Shown here piece after piece: positions 1 to 64,000 of a stretch of DNA of 64,000 bases. Location: NCBI RefSeq assembly GCF_018618475.1, contig NZ_JACSMD010000001.1, positions 868,001-932,000 on the forward strand, in the 5' to 3' direction. The notes beneath the pieces are model-generated. The model was not told where the DNA came from. It saw only the letters and a list, made by a program, of their open reading frames with translations, and made no database searches. The DNA comes from Exiguobacterium sp. s122. Lineage in GTDB: Bacteria > Bacillota > Bacilli > Exiguobacteriales > Exiguobacteriaceae. The first letter of the stretch is position 1; each line of letters starts with the position of its first letter. A program made the translations under genes and the position numbers.

Positions 1-785
1 ACTTAGAGTTTTTAGGAAAGATGGAACACGTCGAACCGGAGATGTATGACGAAGCGCTCGTCCTCGTGCTCGACACGGCCAATCAGGAACGAATCGACGG
101 ACCCCATGCGTTGAAAGGGAAGACGGTCGTTAAAATCGATCATCACCCGGACGAAGACCCATACGCGATGCATCAAATCGTCGACACGTCAGTCAGTTCG
201 ACGTCTGAGATGATTGCTGAGCTTGCTGAGGCGTGGGGCTATTCGCTCGATCAGGAATCGGCATTCCTGTTGTTCGCTGGGATTGTCGGGGACACGGGCC
301 GTTTCCAGTTCCGAAACGCGACGTCTCGGACGTTCGAAGTGGCGGCAAACCTGCTCTCGTACGACATCGACACGAATCGACTCTATCGTCAAATGTATAA
401 AACCGATTTGGCGACGTTACAACTTCAAGGCTACGTGCTACAAAACGTCCAAGTGACCGATGCCGGGGTCGGCTACGTGAAAATCGATGCCGACGTGCTT
501 CGGACGTTCCATGCGACGCCTGAGGCGGCGTCTCAACTCGTCAACAGCTTTGCAGGACTCGAAGGCTTGAAGTGTTGGGTCATGTTCGTTGAGAACAAGG
601 AAGAGATTCGCGTCCGCATCCGCTCGAAAGGACCGGTCATCAACGAGGTGGCGAAACGGTATCGGGGCGGCGGACACCAAATGGCCGCTGGTGCGACGAT
701 TGATCGGTGGGAAGAGATGGAGGATGTCATCGCGGCGCTCGATGAAGTGGCGCGTCCCTATACGTTCGAAAATGAAGAGAGCTGA
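1..785 (+). CDS. nrnA: Bifunctional oligoribonuclease / pAp phosphatase NrnA (5'-truncated by window edge)
   Basis: This DHH-family phosphoesterase degrades 2-5 nt RNA fragments and dephosphorylates 3'-phosphoadenosine 5'-phosphate in the cytoplasm. The frame is open from base 3, so the start lies outside the window. About 260 residues are visible against about 313 in B. subtilis NrnA (YtqI). The metal-binding motifs DTANQERI and DHHPDEDP, then GIVGDTGRFQF, form the DHH domain. The C-terminal DHHA1 domain carries the substrate-binding RYRGGGHQMAAGA loop. The gene lies upstream of dnaE, as in Bacillus. It ends inside a perfect palindromic terminator shared with the converging small gene. Family and role are well supported by the motifs. 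Confidence 0.93.
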   Translation, partial: LEFLGKMEHVEPEMYDEALVLVLDTANQERIDGPHALKGKTVVKIDHHPDEDPYAMHQIVDTSVSSTSEMIAELAEAWGYSLDQESAFLLFAGIVGDTGRFQFRNATSRTFEVAANLLSYDIDTNRLYRQMYKTDLATLQLQGYVLQNVQVTDAGVGYVKIDADVLRTFHATPEAASQLVNSFAGLEGLKCWVMFVENKEEIRVRIRSKGPVINEVAKRYRGGGHQMAAGATIDRWEEMEDVIAALDEVARPYTFENEES

Positions 786-803
786 CCGCGGTCAGCTCTC
801 TTC
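774..803. terminator. Bidirectional terminator, perfect 30-bp palindrome
   Basis: The arms GAAGAGAGCTGACCG and CGGTCAGCTCTCTTC are exact reverse complements without a mismatch. The palindrome overlaps the stop codons of both nrnA and the converging 63-residue gene, so it can end both transcripts. The T-rich tail is weak on the plus strand (TTCATTCTGT). Confidence 0.7.
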
Positions 804-993
804 ATTCTGTCTCGTCGGCTTTTGGGATGAACCAGGTGCCGCGATCGGTCACGTCCTCGACGACATCGAGTTGGTATTCGGTAATGTACTTGCGGAGCCG
901 TTCAATGATCTCTGGACTATCGGCAAACACGGTCTGTCCATTTTGCAAATGTGAAAGTTTGTCGCGCGCGATTTGTCCCCGATTAATAATCAT
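802..993 (-). CDS. Small hypothetical protein (63 aa)
   Basis: I do not recognise this protein. It is 63 residues, begins MIINRGQIARDKLSHL and ends TWFIPKADETE, with no membrane segment or signal peptide. The middle (SPEIIERLRKYITEYQLDVVEDV) reads as a helix plus strand, so a small alpha/beta fold is plausible. A good ribosome binding site (AAAGGGGG) lies about nine bases before the ATG, and the gene has its own terminator, so it is probably real. It is transcribed divergently from dnaE and convergently with nrnA. No function can be assigned. Confidence 0.6.
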   Translation of the reverse strand: MIINRGQIARDKLSHLQNGQTVFADSPEIIERLRKYITEYQLDVVEDVTDRGTWFIPKADETE

Positions 994-1026
994 ACGCTTT
1001 TACCCCCTTTTACGATGACTTTTGTC

Positions 1027-1032
1027 TATAAT
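1027..1032 (+). promoter_or_regulatory. Candidate -10 box of dnaE
   Basis: A perfect TATAAT sits about 60 bases upstream of the dnaE start, in the gap between the divergent small gene and dnaE. No convincing -35 box is visible at 16-18 bases, so the assignment is tentative. Confidence 0.45.
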
Positions 1033-1094
1033 TATTGTATCAGAGAAGTGATGACAGGAGTTTGACAATTATGAAAAAAGAGAGGAGGGGTCAG

Positions 1095-4000
1095 ATGCTT
1101 CATTTAAATGTCCGATCGGCCTATAGCTTGATGCAAAGTACGATTCGTTTGGAGGCCTATGTCGCACAGATGGCTGAACGGGGCAGTCGTGCCGTTGCCC
1201 TAGCCGATGACGCGTATTATGGCGTCCCCCAGTTCTTTCGGCTATGCGCACGCTATGAGGTCAAACCGGTAGTCGGGTTACGCACGATTTTAAAAGTCGA
1301 CGGGATGGACGTGACCGTTCTCGCTTATGCGGTCGAAGCGAGCCACATCGAGCAGTTGTATCGGTACGTCGGTATAGGTGCGATTACCGAGGCGACCGAT
1401 CTCGCCGTGATCGTCTTACCTGACAATTGGAAGACGAGCGACCCGATGCATCGACGTCGCCTCTACCATCAACTGCTCAATTACGTAACGGAGGATCGGC
1501 TATGGCTCGGGTTACCGGCCCCACAGACGACGGAACATCTTTTAGTGTTGAAGCAGCTTCGCGCGATGCGTGAGGAACTCGGGGTCCGTCTGATCCCGGC
1601 CCCTGAGACGAGTTATATGCGTCCGGACGATTTCGAGGCGTATCGGGCCTTGCTCGCGATCGGGGAAGGGGACGTTATCTCGGAAGAAGATTTTCAACAT
1701 CGGGGGAGTCACGTCCGTTTGCCGAGTGAGATGAACGATTGGTTCGATTCGCAAGAGCTCGCCGAATTGGACCGTTTCGAAACAAGCGTCGAGCCGGCCA
1801 CGTTGCCTCAAGCGGCTGCTGCCATCCCTGCGTTGCCGGACGCGGATCCGCGTTTGAAGCGACTCGTCGCAGAACGGTTAAAACAGAAAGAGTTACTTCA
1901 TGAACCGTATATCGAACGCGCGCGGCATGAGCTCGAGGTCATCGAGCGGACCGGTTTCGCTTCGTATTTTCTAATCGTCGAAGAGATTGTCCGATTCGCT
2001 AAAGAGGAATCGATTGAAGTCGGCCCAGGGCGCGGTTCTGCTGCCGGTTCGCTCGTCAGTTTTGCGCTCGGCATCACCGAGGTCGACCCGGTGAAGTTTG
2101 ACTTGTTATTCGAGCGGTTCTTGAACCCGGAACGTGTGTCGATGCCTGATATCGATTTGGACTTTGAGGACGAGCGCCGCGAAGAAGTCGTCCGTCACGT
2201 GCTCGAGAAGTACGGGGCGCATCATGCCGCGCAGATTGGGACGCTCGCCACGTTCGGAGCGAAAGCGGCGCTACGAGACGTCGCCCGTGCACTCGGGATG
2301 ACACTCGAGGAAGGGCAAGCCGCCAGCAAGCAAGTGCGCGATGACGGTCTTCAAGGCATTCAATTCAATCCGTCGAAAATGAAATGGTTTGCCGGTAGTA
2401 AAAAACGGTCTCAATTATTGAAAATTGCTGCCCAACTCGAAGGCTTGCCGCGTCAGGCGTCCATCCATGCCGCCGGGTTAGTGCTTAGCCGCGAGGCGTT
2501 GGAGAAGGTCACGCCGCTTCAACCGTCAGATGGCGAGCAAGTGACGCAGTATAATATGAAGGATCTTGAGGCGCTCGGCCTTTTGAAAATCGACTTGCTC
2601 GGATTACGAAACTTGACCCGGTTACGGCAAATGGAAACGCTCATCCGTGAGTCTGACGCCATGTTCTCCTTGAAGACGATTCCGCTCAACGATGCGAAGA
2701 CGCTCCGGTTATTGGCCCGTGGCGACACCGATGGAATTTTCCAGTTCGAGTCCGAGGGGATGAAGCAGGCACTCCGTCAAGTGAAGCCGACCGAGTTTGA
2801 AGACATCGTCGTGACGATGTCACTCTATCGTCCGGGTCCGATGCAATTTATCGAGACGTACGCGAAACGTAAGCACGGGATGCCGTATCAACCGGTCCAT
2901 CCGGTCGTCGGCGAGCTGATGGCGACGACGCACGGCGTCCTCGTCTATCAGGAGCAAGTGATGCGGCTGTTACGCGAATTAGCCGGTTACTCGTATGCCG
3001 AGGCGGATTTAGTCCGACGGGCCATCGCTAAAAAAGATGTGACGATGATTGAGGTCGAAAAGACGCGCTTCCTTGAACGAGCAAGTCAGTCATACGGAGC
3101 AGACTCGATGCAACAAGTGTTCTCGTGGATCGAGAAGTTTGCTGGGTACGGGTTCAACCGTTCGCACGCGGTCGCCTACAGTTTGATCAGTTATCGTCTC
3201 GCCTATGTGAAGGCTCACTTTGAACGGGTTTTTTATGTCTCGACCTACGAGAAGACGAGTCAGCTCGTGCGCATGTTACGGAAAGATAAAATCCCGGTCT
3301 ATCCACCTGACGTATTACATGGACAAGCCGGACCGTTCCTTGAAGGACCAGGCGTGCGCCTTGGGTTAAGAGCAATCCTTGGACTGACGAAACGAGACGT
3401 CGAGCGGTTAATTGCGCATCATGACACGTTTAAAGATGTGGAACAGTTGCGAGAACGAATGGAGTGGGGCGCAAAAGACGAGTTAAAGTTGCGGCGCCTA
3501 CTCGGGGCCGGTGCACTCGATCGACTTTACCATGGGGAACGTCGACAAGCGTTCCTCGCCGTGGAACGGTTACGCGAACAGGGCGATAGCCATCTCTTGC
3601 CGGACGAACTGTCCGCCCTCGGTTTGAAGCGGTCTGAACCGGTCGAACCGAATTGGTCTGAAGAAGAGCGAGAAGCGCTTGGGACATGGATCGTCCATTC
3701 GCCACTGTCAGCGATCGCACCGCTCAATGTGACGACCGTGACGCTAGACGATGTGTCGATTGGAGAGACGGGCTTTGTCGTTGTCTACGTCGATGCGATT
3801 CGCACATTTAAAACGAAAAAACATGAGGATATGGGTGTGATGATGGTCGATGACGGCGTCACCCAAGACGAGGTCGTCATCTTCCCTCGCGTCTTTCAAG
3901 CGTTCGTCCGATCTCTTTATAGCGGTAACGTCTTATTGCTTGAAGTGCATTCGAACGAACGGGACGGTCGTCGCCAGTTGATTGTCGAGCGGGTTCGACC

Positions 4001-4265
4001 ATTGCACGGTCAGGCGTTGTTTGTCCGACTCCGACTTGATTCGTTCGCAGAGCTCGAGGAATTGTTGCATACATCACCGGGCGATGTGCCGGTCGTCTGT
4101 CGCTTTTCCGACTCAAAAGAAGTCAAACAGCTCGCTTCAGCATATTCGGTCAATCCAACGGAATCGTTGTTGCAAGCGTTGAAAAAGCGATTTGGTGATC
4201 CTGACGTCATCCTGAAACGAGTGGACTCAAAAATGACTGGGACGAGAACTAGTACCAAGTCATAA
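1095..4265 (+). CDS. dnaE: DNA polymerase III alpha subunit DnaE
   Basis: This is the error-prone second replicative polymerase of Gram-positive bacteria, extending RNA primers at the replication fork. The chosen ATG follows AGGAGGGG by about six bases and gives 1056 residues, close to B. subtilis DnaE (1115). An N-terminal PHP-like domain covers about residues 1-200. The polymerase palm carries GPGRGSAAGSLVSF near residue 310 and the catalytic PDIDLDFED near 350. Fingers and tau-binding segments follow (RPGPMQFIETYAKRKHG, NRSHAVAYSLISYRLAYVKA), and an OB-fold begins near residue 895. The first PHP metal-ligand motif reads HLNVRSAYSL rather than the HVHS form, so metal binding there is doubtful. 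A GntR-type gene follows about 80 bases downstream. Confidence 0.95.
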   Translation: MLHLNVRSAYSLMQSTIRLEAYVAQMAERGSRAVALADDAYYGVPQFFRLCARYEVKPVVGLRTILKVDGMDVTVLAYAVEASHIEQLYRYVGIGAITEATDLAVIVLPDNWKTSDPMHRRRLYHQLLNYVTEDRLWLGLPAPQTTEHLLVLKQLRAMREELGVRLIPAPETSYMRPDDFEAYRALLAIGEGDVISEEDFQHRGSHVRLPSEMNDWFDSQELAELDRFETSVEPATLPQAAAAIPALPDADPRLKRLVAERLKQKELLHEPYIERARHELEVIERTGFASYFLIVEEIVRFAKEESIEVGPGRGSAAGSLVSFALGITEVDPVKFDLLFERFLNPERVSMPDIDLDFEDERREEVVRHVLEKYGAHHAAQIGTLATFGAKAALRDVARALGMTLEEGQAASKQVRDDGLQGIQFNPSKMKWFAGSKKRSQLLKIAAQLEGLPRQASIHAAGLVLSREALEKVTPLQPSDGEQVTQYNMKDLEALGLLKIDLLGLRNLTRLRQMETLIRESDAMFSLKTIPLNDAKTLRLLARGDTDGIFQFESEGMKQALRQVKPTEFEDIVVTMSLYRPGPMQFIETYAKRKHGMPYQPVHPVVGELMATTHGVLVYQEQVMRLLRELAGYSYAEADLVRRAIAKKDVTMIEVEKTRFLERASQSYGADSMQQVFSWIEKFAGYGFNRSHAVAYSLISYRLAYVKAHFERVFYVSTYEKTSQLVRMLRKDKIPVYPPDVLHGQAGPFLEGPGVRLGLRAILGLTKRDVERLIAHHDTFKDVEQLRERMEWGAKDELKLRRLLGAGALDRLYHGERRQAFLAVERLREQGDSHLLPDELSALGLKRSEPVEPNWSEEEREALGTWIVHSPLSAIAPLNVTTVTLDDVSIGETGFVVVYVDAIRTFKTKKHEDMGVMMVDDGVTQDEVVIFPRVFQAFVRSLYSGNVLLLEVHSNERDGRRQLIVERVRPLHGQALFVRLRLDSFAELEELLHTSPGDVPVVCRFSDSKEVKQLASAYSVNPTESLLQALKKRFGDPDVILKRVDSKMTGTRTSTKS

Positions 4266-4272
4266 AAAGTGG

Positions 4273-4298
4273 TATAATCTGTTTAATTGGTCTGACCA
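4273..4298 (+). promoter_or_regulatory. Promoter -10 and palindromic operator of the GntR gene
   Basis: TATAAT (4273-4278) lies inside the end of the dnaE region, with no clear -35. Ten bases downstream is TGGTCTGACCA (4288-4298), a perfect 5-1-5 palindrome. Its form matches operators of FadR-type GntR regulators (E. coli FadR: TGGTCnGACCA). Its place over the transcription start suggests autorepression by the protein encoded next. The left half, ATTGGTCTGAC, recurs upstream of speD and of the lipoprotein gene at 43583. Confidence 0.65.
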
Positions 4299-4342
4299 CT
4301 TTAGAGAAAATGCCATGTTAAATAAGGGAGTTGAACGGTCAG

Positions 4343-4897
4343 ATGCATGGAAAACACGCATCCTCATTTCACGAAAACATTTCAAAAATACGTTCGTTAA
4401 TCGTCAAGGCGTCATTGAAACCAGGCGATCGTCTCCCGTCCGAGCGAGAGCTGGCGGAGACGTTATCGATAAGCCGGCCCTCGGTCCGTGAAGCGTTGCG
4501 CGCCCTTAGTTTCTTGGGGATTGTGGAGACGCGACATGGCGGTGGCACGTTCTTGTGTGAACAAGACCGCCATCGTTATATCGAGATCTTGTCCGAATTC
4601 ATTGTGACGAAGCAGACGAAAGCGACCGACATTGTCGAGATGCTCCGTTTGCTCGAGCGGTTGGCGTTCTCGGAAATCGAACCGACAAAAGAGCGCGTGC
4701 AGGCGCTCGAGGCGGTCTTGCCATCGGATCGCTTATTCCGCCAGCAACTCATCTTCAGTTTAAAGAATGAGTTGTTCATCCGCATTTGGAGCGAGGTCAA
4801 CCGTTTTTATGACGGGACGGATGCTGGTGACTTATATAGTTTAGACGAACGGACGGAACTGTTTGAAATGTGGCGTAAAGTGAGGTTGCCGGAATGA
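4343..4897 (+). CDS. FadR-subfamily GntR transcriptional regulator
   Basis: This is a winged-helix DNA-binding protein of 184 residues. The GntR domain covers about residues 12-70, with [41 protein letters not shown]-type wHTH features (key part [12 protein letters not shown] and GGGTF). The rest is a short helical ligand domain resembling FCD but about 50 residues shorter than usual. Its FRQQ segment lacks the usual FH metal ligand, so it may bind its effector without metal. An upstream TTG at 4331 abuts the Shine-Dalgarno sequence, so the ATG at 4343 was chosen. The stop codon overlaps the accD region and the operon continues into accD-accA, suggesting a link to fatty acid synthesis, though the effector is unknown. 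Confidence 0.85.
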
Positions 4898-4911
4898 ACG
4901 AGGGGGAAGCG

Positions 4912-5766
4912 ATGACTGCTTTTTTCAAAAAACCAAAACGATACATGCCGTTGCGCCAACGTGAACCAAAGATTGACGTGCCGCAAGGGCTCATGACAAA
5001 ATGTCCAGCTTGTAAATATATGCATTATACAAAACAGTTAAATGAGAATCATAAAGTATGCGACTGCGGCTATCATTTCCCGCTCAGTGCTGATGAACGT
5101 ATCACAATGCTCGTCGACAACGGCTCGTTTGAACGGTTCGCCGGACCGAACGTGAAGCGAAATCCACTCGATTTTCCTGAATATGAAGAAAAGTTGGCGA
5201 AAGACAAAGCGCGTACCGGGATTGAAGAAGCCATCGTCTGCGGACGGGCCACGATTTCGGGTCAACCGGTCGTCGTCTGTGTCATGGACGCACGGTTCCG
5301 GATGGGTTCAATGGGTGCTTATGTCGGTGAAGCGATTGCTTCAGCTGTCCGTCAAGCGACCGCCGAACGATTACCCGTCGTCTTGTTCACCGCCTCGGGT
5401 GGTGCGCGCATGCAAGAAGGGATGGTTAGCCTCATGCAGATGGCGAACACGTCCATCGCGCTGAAGCAACATGACGAAGCCGGTCTACTTTATATCGCTT
5501 ACTTGACGCATCCGACAACAGGTGGGGTCTCAGCGAGCTTCGCGATGCTCGGAGATTTGAACGTGGCCGAACCGGGCGCATTAATCGGGTTCGCCGGTCG
5601 CCGAATCATCGAACAGACGATCCGTGAAAAGCTTCCGGAAAACTTCCAAACCGCTGAATTTTTATTAGAGGCGGGTCAGCTTGACGCCGTCGTTCATCGT
5701 GAACAGATGCGTACGTTTTTACACAATATGATCACGTTACATGGCGGAGGTGTGAACCGTGTTTGA
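4912..5766 (+). CDS. accD: Acetyl-CoA carboxylase carboxyltransferase subunit beta AccD
   Basis: Together with AccA this transfers the carboxyl group from carboxybiotin to acetyl-CoA, giving malonyl-CoA for fatty acid synthesis. The protein is 284 residues. The start at 4912 was chosen because AGGGGG stands five bases before it; an in-frame ATG at 4894 overlaps the preceding stop. An N-terminal zinc ribbon has Cys31 and Cys34 spaced CxxC, but the second pair is Cys50-x-Cys52 instead of CxxC. The crotonase-like core shows [23 protein letters not shown] and [12 protein letters not shown], which form the CoA and oxyanion sites. The end overlaps the accA start by eight bases, implying translational coupling and equal subunit supply. 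Confidence 0.96.
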
Positions 5767-6694
5767 TCCAATCAAAGAAGTCAACGAACAACTTGGAAAA
5801 CTTCGTGAGACGGCTGAAACGAAAGGGATTGATTTGTCCCGTGAGATTCGTCACCTTGAAGCGAAGTTGCACCGATTAGAAAAAGATATTTATGGGAATA
5901 TGAAACCGTGGGACCGCGTACAATTGGCGCGGAACCCGAAACGTCCGACGACGCTCGATTATATCGATTGGTTATTCCCAGATTTCATTGAGCTACACGG
6001 CGATCGCCACGGTTATGACGATGCTGCCATCGTAGCAGGGATTGCGACACTTGACGGTGTCCCGGTCACGATTATTGGGCACCAACGCGGTCGTAATACG
6101 AAAGAAAACATGGCGCGCAATTTCGGGATGCCCCATCCTGAAGGGTATCGAAAAGCGCTCCGCTTTATGAAGCAAGCGGAAAAGTTTAACCGTCCTATCA
6201 TTACATTCATTGATACGAAAGGGGCGTATCCGGGAAAAGCGGCTGAAGAACGTGGACAAAGTGAAGCGATTGCGCGGAACTTGTTCGAAATGGCCACATT
6301 GAAGACCCCGATTGTCTCCGTCGTTATCGGTGAAGGGGGTTCGGGTGGTGCACTTGGAATTGGAGTGTGCGACCGCCTTCTTATGCTTGAAAATAGTACG
6401 TACTCGGTCATTTCTCCAGAAGGGGCCGCTGCCCTACTTTGGAAAGATGCAAAACTTGCTGAACGTGCAGCCGAAACAATGAAGATTACAGCACAAGACT
6501 TGTACGGACTTGGGATTGTCGACGAGGTCGTCACAGAAGTGTTCGGAGGAGCGCATGTCGATGTGTCACTACAGTCTTCACTATTGAAGCCTGTATTAAC
6601 ACAACACATCACAGAGTTGATGCAACACGATCAATTTGAGCTGTTGAGTGGTCGTGCCACTAAATATCATCAAATTGGCACAATTGGTTCGTGA
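5759..6694 (+). CDS. accA: Acetyl-CoA carboxylase carboxyltransferase subunit alpha AccA
   Basis: This is the partner of AccD in the carboxyltransferase half-reaction of acetyl-CoA carboxylase. It starts at GTG 5759, eight bases after GGAGG, and overlaps the accD end. At 311 residues it matches the family (325 in B. subtilis). A helical N-terminus (to about residue 70) precedes the crotonase fold, with [36 protein letters not shown], and [18 protein letters not shown] followed by [13 protein letters not shown]. These are the expected carboxybiotin and CoA-binding loops. The stop codon lies inside a long inverted repeat, and a new promoter for pfkA follows. Confidence 0.96.
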
Positions 6695-6755
6695 AAACGG
6701 TAACAACCGCATAACGAATACATCCAACCGCTCACCGATTGACCGTTTTCGAACC
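6686..6755 (+). repeat. Long-range inverted repeat spanning the accA stop codon
   Basis: GGTTCG-(TG)-AAAACGGT (6686-6701) is complementary to ACCGTTTTCGAACC (6742-6755): 14 base pairs with a two-base bulge, enclosing about 40 bases. The accA TGA falls in the bulge. A run of nine T lies some nine bases further on (about 6765-6773). It could be a weak terminator or a 3'-end stabilising structure; its role is not established. Confidence 0.45.
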
Positions 6756-6785
6756 GACCCCATGTTTTTTTTTCACATACTTGTG

Positions 6786-6815
6786 TTGTAAAACAAAGGT
6801 CAGACATGGTATTTT
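6786..6815 (+). promoter_or_regulatory. Promoter of pfkA
   Basis: TTGTAA (6786-6791) and an extended -10 TGGTATTTT (TG at 6807, TATTTT 6810-6815) are separated by 18 bases. Between them is AGGTCAGACATGG, a half-match to the TGGTCTGACC operator motif seen upstream of the GntR gene. Confidence 0.5.
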
Positions 6816-6842
6816 ATTTTCAGATTTCGTTAAAACACATAA

Positions 6843-7823
<981 letters not shown>

Positions 7824-7836
7824 GAACAGTGAAGTT

Positions 7837-7876
7837 CACAGAGACGGGACGCAGGCTTGGCCTCCCGTTTTCTGTG
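7837..7876 (+). other. Hairpin between pfkA and pyk
   Basis: CACAG-AG-ACGGGA and TCCCGT-TTT-CTGTG can pair around a 13-base loop. No T-run follows, so it does not look like a strong intrinsic terminator. It may adjust the ratio of the two glycolytic messages by stalling or RNA processing; that is inference. Confidence 0.4.
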
Positions 7877-7912
7877 TGCCATAGCCATACATCCCCTAGG
7901 AGGTTTTTATTT

Positions 7913-9655
7913 ATGCGTAGAACGAAAATTGTATGTACGATTGGACCAGCTTCAGAGAAGCGACTCCCAGAAATGATTGAAGCGGGTATGAACGTCGCTC
8001 GCCTTAACTTCTCACACGGTGACTATGAAGAGCACGGTGCCCGCATCCGTGACATTCGTGAAGCGTCACGTGCCGCTGGCAAAGTTGTGACAGTCCTTCT
8101 CGACACGAAAGGTCCTGAAATTCGTACACATACGTTCGAAGACGGGAAAGCACTCCTTGAAAAAGGTAAAGAAGTAACGATCGTTTCTTCAGAAGAAATC
8201 GTCGGGACGAAAGATCGTTTCTCAGTCACGTACGAAGGCCTTTACGAAGACGTTGAAGTCGGTTCACGCATCATGCTCGATGACGGATTAATCGGTCTCC
8301 TTGTCGTTGAGAAACTTGCAAACCGCGATCTCCGTTGCTTGATCGAGAACGAAGGCGTCATCAAGACGAAGAAAGGTGTTAACTTGCCGAACGTCAAGGT
8401 CAACCTTCCTGCGTTGACAGACAAAGACATCGCCGACATCGAGTTCGGAATTTCGCAAGACATCGATGTCATCGCGGCTTCATTCGTCCGCCGTGCGTCT
8501 GACGTTGTCGAGATCCGTCAATTGCTCGAGAAAAACAACGCGTCACACATTAAAATCTATCCGAAAATCGAGAACCAAGAAGGTGTCGACAACATCGACG
8601 AAATCTTGGCAATTTCGGACGGCTTGATGGTTGCACGTGGTGACCTCGGGATTGAGATTCCGACGGAAGAAGTAACACCAGTCCAAAAAGAATTGATCAA
8701 GAAGTGTAACGACCTCGGGAAGCCGGTCATCACGGCGACACAGATGCTTGACTCGATGCAACGTAACCCACGCCCGACACGTGCGGAAGCGTCTGACGTA
8801 GCCAACGCCATCCTCGACGGTACGGATGCGGTCATGCTCTCTGGTGAGACGGCTGCTGGGGACTACCCGATCGAGTCAGTTCAAATGCAAGCAGCAATCG
8901 CTGTTCGTACAGAGCGCATGCTCGATTACAAAAACTTGCTCAAAGATCGTCAGAAGCGCAGTGAGCATACGGTAACGGATGCCATCTCACAAGCGGTTGC
9001 CCATACGGCAATCAACTTGAACGCGAAAGCAATCTTGACACCGACACAATCAGGTTACACGGCTGCGCGTACAGCGAAGTATCGCCCAGAGGCGAACATC
9101 ATCGCGGTAACAGAATCAGAGCGTGTGGCCCGTCAATTGAACCTCGTTTGGGGCGTCTATCCAATCGTGGCTGAGACGATGCCGAACAACACAGATGAGA
9201 TGTTGGTTCAAGCGTCTGAAGCGGCACGCCACGCTGGATTCGTCACGGACGGCGACCTCGTCGTCATCTCGGCAGGAATCCCTGCTGCGACAGCGGGCAC
9301 GACGAACATGATGAAAGTTCATATCGTCGGTCACGCCCTCGCGAACGGTCGCGGCATCGGTGAGCGCGGTCTCGTCGGCGAAGTCGTCGTTGCGAACAAT
9401 GCAGAAGAAGCGAACGCGAAAGCGAAAGAGGGCATGATCCTCGTCGCCCCGTTCACAGACAAAGAAATGATGCCAGCTATCGAGAAAGCGGCTGGAATCA
9501 TCACAGAAGATGGTGGATTGACGAGCCATGCCGGTATCGTTGGACCATCGCTTCGTAAACCAGTCATCGTCGGTGTCGAAACAGCGACATCAACGTTCCG
9601 TGACGGCCAGATGATTTCAATCGACCCACTCACTGGTAAAATCTACAACGCGTAA
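7913..9655 (+). CDS. pyk: Pyruvate kinase with C-terminal PEP-utilising domain
   Basis: This converts phosphoenolpyruvate and ADP to pyruvate and ATP, the last step of glycolysis. The start follows AGGAGG and gives 580 residues (585 in B. subtilis). [13 protein letters not shown] opens the barrel; [20 protein letters not shown] and TATQMLDSM are the active-site and metal-binding stretches. The last 110 residues are the extra domain typical of Bacillales enzymes, with [17 protein letters not shown] resembling the phosphohistidine domain of PEP synthase; its histidine is present. It is probably co-transcribed with pfkA and ends at a clear terminator. Confidence 0.97.
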
Positions 9656-9668
9656 TCGAATGCCAATC

Positions 9669-9702
9669 GAACCGACCTTAGCAATGAGGTCGGTTCTTTT
9701 CC
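9669..9702 (+). terminator. Terminator of pfkA-pyk
   Basis: GAACCGACCT and AGGTCGGTTC form a 10-bp perfect stem around an eight-base loop, followed by CTTTTCC. Confidence 0.85.
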
Positions 9703-9722
9703 ATTCAGAAAGAAGGAGTCAT

Positions 9723-10187
9723 ATGAGTGCGTATTTATTCTTGTTGTTGCTCGTGGTGATCGGGATTCTCTCACATAATCAATCGGTCATCATCGCGAGT
9801 AGCGTCTTGTTGATCATTAAAGCGGTCGGGTTCGGCGATCAACTCTTCCCCACGCTCGCCTCAAAAGGCATTCATTGGGGCGTGACCATTATCACCATCG
9901 CTGTGCTCGTTCCGATTGCAACAGGAGACATTGGATTTCGAGAATTGTGGAATAGTATTAAAGGACCGGTCGGAGTCGTCGCGTTCGCGTCTGGCATTTT
10001 TGTCGCCGTCGCTGCCGGTCAAGGCGTTCAGCTTATGCGTGTCGATCCGGTCGTGACGACGGCGCTTCTCGCCGGGACGATTTTAGCGGTCGGGTTTATG
10101 AAGGGGGTACCGGTCGGTCCGCTCGTTGGTGCCGGTATTGCGGCCCTCATTTTAGGTGGTTATCAACTGCTTGAAAAATGGTTCTGA
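9723..10187 (+). CDS. ytwI: DUF441 family membrane protein (YtwI-like)
   Basis: This is a 154-residue integral membrane protein of unknown function, with at least four hydrophobic segments. The start (MSAYLFLLLLVVIGI) is set by AGAAGGAG seven bases upstream. The stretch SKGIHWGVTIITIAVLVPIA followed by TGDIGF, and the late VPVGPLVGAGIAAL, are hallmarks of DUF441 and match B. subtilis YtwI, which occupies the same place between pyk and citZ. No catalytic motif is visible. It could be a transporter or an envelope protein, but nothing here decides that. Confidence 0.85.
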   Translation: MSAYLFLLLLVVIGILSHNQSVIIASSVLLIIKAVGFGDQLFPTLASKGIHWGVTIITIAVLVPIATGDIGFRELWNSIKGPVGVVAFASGIFVAVAAGQGVQLMRVDPVVTTALLAGTILAVGFMKGVPVGPLVGAGIAALILGGYQLLEKWF

Positions 10188-10201
10188 CAAATATTGACGA
10201 C

Positions 10202-10244
10202 TGGATACGCTTACATTTCTTTTTTTCAGTAAATTGTTTATACT
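10202..10244 (+). promoter_or_regulatory. Promoter region of citZ with cre-like site
   Basis: TATACT (10239-10244) is a good -10, with a weak -35 (TTTCTT, 10216-10221) 17 bases upstream. TGGATACGCTTACA (10202-10215), directly upstream of it, resembles a CcpA cre box (TGWNANCGNTNWCA) with two mismatches. Carbon catabolite control of citZ by CcpA is known in B. subtilis; its presence here is inferred. Confidence 0.5.
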
Positions 10245-10255
10245 GAATGGAGGAC

Positions 10256-10309
10256 AGGACGGATTGAAGTCGAAACACGATCGTGGGGAGAGCGTTCGAC
10301 GACCGTCCT
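10256..10309 (+). other. Structured 5' leader of citZ
   Basis: Nested complementary segments stack into one arm: AGGACGG (10256-10262) with CCGTCCT (10303-10309), GTCGAA (10269-10274) with TTCGAC (10295-10300), and the palindrome CACGATCGTG (10276-10285) at the tip. The leader continues about 65 bases to the start codon. No known riboswitch class is recognised and no T-run follows. Confidence 0.5.
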
Positions 10310-10374
10310 TATTCCCTACACATAGACTGGTTTCATACGGTCGACCACTTTTAAAGACTGAGGGGGAGTTATGG

Positions 10375-11487
10375 ATGTCAACAACAAAAGGGTTAGAAGG
10401 GATTGTGGCAGCAGCCTCGAAAGTAAGTTCGATTATCGACGGACAATTGACTTACGGAGGGTACACAATCGACGATTTGGCGGACCACGCCACGTTTGAA
10501 GAAGTCGTCTTCTTATTATGGAACGATCGTCTTCCTAAAGCGGACGAATTAAATACACTTTCAGCAGCACTCGTGAATGAAGCGAAGTTACCAGAGGACG
10601 TCATTGCGACGCTCGAGCGGGCACCGAAGTCGGCCAACGCAATGGCGACGATTCGCACGGCGCTCTCACAACTCGCTCTATATGATGACGAGTCAGAAGA
10701 TATGAGTGATGAGGCGAACATGCGTAAAGCGATTCGTCTTCAAGCGCAAATCGCGTCCATCGTGACGGCATATGCGCGCATTAAAAAAGGGGAGCAACCG
10801 GTCGCGCCGAAGCAAGGGTTGTCGTATGCGGCTAACTTCCTCTATATGTTGAATGGGGAGGAGCCGAGCGACGTCGCGGAGAAGACAATCGACAAGGCGC
10901 TCATTTTGCACGCCGACCATGAATTAAACGCGTCGACGTTTACGGCCCGCGTCTGTGTTGCAACGCTCTCAGATATGTATTCGGGTGTGACGGCGGCAAT
11001 GGGTGCATTGAAAGGCCCGCTCCACGGCGGAGCCAACGAAGCGGTCATGAAGATGTTACATGAGATTGGATCGGTTGATAAAGTCGAAGAGTACGTTCGC
11101 GGCAAGTTCGAACGTCGTGAAAAAATTATGGGCTTCGGACACCGCGTCTATAAGGACGGCGATCCACGGGCAAAACACTTGAAAGAGATGAGCCGTCAAT
11201 TGACTGCCCAAATCGGTGAGCCAGAATGGTATGAGATGTCTGAGAAAATCGACCACCTCGTCGAGACAGAGAAAGGACTAAAGCCGAACGTCGACTTTTA
11301 TTCGGCTTCAACATACTACGCACTCGGACTCGACGAAGAGCTCTTCACACCAATCTTTGCCGTCTCACGCATGTCAGGTTGGATTGCCCATATCCTGGAG
11401 CAATACGCTGACAACCGTCTGATTCGCCCGCGTGCGGAATATGTCGGTGAAGCACACCGTTCATACGTATCGGTCAACGAACGGTAA
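10375..11487 (+). CDS. citZ: Citrate synthase CitZ
   Basis: This condenses oxaloacetate and acetyl-CoA to citrate at the entry of the TCA cycle. The start (MSTTKGLEGIVAAASKVSS) follows GGGGGAG by six bases and gives 370 residues, as in B. subtilis CitZ (372). The catalytic residues are visible: His in LHADHELNASTF, His in MGFGHRVYK, and Asp in VDFYSASTYYALG. It is a short, Gram-positive type enzyme. icd and mdh follow, the conserved citZ-icd-mdh cluster, with a hairpin and possibly another promoter before icd. Confidence 0.97.
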   Translation: MSTTKGLEGIVAAASKVSSIIDGQLTYGGYTIDDLADHATFEEVVFLLWNDRLPKADELNTLSAALVNEAKLPEDVIATLERAPKSANAMATIRTALSQLALYDDESEDMSDEANMRKAIRLQAQIASIVTAYARIKKGEQPVAPKQGLSYAANFLYMLNGEEPSDVAEKTIDKALILHADHELNASTFTARVCVATLSDMYSGVTAAMGALKGPLHGGANEAVMKMLHEIGSVDKVEEYVRGKFERREKIMGFGHRVYKDGDPRAKHLKEMSRQLTAQIGEPEWYEMSEKIDHLVETEKGLKPNVDFYSASTYYALGLDEELFTPIFAVSRMSGWIAHILEQYADNRLIRPRAEYVGEAHRSYVSVNER

Positions 11488-11545
11488 GGCATTCAAAAGA
11501 TCAGGTCACAATTTCGACATAAACTTTGGTAAACTAACAAGTGAC

Positions 11546-11571
11546 GTAGGTCGGCGCAAGCGTCGGCCTAC
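11546..11571 (+). other. Hairpin in the icd leader
   Basis: Bases 11546-11571 fold into a 12-bp stem (two G-T pairs) beginning GTAGG and ending CCTAC. AATAATG follows rather than a T-run, so it is not a usual terminator. It could be an RNA-stability element or a partial attenuator between citZ and icd. Confidence 0.45.
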
Positions 11572-11595
11572 AATAATGTACTTAGGGGGATTCAT

Positions 11596-12867
11596 ATGTT
11601 GACACAAGGTCAGAAAATTACTGTAGAAAACGGTGCGCTCAACGTACCAAACGTACCAACAATTCCATTCATCATCGGGGACGGAACAGGTCCTGATATT
11701 TGGAATGCAGCAGTTCGTGTCTTCGACGCAGCGGTCGAGAAGGCATATGGCGGCGACAAGAAAATCGAATGGATGGAAGTGTACGCTGGGGAGAAAGCGT
11801 TCAACCAAAAAGGCGAATGGCTCCCGAACGAGACGCTTGATGAAATCCGTGAATATTTGATCGCCATCAAAGGCCCGCTCACGACACCGGTCGGCGGCGG
11901 GATCCGTTCATTGAACGTCGCGCTCCGTCAAGAACTCGACTTGTATACATGCTTACGCCCGGTCCGTTACTTCACTGGCGTCCCATCACCGGTCAAACGC
12001 CCGGAAGATACAGACATGGTCATCTTCCGAGAGAACACGGAAGACATCTACGCGGGCATCGAGTACGCATCAGGTAGCGATGAAGTGAAGAAGTTGATCT
12101 CGTTCTTGAAAGAAGAGATGAACGTCAATAAGATTCGTTTCCCAGAAACGTCAGGGATCGGCATCAAACCAATCTCGTCTGAAGGGACGAAACGTCTTGT
12201 CCGTGCGGCGCTTGAGTATGCGATCGCGAACAACCGTAAATCGCTCACGCTCGTCCACAAAGGGAACATCATGAAGTTCACAGAAGGCGCCTTCAAAAAC
12301 TGGGGGTATGAGCTCGCAGAAGAAGAGTACGGCGACAAAGTGTTCACATGGGCTCAGTATGACCGCATCAAAGAAGAGTCAGGCGAAGCGGCTGCAAACG
12401 ATGCGCAAGCAAAAGCGGAAGCAGAAGGCAAAATCATCGTAAAAGACTCGATTGCCGATATCTTCTTGCAACAAATCTTGACACGTCCACGTGAATTCGA
12501 CGTCGTCGCGACGATGAACTTGAACGGGGACTACATCTCGGATGCGCTCGCTGCCCAAGTCGGTGGGATCGGGATTGCGCCTGGCGCGAACATCAACTAC
12601 GTGACAGGACACGCGATCTTCGAAGCGACACACGGGACGGCGCCGAAATACGCAGGTCTCGACAAGGTCAACCCATCGTCGGTCATCTTGTCAGGTGAGA
12701 TGATGCTCCGTCACATGAACTGGAACGAAGCGGCTGACCTCATCATCAACTCGATGGAGAAGACAATCGCCTCGAAAGTTGTCACATACGATTTCGCCCG
12801 CCTCATGGACGGTGCGACAGAAGTGAAGTGTTCAGAGTTTGCGGATGAATTGATTAAAAACATGTAA
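11596..12867 (+). CDS. icd: NADP-dependent isocitrate dehydrogenase
   Basis: This oxidatively decarboxylates isocitrate to 2-oxoglutarate, giving NADPH. At 423 residues it matches the bacterial homodimeric enzyme (B. subtilis CitC, also 423). The start follows [18 protein letters not shown] opens the nucleotide-binding fold. [27 protein letters not shown] contains the isocitrate-binding Ser and Arg residues (short form RSLNVALRQ). [13 protein letters not shown] and [15 protein letters not shown] follow, and [15 protein letters not shown] forms the NADP-specificity region. It sits between citZ and mdh in the TCA cluster. Confidence 0.97.
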
Positions 12868-12897
12868 GACATCAGCCAAACCAAGGGGGAGAGCACA

Positions 12898-13833
12898 ATG
12901 ATTCGTCGCAATAAGATCTCGGTTATCGGTAGCGGATTCACGGGGGCCACGACGGCACTCTATTTGGCTCAAAAAGAGCTCGGTAACGTCGTGCTGCTCG
13001 ATATTAAAGAGAACGAGAGCCCGACGAAAGGCAAAGCGCTCGACATGCAAGAAGCGGCGCCGATTCAAGGGTTTGATGCGTGGATCACAGGGTCGTCAGA
13101 TTATGCAGATACGGCCGGGTCAGACATCGTCGTCATCACAGCGGGAATCGCACGCAAGCCAGGCATGAGTCGAGACGACCTCGTCTCGACGAACGCCCGG
13201 GTGATACGAGCGGTCACGAAAGAAGTGGCGCGGTACTCACCGGATGCGATTTTAATCGTCTTGACGAACCCGGTCGATGCGATGACGTACGCCGCGTTCA
13301 AAGAGTCGGGTTTCCCGAAGGAACGCGTCATCGGACAATCCGGTGTCCTCGATACGGCCCGGTTCCGGACGTTTGTCGCTGAAGCACTAAACGTCTCGGT
13401 GAAAGACGTGTCCGGCTTCGTACTCGGTGGGCACGGGGACGACATGGTCCCGCTCATCCGTTACTCGTATGCAGGCGGCATCCCGCTCGAGAAACTGTTA
13501 CCGCATGACCAAATCGAAGCGATTGTGAATCGGACCCGTAAAGGAGGCGGCGAGATCGTGCAACTGCTTGGCAACGGCTCGGCCTACTATGCGCCGGCTG
13601 CCGCGATTGTCGAGATGGTCGAAGCGATTTTAAAAGACCAACGTCGAATCTTGCCGGCCATCGCCTATTTAGAGGGCGAATACGGGTTCCGCGACCTCTA
13701 CCTCGGTGTCCCAACGATTCTTGGGGCGAACGGGATTGAACGTGTGCTCGAACTTGAATTGACAGAAGACGAGACGGCTGCGCTCAAGCGTTCAGCCGAA
13801 TCTGTTCGATCTGTCTTGGACGTCCTTACATGA
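12898..13833 (+). CDS. mdh: Malate dehydrogenase (LDH-like type)
   Basis: This interconverts malate and oxaloacetate with NAD. The protein is 311 residues; the ATG follows GGGGAGAG. The Rossmann motif [14 protein letters not shown] lies at the N-terminus and the acidic residue in VVLLDIKE indicates NAD preference. The mobile loop [16 protein letters not shown] has the arginine typical of malate rather than lactate specificity. [12 protein letters not shown] contains the catalytic Asp and substrate Arg, and [10 protein letters not shown] the catalytic His. It is the last gene of the TCA cluster and is closed by a strong terminator. Confidence 0.96.
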
Positions 13834-13840
13834 CAACATT

Positions 13841-13872
13841 GTCCTGCCCGCTCTGCGGGTAGGACTTTTTTG
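13841..13872 (+). terminator. Terminator of the citZ-icd-mdh cluster
   Basis: GTCCTGCCCGC and GCGGGTAGGAC form an 11-bp stem (one G-T) with a TCT loop, followed by TTTTTT. Confidence 0.9.
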
Positions 13873-14017
13873 TTGCGATCAAACACGAGCGGCCATGCTA
13901 CACTTGGGAGAGAACGTGGATTTGTTTTGTTTTTGTAAAGATTTGCTTTGAAGTTGGTGTCGAGCGCGATTGCTTTGTAAAATGGAACATGAAGATGAGA
14001 TTAGAGGAGGAACACGT

Positions 14018-14722
14018 GTGGCCGATAAAGTAATTGTTGTCGATGACGAGGTGTCGATTGCGACATTGTTAAAATTTAATCTGGAACAAGCGGGGTTTGA
14101 GGTGGAGACTGCCCATGACGGGAAGAGCGGACTCGAACTTGCTGAGAGACAAGACGCGGTGCTCATCGTCCTCGACTTGATGTTGCCGGAGATGGACGGG
14201 CTCGAAGTGTGCAAACGACTGCGTCAACAAAAAGTGAACACGCCGATCTTAATGTTGACGGCAAAAGACGATGAATTCGATAAAGTGCTCGGGCTCGAGC
14301 TCGGAGCAGACGACTATTTGACGAAACCGTTTAGCCCGCGAGAAGTCGTCGCCCGCGTAAAGGCGATTCTTCGACGCTCGGCCCCGGCTGAGGTCACGGC
14401 AGTCGATGAGGACATCATTCAGATTGGCGACGTGAAGATTGTGACGTCGAACTATGAAGTGTTCAAAAAAGGGGAGCGCCTCGAATTGACCCCAAAAGAG
14501 TTTGAACTTCTCGCCTACTTGGCGAAAAACAAAGGGCGCGTCTTGACGCGAGATCAACTCTTGTCTGCGATTTGGAACTATGATTTCGTCGGGGACACGC
14601 GGATTGTCGACGTTCATATTAGCCATTTGCGCGAAAAGATTGAACCGGTGACGAAAAAGCCGTCCTATATCAAAACGATTCGAGGTCTCGGCTATAAAAT
14701 GGAAGAGCCGATGGCCGAATGA
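14018..14722 (+). CDS. phoP: Response regulator PhoP
   Basis: This OmpR-family response regulator (234 residues) controls the phosphate-starvation regulon in Bacillus. GTG 14018 was chosen because GAGGAGG stands seven bases upstream. The receiver domain (1-120) shows the acidic pair in VVDDE, the phosphoacceptor Asp in VLDLMLPEMDG, Thr in MLTAKDD and Lys in DDYLTKPF. The winged-helix domain (from about 135) ends with RIVDVHISHLREKIE and IRGLGYKME. The overlap of four bases with phoR and the mdh-phoPR-polA order argue for PhoP rather than the related WalR. Confidence 0.92.
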   Translation: MADKVIVVDDEVSIATLLKFNLEQAGFEVETAHDGKSGLELAERQDAVLIVLDLMLPEMDGLEVCKRLRQQKVNTPILMLTAKDDEFDKVLGLELGADDYLTKPFSPREVVARVKAILRRSAPAEVTAVDEDIIQIGDVKIVTSNYEVFKKGERLELTPKEFELLAYLAKNKGRVLTRDQLLSAIWNYDFVGDTRIVDVHISHLREKIEPVTKKPSYIKTIRGLGYKMEEPMAE

Positions 14723-16446
14723 AGACGTACCGCTCGCGCTTTTTAACGACGCTCATCTTGCTCGTCACGGGTGTATTGCTGACGCTCGGGATCGTGCTCG
14801 GTCAGCTGTTCAAAGATTTCTATTTGGACTCAGAGCGCGATCGACTGAAGGAAGACACGACACTCGCTGCCCTGTATCTTGATGGGGGCGAACTAGATGA
14901 AATTCAAGAATACGTCGGTCAAATCGATGATGAGAGCAGCTTCGACATTCTGTTGCTCAATCGAAATATGCGCGTCATTGCCGGCACGCCGTTCCGCGTC
15001 GGGTCATTCGAATATCGGATCGACCCCGATACAATCTCGGCTGACGGCGAGTTCGGCAACGCGACTCGCGATGATTTGATTCAATTTACGAAACCGATCG
15101 CCTTATCATCGGGGGAGACGGTGTACCTCAGCTTCATCCGATACGTCTCAGACTTAGAGAGTGTCTATAATCGGATTTGGCTAACGATTGCGTTCGCCTT
15201 GTTCTTCTCCTTTTTCATCATTCTATTCGTGCTCCATAATTTGACGAACCAGTTTATCCGGCCGATTGACGAGGCGACGATTGTGTTGCGCGAACTCGCG
15301 GATGGGAATTACCGTGCGCGCGTCTATGAGTTGCGAAACGACGCCGAGACGGGAAGTTTGGCCGGGTCGATTAACGTCCTCGCCCGGAATCTCGAGACGA
15401 TTTCACTCGGAGAGGCGGTCCAGCGGGCACGGCTCGAATCACTGATTGAATATATGGGGGCCGGACTTCTCCTCGTCGACGAGCGTGGAATCGTCACGCT
15501 CGTGAACCGGTCGTATCGAGATATGTTCCAATACGATGAGTTGATGATTGGCCAATTTTATCACGGTATTTTGCCGAGCCCGGACGTTGAGACGTTAATT
15601 GAAGACGTCTACTTGACAGAAGAGCCCCATCGACGTCAACTGTCGATTCGGACCGGCTTCAACCAGCGCACGTATATGGTGTCGGCAGCGCCGATTTTCA
15701 GCGACACGGGGATGCTCCGCGGCACGACGTTACTGTTCAACGACATTAGTGAATTGAAGCGTCTTGAGAAGATGCGAAAAGACTTTGTCGCCAACGTCAG
15801 CCACGAGTTGAAGACGCCACTCACTTCCATTCGCGGGTTCAGTGAAACCCTTCTTGATGGGGCGAAAGAAGTGCCGGAGCTTCGAGACCAGTTCCTCGAT
15901 ATCATTCAAAAAGAAGCAACCCGGATGCAGATGCTCGTCGAGGACTTGTTGGAGTTGTCCCGACTCGAACGAGAAGATTTCCATTTGGAGTTCGTACCCG
16001 TGGAATTAAATCAGCTCGTCGAGGAAGTGACTCTCGTCTTGAGCCAAGAAGCTGAACAGAAGTCGATTCAGCTTGAGACGCACCATGACGGCGAAGTGAT
16101 GTTACAAGCCGACTTGAACCGGATCAAGCAAGTGATTTTGAATTTGGTGGCGAACGCCATCAATTACTCGCCAGAAGGCAGCCGGGTCGAAATTACGGTT
16201 GAGCGACATGATAAGACGGGCAGGCTGATCGTCAAAGATAATGGCATCGGGATCGCTGAAAAAGAAATCAGTCGCATCTTTGAACGGTTCTACCGCGTTG
16301 ATAAAGCGAGAAGTCGAAATTCTGGCGGGACGGGGCTTGGACTCGCAATTGTCAAACATATCGTCGACCTTCATCACGCCACGATTCAAGTCGATAGTAC
16401 AGAAGGCGAGGGGACGACGTTCATAATCGAATTCCCGCTCCCTTAA
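14719..16446 (+). CDS. phoR: Sensor histidine kinase PhoR
   Basis: This membrane histidine kinase is the partner of PhoP. Its 575 residues hold TM1 (about 8-30), an extracytoplasmic sensor region (31-150), TM2 (152-173), a HAMP linker, a PAS domain (about 235-345, EYMGAGLLLVDERGIVTLVN-type start), the HisKA helix with FVANVSHELKTPL (His about 362), and a HATPase domain with NLVANAINYS, DNGIG and GTGLGLAIVK. The ATG overlaps the phoP stop, implying coupled translation. The architecture equals B. subtilis PhoR (579 residues). The extracytoplasmic domain is probably the PAS-like sensor fold. Confidence 0.92.
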   Translation: MKTYRSRFLTTLILLVTGVLLTLGIVLGQLFKDFYLDSERDRLKEDTTLAALYLDGGELDEIQEYVGQIDDESSFDILLLNRNMRVIAGTPFRVGSFEYRIDPDTISADGEFGNATRDDLIQFTKPIALSSGETVYLSFIRYVSDLESVYNRIWLTIAFALFFSFFIILFVLHNLTNQFIRPIDEATIVLRELADGNYRARVYELRNDAETGSLAGSINVLARNLETISLGEAVQRARLESLIEYMGAGLLLVDERGIVTLVNRSYRDMFQYDELMIGQFYHGILPSPDVETLIEDVYLTEEPHRRQLSIRTGFNQRTYMVSAAPIFSDTGMLRGTTLLFNDISELKRLEKMRKDFVANVSHELKTPLTSIRGFSETLLDGAKEVPELRDQFLDIIQKEATRMQMLVEDLLELSRLEREDFHLEFVPVELNQLVEEVTLVLSQEAEQKSIQLETHHDGEVMLQADLNRIKQVILNLVANAINYSPEGSRVEITVERHDKTGRLIVKDNGIGIAEKEISRIFERFYRVDKARSRNSGGTGLGLAIVKHIVDLHHATIQVDSTEGEGTTFIIEFPLP

Positions 16447-16461
16447 CGAGGAGTTCACGAT

Positions 16462-16504
16462 TCATTCATATTTGCTTAACAAAGTGTTGGTATTCTATGA
16501 ATGA
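16462..16504. repeat. Inverted repeat between phoR and polA
   Basis: TCATTCATA (16462-16470) and TATGAATGA (16496-16504) are perfect reverse complements separated by 25 bases. The spacer contains TTAACA. No gene lies between phoR and the terminator at 16563, so it may be an operator or a hairpin at the phoR mRNA end. Confidence 0.4.
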
Positions 16505-16562
16505 GACCTCTTCATCATCTCGTGTCGCGTCCGGTGCTCATCTCCACATGGACGTGAAGATT

Positions 16563-16599
16563 GACCCTTTTCTAGTCACTAGAAAAGGGTCTTTTTTTT
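16563..16599 (+). terminator. Terminator between phoPR and polA
   Basis: GACCCTTTTCTAGT and ACTAGAAAAGGGTC pair in a 14-bp perfect stem with one central base, followed by eight T. Confidence 0.92.
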
Positions 16600-16652
16600 C
16601 GAACGCATGTGCCCGTATGATATGATGGTTGTAGAAGCGAATGGAGGTTAAC

Positions 16653-19256
16653 ATGATGAATAAACTGCTACTCCTGGATGGGAACTCTTTGACGTATCGT
16701 GCGTTTTTTGCCTTGCCTCCGATGACGGATGCCTCAGGTCGGAACACGAATGCCGTGTACGGGTTCACGATGATGCTCTTGAAACTGATGGAAGACGAAC
16801 AGCCGACGCATTTCGCTGTCGCCTTTGATGCCTCAAAAAAGACGTTCCGCCACGATACATATGCGGACTACAAAGGAGGACGTCAAAAGACGCCGGGCGA
16901 ATTGCGAGAGCAGTTCCCAATCGTACGTGAGATTTGTGAGGCGTTTGGGATTCAAGTGCTCGAACTCGATCAATATGAGGCCGATGACATTATCGGCACG
17001 CTCGCGAAACAAGAAGCGTTCGACGATGTGACGATTGTGACCGGGGATAAAGACTTACTACAATTGATTGACGAACGGGTCACCGTCTATTTGACGAAAC
17101 GGGGGATCACGGATGTCGAGACGATGAATGAAGCCGCCTTCAAAGAACGCTATGAAGGGCTCACGCCACGCCAAATGATTGACTTAAAAGGACTCATGGG
17201 CGATAAGTCCGATAACATTCCGGGTATTCCTGGGGTCGGTGAAAAGACGGCCTTGAAGTTATTGAACGCTTACGGTTCAGTCGAAGGTGTGTATGCGCAT
17301 ACGGATGAATTAAAAGGGAAGCAGAAAGAGAAAATCGAGGCAAACGAACGCGAAGCCAAGTTGTCAAAACAACTTGCGACCATTCATACAGACGTGCCTA
17401 TCGACATCGATTTAGAACAACTCGCGTTTCACCCGTATGATGTCGCAAAAGTGAAACCGCTTTTCATGAGCCTACAGTTCAAATCGCTCCTCGGAAAGTT
17501 GCAAGACAACACGACAGAAACTGTTTCCGACACACCGAAGCAAGCCGTGTCATCTGTCGACCTGGAAGCGCAAGATTTAACTCACGCCGTCCTGTTTATC
17601 GAACAATTACGTGACGACTATTTTGAAGAGCCGATTATCGGTGTGGCGATTGCGACTGATGCCGGTGTGACGGTCGGTGATGCTTCCCTCCTTGAAGAAG
17701 CGACCGTCCGTGACTGGCTACGCGATCCAGAACGTAAGACGATTTGTCTCGATGCGAAACAGACGATCATTCAATTGAAACGAAACGGTTTAACACTCGA
17801 CGGATACGAGGACTTACTCGTCGCCGGTTACTTGCTCAACTTGTCTGGCGGCACGACGCTTGATTCAATTGCAGCGCATTTTGAACTCACCGTTCCTGAA
17901 GACGATGCGATTTACGGGAAAGGGGCAAAACGTCACGTGCCAGAACACGACGTGCTCGCGCAACATCTCGGTGAGAAAGCGATGGCGGTTTTGACGCTCT
18001 TCGGTCATGTGTCCGAAGCGCTCGTACAAAACGAGCAGACTTCGCTTTACGAAGATTTAGAACGCCCGCTCGTGTCGGTGCTAGCTGAGATGGAATGGGC
18101 CGGCATCCATGTCGATGTCGAAACGCTTCAGGCGATGGAAGAAGACCTAGGGGGGCGAATCGCGCAACTCGAACAAGAGATTCATGAACTCGCCGGAGAG
18201 GCGTTTAACATTAACTCGCCGAAGCAACTTGGCGTCATCTTATTTGAGAAATTGGCGCTTCCTCCGGTCAAGAAAACGAAGACGGGCTACTCCACTGCGG
18301 CCGATGTGCTTGAAAAGTTAGCGCCGCTTCATCCGATTGTCGAACGGATCATGCATTACCGTGAGCTCGGGAAATTGCAATCGACATATGTCGAAGGGTT
18401 GCAAAAAGTGATTAAAGAGGATGGGAAGATTCATACCCGTTACACGCAGACGTTGACGCAAACCGGACGTTTATCGTCCATCAATCCAAACTTACAAAAC
18501 ATCCCGATTCGCCTTGAGGAAGGACGTCGGATTCGTAAAGCGTTCACCGCGAGTGAACCGGGTTGGATGTTGTATGCGGTCGACTATTCACAAATCGAGC
18601 TGCGCATCATGTCACATATGTCGCAAGATGAGAAGATGCTTCAGGCGTTTCTTGAAGATGAGGACATTCACACCTCGACGGCCGCGAACGTCTTCCGCGT
18701 CGCCAAAGAAGATGTGACGTCACTCATGCGACGCCAAGCGAAAGCCGTGAACTTCGGCATCATCTACGGCATCAGTGATTATGGATTGTCGCAAAACCTT
18801 GGCATTAGCCGAAAAGAGGCCCAAACGTTTATCGACACGTATTTTGAACAGTTCCCGGGCGTGAAGCGGTTCATGGATGCCGCGATTGAACGAGCGCGTG
18901 AACACGGCTATGTCGAGACGATGCTGAAGCGTCGGCGGAACATCCCGGACATCCATTCGCGGAACTTCAATTTAAGAGGGTTCGCGGAGCGGACGGCGAT
19001 CAATACGCCGATTCAAGGGACAGCCGCTGATATTATTAAAAAGGCGATGATCGATGTCGATGCCGCCCTTCGTGCCTCGACGTTACAATCGAAGCTGTTG
19101 CTTCAAGTACACGATGAACTCATCTTCGAAGGTCCGAAAGAGGAGATGCCGGCACTTGAGACGCTCGTCAAGCAAGCGATGGAGCATACGATTACGTTAG
19201 ATGTGCCGCTTCGCGCCGACGGATCGTTCGGCGAGACGTGGTTTGATACGAAATAA
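16653..19256 (+). CDS. polA: DNA polymerase I PolA
   Basis: This enzyme processes Okazaki fragments and fills repair gaps. The protein is 867 residues from ATG 16653, preceded by GGAGG; the adjacent ATG at 16656 is an equal alternative. The 5'-3' exonuclease domain (1-290) shows LLLDGNSLTYRAF, QYEADDIIGTLA, GDKDLLQL and MGDKSDNIPGIPGVGEKTA. The middle domain (about 310-470) lacks the DxE carboxylates of an active proofreading exonuclease, as in other Bacillales PolA. The polymerase domain carries YAVDYSQIELRIMSH (motif A), RRQAKAVNFGIIYG (motif B) and LLQVHDELIFE (motif C). mutM and coaE follow with small gaps in a repair-linked operon. Confidence 0.96.
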   Translation: MMNKLLLLDGNSLTYRAFFALPPMTDASGRNTNAVYGFTMMLLKLMEDEQPTHFAVAFDASKKTFRHDTYADYKGGRQKTPGELREQFPIVREICEAFGIQVLELDQYEADDIIGTLAKQEAFDDVTIVTGDKDLLQLIDERVTVYLTKRGITDVETMNEAAFKERYEGLTPRQMIDLKGLMGDKSDNIPGIPGVGEKTALKLLNAYGSVEGVYAHTDELKGKQKEKIEANEREAKLSKQLATIHTDVPIDIDLEQLAFHPYDVAKVKPLFMSLQFKSLLGKLQDNTTETVSDTPKQAVSSVDLEAQDLTHAVLFIEQLRDDYFEEPIIGVAIATDAGVTVGDASLLEEATVRDWLRDPERKTICLDAKQTIIQLKRNGLTLDGYEDLLVAGYLLNLSGGTTLDSIAAHFELTVPEDDAIYGKGAKRHVPEHDVLAQHLGEKAMAVLTLFGHVSEALVQNEQTSLYEDLERPLVSVLAEMEWAGIHVDVETLQAMEEDLGGRIAQLEQEIHELAGEAFNINSPKQLGVILFEKLALPPVKKTKTGYSTAADVLEKLAPLHPIVERIMHYRELGKLQSTYVEGLQKVIKEDGKIHTRYTQTLTQTGRLSSINPNLQNIPIRLEEGRRIRKAFTASEPGWMLYAVDYSQIELRIMSHMSQDEKMLQAFLEDEDIHTSTAANVFRVAKEDVTSLMRRQAKAVNFGIIYGISDYGLSQNLGISRKEAQTFIDTYFEQFPGVKRFMDAAIERAREHGYVETMLKRRRNIPDIHSRNFNLRGFAERTAINTPIQGTAADIIKKAMIDVDAALRASTLQSKLLLQVHDELIFEGPKEEMPALETLVKQAMEHTITLDVPLRADGSFGETWFDTK

Positions 19257-19276
19257 GTGTTAGAAAGGAAGCCGTT

Positions 19277-20101
19277 ATGCCTGAATTACCTGAAGTGGAG
19301 ACCGTGTGTCGACGACTACGGCCATTCGTCTCCGGAAAAACAATCGAAACCGTCGACGTGCTCGACGCGAAAATCATCCGTGGCCACGAGCCGGAGCAGT
19401 TTGTGGCACATTTGCTCGGTGAGACGATCATCGATGTGGAACGGCGAGGAAAGTTTATCTTATTTAAGTTGACGCATGGGTATCTCGTCTCCCACTTGCG
19501 AATGGAAGGAAAATTCTTCCCTCATGACGAAAGAGTCAATCCGGTCAAACATTCCCATGTCATCTTCTCGTTCACGGACGGGTCGACCTTACATTATAAC
19601 GACGTCCGGAAATTCGGGACGATGGAGTTAAAGACGAATGAAGAGTTATTCGTCACACCGCCGTTGTCGCTACTCGCACTCGAACCGTTCGACCCGAATG
19701 TCACGGCCGAAGCGTTGCACAAACGGCTCAGCCGGATGAACGTGCGGGCCATCAAGACGGCGCTACTCGACCAATCCATTTTTGTCGGGCTCGGAAACAT
19801 TTATGTCGATGAGACACTTTTCAGAGCCGGGATCCATCCGACCCGACCGGCTGCTAGCCTATCGACGGTTGAAGTGGAAGCGGTACGCCAAGAAGCGATC
19901 GCTGTGTTGACCGAGGCGATTGAGCGGGGCGGAAGCACGATTCGAAGTTATACGAACCCGGACGGAGCGACCGGCACGTTCCAAGAGACGCTTTACGTGT
20001 ATGGACAGACCGGCAACCCGTGCCGCAAGTGCGGCCGACCGATTGAGAAGATGAAACTAGGTGGACGCGGCACGCATTACTGTCCACACTGCCAACAGTA
20101 A
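19277..20101 (+). CDS. mutM: Formamidopyrimidine-DNA glycosylase MutM (Fpg)
   Basis: This bifunctional glycosylase/AP lyase removes 8-oxoguanine and other oxidised purines. It is 274 residues with the catalytic N-terminus MPELPEVETV (Pro2 nucleophile, Glu3). The H2TH segment contains DQSIFVGLGNIYVDETLF, and the C-terminal zinc finger has CRKCGRP followed after 14 residues by CPHC. AGAAAGGA precedes the ATG. The position between polA and coaE is as in B. subtilis, joining repair synthesis and lesion removal in one transcript. Confidence 0.97.
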   Translation: MPELPEVETVCRRLRPFVSGKTIETVDVLDAKIIRGHEPEQFVAHLLGETIIDVERRGKFILFKLTHGYLVSHLRMEGKFFPHDERVNPVKHSHVIFSFTDGSTLHYNDVRKFGTMELKTNEELFVTPPLSLLALEPFDPNVTAEALHKRLSRMNVRAIKTALLDQSIFVGLGNIYVDETLFRAGIHPTRPAASLSTVEVEAVRQEAIAVLTEAIERGGSTIRSYTNPDGATGTFQETLYVYGQTGNPCRKCGRPIEKMKLGGRGTHYCPHCQQ

Positions 20102-20113
20102 GAGGTGGAGAAG

Positions 20114-20719
20114 ATGCTGAAGATTGGATTGACAGGTGGGATTGCGACCGGGAAGTCGACCGTCTCACGCTTGTTTCGAGAACGTAAGATCCCGATTATC
20201 GATGCCGATTTGATTGCCCGTGTGGTAATTGAACCGAACGGAAAAGCGTTCGCCGCAGTCCGTGAGGCATTCCCGAACTGTTTCAATGGAGATCAGTTGA
20301 ATCGTCCCGCGCTCGGACGAGAGATCTTTCATGATGATGCGAAGCGGCAACGGCTTAATCAACTGATGCACCCAGCCATCCGTGAAGAAATGGTCGAAGA
20401 ATTGAAACGGTATGAGGAAGCGGGAGAGATGGTCGTCATCTTTGATATCCCGCTCTTGTTCGAAGGGACGATGCGTGACCTGGTCGACTACACGGTCGTC
20501 GTCTACTGTCGGGAAGAGATTCAGTTGATGCGACTTATGGAACGGAACGGCTTGACGAAAGAAGAGGCGCTCGCAAGGATTCATGCCCAAATGCCAATTG
20601 AAGAGAAGAAGCAACAGGCTGATTTTTTAATCAATAACAACGGTGCGTTAGGCGATTTGTCAGCCCAAGTGACCCGCCTCGTCAAACAATTTGAAGACAT
20701 GAAAAAAGAAGGCGACTGA
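20114..20719 (+). CDS. coaE: Dephospho-CoA kinase CoaE
   Basis: This phosphorylates the 3'-hydroxyl of dephospho-CoA in the last step of CoA synthesis. The chosen ATG follows AGAGGTGG and gives 201 residues; a GTG at 20105 lies within the Shine-Dalgarno. The P-loop GLTGGIATGKST is at residues 5-16, DADLIAR follows, and VVIFDIPLLFEG holds the Walker-B-like region. RNGLTKEEALARI is the lid segment. It follows mutM by 12 bases and is closed by a terminator. Confidence 0.95.
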   Translation: MLKIGLTGGIATGKSTVSRLFRERKIPIIDADLIARVVIEPNGKAFAAVREAFPNCFNGDQLNRPALGREIFHDDAKRQRLNQLMHPAIREEMVEELKRYEEAGEMVVIFDIPLLFEGTMRDLVDYTVVVYCREEIQLMRLMERNGLTKEEALARIHAQMPIEEKKQQADFLINNNGALGDLSAQVTRLVKQFEDMKKEGD

Positions 20720-20735
20720 CGCCTCCTGATTGTGA

Positions 20736-20766
20736 AGACGCATCCTCACTGAGGATGCGTCTTTTT
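20736..20766 (+). terminator. Terminator of polA-mutM-coaE
   Basis: AGACGCATCCTCA and TGAGGATGCGTCT form a 13-bp stem with a single loop base, then TTTT. The T-run overlaps the end of the converging gene at 20765. Confidence 0.92.
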
Positions 20767-21247
20767 AATTAAGTGGGTCCGACTCGGGTTTGCCTTTCCG
20801 CCACGTGTCGTAAATGGCGCGCCCGTCACTCGGATGCCCGTTCGAATAGTAAATCGGGTAAAGCGAGAAGAACACATAGTAAAACGAGAAGTAAGCGAAC
20901 TGATACGTGTAAATACTCGGTTCGATTTCTCGAGTCAGAATGAAGCCGTTGACGAGCAGGATGCTCGACAAGTTAAAAATCGAACCTCCTGCGTAGACGA
21001 GACTTCGTGTCAGCCGATTGCTCACTTTCAAATCGGTGAATTGACACCAGGCATCATAGAAGTAGACGCGATTAAATTGCAATCGGCCGACTTTAAATAA
21101 TCTTTTTCCAGTTCCGATTTCCATATCAAGCGATCCGCCGAACAATTTCGCAAAAAAGAAATGTCCGAACTGATGGATCAATGTCACGATTGGCAAGATG
21201 ACGAAAAACGAGATGACAAATTTGTCTAAGTCGCCCCAACTAAACAT
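20765..21247 (-). CDS. M50-like (site-2 protease fold) membrane protein, catalytic Glu replaced
   Basis: This 160-residue membrane protein resembles the small M50 metallopeptidases of Bacillales. The first zinc motif, usually HExxH followed by FAKLFGG, reads IHQFGHFFFAKLFGG: both histidines are kept but the catalytic glutamate is glutamine (codon CAG). A second motif near the C-terminus, NGHPSDGRAI, keeps the conserved DG. Three or four hydrophobic stretches are present. AAGGAG stands about nine bases before the ATG. It could be a non-catalytic homologue, perhaps with a binding role. It lies between coaE and gapB on the opposite strand, and no partner is evident. Confidence 0.75.
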   Translation of the reverse strand: MFSWGDLDKFVISFFVILPIVTLIHQFGHFFFAKLFGGSLDMEIGTGKRLFKVGRLQFNRVYFYDAWCQFTDLKVSNRLTRSLVYAGGSIFNLSSILLVNGFILTREIEPSIYTYQFAYFSFYYVFFSLYPIYYSNGHPSDGRAIYDTWRKGKPESDPLN

Positions 21248-21339
21248 AGAACATTGCTCCTTTCCAAGCTCTAGAACGCATTTCCCTCTTTTCTGAAACT
21301 AAAACTGTAAAAAAGTGAAAGAAATGTGACGATTGATAG

Positions 21340-21368
21340 TGAAAACGCTTCCAAATATCCGTTATAAT
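21340..21368 (+). promoter_or_regulatory. gapB promoter overlapped by a cre-like site
   Basis: TATAAT (21363-21368) is a perfect -10. TGAAAACGCTTCCA (21340-21353) matches the CcpA cre consensus TGWNANCGNTNWCA with one mismatch and covers the -35 position. Repression in the presence of glucose would fit a gluconeogenic gapB; in B. subtilis gapB is repressed mainly by CcpN. Confidence 0.6.
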
Positions 21369-21401
21369 GGTGTCGTAACGCAGAAAAAAGGGGGAACTAG
21401 A

Positions 21402-22433
21402 ATGGGGACGAAAGTGGCGATCAATGGATTTGGACGAATCGGGAGAATGGTATTTCGGAAATTGATGCTCGAAGGGCGGCACGATGTCGTGGCCATTAAC
21501 GCGAGCTACCCGGCTGAGACGCTGGCACACTTAATTAAACATGATACGGTTCACGGTCCGTTCGGCTTGACGGTACGCGCGCATGGGGATGCGCTCATCG
21601 TCGATGGAAAGCGAATCGAGCTCGTGTCTGAACGTGATCCAGAGAAGTTGCCGTGGGGGGACCTTGGTATCGAAATCGTCATTGAAGCGACTGGAAAATT
21701 CAATTCAGACGTCGGCGCGTCGAAGCATTTGACGGCCGGCGCGAAAAAAGTCATTTTGACGGCACCAGGGAAAGGGGACGTCCGGACGATCGTGATGGGT
21801 GTCAATGACCGGGAGTACACGCCGGAGCATGACCATATCATCTCAAACGCATCATGTACGACGAACTGTCTCGGGCCGGTCGTCAAAGTCCTCGATTCGA
21901 CGTTTGGAATCGAGACGGGGCTCGTGACGACGGTACATGCGTACACGAACGACCAAAACAATATCGACAATCCACATAAAGATTTACGCCGGGCCCGTGC
22001 TTGTGGTACTTCCATTATACCGACGTCGACCGGGGCCGCGAAAGCGATTGGGCTCGTGTTACCTGAACTTCAAGGCAAACTGAACGGGATGGCGCTCCGA
22101 GTGCCGACGCCGAACGTCTCGCTCGTCGACCTTGTCGTCGAATTGCGTCGGGACGTAACGGTCGACGAAGTGAACGAAGCGTTCGGACGTGCAGCCCATG
22201 GAGAGATGACCGGGATCCTCGGTGTCTCGACTGAACCGCTTGTCTCGATTGACTTCAATGGCGATGAGCGCTCGTCCATCATCGATGCGGATTCGACGAT
22301 GGTAATTGGAGGGAACCACGTCAAAGTACTCGCATGGTACGACAACGAATGGGGCTATTCATGCCGTGTCGTCGATTTATTGGACATGGTCGCGAGCTAC
22401 CTTCAAATCGGTCAACAAGAAACCCACGCTTGA
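21402..22433 (+). CDS. gapB: Glyceraldehyde-3-phosphate dehydrogenase, GapB type
   Basis: This interconverts glyceraldehyde 3-phosphate and 1,3-bisphosphoglycerate. At 343 residues, with start [20 protein letters not shown] after AGGGGGA, it is most likely the NADP-preferring gluconeogenic form because of its position next to speD and nrdR, as in B. subtilis, and its cre-like site. The catalytic Cys is in [12 protein letters not shown], and the catalytic His in [22 protein letters not shown] closes the family signature. Cofactor preference is inferred from context, not proved by sequence. No strong terminator separates it from the speD promoter. Confidence 0.9.
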
Positions 22434-22481
22434 AAAAATATATTTAACGAAAAATATTTTTAAAGAAATGAAACAAATGTC

Positions 22482-22538
22482 TTGTAACGACGTCCCAAAC
22501 ACGATACACTCTAACTCGTGAACTTCAATTGGTCTGAC
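22482..22538 (+). promoter_or_regulatory. speD promoter and ATTGGTCTGAC motif
   Basis: TTGTAA (22482-22487) and TACACT (22505-22510) are spaced by exactly 17 bases. At 22528-22538, just after the expected transcription start, is ATTGGTCTGAC, identical to the half-operator upstream of the GntR gene; it continues as AAA, giving TGGTCTGACAA. Confidence 0.65.
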
Positions 22539-22554
22539 AAACGCAACTTAAAGG

Positions 22555-22654
22555 GTTAGGACCTCTCTGGACTAACTTGCCCCCGTGGTTGTGGGCGATT
22601 CAGGCACAAAGTGAGTGAACATCAACTACTTTGAGACCATTGATGTAAAGGGGG
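22555..22654 (+). other. Structured speD leader with competing helices
   Basis: The leader of about 148 bases has several helices: GTTAG/CTAAC (22555-22559, 22572-22576), GCCC/GGGC (22579-22582, 22593-22596), and ACATCAA/TTGATGT (22619-22625, 22640-22646) directly before the Shine-Dalgarno AAAGGGGG. CAAAGT (22607-22612) can instead pair with ACTTTG (22628-22633) inside the last hairpin. CCCCC (22580-22584) is complementary to the Shine-Dalgarno G-run. It matches no riboswitch class I know. Confidence 0.45.
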
Positions 22655-22664
22655 ATCCACTAAT

Positions 22665-23051
22665 ATGGATACTATGGGACGTCACATTATTACAGAACTT
22701 TGGGAGTGCAATCCCGACAAATTGAACGATATCGACTACATCGAGCGCTTGTTCGTCGATGCAGCACTTCGCTCGGGCGCTGAAGTCCGTGAAGTTGCTT
22801 TCCACAAATTCGCGCCACACGGTGTGAGTGGAGTCGTGATCATCTCAGAATCGCATTTGACGATTCACAGCTTCCCGGAACATGGCTACGCATCAGTCGA
22901 TGTGTTCACATGTGGGGACCGCATTGATCCTGCTACAGCGTCACAGTACATCGCTGAAGGTTTGGACGCAAAAGTGCGTGAAGACGTCAAACTTGATCGT
23001 GGAATGGGACCGATCCGTGTTCCTGAAGCACAAGTTGCAATCAGCAAATAA
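22665..23051 (+). CDS. speD: S-adenosylmethionine decarboxylase proenzyme SpeD
   Basis: This decarboxylates S-adenosylmethionine to supply aminopropyl groups for spermidine synthesis. The 128-residue proenzyme (126 in B. subtilis) cleaves itself at the Glu-Ser bond in [18 protein letters not shown], turning the serine into the pyruvoyl cofactor. The conserved catalytic His and the Cys in VDVFTCGD are present. No spermidine synthase gene lies in this window. It stands alone between its own promoter and terminator, with a long structured leader. Confidence 0.97.
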
Positions 23052-23068
23052 TTCGATTGACTCTTTGA

Positions 23069-23100
23069 GGCTGGCCGATTTTCGGTCAGCCCTTTTATTT
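23069..23100 (+). terminator. Terminator of speD
   Basis: GGCTGGCCGA and TCGGTCAGCC form a 10-bp stem (one G-T) with a three-base loop, followed by CTTTTATTT. Confidence 0.85.
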
Positions 23101-23162
23101 GTTTTGTTAACGCCTTAATTTTGATATGCTTAACGTATATAAATGAGTTGTTGAGGTGGAAA

Positions 23163-23531
23163 ATGGGAGTATTCGATAAGTTTCAAACACATATCCAAAC
23201 AGATGATTCGCATAAACAAGAAGCGTTGCGCACCCGTTACTATGCCGCGTCTCCGAACGCCGTATTGAAGTGGCTCGATGAGAGAATTCAGTCAGAAGGG
23301 CAGACGGTCCGTCGCGTCGACTCGGAACGTGGAGAACTTGCCTTCACAGGTGACGGATGGGATGCCCTCGCGACCGTCATTCAAGTCGATGGCGGACGGA
23401 CGGCGGTCGACTTTACGCTAAACCGTGACAGCCGCTTCGGTTCAGACCTTCACCAAATCGTTGTGACGTATTATGAAGCGTTGCGACAAAAGTTCCCGCT
23501 CCGAGCTATCGGAAACCAAACTGTTGAATGA
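23163..23531 (+). CDS. Conserved-looking hypothetical protein (122 aa)
   Basis: I do not recognise this family. The protein is cytosolic, 122 residues, beginning MGVFDKFQTHIQTDDSHKQE. A helix (YAASPNAVLKWLDERIQSE) is followed by alternating strands (TVRRVDSERGELAFTGDGW, ALATVIQVDGGRTAVDFTL), suggesting a small alpha/beta domain. GAGGTGG precedes the ATG. A promoter-like TTTGTT-N16-TATGCT lies just upstream. It ends 15 bases before nrdR, with nrdR's Shine-Dalgarno in between, so the two are probably co-transcribed. No function is proposed. Confidence 0.65.
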   Translation: MGVFDKFQTHIQTDDSHKQEALRTRYYAASPNAVLKWLDERIQSEGQTVRRVDSERGELAFTGDGWDALATVIQVDGGRTAVDFTLNRDSRFGSDLHQIVVTYYEALRQKFPLRAIGNQTVE

Positions 23532-23546
23532 TAAGGAGGCTTGAGC

Positions 23547-24014
23547 ATGCGTTGTCCTAAATGTGATCATAACGGAACGAGGGTGCTCGACTCCCGTCCT
23601 GTTCAGGATTTTTATTCGATTCGCCGCCGTCGAGAATGTGAAGCGTGTGGTTATCGATTTACGACGTTTGAGACGGTCGAGCAAACACCGCTCATCATCG
23701 TCAAGAAAGACGGCAACCGAGAAGAGTTCAGTCGCGAGAAAGTGCTTCGCGGCATCATTCGTGCCTGTGAGAAACGCCCGGTCACGCTCGAACAGCTCGA
23801 AGGCGTTGTCACGAAAGTCGAACAACAGCTACGTGCCCTCGGTCAGTCCGAGATTCCGAGTGAACAAGTCGGCGAACTCGTTATGAACGAACTGGCCCGC
23901 GTCGACGAAGTGGCGTACGTCCGTTTCGCCTCGGTGTATCGTCAATTCAAAGACATTTCCGTGTTCTTTAAAGAGCTAGAAGATTTAATGAAGCAAGAAA
24001 AATCGACCAACTAA
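23547..24014 (+). CDS. nrdR: Transcriptional repressor NrdR
   Basis: This ATP/dATP-sensing zinc repressor controls ribonucleotide reductase genes. The protein is 155 residues from the ATG seven bases after AAGGAGG. The zinc ribbon has CPKC at the start and CEACGYRF near residue 31-38. The ATP-cone domain follows ([22 protein letters not shown]-type, key part [13 protein letters not shown]). The length and both domains are canonical. No ribonucleotide reductase gene or NrdR box was noticed in this window. Its stop codon is part of a terminator stem. Confidence 0.97.
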
Positions 24015-24039
24015 GGGCGGCCTTCTGGTCGTCCTTTTT
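24014..24039 (+). terminator. Terminator overlapping the nrdR stop, before dnaB
   Basis: AGGGCGGCC and GGTCGTCCT pair over 9 bp (two G-T) with a TTCT loop and then TTTT. It lies only 16 bases before the dnaB start, where no promoter is seen downstream of it, so dnaB-dnaI probably depend on read-through. Confidence 0.65.
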
Positions 24040-24054
24040 CAGGGGAGAATCGTT

Positions 24055-25407
24055 ATGGAAAAAGAACGGACCATCTTTGGGACCGATGAACTGCTCATCA
24101 TGAGCACAGGGCTCGTGGATCGCGAGTCCTATCAATCGCTCTATCATTTGTATCAACCGGTCATTGGGGTCAAAGCGCTCGCGCTCTATCAGACATTTTG
24201 GAGCGAATTGAAGCCTGGTAAAATGAAATCGAATTATATGTCACATAGCGCGCTGTGTGAAATGCTCGAGTATTCGATTAACGAGCTGACGGACAGCCTG
24301 TTCCGACTCGAAGCCATTGGACTCGTCCGGACGTATAAGACGAAAGACGCCCGCGTCACACAATACGTCTATCAGTTGCGGGTCCCGCTCGCACCGCACA
24401 CCTTCTTAAATGACGGCCTATTGTCGAGTTTCCTCTTCTATAAAGTAGGAGAGGTCCGCTTCAAACAGTTGCAAGGCCGGTTCACGATCGACCCGCTCCC
24501 GGCGGGCATCGTCGAAGTGACGAAGGACTTTAATGAAGTGTTCGACGTCAAAGGCGTCAACCATATGGCGTTCACGCAAAAGAACTACGAGAAGCCCGAT
24601 CGCGCGAAAATCGAAATCAACTATACGTTCGATATGGATATCGTCAAAAAATTGACGAACTTCCCGGTCGGCTTCTTCACGAAAAAGCTGGACGAGACGA
24701 TCACGAAACTCGCCTATGTATCTCAAATCGATGAAGAGTTGATGGCCGAGATGCTTAAGGAGTATTTCGTCCATGAAGCGTACTTGCCGCTCAGTGAACA
24801 AGAGAAGCGAGACGGCTGTCGCCAAATGGTGCTACAGTTGAAGAAGAAACAGACGCGGCATCGAAAAGCGAAGGCGAACGAGTTGACGAAGACAGACATC
24901 GGGGACTTGCACGACCCAGACGTGATGGAGACGGCACATCCACATCAATACGTGTCGACCCTCCGGAAGACACCGCAGTTATCGAAGAGCGACGAACAAC
25001 TCGTCATCGAGATGGTCGATACGCTCGGACTCGCCCCAGGTGTCATTAATGCACTGTTCTATTACTGTATCGAAGTGAAGAAGCAGACGCGTTTGAGCGA
25101 GAATTACGTGATGCGCATCGCCACGAGCTGGAAGACGGCCGGCTATGTCCATGCGAAAGACGCACTCGATCAGGAAGCGACACAGGACGCCTTGATCGAG
25201 AAAAAACAACAAAAGCGGGAGAGCGTGCAACGGACGACGGTCGGCTCGCGGCGAAAAACGCAACAGACCGAACTGCCGAAATGGCTTGAAGAGGATGCAA
25301 AAGAACAACGATCATACGATCAGAAACGAAAACAAGAGCTCGAGGCGTCGGTGCCAGATGATGCCGAACTCGTCAAGTTGCTCAATGAATTGAAAGAGAA
25401 AGGATGA
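24055..25407 (+). CDS. dnaB: Replication initiation and membrane attachment protein DnaB
   Basis: This is the Bacillus-type helicase loader DnaB (not the helicase), which acts after DnaD at oriC and at restart sites. The protein is 450 residues; AGGGGAG precedes the ATG. The N-terminal winged-helix region begins FGTDELLIMSTGLVDRESY. A DnaD-like C-terminal domain lies at about residues 310-380 (LVIEMVDTLGLAPGVINALFYYCIEVKKQT in the DnaD/DnaB_2 style, key YYCIEVKKQ), with a basic tail. The last codons overlap the dnaI start region, and the pair nrdR-dnaB-dnaI is conserved in Bacillales. Confidence 0.93.
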   Translation: MEKERTIFGTDELLIMSTGLVDRESYQSLYHLYQPVIGVKALALYQTFWSELKPGKMKSNYMSHSALCEMLEYSINELTDSLFRLEAIGLVRTYKTKDARVTQYVYQLRVPLAPHTFLNDGLLSSFLFYKVGEVRFKQLQGRFTIDPLPAGIVEVTKDFNEVFDVKGVNHMAFTQKNYEKPDRAKIEINYTFDMDIVKKLTNFPVGFFTKKLDETITKLAYVSQIDEELMAEMLKEYFVHEAYLPLSEQEKRDGCRQMVLQLKKKQTRHRKAKANELTKTDIGDLHDPDVMETAHPHQYVSTLRKTPQLSKSDEQLVIEMVDTLGLAPGVINALFYYCIEVKKQTRLSENYVMRIATSWKTAGYVHAKDALDQEATQDALIEKKQQKRESVQRTTVGSRRKTQQTELPKWLEEDAKEQRSYDQKRKQELEASVPDDAELVKLLNELKEKG

Positions 25408-25412
25408 GGGAC

Positions 25413-26327
25413 ATGGAACGTATCAATCAGACGCTCGCCCAGATGATGAATCGAAAAGAAGTCCGGGAAGCGTACGAGTCGATTCGTCGACGCACCCTCG
25501 ACCATCCCGGGGTCATAGCCTTTTTGAAGGCGCACCCAGAACTAGATGAGGCGGCAATTCAGCTCGGCTTCACGAAACTGAGTGAATTTGCCGAACAGAT
25601 GGACGGCAACGTGCTCATCGAAGCGAATGCCGTCATTCCCGGCCATCAGCCTGTCCTCTATGTCGATCTCGGACAAGTCGCGATCCGTTACGAAGAGACG
25701 GTCAAACATCGTCAAGCCCGCCGGCAAAAAGAGATGGACCGGAAATTCAAGAGTCTCTTCTTGCCGGAAGAAGTGCGGGAAGCGAGCTTCGAATCGTTCG
25801 ATTGGTCGGATGACGCACGAAAGATCGCACTTCGTGAGGCGATGCGGTTCGTCTCCGGGATGAAGACGAGACAAAAAGTGAACGGGCTATATTTACATGG
25901 CAGCTTCGGCGTCGGGAAGACGTATTTGCTCGCGGCCATCGCCAACGAGTTGAAAGTGGCGGACATCGAGACGATTCTCGTTCATGCCCCAGGTTTCGTT
26001 TCAGAGGCGAAACGGAAAATTCGGACCGATTCCTTCGACTCGTTTTTGACTTCGTTCCAACATGTGCCCGTACTGTTGATTGATGACATCGGAGCCGAGG
26101 CGATCAGCCCGTGGGTACGAGACGAGCTATTCGGCATCATCTTGCAGTACCGAATGATGCACCGATTGCCGACGCTCTATAGCTCGAACTTTAGTGGTGA
26201 AGAGCTCGAGACCCATTTCTCGATTGATGGTTCACCACAGAACAAGATGAAAGCACAACGGCTCATGCAACGCATCTCGACGACAACGACGCAAATCGAG
26301 TTAAAAGGTGAAAATCGTCGTCGGTAA
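25413..26327 (+). CDS. dnaI: Primosomal protein DnaI, helicase loader lacking the zinc cysteines
   Basis: This AAA+ ATPase loads the replicative helicase DnaC with DnaB and DnaD. The protein is 304 residues from ATG 25413, eight bases after AAAGGA; an ATG at 25404 overlaps the dnaB stop. The ATPase domain has Walker A GSFGVGKTY near residue 165 and Walker B VLLIDDIGAE near 220, with SSNFSGEELE as the sensor region. In B. subtilis the N-terminal domain binds zinc through a cysteine cluster. Here the aligned stretch (EQMDGNVLIEANAVIPGHQP, then RYEETVKHRQ) has no cysteine at all. Confidence 0.94.
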   Translation: MERINQTLAQMMNRKEVREAYESIRRRTLDHPGVIAFLKAHPELDEAAIQLGFTKLSEFAEQMDGNVLIEANAVIPGHQPVLYVDLGQVAIRYEETVKHRQARRQKEMDRKFKSLFLPEEVREASFESFDWSDDARKIALREAMRFVSGMKTRQKVNGLYLHGSFGVGKTYLLAAIANELKVADIETILVHAPGFVSEAKRKIRTDSFDSFLTSFQHVPVLLIDDIGAEAISPWVRDELFGIILQYRMMHRLPTLYSSNFSGEELETHFSIDGSPQNKMKAQRLMQRISTTTTQIELKGENRRR

Positions 26328-26331
26328 AGGA

Positions 26332-26360
26332 TTGTATTTCTCGAACGGGTTGACTATACT
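26332..26360 (+). promoter_or_regulatory. Promoter of the thrS T-box leader
   Basis: TTGTAT (26332-26337) and TATACT (26355-26360) are separated by 17 bases, directly after dnaI. Transcription would begin near 26367. Confidence 0.75.
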
Positions 26361-26366
26361 AATAGC

Positions 26367-26608
26367 ATATATTGGATGCAATGACAGAGGACATGAGACG
26401 TCGTCACGGGTTTCAAAGCGAGGGAAGGTTGGTGAGAGCTTCCTAGACACGCCGAACGCCTTACTCCCTCCGAGCACCGCACGGGTCAATCGTGCGGCGA
26501 GTCACACTCGTTATCGTGTGTTCGAGCCAAGTGAAAGCTTGGGAACGAGGGTGGTACCACGAGAATCAAAGCTCGTCCCTTTCATAGGGATGGGCTTTTT
26601 TTATTTTT
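26367..26608 (+). ncRNA. T-box leader of thrS
   Basis: The T-box sequence AGGGTGGTACCACG is at 26548-26561. Upstream, AGCGAGGGAAGG and GGTTGGTGAGAG are typical of the stem I apical part. Downstream, AGCTCGTCCCT (26570-26580) and AGGGATGGGCT (26586-26596) form the terminator, followed by a long T-run. Uncharged tRNA-Thr would favour the antiterminator. The specifier is not certain: ACT at 26463-26465 and ACC at 26476-26478 are candidates, both threonine codons. Confidence 0.93.
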
Positions 26609-26632
26609 TTATGAAAAGAGAGGGGAAGTTAC

Positions 26633-28570
26633 ATGATTCATTTGACATTTCCAGACGGTGCCGTCAAGGAGTTTGAAGCCGGCATCACAGCAGAAGACGT
26701 CGCAGGCTCGATTAGCCCGGGGCTCCGTAAAAAAGCAATCGCCGCAAAAATTGACGGGGAATTGATCGATTATCGTCGACCAATCGAACGGGACGGTCGC
26801 ATCGAACTCGTCATGCCGGACTCAGAGGACGGCCTCGACTTGATGCGCCACTCGACGGCTCACCTGATGGCACAAGCAATCAAGCGCCTTTACGGCGAAG
26901 AAGGCTCGATTTACCTCGGGATTGGACCGACGATCGAGAACGGCTTCTATTACGACATCGAGATGGACCGTCGTATCAACGAAGAGGATCTGCCTGAAAT
27001 CGAGAAGATGATGAAACGCATCGTCGATGAGAACCTCGACATCACACGTGAGGTCGTCTCGCGTGACGAGGCGCTCGCGCGTTACCAGGAACTCGGAGAC
27101 CCGCTCAAAATCGAATTGCTCGAAGACATCCCGGCCGACCAGACGCTCACGATGTATCATCAAGGCGAATTTTTCGACTTGTGCCGTGGACCGCACGTCG
27201 CCTCGACATCGAAATTAAAAGTGTTCAAATTGATGAGCGTCGCCGGCGCTTACTGGCGTGGCGATTCAGATAATAAAATGCTCCAACGCATTTACGGGAC
27301 AGCGTGGGCGACGAAAGAACAACTTGCGGAACACTTGCGTCTCCTCGAAGAAGCGAAAGAGCGCGACCATCGGAAACTCGGAAAAGAGCTCGACCTCTTC
27401 TTCGTGTCGCAAGAAGTCGGTCAAGGCTTACCGATGTGGCTCCCGAAAGGTGCCTCGATCCGTCGTACGGTCGAACGCTATATCGTCGATAAAGAACTCG
27501 AACTCGGCTACCAGCACGTCTATACACCGGTGCTCGGTTCGGTCGACCTGTATAAGACGTCAGGTCACTGGGATCACTATCAAGACGACATGTTCCCGAA
27601 AATGGAGATGGACAACGAAGAACTCGTCCTCCGTCCGATGAACTGTCCGCACCACATGACGATTTACAAACACGAGCCACGCTCATACCGGGAACTCCCA
27701 CTCCGGATCGCCGAACTCGGTGGCATGCACCGTTACGAGATGTCGGGTGCGCTCACAGGCTTACAGCGCGTCCGCTACATGGTGCTGAATGACGGGCATA
27801 CGTTCGTCACACCGGAACAGATGAAGCAAGAGTTCAAAGATATCGTCCACTTGATTCAAGAAGTGTATGCGGACTTTGGGATTAAAGACTACCGCTTCCG
27901 TCTGTCGTATCGTGACCCGGCTGATAAAGAGAAATACTTCGATAATGATGCGATTTGGGAGACAGCCCAACGTCAATTGAAAGAGACGATGGATGAGCTC
28001 GGCCTCCCATATTTTGAGGCTGAAGGCGAAGCGGCGTTTTACGGACCGAAGCTCGACGTCCAAGTCCGGACGGCACTCGGGAAAGAAGAGACGCTTTCAA
28101 CAGTTCAACTCGACTTCTTGCTCCCAGAGCGGTTCGATTTGACGTACACAGGCCCAGACGGGAAAGACCATCGCCCAATCGTCCTTCACCGCGGTGTCGT
28201 CTCGACGATGGAACGTTTCGTCGCATACTTGATTGAAGAGTACAAAGGGGCGTTCCCGACATGGCTCGCACCGGTTCAAGTGAAATTGATTCCAGTCTCA
28301 CACGTTCACGACGACTATGTCGCGGAAGTGAAAGCGGAGCTCGTCAAGCGTGGCGTCCGTGTCGAGACGGATCTTCGTGACGAGAAGCTCGGCTATAAGA
28401 TTCGGGAAGCACAGATGAAGAAAATCCCGATGACGCTCGTGCTCGGCGATAAAGAGCGCGACGAGCGGGCCGTTAACATCCGTCGTTACGGTCAACAAGA
28501 ACAAGTGTCTGCTTCACTCGACGAATTCATTTCGTCATTGACGGCAGAAATCGCCAACCGTTCACGTTAA
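26633..28570 (+). CDS. thrS: Threonyl-tRNA synthetase ThrS
   Basis: This charges tRNA-Thr. The protein is 645 residues with the full domain set: TGS (1-60), the editing/SAD domain with [14 protein letters not shown], the class II catalytic core, and the anticodon-binding domain from about 545. The zinc ligands are visible in [20 protein letters not shown] (Cys and first His). Motif 3 lies around [13 protein letters not shown] and [21 protein letters not shown] (short form [11 protein letters not shown]). GAGGGGAA precedes the ATG. Control is by the T-box leader just upstream. Confidence 0.98.
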
Positions 28571-28576
28571 CTGAGG

Positions 28577-28609
28577 AGACCATCCTTCGACGAAGGGTGG
28601 TCTTCTTTT
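28577..28609 (+). terminator. Terminator of thrS
   Basis: AGACCATCCTT and AAGGGTGGTCT pair over 11 bp (one T-G) with a CGACG loop, followed by TCTTTTC. Confidence 0.85.
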
Positions 28610-28673
28610 CGGTCTAAAGACGGATGCGAAATAGGTGAGAGAACACGTAAGGTAGAAGAAAGGAGTGATCATT

Positions 28674-29549
28674 TTGAATTATATGAAACCATTCGTAGCG
28701 CTGACGATCGGCTCGGTCGTCGCGACGAGCATGATACCTAAAGTAAACGCAGAAGCCATCGTGGACGATACGATCGTCACACTCGGGGAGTCCCTCTCTT
28801 CGAATCAACAAGAATGGGTACTCGAACGTGTCGAAGCACCGGCCGGGATTGAACCGATTATCACGACGTCCGCCGATGAAGACAAATATTTAGGGGATGC
28901 CGTGCCGCAAGCCCAACGTGGGGGCGGCATGTATTCGTCGGCCCGCATCAAATTGATGGAAGAAGGCAGCGGATTAAACATTAAGACGGAGAACGTCACG
29001 TGGGTGACCGAAGACATGTATGCGAATGCACTCGTCACGGCAGGCGTGACCGACGCGGACATTTACATTACCTCACCGATTCGTGTCACAGGGACGTCTG
29101 CCCTAACAGGCATCATGAAGGCGTATGACGTCACCGCAAGTGAGACTGGCATCGAGCTGTCAGAAGAACGCAAGGCGCTCGCCCAAGAAGAGCTCGCCGT
29201 CACTTCGGAAATCGGCAAGACGGTCGGACAAGAGGATGTCGCCGGCCTCATGAACGATATTAAGGCGGCGATCGCCAACCAAAAGCCAGAGACGAATATT
29301 GAGATTCGCGACATCGTCATTCAAGTGCTCAATCAAAACAACGTCCAACTGTCGGACACCCAGTTGAACCAATTGACGGGGCTGTTCGAAAATATGCAAC
29401 AAGCGAACCTCGATTGGGCATCGATCAGTGATGGGTTAAAAGGGGCCGGACAAAACGTTCAGGCGTTCCTCGAACAAGAAGAAGTCAAAGGTTTCTTCGC
29501 CCGGTTGTTCGCCGCACTGAGCAACTTCTTCAAATCGTTGACGAACTAA
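28674..29549 (+). CDS. ypuA: Secreted DUF1002 protein (YpuA-like)
   Basis: This is an exported protein of 291 residues. TTG 28674 was chosen because AGGAG stands eight bases before it; a GTG at 28665 lies in the Shine-Dalgarno. A signal peptide covers about residues 1-27 (hydrophobic FVALTIGSVVATSMIP, cleavage near VNAEA). The mature part has the DUF1002 repeats seen in B. subtilis YpuA: DTIVTLGESLSSNQQEWVLE, YSSARIKLMEEGSGLNI, and LVTAGVTDADIYITSPIRVT (each a family-typical stretch). The C-terminus is amphipathic and helical. The molecular role is unknown; an envelope function is likely. It ends at a terminator shared with the opposite small gene. Confidence 0.85.
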   Translation: MNYMKPFVALTIGSVVATSMIPKVNAEAIVDDTIVTLGESLSSNQQEWVLERVEAPAGIEPIITTSADEDKYLGDAVPQAQRGGGMYSSARIKLMEEGSGLNIKTENVTWVTEDMYANALVTAGVTDADIYITSPIRVTGTSALTGIMKAYDVTASETGIELSEERKALAQEELAVTSEIGKTVGQEDVAGLMNDIKAAIANQKPETNIEIRDIVIQVLNQNNVQLSDTQLNQLTGLFENMQQANLDWASISDGLKGAGQNVQAFLEQEEVKGFFARLFAALSNFFKSLTN

Positions 29550-29553
29550 TCAC

Positions 29554-29579
29554 AAAAAAAGGGCGCAAGCCCTTTTTTA
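29554..29579. terminator. Bidirectional terminator
   Basis: AAAAAAGGGC and GCCCTTTTTT pair around GCAA. A-run and T-run on either side let it act on both strands, for the DUF1002 gene and the converging small gene. Confidence 0.88.
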
Positions 29580-29786
29580 ATACCATCGTTTATGGATATA
29601 GTCGCGGGCACTCGTATGGTCATCGACAATCTTAAGGGTGATGCGGTTCATTTCTTCTAACAGATCGGTCAGTACGGCTTTTAGCTTTTCATCTTCGAGT
29701 CCGTGGTGACGCATCGTTTCCGTGACAATCCGTTCGACTTGGGCATGGTAATCGTGATCGTTCCCTACATCTTTTCGCCAATTCAT
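29577..29786 (-). CDS. Small hypothetical protein (69 aa), possible sigma-B gene
   Basis: I do not recognise this protein. From the ATG six bases after GGGAGGG it has 69 residues: MNWRKDVGNDHDYHAQVE at the start and DDHTSARDYIHKRWY at the end. It is rich in charged residues and His, helical (ERIVTETMRHHGLEDEKLKAVL), and without membrane segments. The upstream region contains a good sigma-B-type promoter about 18 bases before the Shine-Dalgarno region, suggesting a general-stress protein. A longer in-frame start at 29822 would skip the Shine-Dalgarno and is less likely. Confidence 0.6.
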   Translation of the reverse strand: MNWRKDVGNDHDYHAQVERIVTETMRHHGLEDEKLKAVLTDLLEEMNRITLKIVDDHTSARDYIHKRWY

Positions 29787-29810
29787 GTCCATCCCTCCCT
29801 TTTTATTTTT

Positions 29811-29837
29811 ATTCCCTTGCAAAAGGTATTGCGAAAC
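29811..29837 (-). promoter_or_regulatory. Candidate sigma-B promoter
   Basis: On the minus strand GTTTCG (29837-29832), 15 bases, then GGGAAT (29816-29811). This fits the sigma-B consensus GTTTnn-N12-15-GGGWAW. The predicted start lies just before the Shine-Dalgarno of the 69-residue gene. Confidence 0.5.
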
Positions 29838-29896
29838 GATGGAATGACTGTTATTATCATAAAAGTGTGAGCTACCAATTATTCATGCGCGAATTC

Positions 29897-29925
29897 TTGA
29901 CATCTTTTCATGCTAGTGTTAAGAT
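29897..29925 (+). promoter_or_regulatory. Promoter of infC-rpmI-rplT
   Basis: A perfect TTGACA (29897-29902), 17 bases, then TAAGAT (29920-29925). It lies about 215 bases before infC, at the head of the L20 leader. Confidence 0.9.
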
Positions 29926-29931
29926 GACATA

Positions 29932-30082
29932 GTGATTAAAAACAACAAAGCAGAAGCGCCCGCTTCTCACCTCGTCCGAATCGGTTCGGGCAGGTCCATC
30001 ATGAACGTAACCAAAGTGCGGAGTTCGTCCGTCTCTGGTTCGAAATGATGTGTGGGCGGGAAACTGCCGACGCTTTTTTTAT
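29932..30082 (+). ncRNA. L20-type autoregulatory leader
   Basis: The leader has the position, length and terminator of the Bacillales L20 leader upstream of infC. The terminator hairpin (30050-30073: GTGT-GGGCGGG, GAAA-type loop, CTGCC-GACGC) is followed by seven T. Upstream, TCGTCCGAATCGGTTCGGGC and neighbouring segments can form the competing helices. In B. subtilis, excess L20 binds this leader and ends transcription. Helix details were not computed. Confidence 0.8.
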
Positions 30083-30139
30083 TGCCATGTTGTCTGAACA
30101 ATCTAAAACTCGTGCATCCGCACGATGGAGGTGCTAACC

Positions 30140-30655
30140 ATTAGCAAAGAGCTCTTTATCAACGAAAACATTCGTGCCCGTGAAGTTCGCTTAATTGGAG
30201 CGGACGGTGCACAACTCGGTGTGCAATCGCGCAATGAGGCATTGCGTTTAGCAGAAGAGGCTGAACTTGACCTTGTCTTGGTCGCCGACAAAGCGAACCC
30301 ACCGGTCGCCAAAATCATGGACTACGGGAAATACCGTTTCGAACTTCAGAAGAAGGAAAAAGAAGCGCGTAAAAACCAAAAAGTCATCCAGATGAAAGAA
30401 GTGCGTCTTAGCCCAACGATCGAGGAAAACGATTTCCAGACGAAGTTGCGTAACGCGCGTAAGTTCCTCGAGAACGGAAATAAAGTGAAGGCATCAATTC
30501 GTTTCCGCGGACGTGCCATCACCCACTCTGAAATCGGGAAACGCGTCATGGAGAAATTGGCGGCGGAATGTGCCGATTTGGCAACTGTTGAGCAAAAGCC
30601 GAAGATGGAAGGACGCAGCATGTTCTTAGTGCTGGCTCCGAAGAAAGAAGATTAA
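30140..30655 (+). CDS. infC: Translation initiation factor IF-3, ATT start
   Basis: IF-3 binds the 30S subunit and checks start codons. The start is the non-canonical ATT at 30140, six bases after GGAGGTG, as is usual for infC, where the rare start allows IF-3 to limit its own synthesis. An upstream in-frame ATG (30125) overlaps the Shine-Dalgarno. The 171 residues match B. subtilis (173): an N-terminal domain with [20 protein letters not shown], a lysine-rich linker ([15 protein letters not shown]), and a C-terminal domain with [15 protein letters not shown] and the ending [11 protein letters not shown]. Confidence 0.97.
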
Positions 30656-30685
30656 TCATCGAGTCATAGTGGGGAGGAAATACTC

Positions 30686-30880
30686 ATGCCGAAAATGAAA
30701 TCGCACCGTGGTGCTTCAAAACGTTTCAAACGTACTGCATCAGGTAAACTCAAGCGTTCACACGCTTACACAAGTCACTTGTTTGGTAACAAATCGACAA
30801 AAGCGAAACGTAAGCTCCGTAAAGGCGCTATCGTATCAGCTGGAGACTTCAAACGCATTCGCAACATGATCGCGAAGTAA
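30686..30880 (+). CDS. rpmI: Ribosomal protein L35
   Basis: This is a small basic 50S protein of 64 residues. [20 protein letters not shown] at the start and [17 protein letters not shown] in the middle are the L35 signature. GGGGAGGA precedes the ATG. It sits between infC and rplT in the standard operon, under the L20 leader. Confidence 0.99.
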
Positions 30881-30908
30881 TACAGAAGGAATTTAGGAGG
30901 GAAACTAT

Positions 30909-31268
30909 ATGCCACGCGTAAAAGGCGGTTATACGACTCGTCAACGTCGTAAAAAGCAAATCAAATTGGCCAAAGGTTATTATGGCGCAAAACATATTCT
31001 ATTTAAAGTAGCAAAACAACAGGTCATGAAGTCACTCATGTACGCTTACCGTGACCGTCGTCAAAAGAAACGTGATTTCCGTCGTCTTTGGATCACACGT
31101 ATCAATGCGGCAGCACGCACAAACGGTCTCTCATACAGCCGTATGATGCACGGCCTCAAGCTTGCAGGGATCGACATCAACCGTAAGATGCTTGCTGAGC
31201 TTGCTGTGACAGATGCACAAGCATTCGCGTCACTCGCTGACACAGCTAAATCAAAATTGAACGCTTAA
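30909..31268 (+). CDS. rplT: Ribosomal protein L20
   Basis: This 50S assembly protein of 119 residues binds 23S rRNA early. It also represses its own operon through the leader upstream of infC. The N-terminus [16 protein letters not shown], the stretch [19 protein letters not shown] and the C-terminal [20 protein letters not shown] are typical. AGGAGGGA precedes the ATG. It is the last gene of the operon, before a strong terminator. Confidence 0.99.
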
Positions 31269-31276
31269 GTTCAAAC

Positions 31277-31313
31277 GAAAGCGCCGAGACCTTATCTCGG
31301 CGCTTTCTTTTTT
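31277..31313 (+). terminator. Terminator of infC-rpmI-rplT
   Basis: GAAAGCGCCGAGA and TCTCGGCGCTTTC make a 13-bp perfect stem with a five-base loop, followed by six T. Confidence 0.93.
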
Positions 31314-31352
31314 CTCATGAATTTCTTAAGATGAAGAGAAGGAGGAGAACAC

Positions 31353-31607
31353 ATGGATCAATCGGTTTTAGCCATCGTCGCCTTGGCACTCATCGTCTTG
31401 AACGTCTTCACTTATATTCAAGCGAAACAATATACACACGGCAATGGTGATTTCAATGTGTTGTATGCTTACGCAGGCGGAGCGATTGGTGCGCTCTTTG
31501 GGCTTCATTTGACTCGCAAAAAGACCGTTCATGCCCCAAAAAGCATCCAATTACAAGTATTGATTTTAGCGGTGGGCTGGTCTTTAATGATTTTAGTACT
31601 GCTTTGA
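31353..31607 (+). CDS. ysdA: DUF1294 membrane protein (YsdA-like)
   Basis: This is an 84-residue protein with three hydrophobic helices (about 4-22, 37-53, 65-84). The middle ends GALFGLHLTRKKTVH, resembling the DUF1294 pattern of a small glycine-rich helix followed by basic residues. AAGGAGGAG precedes the ATG. It directly follows rplT, the place of ysdA in B. subtilis, and heads a group with dUTPase and ysdC. The function is unknown. Confidence 0.8.
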   Translation: MDQSVLAIVALALIVLNVFTYIQAKQYTHGNGDFNVLYAYAGGAIGALFGLHLTRKKTVHAPKSIQLQVLILAVGWSLMILVLL

Positions 31608-31630
31608 ATGGAGAATAGGAGGAGCAACCG

Positions 31631-32113
31631 GTGAACTGGACAACATTATTTGATCAGCAACGTCGATTGGACGAACGGATCAAAGAAGAACATCAATTAT
31701 CCGGGAACCAATTTGATGAGCGGTTACTCGCTTTGCTCGTCGAACTTGGGGAACTCGCCAATGAGACCCGTAGTTTTAAATTTTGGTCGACGAAAGGCCC
31801 GTCGCCTCAAGACGTGATCTTAGAGGAGTATGTCGACGGCATTCACTTTTTATTGTCGCTCGGTCTCGCCCTCGGTTACGAACGGGAGTCGTTCCCGGCC
31901 GGTAGCTCGTATCTTGATGCGACTGATGCTTTTTTAGACGTATTCCGGAAAGTGACGAACTTTGGTTTGTCGAAAACGGAAGCGATGTACGAGACGCTGA
32001 TGGCGGCATATCTCGAACTCGGATATACGTTAGGTTTCAATGAAGAATTGATTATGCTGGCGTATGTCTCAAAAAACAAACAAAACCATGAGCGACAAGA
32101 TCAAGGCTATTAA
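31631..32113 (+). CDS. Dimeric dUTPase (all-alpha NTP pyrophosphatase family)
   Basis: This probably hydrolyses dUTP to dUMP and pyrophosphate, keeping uracil out of DNA. The protein is 160 residues from GTG 31631, six bases after AGGAGGAG. The metal-binding motif ELGELANETRSFKFW (ExxE) near residue 37 and EEYVDGIHFLLSLG (ExxxD) near residue 66 are those of the dUTPase_2 / MazG-like superfamily. It is unrelated to the trimeric beta-fold dUTPases. It sits between ysdA and ysdC, 17 bases from one and 23 from the other. Confidence 0.88.
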   Translation: MNWTTLFDQQRRLDERIKEEHQLSGNQFDERLLALLVELGELANETRSFKFWSTKGPSPQDVILEEYVDGIHFLLSLGLALGYERESFPAGSSYLDATDAFLDVFRKVTNFGLSKTEAMYETLMAAYLELGYTLGFNEELIMLAYVSKNKQNHERQDQGY

Positions 32114-32136
32114 TCGGATAAGGGAGCGATCTAGAG

Positions 32137-33216
32137 ATGAATGAATCCTTACATATGTTGAAACGATTGACTGATGCGACAGGCGTACCAGGTAACGAAG
32201 GAGAAGTGCGGGCAATCATGCGCGAATACCTCGAACCGCACGTCGAATCGTTCGAACAAGATGGTCTCGGTAGCTTATTCGGTCGTATGACCGGCGACGC
32301 GGATGGCCCTCGTGTCATGATCGCCGGACATATGGACGAAGTCGGCTTTATGGTCACGCGGATTGAAGAAGGCGGATTCCTTCGCTTCCAAGCGCTCGGC
32401 GGTTGGTGGAACCAAGTATTGCTCGCTCAGCGGATGGATGTCGTGACACGCGCAGGCGAAAAGATTCCTGGCGTGATTGGGGCGAAACCCCCACACGTGT
32501 TGCCACTTGAAGCTCGGAAGAAACCGGTCGAGATTAAAGACATGTTCTTAGATATCGGTGCCACGTCGAAAGAACAAGTCGCAGAATGGGGCATCCGTCC
32601 GGGTGATACGGTCGTTCCGCATTGCGAGTTCACGGTCATGAAAAATGAAGATTTCTTAATGGCGAAAGCGTGGGATAACCGAATTGGCTGTGCCATCGCG
32701 ATTGAGGCGGCGAAACGATTGAAAGAAGACAAAGCCCCGGGTGTCGTTTACACCGGTGCGACCGTCCAAGAAGAAGTCGGGTTGCGTGGTGCTGTCACGG
32801 CCGCCAACTTGCTCAAGCCGGACGTCGCCATCGCCGTTGACACAGGGGTTCCTGGCGATACACCAGGGATGACCCCTGCCGAAGGTCAATCGAAGCTCGG
32901 AGAAGGGGTTCAAGTCATCTTCTTTGATGCGACGACAATCACAAACCCGCGTCTCATCGATTTAATCGTAGAGGTTGCGAAAGAAAACGAGATCAAGTAT
33001 CAACTCGACTTGACGCCGGGCGGCGGAACAGACGCGGGTCGTTTCCACTTATCTGGAATCGGGATGCCTGCGGTCGCGCTCACCGTACCGGTTCGTTACT
33101 TGCATACGAACGTCTCGATTATCCATAAAGCGGACTATGAGGCAGCCGTCGAGCTCGTCGTCGCGCTCACAAAACGGTTGGACCATGAGACGGTCCAATG
33201 GCTGAAAGAGGGATAA
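32137..33216 (+). CDS. ysdC: M42 family metallopeptidase (YsdC)
   Basis: This is a cobalt/zinc aminopeptidase of the M42 (glutamyl aminopeptidase / former endoglucanase M) family, 359 residues, cytoplasmic. The metal ligands are visible: His-Asp in IAGHMDEVGFMV, Glu-Glu in VQEEVGLRGA, Asp in AVDTGVPGD, and the late His in RYLHTNVSII. GGGTDAGRFH is another family motif. AAGGGAG precedes the ATG. B. subtilis has ysdC at the same place. Substrate range is not readable from sequence. Confidence 0.93.
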   Translation: MNESLHMLKRLTDATGVPGNEGEVRAIMREYLEPHVESFEQDGLGSLFGRMTGDADGPRVMIAGHMDEVGFMVTRIEEGGFLRFQALGGWWNQVLLAQRMDVVTRAGEKIPGVIGAKPPHVLPLEARKKPVEIKDMFLDIGATSKEQVAEWGIRPGDTVVPHCEFTVMKNEDFLMAKAWDNRIGCAIAIEAAKRLKEDKAPGVVYTGATVQEEVGLRGAVTAANLLKPDVAIAVDTGVPGDTPGMTPAEGQSKLGEGVQVIFFDATTITNPRLIDLIVEVAKENEIKYQLDLTPGGGTDAGRFHLSGIGMPAVALTVPVRYLHTNVSIIHKADYEAAVELVVALTKRLDHETVQWLKEG

Positions 33217-33217
33217 T

Positions 33218-33964
33218 ATGACGAAAATCACGTCAACGAAAAGTGAGACGATTAAACGCTTGAAGCGCTTGATGACGAAAAAGGGTAGACAAGAATCCGG
33301 ACAATTCCTTGTCGAAGGAGAACACTTGGTCGATGAGGCGATTCGTGCAGGCCGGCTCGTCCAACTCATTGTCGGCGAGTCGTACACACCGAAGAGTTCA
33401 TGGCGTCTTGACCAGATGCCCGTTCTCGAGCTCGCCGATCACGTGGCGGACATCTTGTCCGAGACCGAGAAGACACAAGGTGTGTTCGCGGTCGTCAACA
33501 TGTCGCCCGTCGAGCGGAAGATGAAGCACGTGCTCGTCCTCGACCGGATTCAAGATCCGGGTAACCTCGGGACGATGATTCGAACGGCCGATGCCGCCGG
33601 ATTTGACACGGTATTACTCGGAAAAGGGACAGTCGATCCGTATAACGCCAAGGCAGTCCGGGCGACGCAAGGCTCATTGTTCCACGTGAACGTGCGAACG
33701 GTCGATTTACTCGAGACGTTACCGGAACTGAAGAGTGAAGGGTTCCACATTTACGGGACGGCGCTCGCGAAAGCTAAGTCGTACGATCAGGTCGACTTCG
33801 GTGACAATGTCGCGCTCGTCATAGGGAACGAGGCCCAAGGGGTCCATGCGGACGTGCTCGCTTTATGTGACACTCGGGTCCATATTCCGATGCTCGGAGA
33901 CGCCGAGTCGTTGAACGCGGCGGTTGCAGCAGGAATTCTCATGTACCGGATCGCATTACGTTAA
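33218..33964 (+). CDS. ysgA: SpoU-family RNA 2'-O-methyltransferase (YsgA/TrmH-like)
   Basis: This AdoMet-dependent RNA ribose methylase has 248 residues. A substrate-binding N-terminus (KRLKRLMTKKGRQESGQFLV then EGEHLVDEA) precedes the knotted SpoU domain: motif 1 DRIQDPGNLGTMIRTADAAG, motif 2 ALVIGNEAQGV and motif 3 IPMLGDAESLNAAVAAGI. It starts one base after the ysdC stop, so the two are co-transcribed. As in Bacillus it stands just before pheST. The target nucleotide is probably in 23S rRNA but is not determined by sequence alone. Confidence 0.92.
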   Translation: MTKITSTKSETIKRLKRLMTKKGRQESGQFLVEGEHLVDEAIRAGRLVQLIVGESYTPKSSWRLDQMPVLELADHVADILSETEKTQGVFAVVNMSPVERKMKHVLVLDRIQDPGNLGTMIRTADAAGFDTVLLGKGTVDPYNAKAVRATQGSLFHVNVRTVDLLETLPELKSEGFHIYGTALAKAKSYDQVDFGDNVALVIGNEAQGVHADVLALCDTRVHIPMLGDAESLNAAVAAGILMYRIALR

Positions 33965-33966
33965 TC

Positions 33967-33995
33967 TTGTCAGCTTTTCTGTTTCATGATAGGTT
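33967..33995 (+). promoter_or_regulatory. Candidate promoter of the pheST T-box leader
   Basis: TTGTCA (33967-33972), 17 bases, then TAGGTT (33990-33995). The -10 is weak but the spacing is optimal. Confidence 0.5.
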
Positions 33996-34001
33996 ATGTA
34001 T

Positions 34002-34243
34002 ATTGAACGATATACGATAGACGTTGAAAGAGCATAGTACGCGAACTACCGAACGAGTACAGGGAGCATCGGCCGTGATTGGAAGCCGACGCCTCGGACG
34101 GCGCCGAATTCACTCTGGAGTCGTGTTGGAGACAACACCGGGTTGGCATCTCGATACCGATGCTCTCAAGTGGGCCTTCGGGCCAAGTAGGGTGGTACCG
34201 CGATGATTCGTCCCTTCAGTCAATGACTGAAGGGACTTTTTTT
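34002..34243 (+). ncRNA. T-box leader of pheST
   Basis: AGGGTGGTACCGCG (34189-34202) is the T-box sequence. The specifier is clear: GAA-TTC-A, with the phenylalanine codon TTC at 34109-34111. The terminator GTCCCTTCAGTCA / TGACTGAAGGGAC (34210-34236) ends in seven T. Uncharged tRNA-Phe should allow read-through into pheS. Confidence 0.95.
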
Positions 34244-34261
34244 GTAGAGGAGGAATTATTG

Positions 34262-35284
34262 ATGAAAGAACAGTTACAAGCGTTACAACAGGAAGCTCTT
34301 CAAGAAATTGAGGTCGCCTCGACGCAAAAGGCGTTAAACGAAGTCCGCATTAAGTATTTAGGCAAGAAAGGACCAATGACCGAGGTGTTACGCGGGATGG
34401 GCAAACTTTCGCCGGAAGAACGCCCGGTCGTCGGAGATCTTGCGAACACGGTGCGCGCCACGATTCAAGAAGCGCTTGAGACACGCATCGAATCGGTGAA
34501 GGCGGCAGAGCTTGAAGCGAAACTAGCGGCCGAGACGATTGACGTCACGTTACCAGGACGAACGTCGCTCCCGGGACATACGCATCTGCTCCAACAAATC
34601 GTCGATGAGATGGAAGACTTGTTCGTCGGACTCGGCTACACGATTGCCGAAGGACCAGAAGTCGAGACGGACTTGTATAACTTCGAGATGCTCAACCTTC
34701 CAAAAGACCATCCGGCCCGTGACATGCAAGACTCGTTCTACATCACGGACGAGACGTTACTCCGGACACACACGTCTCCGGTACAGGCGCGGACGATGTT
34801 ACTCGCAAACGGCGAGCCGATTCGAATTATCTGCCCGGGGAAAGTGTATCGTCGAGATGAAGACGATGCGACGCATTCGCATCAATTCTTGCAAATCGAA
34901 GGACTCGTCGTCGATGAACACATTTCGATGGCCGATTTGAAAGGGACGCTCGAGGCGTTCGTCAAGCAACTGTTCGGTGAGATGCGCGAGATTCGTCTCC
35001 GTCCAAGTTTCTTCCCGTTCACGGAACCATCGGTTGAAGTCGATATTTCTTGTTTCAAGTGTGGCGGCACAGGCTGTAACGTTTGTAAAGGAACTGGTTG
35101 GATTGAAATTTTGGGTGCCGGGATGGTACATCCGCGTGTGCTTGAGATGGCGGGATACGATTCATCAAAAATGTCCGGTTTCGCCTTCGGAATCGGTGTC
35201 GAGCGGATGGCGATGCTCAAACACGGTGTCGACGACATTCGTCACTTCTATACAAACGACTTACGCTTCATCGAGCAATTCTAA
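34262..35284 (+). CDS. pheS: Phenylalanyl-tRNA synthetase alpha subunit PheS
   Basis: This is the catalytic subunit of the alpha2-beta2 enzyme that charges tRNA-Phe. The protein is 340 residues from the ATG after AGGAGGA. The N-terminal coiled coil (1-85) binds tRNA. The class II core has [16 protein letters not shown] near 100, [11 protein letters not shown], the motif 2 arginine in [19 protein letters not shown], and motif 3 [32 protein letters not shown] stretch with four cysteines is as in Bacillus PheS. pheT follows by 12 bases. Confidence 0.97.
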
Positions 35285-35296
35285 GGGGGACCACAC

Positions 35297-37669
35297 ATGT
35301 TATTATCTAAAAAATGGTTGAATCACTATATCGACGTCTCGGATTTGAGCGGACAACAACTGGCCGATTTGATTACAAAGAGCGGAATCGAAGTGGAAGG
35401 TGTGACGAATCGAGCTGAAGGATTGAGTGGACTCGTCGTCGGACACGTCTTGACGTGTGAGAAGCATCCGGAAGCGGATAAATTGAACGTGACGACGGTC
35501 GACATCGGTGGCGAGACGGCTCAAATCGTTTGCGGTGCACCGAACGTATCGGCCGGCCAACACGTGATCGTCGCGAAAGTCGGGGCGACGCTTCCTGGCT
35601 TGAAAATTAAAAAAGCGAAACTACGCGGTGTCGAGTCGCAAGGGATGATTTGTTCCCTTGAGGAACTCGGGTTCGAGAAGAAACAAATCCGCGAAGACGA
35701 ACAAAACGGGATTCATACGTTCCGTGAAGCGGTCGAAGTCGGCGCAGACGTCATTCGTCTACTCGACCTCGATGATGAAGTGCTCGAACTCGGCTTGACG
35801 CCGAACCGTTCTGACTGTCTCAGCCTCTATGGCATCATTCATGAGGTGGCGGCGATTCTAGAGCGTCCGTACACGTTACCCGATACAGATGTCACAGCAA
35901 CGGGTGAAAACAACGTCACGGTCACCCTCGAGACGGACAACTGTCCTTATTACGCGACACGCCGTGTGGACGGTGTCAACATCGAGGACTCGCCACAATG
36001 GTTGAAAAACGTCTTAATCGCAGAAGGCGTCCGTCCCATCAACAACGTCGTCGACGTCACGAACTACGTCATGCTCGAGCTCGGCCAACCGCTTCATGCG
36101 TTCGATGCGTCGAAGCTCGGCCAAACTATCGGTGTCCGTCAAGCACACGACGGAGAGACGATCGAGACGCTTGACGACGTAACGCGTACGCTTGATTCGT
36201 CGATGATGGTCATCACGGACGGGAACGTGCCGGTCGCGATTGCAGGTGTCATGGGTGGTGCGAGCACGGAAGTCGATGCGACGACGACGAGCATCGTGCT
36301 CGAATCCGCTTATTTCGTCCCGACATCGGTGCGTAAGACGAGCCGTACGCTCGGACTTCGCTCCGACTCGAGCGCCCGTTTTGAAAAAGGAGTTGACCCG
36401 GAGCGCGTCATGCGCGCACTCGATCGTGCAGCTCAATTGATTCAGTCCGTCGGCGGCGGAACGATTCGTGACGCGGTGACATCAGGCGCTGTCCAGTCGG
36501 CTGCACGGACGATTGACGTCTCGGTCACGTATATCAATGAGCGACTTGGAATGAAGCTCGACCGTGAGACGATCGTCTCGATTTTGAATCGCCTTGGACT
36601 CGATGTCGAGGGAGACGAACTGTTGACTGTTAACGTCCCGTCCCGTCGTCCTGACCTTGAGCTGCCGGCAGACGTGACAGAGGAAGTGGCTCGTCTGTTC
36701 GGTTACGACAGCCTCCCCTCGACGCTTCCAGCTTCGACGACGAAAGGGTATTTACCGCATGTCAACGTCTTGCGCCGTCGTGTGCGTCGTGTACTGCAAG
36801 GTTCCGGCTTGTCGCAGGCGATTACGTACTCGTTGACGAGTGAAGCGCATGCGTCACGATTCGGGGGCGAGTCCGCGACAAAAGTACAGTTGGCGATGCC
36901 GATGAGCGAAGAACGCACGGTGCTCCGGACGTCACTCGTCCCAGGACTCCTTGAGGCAGTACGACATAACACCGCTCGTCAACAAGCGAACGTTGCCTTG
37001 TATGAGACAGGACGCGTCTACGTCAATGTCGGGGAGACGTTACCGCTTGAGACCGAACGTGTGGCCGGTGTCTTGACAGGTCTTTGGTACGACCATCGTT
37101 CGCAAGGGACACGTCTACCGGTCGACTATTTCATCGCAAAAGGTCTTGTCGACACGTTGGCGCATACGCTTCGGACCGAAGTCACGTATGAAGCCGCATC
37201 GATTCCAGACATGCATCCGGGCCGCACGGCGAACGTCATGGTTGACGGCGAGGTCGTTGGCTATGTCGGGCAAGTGCATCCTGGTGTGTCGAAAGATATG
37301 TACGGCTTGAAGGAAGTGTACGTCTTCGAACTCGATCTCCAAGCGTTCGATACAGAAGCGACATTGATTTATGAAGACGTGCCGCGCTACCCGTCCATCA
37401 CGCGAGACTTGGCACTCGTCTTACCACAAGACGTCCCCGCTGGTCTCGTCGAAACGACGATAAAGCAAGCGGCCGGTCCGCTCTTGATTGACCTCGCCTT
37501 GTTCGATGTCTATACAGGTGAGAACGTCGGGGAAGACGAGAAGTCGCTCGCTTTCTCACTTAAATATCAAGATCCGTCGCGCACGCTTCAAGATGAAGAA
37601 GTGGCAGCGTCGTATGAGGCGATCATCGCCGCCGTCAAAGCGACACACGGCGCCGACGTTCGCGCTTAA
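35297..37669 (+). CDS. pheT: Phenylalanyl-tRNA synthetase beta subunit PheT
   Basis: This is the large structural, editing and tRNA-binding subunit. The protein is 790 residues. An EMAP-II-like tRNA-binding domain lies at about 40-150 (VVGHVLTCEKHPEADKLNV-type, key CEKHPEADKL), then the B3/B4 editing module (NRSDCLSLYG, NNVVDVTNYVMLELGQPLHAFD), B5, the inactive class II core, and the C-terminal FDX-ACB domain (PSITRDLALVLPQDV). GGGGGA precedes the ATG. It is co-transcribed with pheS under T-box control and closed by a strong terminator. Confidence 0.97.
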   Translation: MLLSKKWLNHYIDVSDLSGQQLADLITKSGIEVEGVTNRAEGLSGLVVGHVLTCEKHPEADKLNVTTVDIGGETAQIVCGAPNVSAGQHVIVAKVGATLPGLKIKKAKLRGVESQGMICSLEELGFEKKQIREDEQNGIHTFREAVEVGADVIRLLDLDDEVLELGLTPNRSDCLSLYGIIHEVAAILERPYTLPDTDVTATGENNVTVTLETDNCPYYATRRVDGVNIEDSPQWLKNVLIAEGVRPINNVVDVTNYVMLELGQPLHAFDASKLGQTIGVRQAHDGETIETLDDVTRTLDSSMMVITDGNVPVAIAGVMGGASTEVDATTTSIVLESAYFVPTSVRKTSRTLGLRSDSSARFEKGVDPERVMRALDRAAQLIQSVGGGTIRDAVTSGAVQSAARTIDVSVTYINERLGMKLDRETIVSILNRLGLDVEGDELLTVNVPSRRPDLELPADVTEEVARLFGYDSLPSTLPASTTKGYLPHVNVLRRRVRRVLQGSGLSQAITYSLTSEAHASRFGGESATKVQLAMPMSEERTVLRTSLVPGLLEAVRHNTARQQANVALYETGRVYVNVGETLPLETERVAGVLTGLWYDHRSQGTRLPVDYFIAKGLVDTLAHTLRTEVTYEAASIPDMHPGRTANVMVDGEVVGYVGQVHPGVSKDMYGLKEVYVFELDLQAFDTEATLIYEDVPRYPSITRDLALVLPQDVPAGLVETTIKQAAGPLLIDLALFDVYTGENVGEDEKSLAFSLKYQDPSRTLQDEEVAASYEAIIAAVKATHGADVRA

Positions 37670-37672
37670 CCT

Positions 37673-37713
37673 AAAAACTGCGATTCCTACGTGAAGGAAT
37701 CGCAGTTTTTTTA
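37673..37713. terminator. Terminator after pheT, shared with the opposite gene
   Basis: AAACTGCGATTCCT and AGGAATCGCAGTTT form a 14-bp stem with a six-base loop, then a T-run; A residues precede it, so it can also end the converging transcript. Confidence 0.92.
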
Positions 37714-38730
37714 TTGGACTTCGAGTGCCAAGTCGCCAAATTTCGTCCATCCGACGAGGCAGGTCACTTTATAAAGAAGGAACGTGATGACAGCGGGAAG
37801 CACGACGCCTGTACCGACGAAGATGGCGAACGCCTCGGCACCTTGAGCCGCCAAGATATTGAGCGGGGCGATCATCGAGTTCAAGCCGAGTCCGGCAATC
37901 TCGTATGGGACTTCGAGGGAGAACCAGAGCGTCGCAATCGGGGCACTGATCATGGCCGCGATAAAGGGTGGCATGACGACCCGAGGGTTTTTGACGACGT
38001 TCGGGAACTGGACTTTCGGTGTAACGAAGAACGATGCGACCAAACCGCCTGGATCGGTTTGACGATAAGCCATGAGCGTGAACCCGACGAACTGGGCTGT
38101 ACATCCAATCAAGGCGGCCGCACTCGCGACAGGGTCGAGTTGAAGCGCGATGGCGAGCGCAGCAGATGATGCCGGCGACATGAGCATGACACTAAAGACG
38201 AGCGCGATGACGAGTGATGTGGCAATCGGCGACGTGTTGACCGACGCGGTGATGCTTGCGCTGATGGTATTGATGAGCGGCGTCGTGACGGCCGCTGCAC
38301 CGACCCCGACGATCCCGCCACCAAGAACGGCGGAAACCGGGACGACCATCATGTCAAACTTTGTCTTTCCAAGAACGCGTTTCCCGATCCAAACAGCCGC
38401 AGCCGCTGCAATCAAAGCGCTGATCGGTTGACCCGGGACGAGGACGAGTCCACTCTCGGTCGGTTGGAGGGCAGCCCCGCCGACGGTTGCCGCAATCATC
38501 GAACTGAATAAAATGAGCGTGTTGCCACCGAGTTGATAGGCGACACCGGCGCCGAGCGCCGGGGCGAGAAGTGACTTGGCGACTTGCCCGATCGTGACGA
38601 GCATGTCGAGCCCCGCCATTTTCCCGATCGTCTCAATCAAGAGTCCGACCCCGAGCGTGACGAGGACGGCGCTTGCCATCCCGGCTGAAATTTTAATCAT
38701 TCGATCCATTGCGTACTGTTTCACTTCCAT
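37711..38730 (-). CDS. PTS EIIC-like integral membrane protein
   Basis: This is a polytopic membrane protein of 339 residues with about nine or ten hydrophobic segments, resembling the PTS_EIIC_2 family. Family-like features are KISAGMASAVLVTLGVGLLI at the start, ALGAGVAYQLGGNTLILFSS, and VTTPLINTISASI with GLNSMIAPLNIL later. No phosphorylation domain is attached and no other PTS gene is nearby, so sugar transport by phosphorylation is doubtful. The start is uncertain: ATGs at 38733 and 38730 stand close to GAGGAG. Expression is probably set by the leader-peptide attenuator upstream. Transport of an amino acid or related metabolite is an inference from that leader. Confidence 0.75.
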   Translation of the reverse strand: MEVKQYAMDRMIKISAGMASAVLVTLGVGLLIETIGKMAGLDMLVTIGQVAKSLLAPALGAGVAYQLGGNTLILFSSMIAATVGGAALQPTESGLVLVPGQPISALIAAAAAVWIGKRVLGKTKFDMMVVPVSAVLGGGIVGVGAAAVTTPLINTISASITASVNTSPIATSLVIALVFSVMLMSPASSAALAIALQLDPVASAAALIGCTAQFVGFTLMAYRQTDPGGLVASFFVTPKVQFPNVVKNPRVVMPPFIAAMISAPIATLWFSLEVPYEIAGLGLNSMIAPLNILAAQGAEAFAIFVGTGVVLPAVITFLLYKVTCLVGWTKFGDLALEVQ

Positions 38731-38754
38731 CATCTCCTCTGTCTGTTTTCCAAT

Positions 38755-38780
38755 AAAAAAACCTATCCGAATGGGATAGG
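38755..38780 (-). terminator. Attenuator terminator before the EIIC-like gene
   Basis: On the minus strand CCTATCC and GGATAGG (38780-38762) pair around five bases, followed by seven T. It lies in the leader 25 bases before the gene. AGGCGC (38805-38800) can pair with GCGCCT (38783-38778), which takes three bases of the terminator stem, so the two helices exclude each other. Confidence 0.8.
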
Positions 38781-38861
38781 CGCAAATGGTTCACGGTGAG
38801 CGCCTCGTCCGAATCCATCGAAACAAGGGCCCAAAAATTCGTCTCGGTTACGAGTCGATTT

Positions 38862-38915
38862 TCAGTCCCTTCGTCGAATAATAATCAGCAGGCCGTGTTG
38901 TGTCTGTGTATGCAT
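38862..38915 (-). CDS. Leader peptide (17 aa) of an attenuator
   Basis: The short reading frame encodes MHTQTQHGLLIIIRRRD and has a strong Shine-Dalgarno (GGAGGAG, nine bases before ATG). Five branched-chain codons (CTG CTG ATT ATT ATT) and three arginine codons (CGA CGA AGG) stand just before the stop. The Arg codons AAGGG can pair with CCCTT (38829-38825), and a stable hairpin (CTCG/CGAG, 38854-38843) and a terminator follow. This is the layout of ribosome-mediated attenuation, sensing Ile/Leu or Arg supply. It is too short for ordinary gene finding. Confidence 0.65.
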   Translation of the reverse strand: MHTQTQHGLLIIIRRRD

Positions 38916-38937
38916 GGCGTTTCGCTCCTCCGTTTTG

Positions 38938-38980
38938 CTAAGATTTGTCTTAGAGTAACATGACATTTTTCAATAATCAA
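38938..38980 (-). promoter_or_regulatory. Promoter of the attenuated leader, with inverted repeat
   Basis: On the minus strand TTGATT (38980-38975), 17 bases, TACTCT (38957-38952). The inverted repeat CTAAGA-N4-TCTTAG (38953-38938) overlaps the -10 and the expected start and may be an operator. Confidence 0.65.
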
Positions 38981-39023
38981 TATTTTCTGAAAATTTATCT
39001 GAAAAAAATTGGAACGATAAATA

Positions 39024-39059
39024 AAAAGAGGTAGCAGCTCCCAATTTGAGAGCGCTACC
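39024..39059 (-). terminator. Terminator of the alpha/beta hydrolase gene
   Basis: On the minus strand GGTAGC and GCTACC are the outer stem, with CTC/GAG-type pairing inside, followed by TCTTTTTATTT. Confidence 0.75.
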
Positions 39060-39076
39060 ATTCGCCATACATGGCG

Positions 39077-39889
39077 TTATGAGGTGCTGGCCGTAAGCAA
39101 GCCAACTTGTTCATCAATAAAATTCATCGAGACGGTGTTAAAGATATCCGGCTGATCGACGTTGACGACGTGACCAGAATCCTCGACGACATGAACGTTC
39201 GCCGTCGGTTGGTGTTTCGCCGTACGTTCGACAGCTTCGAGGAACATGTAATCCTCATCCCCCATCACATAAAGAATAGGGACGGCCGTTTGAATCGATG
39301 AGAAATGTCGGAGCAACGGATTCATGTTTTCAGTCATCTTGAACCATCGAATGAATTCACGTTGACACAGGTTAGCCGCGTCACGGACGAACATCATACG
39401 TGATTTCTTATGACGTTTTTTCGGCAATAAAATCCAGGCGAACAGTTGATAGAGCCACATATAAGGGACGAAGTTTTGCACGAGGCTACCGAGACGAATC
39501 AATAACGTCGAACGAACGTTAAATTTGACGATCGCGCCCCCGAGCACGACCGAGGCAATACGTTCCGGATGGTGTTCGAACATCGCTTGAATGACGATCG
39601 TCCCGAGCGATAGTCCGACCATATGACCTTTTTCGATGTTCAAGTGATCCATCACTTCGACCACGTCTTCAACCACGACGTCGAGCGTGTATGCGTTGAG
39701 CGGTTGCGTTAACGACTGCTCGGCATCATAAGACCCGCCGTGTCCACGTAAATCGAGCAACAGGACATTATATTTCTTTTTAAACGGTCGGATTTGACGA
39801 TACCAGTGAGACAGGCTCCCCCCGGCGCCATGAATGAAGATGACCCAAGGATGGTCGTCGCTTAATGTATACGTTTTATAATGCAACAT
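39077..39889 (-). CDS. Alpha/beta-fold hydrolase
   Basis: This is a 270-residue esterase/lipase-like protein. The start MLHYKTYTLSDDHPW follows GGAGGA by nine bases; an earlier in-frame start lacks a Shine-Dalgarno. The oxyanion-hole motif HGAGGSLSHW, the nucleophile elbow GLSLGT (Ser), a late Asp in MGDEDYMFLE and the His in EDSGHVVNVDQP complete the triad. DLRGHGGS is a further family motif. The 130-200 cap region is basic and hydrophobic (WLYQLFAWILLPKKRHKK). It has no signal peptide. The substrate is unknown; it lies between the EIIC-like gene and rnhC with no clear pathway link. Confidence 0.85.
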   Translation of the reverse strand: MLHYKTYTLSDDHPWVIFIHGAGGSLSHWYRQIRPFKKKYNVLLLDLRGHGGSYDAEQSLTQPLNAYTLDVVVEDVVEVMDHLNIEKGHMVGLSLGTIVIQAMFEHHPERIASVVLGGAIVKFNVRSTLLIRLGSLVQNFVPYMWLYQLFAWILLPKKRHKKSRMMFVRDAANLCQREFIRWFKMTENMNPLLRHFSSIQTAVPILYVMGDEDYMFLEAVERTAKHQPTANVHVVEDSGHVVNVDQPDIFNTVSMNFIDEQVGLLTASTS

Positions 39890-39961
39890 GAACGCTATCC
39901 TCCAAAAATTTTTAAGTTCATTAAACCATAAAAACAATATACCATATGTCGCTTGGAAGCA

Positions 39962-40870
39962 CTATCGTTTCAACTCACTCAAGCGTATGGCTTTCTTCGT
40001 ATTGGCGAAGTGGACTTTGGCGATGCCGTTCAATCGATCGACGCCATCGCGACGGATTAACGTGGCGGCCGCTTGATCGACTTTGGCGCCCGCACCTTTT
40101 GGCAAGGTGAGGCCGACAGTTTGACTCAATTTGTCCATTTCCTTCAAAAAGAACGCACGTGCCAAAATCGAGGCGGCTGCCACGGCGACGTGCAGCCCTT
40201 CCGCTTTCGTCGAGAAATAGACGTCGTCCTTGACGATGTGACGCTCTTGACTCAGGTGCTTATAATAGACGGCCTTTTCTGCGAACTGATCAATCAAAAT
40301 CGCATCCGGTTTCTCCTCGAGTTTGTCGAGAAGGGCCGATAAGGCGGCGTTATGGGCGATGGCGGTCATCTTTCCTTGCGTCATCGTCTTTTGCATCTTA
40401 TTGTACATCGGGTTATGAAGCGTCGCTTTCTGATACGAGATCGTCACGTGCAAATCACGGGCGATGCGTTTAATCTCAGGGTCAGACAATAACTTCGAAT
40501 CTTTGACGCCTAATTCTTTGACGAGTTCGATTTTTTCTTTTGGGACGTAGGCGGCGACGATGACGAGCGGACCGAAGTAATCGCCTTTACCGACTTCATC
40601 ACTGCCGACGACCGACCAATCCGAAAATCCTTCCGGTAGCATCGAAGTGGCGGCCACTTTTTTTGCTACTGGCGTTCCCCATTTCGCCGCCTCCGTCTCA
40701 GCCGCTTGACCTTGGAACATGACTTTACCCGAATTGTAAACGGTAATCACACACGAAGGTGTTTTCGCGCTAAATTTCGCATAAGGTGGCGGTTTGACCG
40801 CGTGAGGTGCGTAGCGCTCGATCAAGGCGTTCTGCGCCTCGGTTGATAATTGAATGACTTGATTGCCCAA
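39962..40870 (-). CDS. rnhC: Ribonuclease HIII RnhC
   Basis: This cleaves RNA in RNA-DNA hybrids. From TTG 40870, ten bases after AAAGGA, it has 302 residues (313 in B. subtilis). The N-terminal TBP-like substrate-binding domain contains FSAKTPSCVITVYNSGKVMFQG (key part TVYNSGKVMFQG). The catalytic domain has VVGSDEVGKGDYFGPLV with the Asp-Glu pair, LGVKDSKLLSD, and AAASILARAFFL. The start is uncertain because no ATG is well placed; a longer frame to 40993 exists without a Shine-Dalgarno. It is divergent from the flotillin operon. Confidence 0.93.
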   Translation of the reverse strand: MGNQVIQLSTEAQNALIERYAPHAVKPPPYAKFSAKTPSCVITVYNSGKVMFQGQAAETEAAKWGTPVAKKVAATSMLPEGFSDWSVVGSDEVGKGDYFGPLVIVAAYVPKEKIELVKELGVKDSKLLSDPEIKRIARDLHVTISYQKATLHNPMYNKMQKTMTQGKMTAIAHNAALSALLDKLEEKPDAILIDQFAEKAVYYKHLSQERHIVKDDVYFSTKAEGLHVAVAAASILARAFFLKEMDKLSQTVGLTLPKGAGAKVDQAAATLIRRDGVDRLNGIAKVHFANTKKAIRLSELKR

Positions 40871-40925
40871 CAGGAGCACTTCCTTTCTATCTCGCAAATT
40901 AATTTTACATTTTTTTTGTATATTT

Positions 40926-40952
40926 TGAAACCAGCACACTGGCTTTTCCGTA
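40926..40952 (+). promoter_or_regulatory. Sigma-W-type promoter of the flotillin operon
   Basis: TGAAAC (40926-40931), 17 bases, CGTA (40949-40952): an exact match to the sigma-W consensus. In B. subtilis yuaF-floT belongs to the sigma-W (cell-envelope stress) regulon, so the same control is very likely here. Confidence 0.85.
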
Positions 40953-40995
40953 TGAAACAGTGAGACGAGTAGAAGTGAAATGAGGTGAGGCAAAA

Positions 40996-41397
40996 ATGTG
41001 GTGGCGCGAGGACACGGAGCAAGGCGAGGCGGAATTCCTCTATAAACAAATTCTCGAGCTCGAATCGAGAATCGCTAAGCTAGTTGCCCATCAAGTACGG
41101 GTACGTCGCCTACTCATGCAAGAGTCGTCAGAAGCGACGACAGAGCAAATCATCACGCTGCAAGCAGAAGTCGATCATTATTTGACGTTGTTGCGGCAAG
41201 AGAGAGTAGAAGCTGTCGATCGTTATGATCGATTGACATTCGAGAAGACGTTAGGGCGCGTCCGGCAATCCATGGAGCAACCGACCCGTCCGCTCACAGA
41301 ATGGGATACGATTGAACGGGCGCTCGCGCTTGAAGTCGAGCATCTGCGTCGCGTGCTCGCCTACGAACATGAACGCCGAAGCGAGGAGGGGTGGTAA
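40996..41397 (+). CDS. Coiled-coil protein of the flotillin operon (133 aa, unrecognised)
   Basis: I do not recognise this protein. It is 133 residues, begins MWWREDTEQGEAEFLYKQIL and is almost wholly helical, with heptad-like stretches (LESRIAKLVAHQVRVRRLL, TLQAEVDHYLTLLRQERVEA). It has no signal peptide or long hydrophobic segment. GAGGTGAGG precedes the ATG. It lies 43 bases after the sigma-W-type promoter and its stop overlaps the yuaF start (TAATG), so it is the first gene of the operon. It may bind the flotillin or YuaF at the membrane; that is inference. B. subtilis has no such gene before yuaF. Confidence 0.75.
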   Translation: MWWREDTEQGEAEFLYKQILELESRIAKLVAHQVRVRRLLMQESSEATTEQIITLQAEVDHYLTLLRQERVEAVDRYDRLTFEKTLGRVRQSMEQPTRPLTEWDTIERALALEVEHLRRVLAYEHERRSEEGW

Positions 41398-41921
41398 TGG
41401 AGTCACTCGATCAATTATATTGGTGGGTCCTCATCATTGCGGGACTCGGAACGTTCGTGTATATGCTATTTTCAGACGCGTTCGACATGTTTGAAGGCTG
41501 GTTCAACCCAGCCGTCATCCTTTCGTTCTTGGCACTCGGGGCGGGAATTGGTCTCATTTTAAATGCGCTTGCGCACGTCTCGCCGATGATTGGGCTCGCC
41601 GTCGCCCTTGTCGGTTCGTTCGCCTTGACGACGCTTCTTTACTTATTCGTCTTATTGCCGCTCTCGAATGCGGAGGAATCTATCGGGATGACCGATGAGT
41701 CACTCATCGGCCTCGTCGGCCGGTTGACCGTCCCTGTGCCCGAAGGTGGATATGGAGAAGTGCTCGTCGAATCGGTGACCGGCTCCGTATTAAAGACGGC
41801 GCAAAGCATTGACGGGAAAGCCATCTCGGCAGACCGTCGCGTTGTCATCATTGAAGTAGAACGAAACATTGCGGTCGTCATGGAATACGACGAACCGACA
41901 ATCCGGAAGGAGAATGGATAG
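41397..41921 (+). CDS. yuaF: NfeD-like membrane protein YuaF
   Basis: This membrane protein of 174 residues (the same length as B. subtilis YuaF) has three transmembrane helices (about 8-25, 38-55, 63-85) and a C-terminal soluble OB-fold domain (IGLVGRLTVPVPEGGYGEVLVE and later RRVVIIEVERNIAVVMEY; key GLVGRLTVPVPEGG). The ATG follows GGAGGGG by six bases and overlaps the previous stop. NfeD proteins pair with flotillins, and floT follows directly. YuaF is thought to act with FloT in functional membrane microdomains. Confidence 0.92.
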   Translation: MESLDQLYWWVLIIAGLGTFVYMLFSDAFDMFEGWFNPAVILSFLALGAGIGLILNALAHVSPMIGLAVALVGSFALTTLLYLFVLLPLSNAEESIGMTDESLIGLVGRLTVPVPEGGYGEVLVESVTGSVLKTAQSIDGKAISADRRVVIIEVERNIAVVMEYDEPTIRKENG

Positions 41922-43439
41922 ATGGATACAGTCATCCTTGCAAGTATTATCGTTGGGGTTATTATTCTTTCCCTGATTTTTGTATTCGTATTAAAGTACC
42001 GTACGGTCGGACCGGATGAGGCGCTAATCGTCACCGGAAGTTACTTAGGAAAGAAAAATGTCCATAGCGACGCCTCGGGCAACCGGGTCAAAATCATCCG
42101 TGGTGGCGGTACGTTCGTGTTACCTGTCTTCCAACAGGCAGAACCGCTCAGCCTTCTCTCGAGCAAGCTTGAAGTCACAACACCGGAAGTTTATACGGAA
42201 CAAGGTGTCCCGGTCATGGCGGACGGAACGGCCATCATTAAAATCGGTGGCTCAATCAGTGAAATCGCCACGGCGGCCGAGCAATTCCTCGGCAAACCAA
42301 AAATCGAGCGTGAGAACGAGGCGAAAGAAGTACTCGAAGGTCACCTCCGCTCCATCCTTGGTTCGATGACGGTCGAAGAGATTTATAAGAACCGGGACAA
42401 GTTCTCACAAGAAGTCCAACGTGTCGCTTCACAAGACTTAGCGAAGATGGGTCTCGTCATCGTCTCGTTCACGATTAAAGACGTTCGTGACAAGAACGGC
42501 TATCTCGAGTCACTCGGAAAACCGCGAATCGCCCAAGTTAAACGGGATGCAGACATCGCGACAGCCGAGGCAGATAAAGAGACACGCATCAAGCAAGCCG
42601 AAGCGATGAAAGACGCGAAGAAAGCCGAGCTCGAGCGGGCCTCAGAAATCGCAGAAGCCGAGAAAGAGAACCAGCTCCGCATCGCGGCGTACCGTCGTGA
42701 GCAAGACGTCGCCAAAGCCCGTGCCGACCAAGCGTATGAGCTTGAAGAAGCGCGAGCGAAACAAGAAGTCACCGAGCAACAAATGCAAGTTCAAATCATC
42801 GAGCGTCAGAAGCAAATCGAACTCGAAGAAAAAGAAATTATGCGTCGTGAGAAACAATATGACTCGGAAGTGAAGAAGAAAGCCGACGCCGATCGCTATG
42901 CGATCGAGCAGTCAGCGGAAGCGGATAAAGCCCGTCAAATTGCCTCAGCCGATGCCGAGAAGTACCGCATCGAGGCCGAAGCGAAAGCCGACGCAGAACG
43001 CGTTCGACTCGCCGGTGTCGCCGAAGCCGACTCGGAGCGGGCGAAAGGGGAAGCGGAAGCCGAAATCATCCGCTTGACAGGTCTCGCCGAAGCGGAAGCG
43101 AAACAAAAAATCGCCGAAGCATTCGAACAATATGGCCAAGCAGCCATTCTCGATATGGTCGTCAAGATGCTCCCGGATTACGCGAAGCAGATTGCAGCGC
43201 CGCTTGGGAACATCGATCAAATCACCGTTGTTGATACTGGAAGTGGAAAAGACGGAGGCGCCGGCAAAGTGACCGGTTATGCGACCGACTTGATGGCGTC
43301 GCTCCAACAGACGCTTAAAGCCTCTTCAGGAATCGACATGAAAGATCTGCTCGACAACTTCGTCGGAAAGGGCAACGTGCCGACCGGAGAGGTGCCGGAG
43401 CGCAAACTCACTGAGACCATTGCCGCGACAGAAGAATAA
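41922..43439 (+). CDS. floT: Flotillin FloT (YuaG)
   Basis: This SPFH-domain scaffold protein organises liquid-ordered membrane domains. It has 505 residues (509 in B. subtilis). A single membrane segment lies at residues 4-25 (ILASIIVGVIILSLIFVFVL-like). The SPFH domain covers about 30-210. A long coiled coil rich in Ala, Glu and Lys (about 210-420, with repeats such as EADKARQIASADAEKYRIEA) forms the flotillin region, and a conserved C-terminus (EAFEQYGQAAILDMVVKMLP) follows. The ATG directly follows the yuaF stop, with AAGGAG nine bases before. It is under the sigma-W-type promoter. Confidence 0.96.
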   Translation: MDTVILASIIVGVIILSLIFVFVLKYRTVGPDEALIVTGSYLGKKNVHSDASGNRVKIIRGGGTFVLPVFQQAEPLSLLSSKLEVTTPEVYTEQGVPVMADGTAIIKIGGSISEIATAAEQFLGKPKIERENEAKEVLEGHLRSILGSMTVEEIYKNRDKFSQEVQRVASQDLAKMGLVIVSFTIKDVRDKNGYLESLGKPRIAQVKRDADIATAEADKETRIKQAEAMKDAKKAELERASEIAEAEKENQLRIAAYRREQDVAKARADQAYELEEARAKQEVTEQQMQVQIIERQKQIELEEKEIMRREKQYDSEVKKKADADRYAIEQSAEADKARQIASADAEKYRIEAEAKADAERVRLAGVAEADSERAKGEAEAEIIRLTGLAEAEAKQKIAEAFEQYGQAAILDMVVKMLPDYAKQIAAPLGNIDQITVVDTGSGKDGGAGKVTGYATDLMASLQQTLKASSGIDMKDLLDNFVGKGNVPTGEVPERKLTETIAATEE

Positions 43440-43442
43440 GAC

Positions 43443-43478
43443 AAAAGGTTGCAGACGAAATCGTCTGCAACCTTTTTT
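43443..43478 (+). terminator. Terminator of the flotillin operon
   Basis: AAAGGTTGCAGACGA and TCGTCTGCAACCTTT form a 15-bp perfect stem with a two-base centre, then a T-run. Confidence 0.93.
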
Positions 43479-43519
43479 CATGGTTTGTAAGATTTCCCTA
43501 ACTTTCAAACGGATTGACT

Positions 43520-43564
43520 TCAAGCCGAGTCGAATTGTGTCGATAAGGGAGATGTCAGACCAAT
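43520..43564 (+). promoter_or_regulatory. Possible sigma-D-type promoter and ATTGGTCTGAC motif
   Basis: TCAA (43520-43523), 15 bases, GTCGATAA (43539-43546) resembles the motility sigma factor consensus TAAA-N15-GCCGATAT with three mismatches. Directly downstream, GTCAGACCAAT (43554-43564) is the reverse complement of ATTGGTCTGAC found at the GntR and speD promoters. Confidence 0.45.
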
Positions 43565-43582
43565 AGAGAGAGGAAGAGTCAT

Positions 43583-44554
43583 ATGAAAAAAGGAGTCATA
43601 CTCGGTTTGATGACCGCAAGCGTCTTGTGGTTGTCGGCCTGTCAATCTGTCATCGACAAACCAGAGGCCGCCATTGAGGAGCGACAGTCAATGGGTGTCG
43701 TCTTATCAGACGTCGGTCTCGGGGACCAATCGTTTAGCGACGCCGCCATGCGAGGCATGGGCCAATTGCGAGAAACAGGGGAATGGTACGTCGATTACCG
43801 TGAGCTTGAAGAAACAAAAACATATGAAGCTGGTTTTGAACAGCTTGTCGCTGCAGGGCACGATGTCATCATCGGGCTCGGCTTCGCATGCCAAGAAGAT
43901 TTAGAGAAAGTGGCTGCCAATCATCCAGACCAACAGTTCGCCTTGATTGACGCCGTTTCGACGTTACCGAACGTGATGTCCGTAACGTTTGAAGAAGTAG
44001 AAGGGAGCGCGTTGGCCGGTGCGGTGGCAGGTCTTGAGACAGAGACAGGAAAAATCGGATTTGTCGGCGGCGTGGACAACGAGTTGATTCAAAAGTTCTC
44101 GACCGGCTTTTTACTCGGAGCGAAAGCGGTAAACGCCGACGTCGAACTCATTGTCGATTATGCGAATGACTTTGCCTCGCCTGAAATCGGAGAGCAGTTG
44201 GCCGAGAAACAGATCGAGGCAGGAGCCGACGTCTTATATGCGGCGGCAGGATTGACCGGTGTCGGTGTCTTACAGACCGCGCAAGCGAACGGCGTGAAGG
44301 CCATCGGGGTCGATAGCGATCAATCGATGATTGCCCCGGATGCGGTCATCACGTCGATGTTAAAACAAGTGGACTTAGCCATCGTCGCCATCGCGGATAA
44401 CGTTCAAGAGGAAGCCTTCAGCGAACATCTCACGCTTGGTCTCGAGGAGGGCGGGGTCGGTCTTGCCGCACTTCGTCGCGTCCAGTGGAGCGACGAGGAA
44501 CGGGAACGCTTTGACGCATTCGAGAAACGGCTACTGGAGGGCAAACAACAATGA
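43583..44554 (+). CDS. BMP-family substrate-binding lipoprotein
   Basis: This is a lipoprotein of 323 residues with an N-terminal signal and lipobox LSAC (Cys20). The body resembles BMP/PnrA-type periplasmic binding proteins: [19 protein letters not shown] near the start, [40 protein letters not shown] and [20 protein letters not shown] (each a family-like stretch). Such proteins bind purine nucleosides or related ligands outside the membrane. No ABC permease is nearby. Instead its end overlaps the chemoreceptor gene by four bases, suggesting ligand presentation to that receptor. The ligand is unknown. Confidence 0.87.
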
Positions 44555-46191
44555 GTTTACGAAAACGATTTATTGTGTCAACGGTGTTTACGGTCGTTTT
44601 GATCGTCTTGATGATGAGTTACGTCTTGGCGACGTTAAATCGATTGCAAACGTATAACGAACAGTACGGCTCACAAATGATTGAGTTGTCTCAACTCGAG
44701 ACGTCCCTCCTTCAAGAACAGTCACTTTGGACATCACTTGGCGAGCAGATGAGCCCGGCGACGTTGAATCAGTTAACACGCATCCGCGAAAACAACGTGG
44801 CCACGTTTGAGACGCTAGAACGTACGTATTTAATTCCGGCGTTCAACGAACATTTGGAACGGGCGACAGCAAAGTACGCGCGCATCGGTGAGAACGTCGA
44901 GGCGGAGGCCGGCGGGATTGCAGCCCGGATTCAAGCAGCCAAGCTCGAAGGATTATTGAACGATGTGAACACGCTCCTCTTGAAGAATGGGGCCTTCTAC
45001 GAAGCGCTTCAGCGTGAGGCGGCACAAGAGACGAAACAACTGTTTATCATTTCGATCGTGCTGACGGCTTTTGTCATCGTAGCGCTCGGGGTGTACAACT
45101 TCTTCTTCGCTCGTTCAATCACGCAACCGCTCGAGCGGACCGTCGAGGCGGCCGAAGCGATTGCTTCCGGTCAACTGATTTCGTTACCCGAGTCGTCGCG
45201 ACAAGATGAGATTGGACGTCTTGAACGGGCGATGCGACACATGACGGTTTCTCTTCAAACGGTAATCGGATCAATCCGTGTCACCTCGATGCAAGTCAAC
45301 ACGATGACCGAGACGGCCGCGACCGAGAACGAGGCGGTCGTCAGCACGACGTCAAACATCACGAACGCAGTCGATGAGATGGCGAACGGGGCCCAATCGA
45401 TTGCGAACGAGCTACAAGAGACGCTCGAGTCGGTCGGGCTCATGGCGGCTTCCTTCGAGACGAGCCTCAAGCAGACGCGTCAGACGACGGAAGAGACGAC
45501 GGCGATGACGCGCGAAGTCCAAGACGGGATTGAGACGTTGACCGACCAGGAACGGATCTTGCAACGCTCGAGCGAACGAAATACGACCCTCGTCAAGCGA
45601 ATGGATGCGTTCGCGCGAAATACCGACGAGATTGAACGGATGGCGAAGCTTGTCGAAGACGTGGCAGCCCAAACGAACTTACTCGCGTTGAACGCGGCGA
45701 TTGAAGCGGCCCGTGCCGGCGAAGCAGGACGCGGATTCGCCGTCGTCGCGAGCGAAGTGAAGAAGTTAGCTGAAGAGAGTAACGTGGCGACACGCTCGAT
45801 CTTTAGTGTCGTCCAATCGATTCATGAAGAAGTGGAGCGATTGAAACAGACGGTCGAAGAAGCGAGTCAAGAACAGACGGCCCAACTCCAAGCGTTCGGC
45901 TTGACGAAACAAGCGTTCACGCGAATTCATGATCGGACAGACCATGTCGCCGCATTCGTCCATACGATCGAGCGAGAAATGCTCGCCTCGAGTAGCGAAG
46001 TGACGAACGTGTTGAAGCGGGTCGAAGAAGTGAGCGGGGTGACTGAAGAGCTTGCCGCCGGAAATGAAGAAGTGGCCGCCTCGATGAAAGAACAACAGGC
46101 GAGCTTTGACCAAATTTTCGCTTTGATGCAAGAACTCGAAGGACAGGCAGCGGCACTTGCCGATCAAGTCCAACATTTTCAAAACGATTGA
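44551..46191 (+). CDS. Methyl-accepting chemotaxis protein
   Basis: This is a transmembrane chemoreceptor of 546 residues. TM1 lies at about 8-28, an extracytoplasmic helical domain at 29-165 (size of a four-helix bundle), TM2 at about 167-187, then HAMP and a long cytoplasmic coiled coil. The signalling tip around residue 370-400 is [20 protein letters not shown] followed by [18 protein letters not shown], the CheA/CheW contact region. The ATG overlaps the lipoprotein stop (ATGA), so the two are translated together. A receptor working through a separate binding lipoprotein is the simplest reading. No other chemotaxis gene is in the window. Confidence 0.95.
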
Positions 46192-46218
46192 GACAAGTTT
46201 CGGCTTGTCTCTTTTTTT
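46190..46218 (+). terminator. Terminator after the chemoreceptor
   Basis: GAGACAAG and CTTGTCTC pair around TTTCGG, then seven T. The stem begins in the stop codon. Confidence 0.9.
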
Positions 46219-46351
46219 ATATGGAAAAACGGGTCGAGTCGGACGCTACAACGGACAAGCAAGCGACTGAATCGAGGAGATAGCCCTAGATGAGCAGTAG
46301 ATGATTCGGGCGCATACTATAGACCAGAAGGTGTCGATAGGAGGAAGCGAG

Positions 46352-46921
46352 ATGGAAAAATGGAAACGTTACGTCATCGGACTGGTTGTGGCTTTATTCA
46401 TGGCGGTCGGCTACATGTTCGCGTCGAGACAGCCGGAGACACCGATGGTCGAACAATTCGAACTGAAAGCGGAAGAGTCGGTTCAAGCAGAGCCGGCAAC
46501 AGGAAGAGTCGTCGTCTATGTGACAGGAGCCGTCGTCTCACCGGATGTATATGAGATGCCGCCTGGGGCAAGGGTCGGTGACGTCCTGACGCTTGCCGTG
46601 TTGACTGCTGATGCCGAGCCCGAACAGTTGAACTTGGCCCAACTGCTCGTCGATGGGTCAAAGATCACGGTGCCGAAAAAAGGCGAGCTTCTCGAGGTCG
46701 CACCGGAGACGACCGAGACTGGAACGAACGGGGTCCACGTCAACAGTGCGACGAAAGAGGAATTGATGACGGTCCCGGGGATCGGACCGGCTAAAGCCGA
46801 GGCGATATTAAATTATTTGAAAGAACATGGTCCATTCAAGTCCTATGAAGAGCTTCGGAACGTGAAAGGGTTCGGTGAGAAGACGTTAGAAAACATGAAG
46901 GGCTATCTGCTGGTCCCGTAA
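46352..46921 (+). CDS. comEA: Competence DNA receptor ComEA
   Basis: This membrane-anchored receptor binds double-stranded DNA during uptake. It has 189 residues from the ATG after AGGAGGAAG. A single N-terminal membrane anchor (about 6-26) is followed by a SLBB-like domain (VVVYVTGAVVSPDVYEMPPG) and a C-terminal pair of helix-hairpin-helix motifs (VNSATKEELMTVPGIGPAKA and YEELRNVKGFGEKTLENM). comEC follows after one base. The comEB gene that separates them in B. subtilis is absent. Confidence 0.95.
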   Translation: MEKWKRYVIGLVVALFMAVGYMFASRQPETPMVEQFELKAEESVQAEPATGRVVVYVTGAVVSPDVYEMPPGARVGDVLTLAVLTADAEPEQLNLAQLLVDGSKITVPKKGELLEVAPETTETGTNGVHVNSATKEELMTVPGIGPAKAEAILNYLKEHGPFKSYEELRNVKGFGEKTLENMKGYLLVP

Positions 46922-46922
46922 G

Positions 46923-49055
46923 ATGCCGATTTTTCCGCTACTTCCAATCAGCGTCCTCATCGCTTGGACCCAAGGCTTCGTCCTCGTCGGCTTCGTGCTA
47001 TTCCTCTTTTTGCTTGCGACATGGCGCGGTCAGTCGGCCGGCACGTATATCGGTGCAGGTTGTCTCGCCTTGATCATTTTTTGGCACGACGAGCCACCGG
47101 TCATCACTGGAGGGGAAGACGTGTTGTTCTCAATCGAGAGCCGACGTGACAATGGCCGTTCCGTCCGATTATACGGCGAGACGTCTGGAGCGGATGGGGT
47201 ATTGGTCGGGCGCGAAGTAACGCTCGGCCGTCCGGGAGAGACGTGTCTCGTCACGTTCGAGCCTGATTCGTTCGCACCGCTTCGAAATGTCGGAGGATTT
47301 GATGAAATAGCGTGGGCGAAAGGTGCAGGCCTTTCATTCAAAGGAAGCCAAGTCACCGTGACCGCCTGTCGTCCGACAGCCGGATTGGACGGGATGATGC
47401 TTCGGTTCAAAGAGCGCCAGTTGTCCCGCATCGAGGCGACGTATCGGCCTGATGTGGCGCTGTACATGGAGGCACTCTTATTTGGAGAAGGGCGATTGTT
47501 GGATGAAGAAACGTCATTTTCGTATCGGGTCACAGGGCTTTTACATCTGCTCGTCATTTCAGGTTCACATATCGCCCTGCTCGTCCTCGCGTTCAAATGG
47601 CTCCTTGTGCCATTCCCCTTTCATCGTGAAACAAAGATGATCCTCATTGTATTGATTGTGACCGCATTCGGGTGGCTGACCGGATTCTCTCCGCCTGTCG
47701 CGCGCGCCGTACTAGTCGCCGACATGGTACTCGTCTTCTCACTATTCGGTTATTCGGTCCGTGACCCGATGCGTCTTTTAAGTTGGTGCGCGGCGGCATT
47801 ACTCGCACTTCAACCTTACTTGTTATTTAATCTTGGGTTTCAACTCACGGTCGGGATGACGCTCTTCTTGATTGTGACCCGTTCGCAATGGACGAACGTG
47901 CTCAGTCTGGCGATTTATGCCCAATGGATTGGTTTGATTTTGTTATGGCACGTGCAACCGGTCATCTCGATTGTGGCTCCGTTCTATAACGTAATTGTGG
48001 CCATTCTCTTCTCGTGGGTGATGATTCCTCTCGGCTTTTTGGCGTATCTCGTACCGTTATATGAACCGTTGCTTCATCCGGTACTCGACGGGCTACATGG
48101 GACGTTCACGCTACACAATCAGGTCAAACCGTGGCTCCCGCTCCATGAGCTGACCGTTTGGGGCTCGTTCCTTCTCGCCATCGGATTATGGATTGGACTT
48201 CTCTTTCTCGAGCGGCGCCAATTGATTGGTTGGGGAATCGCGTTGCTCACACTCAGTGCTGTCGCCTTGGCGTCCGAATTGAAAGAAGAAGGGCGCGTCA
48301 CGTTTTTAGACGTCGGGCAAGGAGATGCGATCGTAGTCGAGACGGACGGCCTCACCGGTTTGATTGATGTCGGTGGGGTGTATCATGACCCTTCGGAGAA
48401 AAAACGCTCGACGTTTGACCCAGGCGCAGATGTCGTCGCGCCGTACTTATGGAAGCGGGGCGAACGAGAAATCGACTTTTTATTGCTCACCCATGCCGAT
48501 CACGATCACATTGGCGGGTTGGACGGGTTACTTAATTTGATTCAAGTAAAAGAAGTGTGGTTAGCGGCCGAAGCGGCCGATATGGAGAAACGAGGCGAAT
48601 TGTTATCTAAACTTGCGCGTAAAAATGTCCCGGTCCGTTTCGTCCGGGCCGGGGACCGTCCCTATCCATGGTTTTGGATCGTCAGTCCTTCGGAGCGGAA
48701 GGCAGATGAGAATGCCAATTCTGTCTCGGCCTACATGGCGGTCGGAGGGATGACGTACTTATTGACGGGTGATTTGCCGGAGGCGGGAGAAGGGGGACTT
48801 CCGAGTGTCGACGTCGACGTGTTCAAGCTTGGCCATCATGGGTCGGATACGTCGTCGAGTGAGGCGTTATTGAACCGGATCGATCCAGAGTGGGTGATTG
48901 CTAGCGTCGGGCGAAACAATCGTTACGGGCATCCGCATCCAGACGTATTGGCGCGACTTGTCGGCAGGCACGTGCTACGGACGGATGAGGACGGGATGGT
49001 CGTGTGTGAGCGCGGAGTTTGCCGAGGGATTGTGGAAACGAAGGTCAGTCGATGA
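46923..49055 (+). CDS. comEC: Competence DNA channel ComEC
   Basis: This membrane channel takes up single-stranded DNA. It has 710 residues. The N-terminus has hydrophobic helices and an OB-like external domain (to about 170). The competence domain (about 190-450) includes LLVISGSHIALLVLAFKW and FSPPVARAVLVADMVL. The C-terminal metallo-beta-lactamase-like domain starts near residue 460 with FLDVGQGDAIVVETDG, HADHDHIGGLDG near 522 and LGHHGSDTSSSE, keeping likely metal ligands for nuclease activity. It starts one base after comEA. The end is followed by yqzM on the opposite strand. Confidence 0.96.
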   Translation: MPIFPLLPISVLIAWTQGFVLVGFVLFLFLLATWRGQSAGTYIGAGCLALIIFWHDEPPVITGGEDVLFSIESRRDNGRSVRLYGETSGADGVLVGREVTLGRPGETCLVTFEPDSFAPLRNVGGFDEIAWAKGAGLSFKGSQVTVTACRPTAGLDGMMLRFKERQLSRIEATYRPDVALYMEALLFGEGRLLDEETSFSYRVTGLLHLLVISGSHIALLVLAFKWLLVPFPFHRETKMILIVLIVTAFGWLTGFSPPVARAVLVADMVLVFSLFGYSVRDPMRLLSWCAAALLALQPYLLFNLGFQLTVGMTLFLIVTRSQWTNVLSLAIYAQWIGLILLWHVQPVISIVAPFYNVIVAILFSWVMIPLGFLAYLVPLYEPLLHPVLDGLHGTFTLHNQVKPWLPLHELTVWGSFLLAIGLWIGLLFLERRQLIGWGIALLTLSAVALASELKEEGRVTFLDVGQGDAIVVETDGLTGLIDVGGVYHDPSEKKRSTFDPGADVVAPYLWKRGEREIDFLLLTHADHDHIGGLDGLLNLIQVKEVWLAAEAADMEKRGELLSKLARKNVPVRFVRAGDRPYPWFWIVSPSERKADENANSVSAYMAVGGMTYLLTGDLPEAGEGGLPSVDVDVFKLGHHGSDTSSSEALLNRIDPEWVIASVGRNNRYGHPHPDVLARLVGRHVLRTDEDGMVVCERGVCRGIVETKVSR

Positions 49056-49070
49056 AATGTATGATAAACT

Positions 49071-49102
49071 AAAAAACGATTGCTCCCCCGGGGCAATCGT
49101 TT
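49071..49102 (-). terminator. Terminator of yqzM, also facing comEC
   Basis: AAACGATTGC and GCAATCGTTT pair around TCCCCCGGG. On the minus strand TTTTTT follows, so it mainly serves yqzM; on the plus strand there is no T-run. Confidence 0.75.
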
Positions 49103-49108
49103 CGTAGC

Positions 49109-49273
49109 TTATAGGCTTAAAAACTTGATGAGGACACCAATTGCAAATAGCGTGAAGAAAAAGCCGAACGGTACGATGAAGCCGATCGCTGAATCGATTG
49201 CATCGTTTCGTTTGCATTGGACGTCGTTCTCAAACGGGTTTTCGCTTGGTGGGCGAACAGAGTTAATATGCAT
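49109..49273 (-). CDS. yqzM: Small membrane protein YqzM
   Basis: This short protein of 54 residues was found by reading the reverse strand. It begins MHINSVRPPSENPFENDVQ, then CKRNDAIDSAIGFIVPFGFF, and ends in a single hydrophobic helix FTLFAIGVLIKFLSL. B. subtilis YqzM (44 residues, with FEKNVQSKRNDAIDS and GFIVSFGFF) is clearly alike and lies at the same place between comEC and holA. AAGGAGGG stands seven bases before the ATG. TATACT lies upstream as a likely -10. The function is unknown. Confidence 0.88.
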   Translation of the reverse strand: MHINSVRPPSENPFENDVQCKRNDAIDSAIGFIVPFGFFFTLFAIGVLIKFLSL

Positions 49274-49373
49274 AGTGAGTCCCTCCTTGAAATGGTTCCG
49301 TCCTTAGTATAGCGAATCAGCAGCGGATAATCTATGTTTTAGATAAGAATAAATTGTGAAAGTGGTGTGTGTT

Positions 49374-50375
49374 TTGAATGAACCTTGGCTCCATAACGGC
49401 AAAGTAGCCAACGTATACGTCTTGTTCGGGACAGAGAAGTATCTTCTCGATACGTGGGAGAAAGAAATCGTCAAAGCGGCCAACCCGACCGGTGACCAGT
49501 TCGATGTCATGCGGCTCGACCTACACGAGACGTCCCTCGACACGGCCATCGATGAAGCGGAGACGGTCCCGTTCTTTAGCGAGTATCGGACCGTTGTGGT
49601 GAAGAACGCGCAGTTTTTGACAGGTGCGAAAGAGAAGCAAAAACAAAACGTCGAACGATTGACGGACTATGTACTCCAACCGGCGCCGTATGCCGTACTC
49701 GTCTTCATCGTCGAAACCGAGAAACTCGATGAACGCAAAAAAGTCGTCAAACGTTTAAAAGAACGGGCGATCGTCCTCGAGGCGAAAAAGCCGAGCCAGA
49801 CGGAGTTGATGCGATACGTCGGTGACGAATTGAATCGACGCGGCCAAAAAATGGACCGCTCGACCGTCGAACGTCTCTTGTTCTTATGCCACGACGATTG
49901 GGGGAAACTCGTGCGCGAACTCGAGAAGTTGCAGCTGTACGCAAGTGACGGGAGCGAAATCCCACTCGAAATCGTCAACGACCTCGTCCCTCGTACGCTC
50001 GAAGACAACGTGTTTCAGTTGTCTGAGTTTTTAGTCGCTCGACGTGCTGATGCGGCGTTACGGCTCGTCCGAGATTTAGAGAAACAAGGTCAAGAGTTGA
50101 TCGGACTGTTGTCCCTGCTCGCGCGTCAATATCGGAATATGTACTTGACGAAGCAGCTGACGGAAAAAGGCTACGGGGAGAAACAAATCGCGTCAAAGAT
50201 TGGGGCGCATCCGTACACGGTGAAACTGGCCGGGCAAGCGAGCCGGAATTTCACGGAGGCACAGCTCGCTAGTGCGTTGACGATGATTGCCGATGCAGAT
50301 GAGTCGATGAAGACCGGTCGTGGAGATAAACAAATCGTCTTTGACACGCTCGTCTGTCAATTGACACTCGTATGA
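49374..50375 (+). CDS. holA: DNA polymerase III delta subunit HolA
   Basis: This is the clamp-loader subunit that opens the sliding clamp. TTG 49374 was chosen because it aligns with the B. subtilis YqeN start, giving 333 residues; GTG at 49356 is an alternative, and neither has a strong Shine-Dalgarno. VYVLFGTEKYLLDTWEKEIV is the N-terminal beta-binding region. ETVPFFSEYRTVVVKNAQFL and APYAVLVFIVETEKLDERKK follow. The C-terminal collar shows QLSEFLVARRADAALRL and GYGEKQIASKIGAHPYTVKLA. The place between comEC/yqzM and rpsT is standard. Confidence 0.93.
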   Translation: MNEPWLHNGKVANVYVLFGTEKYLLDTWEKEIVKAANPTGDQFDVMRLDLHETSLDTAIDEAETVPFFSEYRTVVVKNAQFLTGAKEKQKQNVERLTDYVLQPAPYAVLVFIVETEKLDERKKVVKRLKERAIVLEAKKPSQTELMRYVGDELNRRGQKMDRSTVERLLFLCHDDWGKLVRELEKLQLYASDGSEIPLEIVNDLVPRTLEDNVFQLSEFLVARRADAALRLVRDLEKQGQELIGLLSLLARQYRNMYLTKQLTEKGYGEKQIASKIGAHPYTVKLAGQASRNFTEAQLASALTMIADADESMKTGRGDKQIVFDTLVCQLTLV

Positions 50376-50384
50376 GGTGAGGAT

Positions 50385-50819
50385 ATGGGTTTACAACAAG
50401 TATTACTTGAAGAGGTGATTCCGCTCCGGCATAAAGTGCTCCGGCCGGGCCAAGAGCGGGAGGCATGTTATTTCGATGGGGATGCCGATCAGACGACTCG
50501 ACATTTTACTTGGGTCGAGGATGGACAAGTCGTATCGATTGCGACCGTGATGGAAATGGGACGCGACTTCGATGGCAAGGCGATTCCATATCAACTCCGG
50601 GGGATGGCGACCGACCCTGCATCCGCTGGACAAGGGATTGGCTCGTCATTTTTACAGGCGTTACATAAAGCGGTCGATGACTCGTGGTGGTGCAACGCCC
50701 GGGAAGTGGCCGTCCGTTTCTATGAGCGGAACGGGCTCGTCGTCGTGGGCGAACCGTTCGAAATTCCAGGGATTGGGACGCATTATGTCATGGTATACGA
50801 AAAAACAGCCGGCTCCTGA
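50385..50819 (+). CDS. GNAT-family acetyltransferase
   Basis: This is an acetyl-CoA-dependent N-acetyltransferase of 144 residues. The GNAT acetyl-CoA-binding loop is at MATDPASAGQGIGSSFLQAL (Q-G-x-G type), after a beta strand (IPYQLRGM). The C-terminal part AVRFYERNGLVVVGEPFEI is the usual last helix and strand, ending HYVMVYEK. GAGGTGAGGA precedes the ATG. It follows holA by nine bases, so it is likely co-transcribed. The substrate is unknown. The stop codon lies in the loop of the hairpin that ends rpsT. Confidence 0.88.
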   Translation: MGLQQVLLEEVIPLRHKVLRPGQEREACYFDGDADQTTRHFTWVEDGQVVSIATVMEMGRDFDGKAIPYQLRGMATDPASAGQGIGSSFLQALHKAVDDSWWCNAREVAVRFYERNGLVVVGEPFEIPGIGTHYVMVYEKTAGS

Positions 50820-50834
50820 TGGAGGCGGCTGTTT
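50803..50834 (-). terminator. Terminator of rpsT, overlapping the GNAT gene end
   Basis: AAACAGCCGGCTCC and GGAGGCGGCTGTTT pair over 14 bases (one G-G mismatch) around TGAT. On the minus strand TTTTTT follows. The plus-strand tail is TTTCGG, weaker. Confidence 0.8.
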
Positions 50835-50849
50835 CGGTTTGATCTCTAA

Positions 50850-51110
50850 TTAGAGAGCTGCGATGCGAGCTGCGAGACGTGATTTGTCACGGCCAGCTTT
50901 GTTTTGGTGGATAAGACCTTTTGCTGCAGCTTTGTCGATTTTCTTCGTAGCGAGGACGAAAGCTTCTTGAGCAGCTTCTTTGTTTCCTTCGACGACGAGA
51001 GCGTCAACACGTTTCACTGCTGTACGCATTGCTGCTTTCTCTTGCGAGTTCGCGACGCGACGCTTTTCAGAAGTTTTTGCACGTTTGATTGCTGATTTGA
51101 TGTTTGCCAT
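50850..51110 (-). CDS. rpsT: Ribosomal protein S20
   Basis: This 30S primary-binding protein has 86 residues, with [18 protein letters not shown] at the N-terminus and [18 protein letters not shown] at the C-terminus. AGGAGGTG stands six bases before the ATG. It is transcribed opposite to holA and lepA, as in B. subtilis. It has its own promoter and a hairpin in its 5' leader (51143-51176), which could serve autoregulation. Confidence 0.99.
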
Positions 51111-51183
51111 TGGTTGTCACCTCCTGAAACAAGAAAGTGTATGTTCTCATTACTTCAAGTAATCATTCAACAGAACAAGCACA

Positions 51184-51212
51184 ATTGTAGCAAACGCTTA
51201 TTTGAAAAGCAA
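51184..51212 (-). promoter_or_regulatory. Promoter of rpsT
   Basis: On the minus strand TTGCTT (51212-51207), 17 bases, TACAAT (51189-51184). The leader of about 65 bases contains ATTACTT/AAGTAAT with flanking GTTCT/AGAAC. Confidence 0.8.
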
Positions 51213-51263
51213 CCACTTGATGATTATTCTGAAAACTATATGTGGTATTGTTGTAGTAGGTCG

Positions 51264-51292
51264 TACACATACACTTAAGATTTTGATATAAT
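51264..51292 (+). promoter_or_regulatory. Promoter of lepA
   Basis: An extended -10 TGATATAAT (TATAAT at 51287-51292), with TACACA 17 bases upstream as a weak -35. It lies 37 bases before the lepA start. Confidence 0.75.
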
Positions 51293-51329
51293 GACACGGT
51301 ATGCATGAGAAGGATAGGTGAACCCATAT

Positions 51330-53153
51330 ATGAACAACCAAGAATTAGAGAATCGTCAGAAGAAAATTCGGAACTTTTCCATCATCGCCCATATCGACCA
51401 TGGAAAGTCGACCCTCGCTGACCGGATTCTTGAGAAGACGGGTGCGCTCACGGCGCGCGAGATGAAAGAACAGACGCTTGATGCGATGGACCTTGAACGT
51501 GAACGCGGAATCACAATCAAGTTGAACGCGGTCAAGTTGAACTATACGGCTAAAGACGGGGAAGAGTATATCCTTCATTTGATCGATACACCAGGCCACG
51601 TCGATTTCACGTATGAAGTATCACGCTCGCTCGCAGCGTGTGAAGGGGCTGTCCTTGTCGTGGACGCTGCCCAAGGGATTGAGGCGCAGACGCTCGCGAA
51701 CGTCTACCTCGCATTAGATAACGACCTTGAAATCATTCCGGTCATTAATAAGATTGACTTGCCGTCAGCGGACGTCGAGCGCGTTCGTCAAGAGATTGAA
51801 GACGTGATCGGTCTTGACGCCAGTGACGCGGTACCAGCTTCGGCGAAAGCGGGAATCGGGATTGAAGAGATTCTCGAGCAAATCGTCGAGCTCGTTCCGG
51901 CACCGACGGGCGATCCGTCTGGGCCGCTTCAAGCCCTCATCTTCGACTCGTATTATGACGCTTATCGCGGCGTCGTCGCCTCGATTCGAATCGTCAACGG
52001 TTCGGTCAAAGTCGGAGATAAAGTTCAGATGATGTCGACGGGTAAATCGTTCGAAGTCACTGACCTTGGTGTGTCGACACCGAAACCGGTATCGGTGAAA
52101 GAGTTGAACGTCGGGGACGTTGGGACGCTCTCGGCATCGATTAAAACGGTCGGCGATGTCCGGGTCGGTGACACGATCACGCTTGCGAAGAATCCGGCGA
52201 CCGAGCAACTTCCGGGTTACCGCAAGATGAACCCGATGGTGTATTGCGGTCTGTATCCAATCGACGCGGCGAAGTATAACGATTTGCGTGAAGCACTCGA
52301 GCGCCTCCAGTTGTCGGACGCCGCGCTCGAATTCGAGCCGGAGACGTCACAAGCACTCGGTTTCGGATTCCGTAGTGGTTTCCTCGGCATGCTTCATATG
52401 GAAATCATTCAAGAGCGAATCGAGCGCGAGTTCGGAATCGACTTGATTACGACGGCACCGTCGGTTATCTATCACGTCACGACAACGGCAGGCGACGTCA
52501 TCCACGTCGATAACCCGTCGAAGATGCCAGAACAGCAAAAGATTGAAACGATTGAAGAACCTTACGTCAAAGCGGCCATCATGACACCGAACGACTACGT
52601 CGGTGCCATCATGGAGCTCTGTCAGAAGAAACGCGGGACGTTCATCGATATGCAGTATATCGACACGACGCGTGTGAAAATCACGTATGAGATTCCGCTC
52701 AGTGAAATCGTTTATGATTTCTTCGATCAGTTGAAGTCGAGTACGAAAGGCTATGCGTCACTCGATTACGAGCTCATCGGTTATCGCCCGTCACGCCTCG
52801 TCAAGATGGACATCCTCTTGAACAACGAAGTCGTCGATGCCCTCAGCTTCATCGTGCACCGCGATTTCGCGTACGAGCGTGGGAAAGTCATCGTCGAGAA
52901 GTTGAAGGCGCTCATCCCGCGGATGCAATTCGAAGTACCGGTTCAAGCTGCGGTCGGGACGAAGATTGTCGCCCGTTCAACGATCAAGGCGCTCCGCAAG
53001 AACGTCCTCGCGAAATGTTACGGTGGGGATATCTCGCGGAAGCGGAAGCTTCTCGAGAAGCAAAAAGAAGGTAAAAAGCGCATGAAGATGGTTGGATCTG
53101 TCGAAGTGCCGCAAGAAGCGTTCATGTCTGTCTTGTCGATGGATGAAGAATAA
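51330..53153 (+). CDS. lepA: Elongation factor 4 LepA
   Basis: This ribosome-associated GTPase is linked to back-translocation and 30S biogenesis. It has 607 residues from the ATG; a GTG at 51318 lies in the Shine-Dalgarno region (GGATAGGTGA). The G motifs are [14 protein letters not shown] (P-loop), [23 protein letters not shown] and SAKAGIGI. The LepA-specific C-terminus contains [20 protein letters not shown] and [18 protein letters not shown]. It has its own promoter and terminator. gpr and spoIIP, which precede it in Bacillus, are missing. Confidence 0.98.
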
Positions 53154-53158
53154 GCGTT

Positions 53159-53190
53159 CGCCCTTATCAAACGATAAGGGCGATTTTTTT
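53159..53190 (+). terminator. Terminator of lepA
   Basis: CGCCCTTATC and GATAAGGGCG pair in 10 bp around AAAC, followed by A and seven T. Confidence 0.93.
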
Positions 53191-53260
53191 AATTTGGCAG
53201 GATATGGCGGCGGTAGTACGGAATAGTACCCACTTACAGAAAAATAGAGGAGGAGAAGCC

Positions 53261-54328
53261 GTGGTTTATAATTTTTCAGCCGGTCCGGGGATGTTGCCCG
53301 CTTCGGTGTTGGAAGAAGTGCAATCACAACTTCTTTCATATGAAGGGAGTGGCGTCTCGATCGTCGAGATGAGCCATCGTTCGTCGACGTTCATGGAAGT
53401 GGTACATGACCTTGAGCACAGGCTTCGCCGCTTGATGCACATACCAGACACGTACGCCGTCCTGTTCCTTCAAGGTGGGGCGACGCTTCAGTTCTCGATG
53501 GTCCCGATGAACTTGCGGAACTCGGGTCGTTTCGCTTATCTCGATAGCGGGACGTGGTCGAAAAAAGCGATGCAAGATGCCAAACCGTTTGGGGACGTCG
53601 TCGTCGTCGGTAGTTCGGCATCGACGAACTATAAGACGCTCCCGGATTGGTCACAACCGATTCATGACGTCGACTATCTTCATCTAACGCTGAACAATAC
53701 AATCGAAGGCACGCGCTATACGACGCTCCCTGAAACGAACGTCCCGCTCGTCGCTGACGTCTCTTCGAATATATTAGCGGAACCGATTGACGTCGAACGA
53801 TTCGGTCTCCTCTATGCCGGGGCTCAGAAAAACATCGGACCGGCCGGCTTGACCGTCGTCATCGTCCGTCGTGACTTACTCCAAGAGCAGGACGTACCGA
53901 GTTACTTGAGCTATGCGCGACACGTTGACACGCTCCTCAACACGCCGGCGACGTTCAGTCTATACGTCGCTGAACGGGTGCTCGCGTGGGTCGAGGCGGA
54001 AGGTGGCGTATCCGAGATGGAGCGTCGCAACCGCGAGAAGAGCGAGCGATTGTATGACGCGCTCGATTCGTCTACGCGGTTCCGTCCGCTCGTGACGGAA
54101 CCATCATGCCGCTCGTTGACGAACATCCCGTTCACGACAGGCGATGACGTCACGGACGAGGCGTTTCGGCAGTTCGCACAAACGCGCGGGTTGATTGAGC
54201 TCGGCGGCCATCGTTCGGTCGGTGGGTTGCGGGCAAGTCTATACAATGCGATGCCGCTTGCGGGCGTCAATCGCTTGATTGAGACGATGCAAGCGTTTGA
54301 ACAGGGGGGACATGATGTTTCACATTAA
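53261..54328 (+). CDS. serC: Phosphoserine aminotransferase SerC
   Basis: This converts 3-phosphohydroxypyruvate and glutamate to phosphoserine in serine synthesis. It starts at GTG 53261 after GGAGGAG and has 355 residues. YNFSAGPGMLPASVLEE at the start, MSHRSSTFMEV, LQGGATLQFSMVPMNL and the PLP lysine in YAGAQKNIGPAGLTVVI are the family signature. The C-terminus contains GHRSVGGLRASLYNAM. It overlaps serA by 14 bases. The order here is serC-serA, next to lepA, which differs from B. subtilis. Confidence 0.96.
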   Translation: MVYNFSAGPGMLPASVLEEVQSQLLSYEGSGVSIVEMSHRSSTFMEVVHDLEHRLRRLMHIPDTYAVLFLQGGATLQFSMVPMNLRNSGRFAYLDSGTWSKKAMQDAKPFGDVVVVGSSASTNYKTLPDWSQPIHDVDYLHLTLNNTIEGTRYTTLPETNVPLVADVSSNILAEPIDVERFGLLYAGAQKNIGPAGLTVVIVRRDLLQEQDVPSYLSYARHVDTLLNTPATFSLYVAERVLAWVEAEGGVSEMERRNREKSERLYDALDSSTRFRPLVTEPSCRSLTNIPFTTGDDVTDEAFRQFAQTRGLIELGGHRSVGGLRASLYNAMPLAGVNRLIETMQAFEQGGHDVSH

Positions 54329-55478
54329 AACGTATAATCAAATTGCAAAAGAAGGGCTCGACCGTTTCGAACCGAGCGAGTATGCCTTGAACACGTCGGA
54401 GCAGGCGGACGCCTGGGTCATTCGAAGCCATGACGTGCACGAGGCCGAGATTCCGCCCTATTTGCTCGCCATCGCCCGCGCCGGTGCGGGTGTCAACAAC
54501 TTGCCGCTCGAACGGCTGGCCCGTCAAGGCGTCGTCGTGTTTCATACCCCGGGAGCGAATGCGAATGCGGTGAAAGAACTCGTGCTCGCGAGCATGCTCC
54601 TATCGGTCCGGCCGATTTTACGAGGCGTCCGTTGGGTGAACGAGCAGACGTTCCCCAACCAGACGCTCCTTGACCGGGCGATGGAGGATGAGAAACGAAA
54701 ATTTGTCGGATCCGAACTTCGTGGTAAGAAAGTTGGGATCGTCGGTCTCGGGGCGATCGGCTCGGCGCTTGCGAGCGACTTGATTCAACTCGGTGTCGAC
54801 GTCGTCGGGTACGACCCGCATCTGTCGGTCGATGGGGCCTGGAACGTCTCGAAGCAAGTCAAACGTGCGCGACATGTGAGCGAACTGCTCGCGGACGTCG
54901 ATTTCTTGTCGATTCATATGCCGCTCACGCCAGAGACGCGTGGAATCATCGACGCCACGTGGTTCAATCAAATGAAACGAGGGACGACCGTGTTGAACTT
55001 TGCGCGTGGCGAGCTGGTGAACGACGGTGACTTATTGAACGCACTCGACGGGAACGTCGCAACGTATATTACCGATTTCCCGAAACATGACCTCCTCGGA
55101 CATCCACGCGTCGTCGCGTTCCCGCATCTCGGGGCGTCGACGAAGGAATCTGAAGTGAACTGTGCCGTCCAAGCGGTCGACACGTTGAAGACTTATTTAG
55201 AAACCGGCAACATCCGTCACTCGGCGAACTTTCCTGACACCGAGCTGCCGTATATCGGCAAACGTCGGCTCGCCGTTCTCCACTTGAACGTTCCGAACAT
55301 GGTCGGACAAATCGCGAGCCGGCTGGCTGAGAACGCCATCAACATCGACAACATGGTGAACCGGAGCCGAGGGGACGTGGCGTATACGCTAATCGACATC
55401 GATAATCACCAAAACGAGAAGTTGTCGGTCCATGCACTATATGACATCGAGGGCGTCATGCGCGTCCGTGAATTTTAA
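54315..55478 (+). CDS. serA: D-3-phosphoglycerate dehydrogenase SerA
   Basis: This oxidises 3-phosphoglycerate to 3-phosphohydroxypyruvate, the first step of serine synthesis. From ATG 54315 (five bases after a G-run; ATG 54312 is possible) it has 387 residues. The substrate domain has GAGVNNLPLERLARQGV, the NAD-binding domain GLGAIGSALASDL, the catalytic Arg is in NFARGELVNDG and the His in FPHLGASTKESE. The C-terminal ACT domain (about 315-387, LNVPNMVGQIASRL) suggests serine feedback. It lacks the intervening domain of long SerA forms. It is coupled to serC by overlap. Confidence 0.95.
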   Translation: MFHIKTYNQIAKEGLDRFEPSEYALNTSEQADAWVIRSHDVHEAEIPPYLLAIARAGAGVNNLPLERLARQGVVVFHTPGANANAVKELVLASMLLSVRPILRGVRWVNEQTFPNQTLLDRAMEDEKRKFVGSELRGKKVGIVGLGAIGSALASDLIQLGVDVVGYDPHLSVDGAWNVSKQVKRARHVSELLADVDFLSIHMPLTPETRGIIDATWFNQMKRGTTVLNFARGELVNDGDLLNALDGNVATYITDFPKHDLLGHPRVVAFPHLGASTKESEVNCAVQAVDTLKTYLETGNIRHSANFPDTELPYIGKRRLAVLHLNVPNMVGQIASRLAENAINIDNMVNRSRGDVAYTLIDIDNHQNEKLSVHALYDIEGVMRVREF

Positions 55479-55490
55479 GGAGGAAGAGAG

Positions 55491-56675
55491 ATGGTCATCT
55501 TTAAACCGTTTGCCCCGTATGTGCCGCATCATGCGGAAAGCGTCGCCGCCGATCCGTATGACGTCGTCTCGGTCGAAGAGGCGAAACGAACGCTACAAAC
55601 TTATCCGAATTCGTTTCTTGCGGTCGATAAGCCGGAAGTGTTTGACGAAGGCATGTCGTTACACGAGTGGGGACGTCGAGCGAGGCAAGAGCTCGAACGG
55701 CTCTACGCCACTGAACTGTCTAAACGCGAGGAAGGGTTTTACGTGTATCGGTTAACCGACCAAGGTCGGGTTCAGACCGGACTCGTCGCCACGTTTTCCG
55801 TGAACGATTACGCCGCTGGCCGCATCAAGATTCACGAGCATACGCGAAAAGCGAAAGAAGAAGAGCGCGTCGAACACGTGACGGCGACACGAGCCCACAC
55901 CGGGCCGATTCTCCTGAGCCACGCCCCAGATGAAGGGGTACGGCGCATCTTAGCCGACGCGACCGCCGGGGAGCCGCTGTTCGCGTTCACGGACGATCGA
56001 GGGGTCGTCCATGAAGGGTACGCCGTCCCATCGAAGGATCGAGCGCGGCTCATCATGCTCGGGGCAAGCATACCGGCCGTCTATATCGCAGATGGACACC
56101 ATCGGGCGAAAGCGGCAGCGGTCGTGGCTTCGAACGCGTCGTCAGGAGAAACGTCAAAACTTGAGCGTGATCATTTTCTCGGCGTCCTCTTCCCGAGCGA
56201 TGAGTTGACGATTTTACCGTACCATCGCGTCCTATACGATGTGGCGCCGGAAGAGGTGGCGTCGCTCTTAGACGGCCTCTCCTTCAGTTACGAGATTGAA
56301 GCGACGGATAAAATCTTTGTTCCGACTACGGGTGCGACGTTCGGGTTGGCTTATCGCGGAGAGCATTACAAGCTAACGAAGCGACAAGACGTCGATGCAA
56401 TAGACGTCGCGACGCTCCAGCGCGATATTCTTGAGCCGTACTTTCATGTCGAGGACGTCCGGACCGACGAACGGATTGATTTTGTCGGCGGAAAAGAGGC
56501 CATCACGCGACTCGTTGCCTTATCGGAGCGACCGGACGTCGTCGTCTTGACGTGTCCGGCGACGGCGATGAAGGAACTGATGCGCGTCGCGGACGGAGCC
56601 GGGCAAATGCCGCCGAAATCGACATGGTTCGAACCGAAACTGAAGAGCGGACTATTCATCCACCGATTCGACTGA
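55491..56675 (+). CDS. DUF1015 family protein of the serine operon
   Basis: This cytosolic protein has 394 residues and belongs to DUF1015, often found beside serA. FKPFAPYVPHHAESVAADPYD opens it, with the family's PYD element. A central YIADGHHRAKAAAVV resembles the DGHHR motif of ParB/sulfiredoxin-fold enzymes, which include the serine kinase SerK. DHFLGVLFPSDELTILPYHR follows, and PPKSTWFEPKLKSGLFIHRF ends it. AAGGAGGAAG precedes the ATG, 12 bases after serA. Since no serB is present, a role at the phosphoserine-serine step is attractive, but this is inference; no enzymatic proof is visible. Confidence 0.82.
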   Translation: MVIFKPFAPYVPHHAESVAADPYDVVSVEEAKRTLQTYPNSFLAVDKPEVFDEGMSLHEWGRRARQELERLYATELSKREEGFYVYRLTDQGRVQTGLVATFSVNDYAAGRIKIHEHTRKAKEEERVEHVTATRAHTGPILLSHAPDEGVRRILADATAGEPLFAFTDDRGVVHEGYAVPSKDRARLIMLGASIPAVYIADGHHRAKAAAVVASNASSGETSKLERDHFLGVLFPSDELTILPYHRVLYDVAPEEVASLLDGLSFSYEIEATDKIFVPTTGATFGLAYRGEHYKLTKRQDVDAIDVATLQRDILEPYFHVEDVRTDERIDFVGGKEAITRLVALSERPDVVVLTCPATAMKELMRVADGAGQMPPKSTWFEPKLKSGLFIHRFD

Positions 56676-56742
56676 ACACGCATAGTGGCATCGCGGCGCA
56701 AAAAACGTTATAAATGGAAAGAGAAGAAAGGGGTGGCCGCTT

Positions 56743-57900
56743 ATGGCTAAAGCCGTATATCTTCACATTCCATTTTGTGAACATATTTGCTATTACTGCG
56801 ATTTCAACAAGGTGTTCTTGAAGAACCAACCGGTTGATGATTATTTAGATGCGTTAGAACGCGAAATTATCCTGTCGCTTGAGCACTATCCGACGGATGA
56901 GATTGAGACAATTTTTATCGGAGGCGGGACACCGACCGCGCTCAATGAGGCGCAGATGAAACGTCTCATGGATATGGTTGAGCGACACCTGTTGCCGCTT
57001 GCGACGTCGACGCTTGAGTATTCCGTCGAAGCGAATCCGAACTTCGTTAGTCTCGAGAAACTCGATACGATGAAGCGAGGGGGTGTCAATCGCCTCAGTT
57101 TCGGCGTGCAGACGTTTGATGACGGCGGTTTGGAACGGATTGGCCGGACGCATCGGGCCGATGATGTTTTCCACACCGTCAACGAGGCGGCGAAACGGTT
57201 CGATAACATTTCCATCGACCTCATGTTCGGTCTCCCTGAACAGACGCTCGAACAAATCGAGCGTGACTTGGACTTGGCGTTCAAGCTGCCGATTCAACAC
57301 GTTTCCTCATACTCGTTGATTCTCGAGCCGCATACCGTTTTCGCGATTCAAGAGCGAAAAGGCAAGCTTCGGTTGCCGGGCGAAGACATCGAAGTCGCGA
57401 TGTATTTGAAAGTGATGGAGACGCTCGAGAAGCATGGGTTGAAGCAGTATGAGATTTCGAACTACAGTCTTGATGGACGGGAGAGCCGTCACAACCAAGT
57501 GTATTGGCGCAACGAAGAGTATTATGGCTTCGGCGCCGGGGCGCACAGTTATTTGAACGGGGAGCGTCGGGCGAACATCGCACCCATCCCGCACTATATT
57601 AAAGCGGAAGGGTTACCGGTTCGCAATACGACGCCGCTCGAGATGGTCGAGAAGATGGAAGAGGAGCTTTTCCTCGGTCTTCGCATGCGTTCTGGTGTAG
57701 CCTTCGAGACGTTTGAAGCGAAGTACGGCAAGTCGATGGAAGTCGTGTTCGGTCACGTCTTGGCTGACCTTGAAGCGAAGCAGTTAATCGAACGGACAGA
57801 CACACACGTCCGTCTGACCAAGTCGGGTCTTCCGCTCGCCAACGAGGCGTTTGCTGCGTTCATCGGTGAAGCCCGCGTCGATGTCGATGCGGTCCAGTAA
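56743..57900 (+). CDS. hemW: Radical SAM heme chaperone HemW
   Basis: This is a HemN-like radical SAM protein that hands heme to target enzymes rather than oxidising coproporphyrinogen. It has 385 residues. The cluster motif is at Cys12, Cys16 and Cys19 (CEHICYYCDF), lacking the fourth Cys of HemN, which marks HemW. FIGGGTPTALNEAQM is the AdoMet-binding motif, and RLSFGVQTFDD and EISNYSLDGRESRHNQVYW are family stretches. AAAGGGGTGG precedes the ATG. The position between lepA and hrcA is conserved, though three serine-related genes are inserted upstream. Confidence 0.94.
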   Translation: MAKAVYLHIPFCEHICYYCDFNKVFLKNQPVDDYLDALEREIILSLEHYPTDEIETIFIGGGTPTALNEAQMKRLMDMVERHLLPLATSTLEYSVEANPNFVSLEKLDTMKRGGVNRLSFGVQTFDDGGLERIGRTHRADDVFHTVNEAAKRFDNISIDLMFGLPEQTLEQIERDLDLAFKLPIQHVSSYSLILEPHTVFAIQERKGKLRLPGEDIEVAMYLKVMETLEKHGLKQYEISNYSLDGRESRHNQVYWRNEEYYGFGAGAHSYLNGERRANIAPIPHYIKAEGLPVRNTTPLEMVEKMEEELFLGLRMRSGVAFETFEAKYGKSMEVVFGHVLADLEAKQLIERTDTHVRLTKSGLPLANEAFAAFIGEARVDVDAVQ

Positions 57901-57911
57901 ATGGCGCATAC

Positions 57912-57942
57912 AAAAAGGGAATCCACAATGGATTCCCTTTTT
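57912..57942. terminator. Bidirectional terminator between hemW and the YktB-type gene
   Basis: AAAAAGGGAATCC and GGATTCCCTTTTT pair perfectly around ACAAT. A and T runs on both sides allow use on both strands. Confidence 0.93.
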
Positions 57943-57945
57943 GCG

Positions 57946-58551
57946 TTATAAGACGAGGTCGCGATAAATCGGCGTAAGCCGGCTAAACGTGTCCTCGACG
58001 AGCGCGAGGAAGGCTGCCTCGTTTTGGAGGATGGACGCATCGGCCGGAAGTTGGCGACCGATTAAAAAGTCGGCTTTCTTCACTTCTTTGAACCGCTCTA
58101 AAATCGTGTCAATCGCCTCTTGAGAAGTATCTTCAAGTAGGAACGCTTCCTTCTTCATATGGTCACCGGCAATGTGGAAGTCCGGGAACGCCGTCTTGAC
58201 GTCAATCTTCATGAGACGTTCAGCAATGGCTGCCTTGTTCGGCATCTCATAGATGAACGCGAGCCAGACGAAGACCCGATCGTCGAATAGACCGACCTGG
58301 AAGTGCGGGTGTTTCTTGTAGCCGCGTTTGTCGTGGCAAATGGCCATCCACGTATCTTTCGGCGGATTGACCGTACGGCGCGCGTGTTTGGCGACGTGCA
58401 GGTAAAGGGGGATTCCGACGTCCGCTTCAAGTTGTGGACCGACTTCCTCATAGATTTGATGGAAGAGCGGCTGAATCGTCGAACGAATGCCGTCCATGCG
58501 CGCATCGAGTCCATCTTGTGTGAATACGTCAAATTGTTGTGTTGTAAACAT
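57946..58551 (-). CDS. DUF1054 family protein (YktB-like)
   Basis: This soluble protein of 201 residues belongs to the YktB/DUF1054 family of Bacillales. FTTQQFDVFTQDGLDARMDGI at the start (short form FDVFTQDGLDARM), VAKHARRTVNPPKDTW, and WMAICHDKRGYKKHPHFQVG are characteristic. The C-terminus has DFLIGRQLPADASIL. GAGGTGATGAG precedes the ATG. In B. subtilis yktB lies elsewhere; here it is inserted between hemW and hrcA on the opposite strand. The function is unknown. Confidence 0.85.
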   Translation of the reverse strand: MFTTQQFDVFTQDGLDARMDGIRSTIQPLFHQIYEEVGPQLEADVGIPLYLHVAKHARRTVNPPKDTWMAICHDKRGYKKHPHFQVGLFDDRVFVWLAFIYEMPNKAAIAERLMKIDVKTAFPDFHIAGDHMKKEAFLLEDTSQEAIDTILERFKEVKKADFLIGRQLPADASILQNEAAFLALVEDTFSRLTPIYRDLVL

Positions 58552-58640
58552 CTCATCACCTCATTTCGTATGATACCGAAATGAATCGAAAGATGCATCG
58601 GCGGCGACTTCAATAATGAGTAAAAAATATAGCGAATGAA

Positions 58641-58668
58641 TTGACAAATATGGAGAACATGATAATAT
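58641..58668 (+). promoter_or_regulatory. Promoter of hrcA-grpE-dnaK
   Basis: TTGACA (58641-58646), 16 bases, TAATAT (58663-58668), a sigma-A promoter. The CIRCE element begins 12 bases downstream. Confidence 0.85.
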
Positions 58669-58679
58669 TTGAAGTGTGA

Positions 58680-58706
58680 TTAGCACTCAGTAAATATGAG
58701 TGCTAA
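58680..58706 (+). promoter_or_regulatory. CIRCE operator
   Basis: TTAGCACTC-N9-GAGTGCTAA, an exact CIRCE inverted repeat, the HrcA-binding site. It covers the transcription start region of the heat-shock operon. No second CIRCE was seen in the window. Confidence 0.98.
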
Positions 58707-58742
58707 TAAAGCGAGGCCAACCATTCGGAGAGGAGTGAGGAC

Positions 58743-59765
58743 GTGCTGACAGAGAGACAGTTGCTCATTTTACGAGCCATCATTGATGACTACATTCAAA
58801 CAGCGCAACCGGTCGGGTCGCGGACACTATCGAAACGAGACGACCTTTCGTTCAGTTCAGCGACGATTCGAAACGATATGGCTGATTTGGAAGATTTAGG
58901 TCTGATCGAGAAGCCGCACACTTCAGCCGGACGCATTCCTTCTGAGGTCGGTTATCGCTATTATGTTGACCATCTCGTTGAGAAGCGAGTGATTGATGAG
59001 CGGGAAACGCATCATCTCGGTGAACGGTTACGGGCGTCCGCGCAAGAGTCGGATTTGCTCATTCGCCAAGCCGCCGACCTTCTCTCTGATTTGACCAACT
59101 ATACGACGGTCGCACTCGGTCCGAACAGTCAAATGAATCGTCTGGCCCGAATCGACTTGATGCCACTCGATGAACGGCGCGGCGTCGTGTTGATTTTAAC
59201 GGACCAAGGTCACGTTGAGCATCGGACGGTCGTCTTTGAATCACCGATGGCACCGGACATGATTGAGGAGATGATTCGCTTCTTGAACGATCGGTTGAAA
59301 GGAACACCAATCGGACAGTTGAAATCACGTCTCAGCGAGGAAGTCTCAACGCTTCAGCTCGCGAATCGAGAACAGTATGAGCATATGCTGCAACTGATTC
59401 AATCGACTGCCGGATTGCAACATCCCACCTCGCTCTACTTAGGTGGGAAGAAGAACATCTTCAATCAACCGGAGTTTCAAACGCTCGACACGCTCCGCCC
59501 GTTCCTAGAATGGATCGATGAACAGGAGCGGTTGACCGATTGGCTCGAATCGTTGCCAAACCGTGAGATTTATGTGAGCATTGGGAGCGAGAACGGCATC
59601 CTAGCGCTTCAAAACTGTAGCGTCATCACGTCGGACTATACGCTCGACGGGAAGACGTTCGGTACGATCGCGATGATTGGACCGACACGGATGGACTATC
59701 GGCACGGTGTCCAGATGATGGGACAATTAATTGAAGCGCTCAGGCGAACGAAATTAGAAGAGTGA
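58743..59765 (+). CDS. hrcA: Heat-inducible repressor HrcA
   Basis: This represses the dnaK and groE operons by binding CIRCE, with GroEL assisting. It has 340 residues from GTG 58743, preceded by GGAGTGAGG. An N-terminal winged helix ([20 protein letters not shown], then [20 protein letters not shown]) is followed by [20 protein letters not shown] and the GAF-like dimer domain. [20 protein letters not shown] lies near the C-terminus. It overlaps the grpE region, and autoregulation follows from the CIRCE upstream. Confidence 0.97.
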
Positions 59766-59782
59766 CGGAAAGGAGCCTCAAC

Positions 59783-60358
59783 ATGACAGTTGACAACCAG
59801 AACGGTCCAGATAAGGACGAAGTGCTCGAAGAGAAAGATTTTGAGCCGAAACAAGAAGCCGCTGAAGTCGAAGGAGACGAGGTTTCAAATGCTCAGAATG
59901 TGGAAGAAAGTTCTGAGGGGACGGATTATGAAAAAGAAATCGAAACGCTAAAAGCGAGCGAGCTTCGCATTCGCGCTGATTTTGACAACTTCCGCCGTCG
60001 CACGAACGAAGAGAACGCGAAACGCATCAAGTTCGCTTCACAGTCGGTCGTCGAGAAGTTGATTCCGCTACTGGATAACTTTGAGCGGGCGCTTCAAGTC
60101 GAAGCGACGTCCGACGATGCGAAACAAATCCAAGCGGGCGTAGATATGATTCATCGCCAGCTTCTCGATGTATTGAACGGGGAACAAGTCGAGGCGATCG
60201 ACGCGGTCGGTCAAACGTTTGACCCGAATTTCCATCAAGCGGTCATGCAGGAGCCGAGCGATGAGTTCGAATCTGGCGTCGTGACGATGGAACTACAAAA
60301 AGGGTACACGATGCACGGGCGCGTCATTCGTCCGAGCATGGTAAAAGTCGCAGAATAA
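59783..60358 (+). CDS. grpE: Nucleotide exchange factor GrpE
   Basis: This releases ADP from DnaK and acts as its thermosensor. From the ATG after AAAGGAG it has 191 residues. An acidic, disordered N-terminus (1-55) is followed by a long helix (YEKEIETLKASELRIRADFD then FRRRTNEENAKRIKF) and the C-terminal beta domain with GQTFDPNFHQAVMQEP and VVTMELQKGYTMHGRVIRPS (family signature). It stands between hrcA and dnaK. Confidence 0.98.
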   Translation: MTVDNQNGPDKDEVLEEKDFEPKQEAAEVEGDEVSNAQNVEESSEGTDYEKEIETLKASELRIRADFDNFRRRTNEENAKRIKFASQSVVEKLIPLLDNFERALQVEATSDDAKQIQAGVDMIHRQLLDVLNGEQVEAIDAVGQTFDPNFHQAVMQEPSDEFESGVVTMELQKGYTMHGRVIRPSMVKVAE

Positions 60359-60372
60359 CATTACTTAACTAG

Positions 60373-62211
<1,839 letters not shown>

Positions 62212-62229
62212 TAAAACTGATGGGAGGGC

Positions 62230-62260
62230 GCCAAAGCAGGTTTCTGCTTTGGCTCTTTCT
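62230..62260 (+). terminator. Terminator between dnaK and dnaJ
   Basis: GCCAAAGCAG and CTGCTTTGGC form a perfect 10-bp stem around GTTT, then TCTTTCT. The poor T-run suggests partial termination, lowering dnaJ relative to dnaK. Confidence 0.75.
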
Positions 62261-62316
62261 ATGTTAAGGTAGAATCGGTAAATTCGAACTTTAAAGACGA
62301 GATAGGAGAGACTGAC

Positions 62317-63420
62317 GTGGCGAAACGAGATTATTATGAAGTGCTTGGCCTAGATAAATCGGCCTCGGCGCAAGACATTAAACGAGCGTATCGGAAGCTC
62401 GCGCGAGAATATCATCCAGACATTAACCAAGAGCCGGATGCGGCAGATAAATTCAAAGAGATCGGCGAGGCGTATGAAGTATTGTCCGATGAGCAGAAAC
62501 GGGCCCAATACGACCGATTTGGTTTTGAAGGGGCGAGCCAGTTCGGTGGCGGCGACTTCCAAGGTGGATTTGGTGACATTTTCGACATGTTCTTCGGTGG
62601 CGGCGGACGCCGTCAAGATCCGAACGCGCCGCGTCGAGGGGAAGACTATCAATATGTCGTCGACCTCGACTTCATGGAAAGCGTGACGGGTAAGACGGAG
62701 ACAATCGAACTCGAGATTGAAGTCGAATGTGACACGTGTATGGGCAGTGGTGCCAAACCGGGGACGAAACCAGAGACGTGCGGCCGTTGTGGTGGTAGTG
62801 GGGTCGAGACGGTTGAACAGAATACGATTCTCGGCCGGATGGTCAACCAACGGCCATGTAGTCAATGTCACGGGACAGGGAAGACGATTAAAGAAAAGTG
62901 TCCGACGTGTCACGGTTCAGGCCACGTCAAGAAGAAGCAACGTGTGGAAGTGAAAATTCCAGCTGGGATTGACAACGGCCAACAGATTCGGATGTCTGGA
63001 AAAGGCGGTCCTGGTTTTAATGGCGGACCGGCTGGAGATTTATACGTCGTCGTCCGTGTCCGCGGTCATGAGATTTTTGAGCGCGTCGACCAACATATCG
63101 CAATGGAGATGCCGGTCACGTTCGCTCAGGCAGCACTTGGCGCCGAAATCGAAGTGCCGACCGTCCACGGAAAAGTCAGCTTGAAAGTCCCGGCCGGCAC
63201 ACAGACCGGATCGAAATTCCGTCTTCGCGGAAAAGGGATGCCGAGCGTCCGCGGTGGTGGCCATGGGGATCAATACGTGACCATCGTCGTCATGACCCCG
63301 ACGAATATGACGGACCGACAAAAAGAGCTACTTCGTGAGTTCGAAGAGATCGGTGGAGAAGCAGGTGTCGAAGAACAACATGGATTGTTCCAAAAAATGA
63401 AAAAGTTTTTTAGTCACTAA
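62317..63420 (+). CDS. dnaJ: Co-chaperone DnaJ (Hsp40)
   Basis: This stimulates DnaK ATPase and delivers substrates. It starts at GTG 62317 after AGGAGAG and has 367 residues. The J domain (1-70) carries the HPD motif in [13 protein letters not shown], then a Gly/Phe-rich stretch. Four zinc repeats follow: [24 protein letters not shown] and CPTCHGSG. The C-terminal substrate domains include [21 protein letters not shown] possible -10 (TAGAAT) lies about 45 bases upstream, so dnaJ may have its own promoter. Confidence 0.98.
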
Positions 63421-63438
63421 AAGGAGCGTGTTCAAGCG

Positions 63439-64000
63439 ATGAAATGGTCTGAAATTTGTGTCCACACGACACAGCAGGCGGTTGAAGCCGTATCGAATTT
63501 ACTACATGAAGTGGGGGCACAAGGGGTCGTCATCGAGGATGTCGAAGATTACGACCAGATGATGGCAGAAGACCATTTCGGAGAGATTTGGGACGTTTCG
63601 GGACGCGAGTCGTATCCGACCTCAGGTGTGTTCGTCAAAGCGTACGTCCCGGCGTCAAGCGATTTCCAGGACACGCTCGCCGCATTTAAAAAAGAAGTCG
63701 AGCGGTTGCGGGACATCTTGGACATCGGCAGCGGGGAAGTGACCGTTGCAGAGATGGACGAAGAAGATTGGGCCCACTCGTGGAAACAATATTATAAACC
63801 CGTCAAAATCTCGCAACAGCTTACGATCGTCCCGCTCTGGGAGGACTATGAGCCGCAACCAGAAGAGAACGTGATTCTCCTCGACCCGGGTATGGCGTTT
63901 GGGACGGGCACACATCCGACGACAATGCTTTGCATCCAAGCGATTGAGAACTACATCCAACCGGGTGACCGCTTGATTGACGTCGGGACAGGTTCGGGTG
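63439..64000 (+). CDS. prmA: Ribosomal protein L11 methyltransferase PrmA (3'-truncated by window edge)
   Basis: This AdoMet-dependent enzyme methylates ribosomal protein L11. The ATG follows AAGGAGCG; 187 residues are visible and the gene runs off the window. MKWSEICVHTTQQAVEAVSN at the start, ENVILLDPGMAFGTGTHPTT near residue 145, and the AdoMet-binding IDVGTGSG at the end are the family signature. DWAHSWKQYYKPVKI is another conserved stretch. It follows dnaJ by 18 bases, as in Bacillus (dnaJ-prmA). Confidence 0.95.
   Translation, partial: MKWSEICVHTTQQAVEAVSNLLHEVGAQGVVIEDVEDYDQMMAEDHFGEIWDVSGRESYPTSGVFVKAYVPASSDFQDTLAAFKKEVERLRDILDIGSGEVTVAEMDEEDWAHSWKQYYKPVKISQQLTIVPLWEDYEPQPEENVILLDPGMAFGTGTHPTTMLCIQAIENYIQPGDRLIDVGTGSG

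Follow-up and report, generated by a model that had tools for sequence, protein, structure and literature searches.

Leader region upstream of a PTS_EIIC_2 gene

In the window, i.e. the whole stretch of 64,000 nucleotides from Exiguobacterium sp. s122 that was analyzed, a gene encoding a membrane protein of the PTS_EIIC_2 family (PF13303) lies on the minus strand. On its 5' side we identified a regulatory element that extends from a predicted CodY box through an intrinsic terminator (38755-38995, minus strand). The features are as follows:

38981..38995, minus: predicted CodY box AATTTTCAGAAAATA, with one mismatch to AATTTTCWGAAAATT, abutting the -35 element on its upstream side
38975..38980, minus: promoter -35 element TTGATT, separated by N17 from TACTCT, a pattern shared by 37/38 Exiguobacterium leaders
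38952..38960, minus: extended -10 element TGTTACTCT with a weak hexamer, in which TG precedes TACTCT
38923..38933, minus: Shine-Dalgarno site ACGGAGGAGCG of the leader frame
38862..38915, minus: leader peptide MHTQTQHGLLIIIRRRD plus stop, 17 codons, a frame kept in 52/52 leaders
38877..38891, minus: control codons Leu-Leu-Ile-Ile-Ile (CTG CTG ATT ATT ATT), assigned from conservation, codon use and folding at different ribosome positions
38859..38870, minus: segment 1 AGGGACTGAAAA, mostly invariant, pairs with segment 2
38839..38858, minus: inner hairpin that separates segments 1 and 2 (CTCG/CGAG), sequence varies by group
38819..38837, minus: segment 2 TTTTTGGGCCCTTGTTTCG, pairs with segment 1 or 3
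38797..38811, minus: segment 3 CGGACGAGGCGCTCA, alternative partner of segments 2 and 4 (AGGCGC at 38800-38805)
38778..38783, minus: segment 4 GCGCCT, partner of AGGCGC in segment 3 or else part of the terminator
38755..38780, minus: intrinsic terminator (4:5) CCTATCC-N5-GGATAGG-T7, from the terminator scan, stem conserved in the alignments
37711..38733, minus: PTS_EIIC_2 membrane protein, 340 aa (Pfam 1e-85), start at 38733

The promoter, Shine-Dalgarno site, 17-codon frame, hairpins and terminator had been listed in an original prediction made from the letters of the DNA, and all of them were found where it had placed them. The range of that prediction (38755-38980) ended just short of the CodY box, which was overlooked there; AATTTTCWGAAAATT is the CodY motif as quoted in the accessible part of PMC6123439.

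The -10 hexamer TACTCT agrees with TATAAT at 3 of 6 positions, and this promoter was absent from the promoter-scan output for the window. A -35 element of either TTGATT or TTGTTT with TGNTANNCT after it was observed in 37/38 Exiguobacterium leaders, the exception reading TAGATT. A CodY box with at most two mismatches was present in all 29 distinct upstream regions of sufficient length among the Exiguobacterium transporter leaders, as well as in four of the five brnQ leaders that were fetched (see below), the fifth having three mismatches. In Sporolactobacillus the match was weak, with two to four mismatches in 13/14 leaders scanned. These counts were made without L051-L053, whose upstream stretches are too short, and without L134, and L019 was merged with L018. 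By its box near the promoter, the gene in the window has the feature expected of a CodY regulon member; the assignment is weaker for Sporolactobacillus.

A conserved leader peptide

Leader frames were sought with a script that accepts ATG or GTG together with loose Shine-Dalgarno words. The 52 leaders comprised 33 Exiguobacterium transporter leaders, five brnQ leaders and 14 Sporolactobacillus leaders; of the 35 leader-bearing genomes, 33 contributed a transporter leader, i.e. all but G020 and G061. A start codon with a Shine-Dalgarno site, open into a Leu-Ile anchor, was present in 52/52 leaders and in either other frame in 0/52, and 5.2% of shuffled upstream stretches contained such a start. 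The N-termini of the peptides differ between leaders; nonetheless, the frame remains open.

The run of control codons was found throughout. Positions -8 to -5 read L-I-[IV]-[IL] in 23/23 distinct Exiguobacterium peptides, and Arg-Asp closes all 23, with Arg at -4 in seven of them and at -3 in two. The Sporolactobacillus peptides end in GLIRIILRLRT (13/14) or SLIRIILRLRT (1/14). As would be anticipated for control codons, the leader uses rare Leu codons: in the long frames of the window, CTG and CTA account for 7% and 4% of Leu. In Sporolactobacillus, a GGACT-like element that matches AGG GAC TGA of Exiguobacterium is located past the stop codon or shares the final base with it. Therefore, the invariant AGG GAC at the end of the frame is best explained as part of helix segment 1.

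Alternative RNA helices

The five segments form four helices, 1:2, 2:3, 3:4 and 4:5. The antiterminator (3:4) and the terminator (4:5) overlap at 38778-38780 and are thus mutually exclusive, which bears out the predicted alternative helices with shared bases. The CTCG/CGAG hairpin of that prediction is present as well, and is here corrected to a variable inner hairpin enclosed by helix 1:2.

Among 33 aligned Exiguobacterium leaders, helix 1:2 was paired in 97.9% of cells and helix 2:3 in 98.7%, with 16 cells of the latter changed on both sides. None of 500 shuffles reached the covariation score of 2:3, the strongest among the helices and one that the original prediction had not named. Helix 3:4 was paired in 93.1% of cells and showed a C-G to U-A exchange in 3/33 rows, all of them brnQ leaders. 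Covariation of 1:2 and 3:4 was no better than chance (their scores were reached in 353/500 and 103/500 shuffles, respectively) because most positions never vary. Support for these two helices comes instead from sliding the partner by one to three columns, which lowered pairing to at most 83% (1:2) and at most 57% (3:4); the structures have an advantage in this control, having been derived from these same sequences. In Sporolactobacillus (13 of 14 leaders, without L130) pairing of the same helices reached 100% of cells for 1:2 and for 2:3 and 98.9% for 3:4, partly with other bases, and hardly any covariation was seen within this set. The terminator scan gave seven sites, including the leader hairpin, compared with 4.7 +/- 2.3 in shuffles. 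Since the hairpin alone is not beyond chance, its conservation serves as the evidence. Overall, alignment with relatives showed that the Leu-Ile anchor, the frame and the antiterminator helix are conserved in Exiguobacterium and Sporolactobacillus.

RNA folding with the ribosome in place

Folding under alternative constraints, which had been suggested along with the prediction, showed that the window's leader switches from 1:2 plus 3:4 to 2:3 depending on the position of the ribosome. Helices 1:2 and 3:4 formed when Leu9 or Leu10 occupied the A site (5.9 and 5.6 pairs of 3:4), whereas Ile11 gave a mixed fold and Ile12 through Asp17 gave a fold dominated by 2:3 (13 to 14.6 pairs). With Arg14, Arg15 or Arg16 in the A site, 2:3 had 14.4 to 14.6 pairs and 3:4 almost none. 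When the ribosome was at the stop codon, 2:3 had 8.9 pairs versus 2.3 for 3:4; the 3:4 value at the stop is close to that at the first Ile (3.1). Therefore Leu and, to a lesser extent, the first Ile are expected to act as control codons, with stalling at Arg predicted to lead to termination.

Equilibrium folding over 48 leaders (L141 and L101 left out, identical sequences merged) gave a mixed picture, supportive of attenuation but not uniform. At the stop, 2:3 exceeded its value under Leu stalling in 42/48 leaders and fell below it in 2/48. Conversely, 3:4 was higher with Leu stalling than at the stop in 27/48 and lower in 5/48, and a group of four (L013-L016) showed a reversed 3:4 trend. In a set of 49 leaders (L141 left out, rows with identical results merged), folding before segment 4 is made and with the ribosome at the first Ile let 1:2 beat 2:3 in only 19/49, which means that the model depends on 1:2 forming first, i.e. 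in the order in which the RNA is transcribed. When no ribosome was placed, 1:2 formed in 46/49 leaders; in the window's leader, four 5' ends were chosen, of which three allowed 3:4 to form with 5.7 to 6.0 pairs and the fourth gave 1.2 pairs. With five segments and 3:4 as the antiterminator, an untranslated leader may read through, a prediction that we make with less certainty.

Distribution of the leader

By BLAST, leader DNA was found in 33/61 genomes, including the host genome itself. A covariance model (R1) built from 29 Exiguobacterium leaders, 28 of transporters and one of brnQ, detected the leader in 35/38 Exiguobacterium-family genomes. A transporter orthologue of at least 76% identity was present in 34/37 genomes of the family, G061 being outside that set, and G001, G003 and G004 had neither orthologue nor leader. 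Among named relatives, the closest to the window's transporter come from an Exiguobacterium MAG, with 99% identity, and from E. alkaliphilum, with 98%.

Scanning named genomes yielded 44 transporter loci, 22 in Exiguobacterium, 14 in Sporolactobacillus (57-66% protein identity) and eight in Listeria (about 45%). The leader was found at 14/14 Sporolactobacillus loci, all matched by R1 with E-values of 1e-7 to 1e-4 in 310 kb. Reciprocally, a second model (R2) built from 13 Sporolactobacillus leaders alone found the leader in 34/38 Exiguobacterium genomes (E 2e-5 to 0.015). No leader was seen at the eight Listeria loci or at a 66% homologue (L155) in G081, which belongs to another family; six of these nine loci were also searched with R1, and Listeria L148, L149 and L152 were inspected by eye only. 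Thus, the link between leader and transporter is not family-wide.

Several weaker class-wide matches were read individually. Those of R1 in G177, G178, G276 and G290 and an extra one in G030 contained no frame for a leader peptide. In G211, a terminator precedes ilvD by about 430 nt (E 0.08), which was taken as chance. Further weak R1 matches, with E-values of 0.2 to 1, fell in G032 and, twice, in G007. The R2 matches beyond the Exiguobacterium and Sporolactobacillus families were weak and mostly short; of the two that were read, the one in G114 was a terminator alone. At L217 (G081:C1:1235353-1235419, plus strand; R2 E 0.004), a short frame with SLIPIILITII enters a terminator, which may be chance. 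Downstream of it lies a frame that by eye resembles phosphoketolase, and the site is not near the 66% homologue of G081. In Sporolactobacillus shoreicorticis (L134, 2569-3000), about 280 extra bases separate leader and transporter, and this extra stretch contains a match to Bacillaceae-1 RNA (42.1 bits) on the opposite strand.

A second target, brnQ, and the apparent lack of branched-chain amino acid synthesis

The covariance model also found the same leader ahead of brnQ in 11/38 Exiguobacterium-family genomes. The brnQ leaders in G021 and G030 are the same as the transporter leader, and nine further genomes hold a more diverged copy, with peptides containing RLIVIKSRD or RLIVIRTRD. Even this substitution introduces Val, so that only branched-chain amino acids (BCAAs) occur at the anchor. 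Five of the 11 matches were followed up to the gene itself, and in the remaining six a BrnQ match begins 37 or 38 positions beyond the leader match. These BrnQ carriers, classical BCAA importers, share the leader of the window's transporter but belong to another protein family (PF05525 versus PF13303).

BrnQ (PF05525) was present in 38/38 genomes of the family. In the 19 genus-1 genomes, which each have one BrnQ, this gene had no attenuator match. At five genus-1 brnQ loci (L195, L196, L200, L203 and L204), a CodY-like box TTGTCAGAAAATTT was noticed just past the promoter.

IlvD was found in 0/38 Exiguobacterium-family genomes, with positive results for 14/14 controls. In the accessible parts of the respective papers, E. 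sibiricum is said to lack BCAA enzymes (PMC2615787), and BCAA auxotrophy is ascribed to E. chiriqhucha as to other members of its genus (PMC6331483). With no IlvD found and the genus called auxotrophic, a BCAA attenuator in these bacteria can hardly serve de novo synthesis, which leaves uptake or use.

The EIIC-like protein

The AlphaFold2 model of the transporter (pLDDT 74, pTM 0.70) has the EIIC fold, in agreement with the profile match to PF13303. The closest structure was bcMalT (Z 16.8, rmsd 3.9, 312 residues aligned), followed by the IIC domain of PtsG (Z 16.5), so the nearest folds are those of sugar transporters. A PDB sequence search returned nothing at E 1. No Pfam domain besides PF13303, hence no IIA or IIB domain, was found in the protein.

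Two paralogues of the transporter are present in the host genome, at G000:C1:832538-833488 (34%) and G000:C1:732083-732991 (26%), and neither has a match to the leader model. The neighbourhood of the Listeria homologues showed no clear link to BCAAs. In one Listeria locus (L147, noted together with L146), the homologue, at which no leader was seen, ends about 840 nt from the sRNA rli47, beyond a gene that by eye is GntR-like; rli47 is a repressor of ilvA.

Evaluation of alternative explanations

Here, we have high confidence that the attenuator is real, and Leu/Ile (BCAAs) as its signal is well supported, as had been predicted: the frame is conserved in all leaders along with helices that share bases, the L-I-[IV]-[IL] anchor is invariant in Exiguobacterium, and Leu9 or Leu10 in the A site yields the antiterminating fold. 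That a BCAA-sensing attenuator controls the transporter gene is therefore very likely. The prediction had further proposed that Arg codons stall the ribosome and change the fold. It is true that the window's leader has CGA CGA AGG and that AGG is the rarest Arg codon (1% of Arg in the window's long frames). However, the Arg run varies among Exiguobacterium peptides, the Sporolactobacillus counterpart of AGG GAC lies at or after the stop codon, and all three Arg positions (Arg14-Arg16) favor the terminating 2:3 helix. Arginine sensing was thus rejected as highly improbable. A ligand-binding riboswitch or T-box with an incidental short frame would also be a conserved structured leader with a terminator, and yet the frame is conserved as well as the RNA, staying open behind variable N-termini. 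No Rfam family was found at gathering score in the window, and no T-box was among the three Rfam matches in 11 homologue loci, which leaves this explanation equally improbable. It is scarcely credible that the hairpin is a mere terminator of the upstream abhydrolase gene accompanied by a chance short frame: although the hairpin count is not beyond chance, that gene ends at 39077, ahead of the conserved promoter, and the leader recurs in most genomes of the family and at a second target.

The substrate is a more difficult question. A real, BCAA-sensing attenuator could control an EIIC-like protein that imports a sugar, keto acid or peptide wanted in BCAA shortage. The fold, which is nearest to maltose and glucose EIIC, and the further homologues without a leader speak for this possibility, and CodY regulons contain many genes beyond amino acid uptake. 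On the other hand, BrnQ is the second target of the same leader in 11 genomes, the attenuator reads BCAA supply in a genus called BCAA-auxotrophic, and the protein has no detected IIA or IIB domain. We regard a different substrate as a real but lesser possibility. The original prediction named a BCAA, arginine or a precursor, and not a sugar; the brnQ leader, the CodY box and auxotrophy point to a BCAA, and the variable Arg run argues against arginine. From this regulation and auxotrophy, it appears somewhat probable that the EIIC-fold protein is a BCAA importer. The broader proposal is more tentative, with chances a little short of even: the PF13303 orthologues of Exiguobacterium and Sporolactobacillus may be importers of BCAAs, probably Leu, with an EIIC fold and without IIA/IIB, and the attenuator may be a new RNA family whose untranslated leader reads through.

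Regulatory model and comparison with known attenuators

We infer a model of which folding kinetics, CodY binding, the starvation response and the substrate form part. When BCAAs are plentiful, CodY would repress the promoter. In transcripts started despite this plenty, the ribosome would reach the stop codon and cover segment 1; 2:3 would then pair, leaving segment 4 free, and the 4:5 terminator would end transcription. When Leu or Ile is short, the ribosome would stall either at the Leu codons, which are the rare CTG, or at the first Ile codon, and segment 1 would stay free, so that 1:2 and then 3:4 could pair, the terminator would not form and the transporter would be made.

In enterobacterial leu, ilv and his attenuators, the position of the ribosome at control codons picks among nested helices; these systems differ from the window's leader in phylum and sequence and precede biosynthetic operons. 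Closer to Exiguobacterium, the Listeria Rli60 leader of ilvD (RF02414) likewise has a BCAA-coded peptide, a terminator/antiterminator and CodY above it, as described in the accessible text of PMC5864092. It differs in preceding ilv-leu, whereas the window's leader precedes transporters and has five segments with 3:4 as antiterminator. The best rli60 match across the host genome (G000) was exactly the window's leader (27.1 bits, E 0.24), and at this score, far below the gathering score of 60, it was not assigned to RF02414. Moreover, rli60 start-codon mutants had reduced ilvD transcription according to that part of PMC5864092, which is opposite to the read-through predicted here for an untranslated leader. 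The S. aureus ilvD attenuator also has an Ile/Leu codon run conserved in the genus, a terminator and CodY control, and differs in its 26 aa peptide, biosynthetic operon and other antiterminator (PMC5794164, accessible part). The likeness to these two systems means that the mechanism is already known. Accordingly, the earlier view that leader-peptide attenuation is uncommon in Bacillales, where T-boxes would usually do this job, needs correction in light of Rli60 and the S. aureus ilvD attenuator, and a review calls leader attenuation common for Gram-positive BCAA biosynthetic operons (PMC6123439, accessible part).

During these comparisons, we observed an Rli60-like leader upstream of ilvD in Sporolactobacillus G701 (L162, 132974-133137, plus strand), with the peptide MLFPFDSRELNILIITQGPGNR containing NILII. 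Its rli60 match (E 0.001) is under the Rfam gathering score, and it is probably a member of the rli60 kind outside Listeria. In Sporolactobacillus G698 (L165), we also noticed a leader-like stretch that encodes the peptide MSTPFKVRVLIIS and contains a hairpin with T behind it.

Our literature search, mostly short of full-text depth, turned up neither a report of a leader attenuator in Exiguobacterium nor one that links PF13303 with BCAAs. PMC6952197, the one paper found to name PF13303, does so in its accessible part only within Pfam counts, and PMC8632094 mentions neither Exiguobacterium nor Sporolactobacillus. What is probably novel is the use of transporters as attenuator targets, one of them with an EIIC fold, the cascade of 1:2, 2:3, 3:4 and 4:5, and a probable role for an uncharacterized family. 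The leader-peptide RNA element, which has no Rfam match at gathering score, is common to Exiguobacterium and Sporolactobacillus. In a lineage without BCAA synthesis, BCAA attenuation would act on importers, and a membrane family so far named only by its likeness to sugar permeases would gain a testable role.
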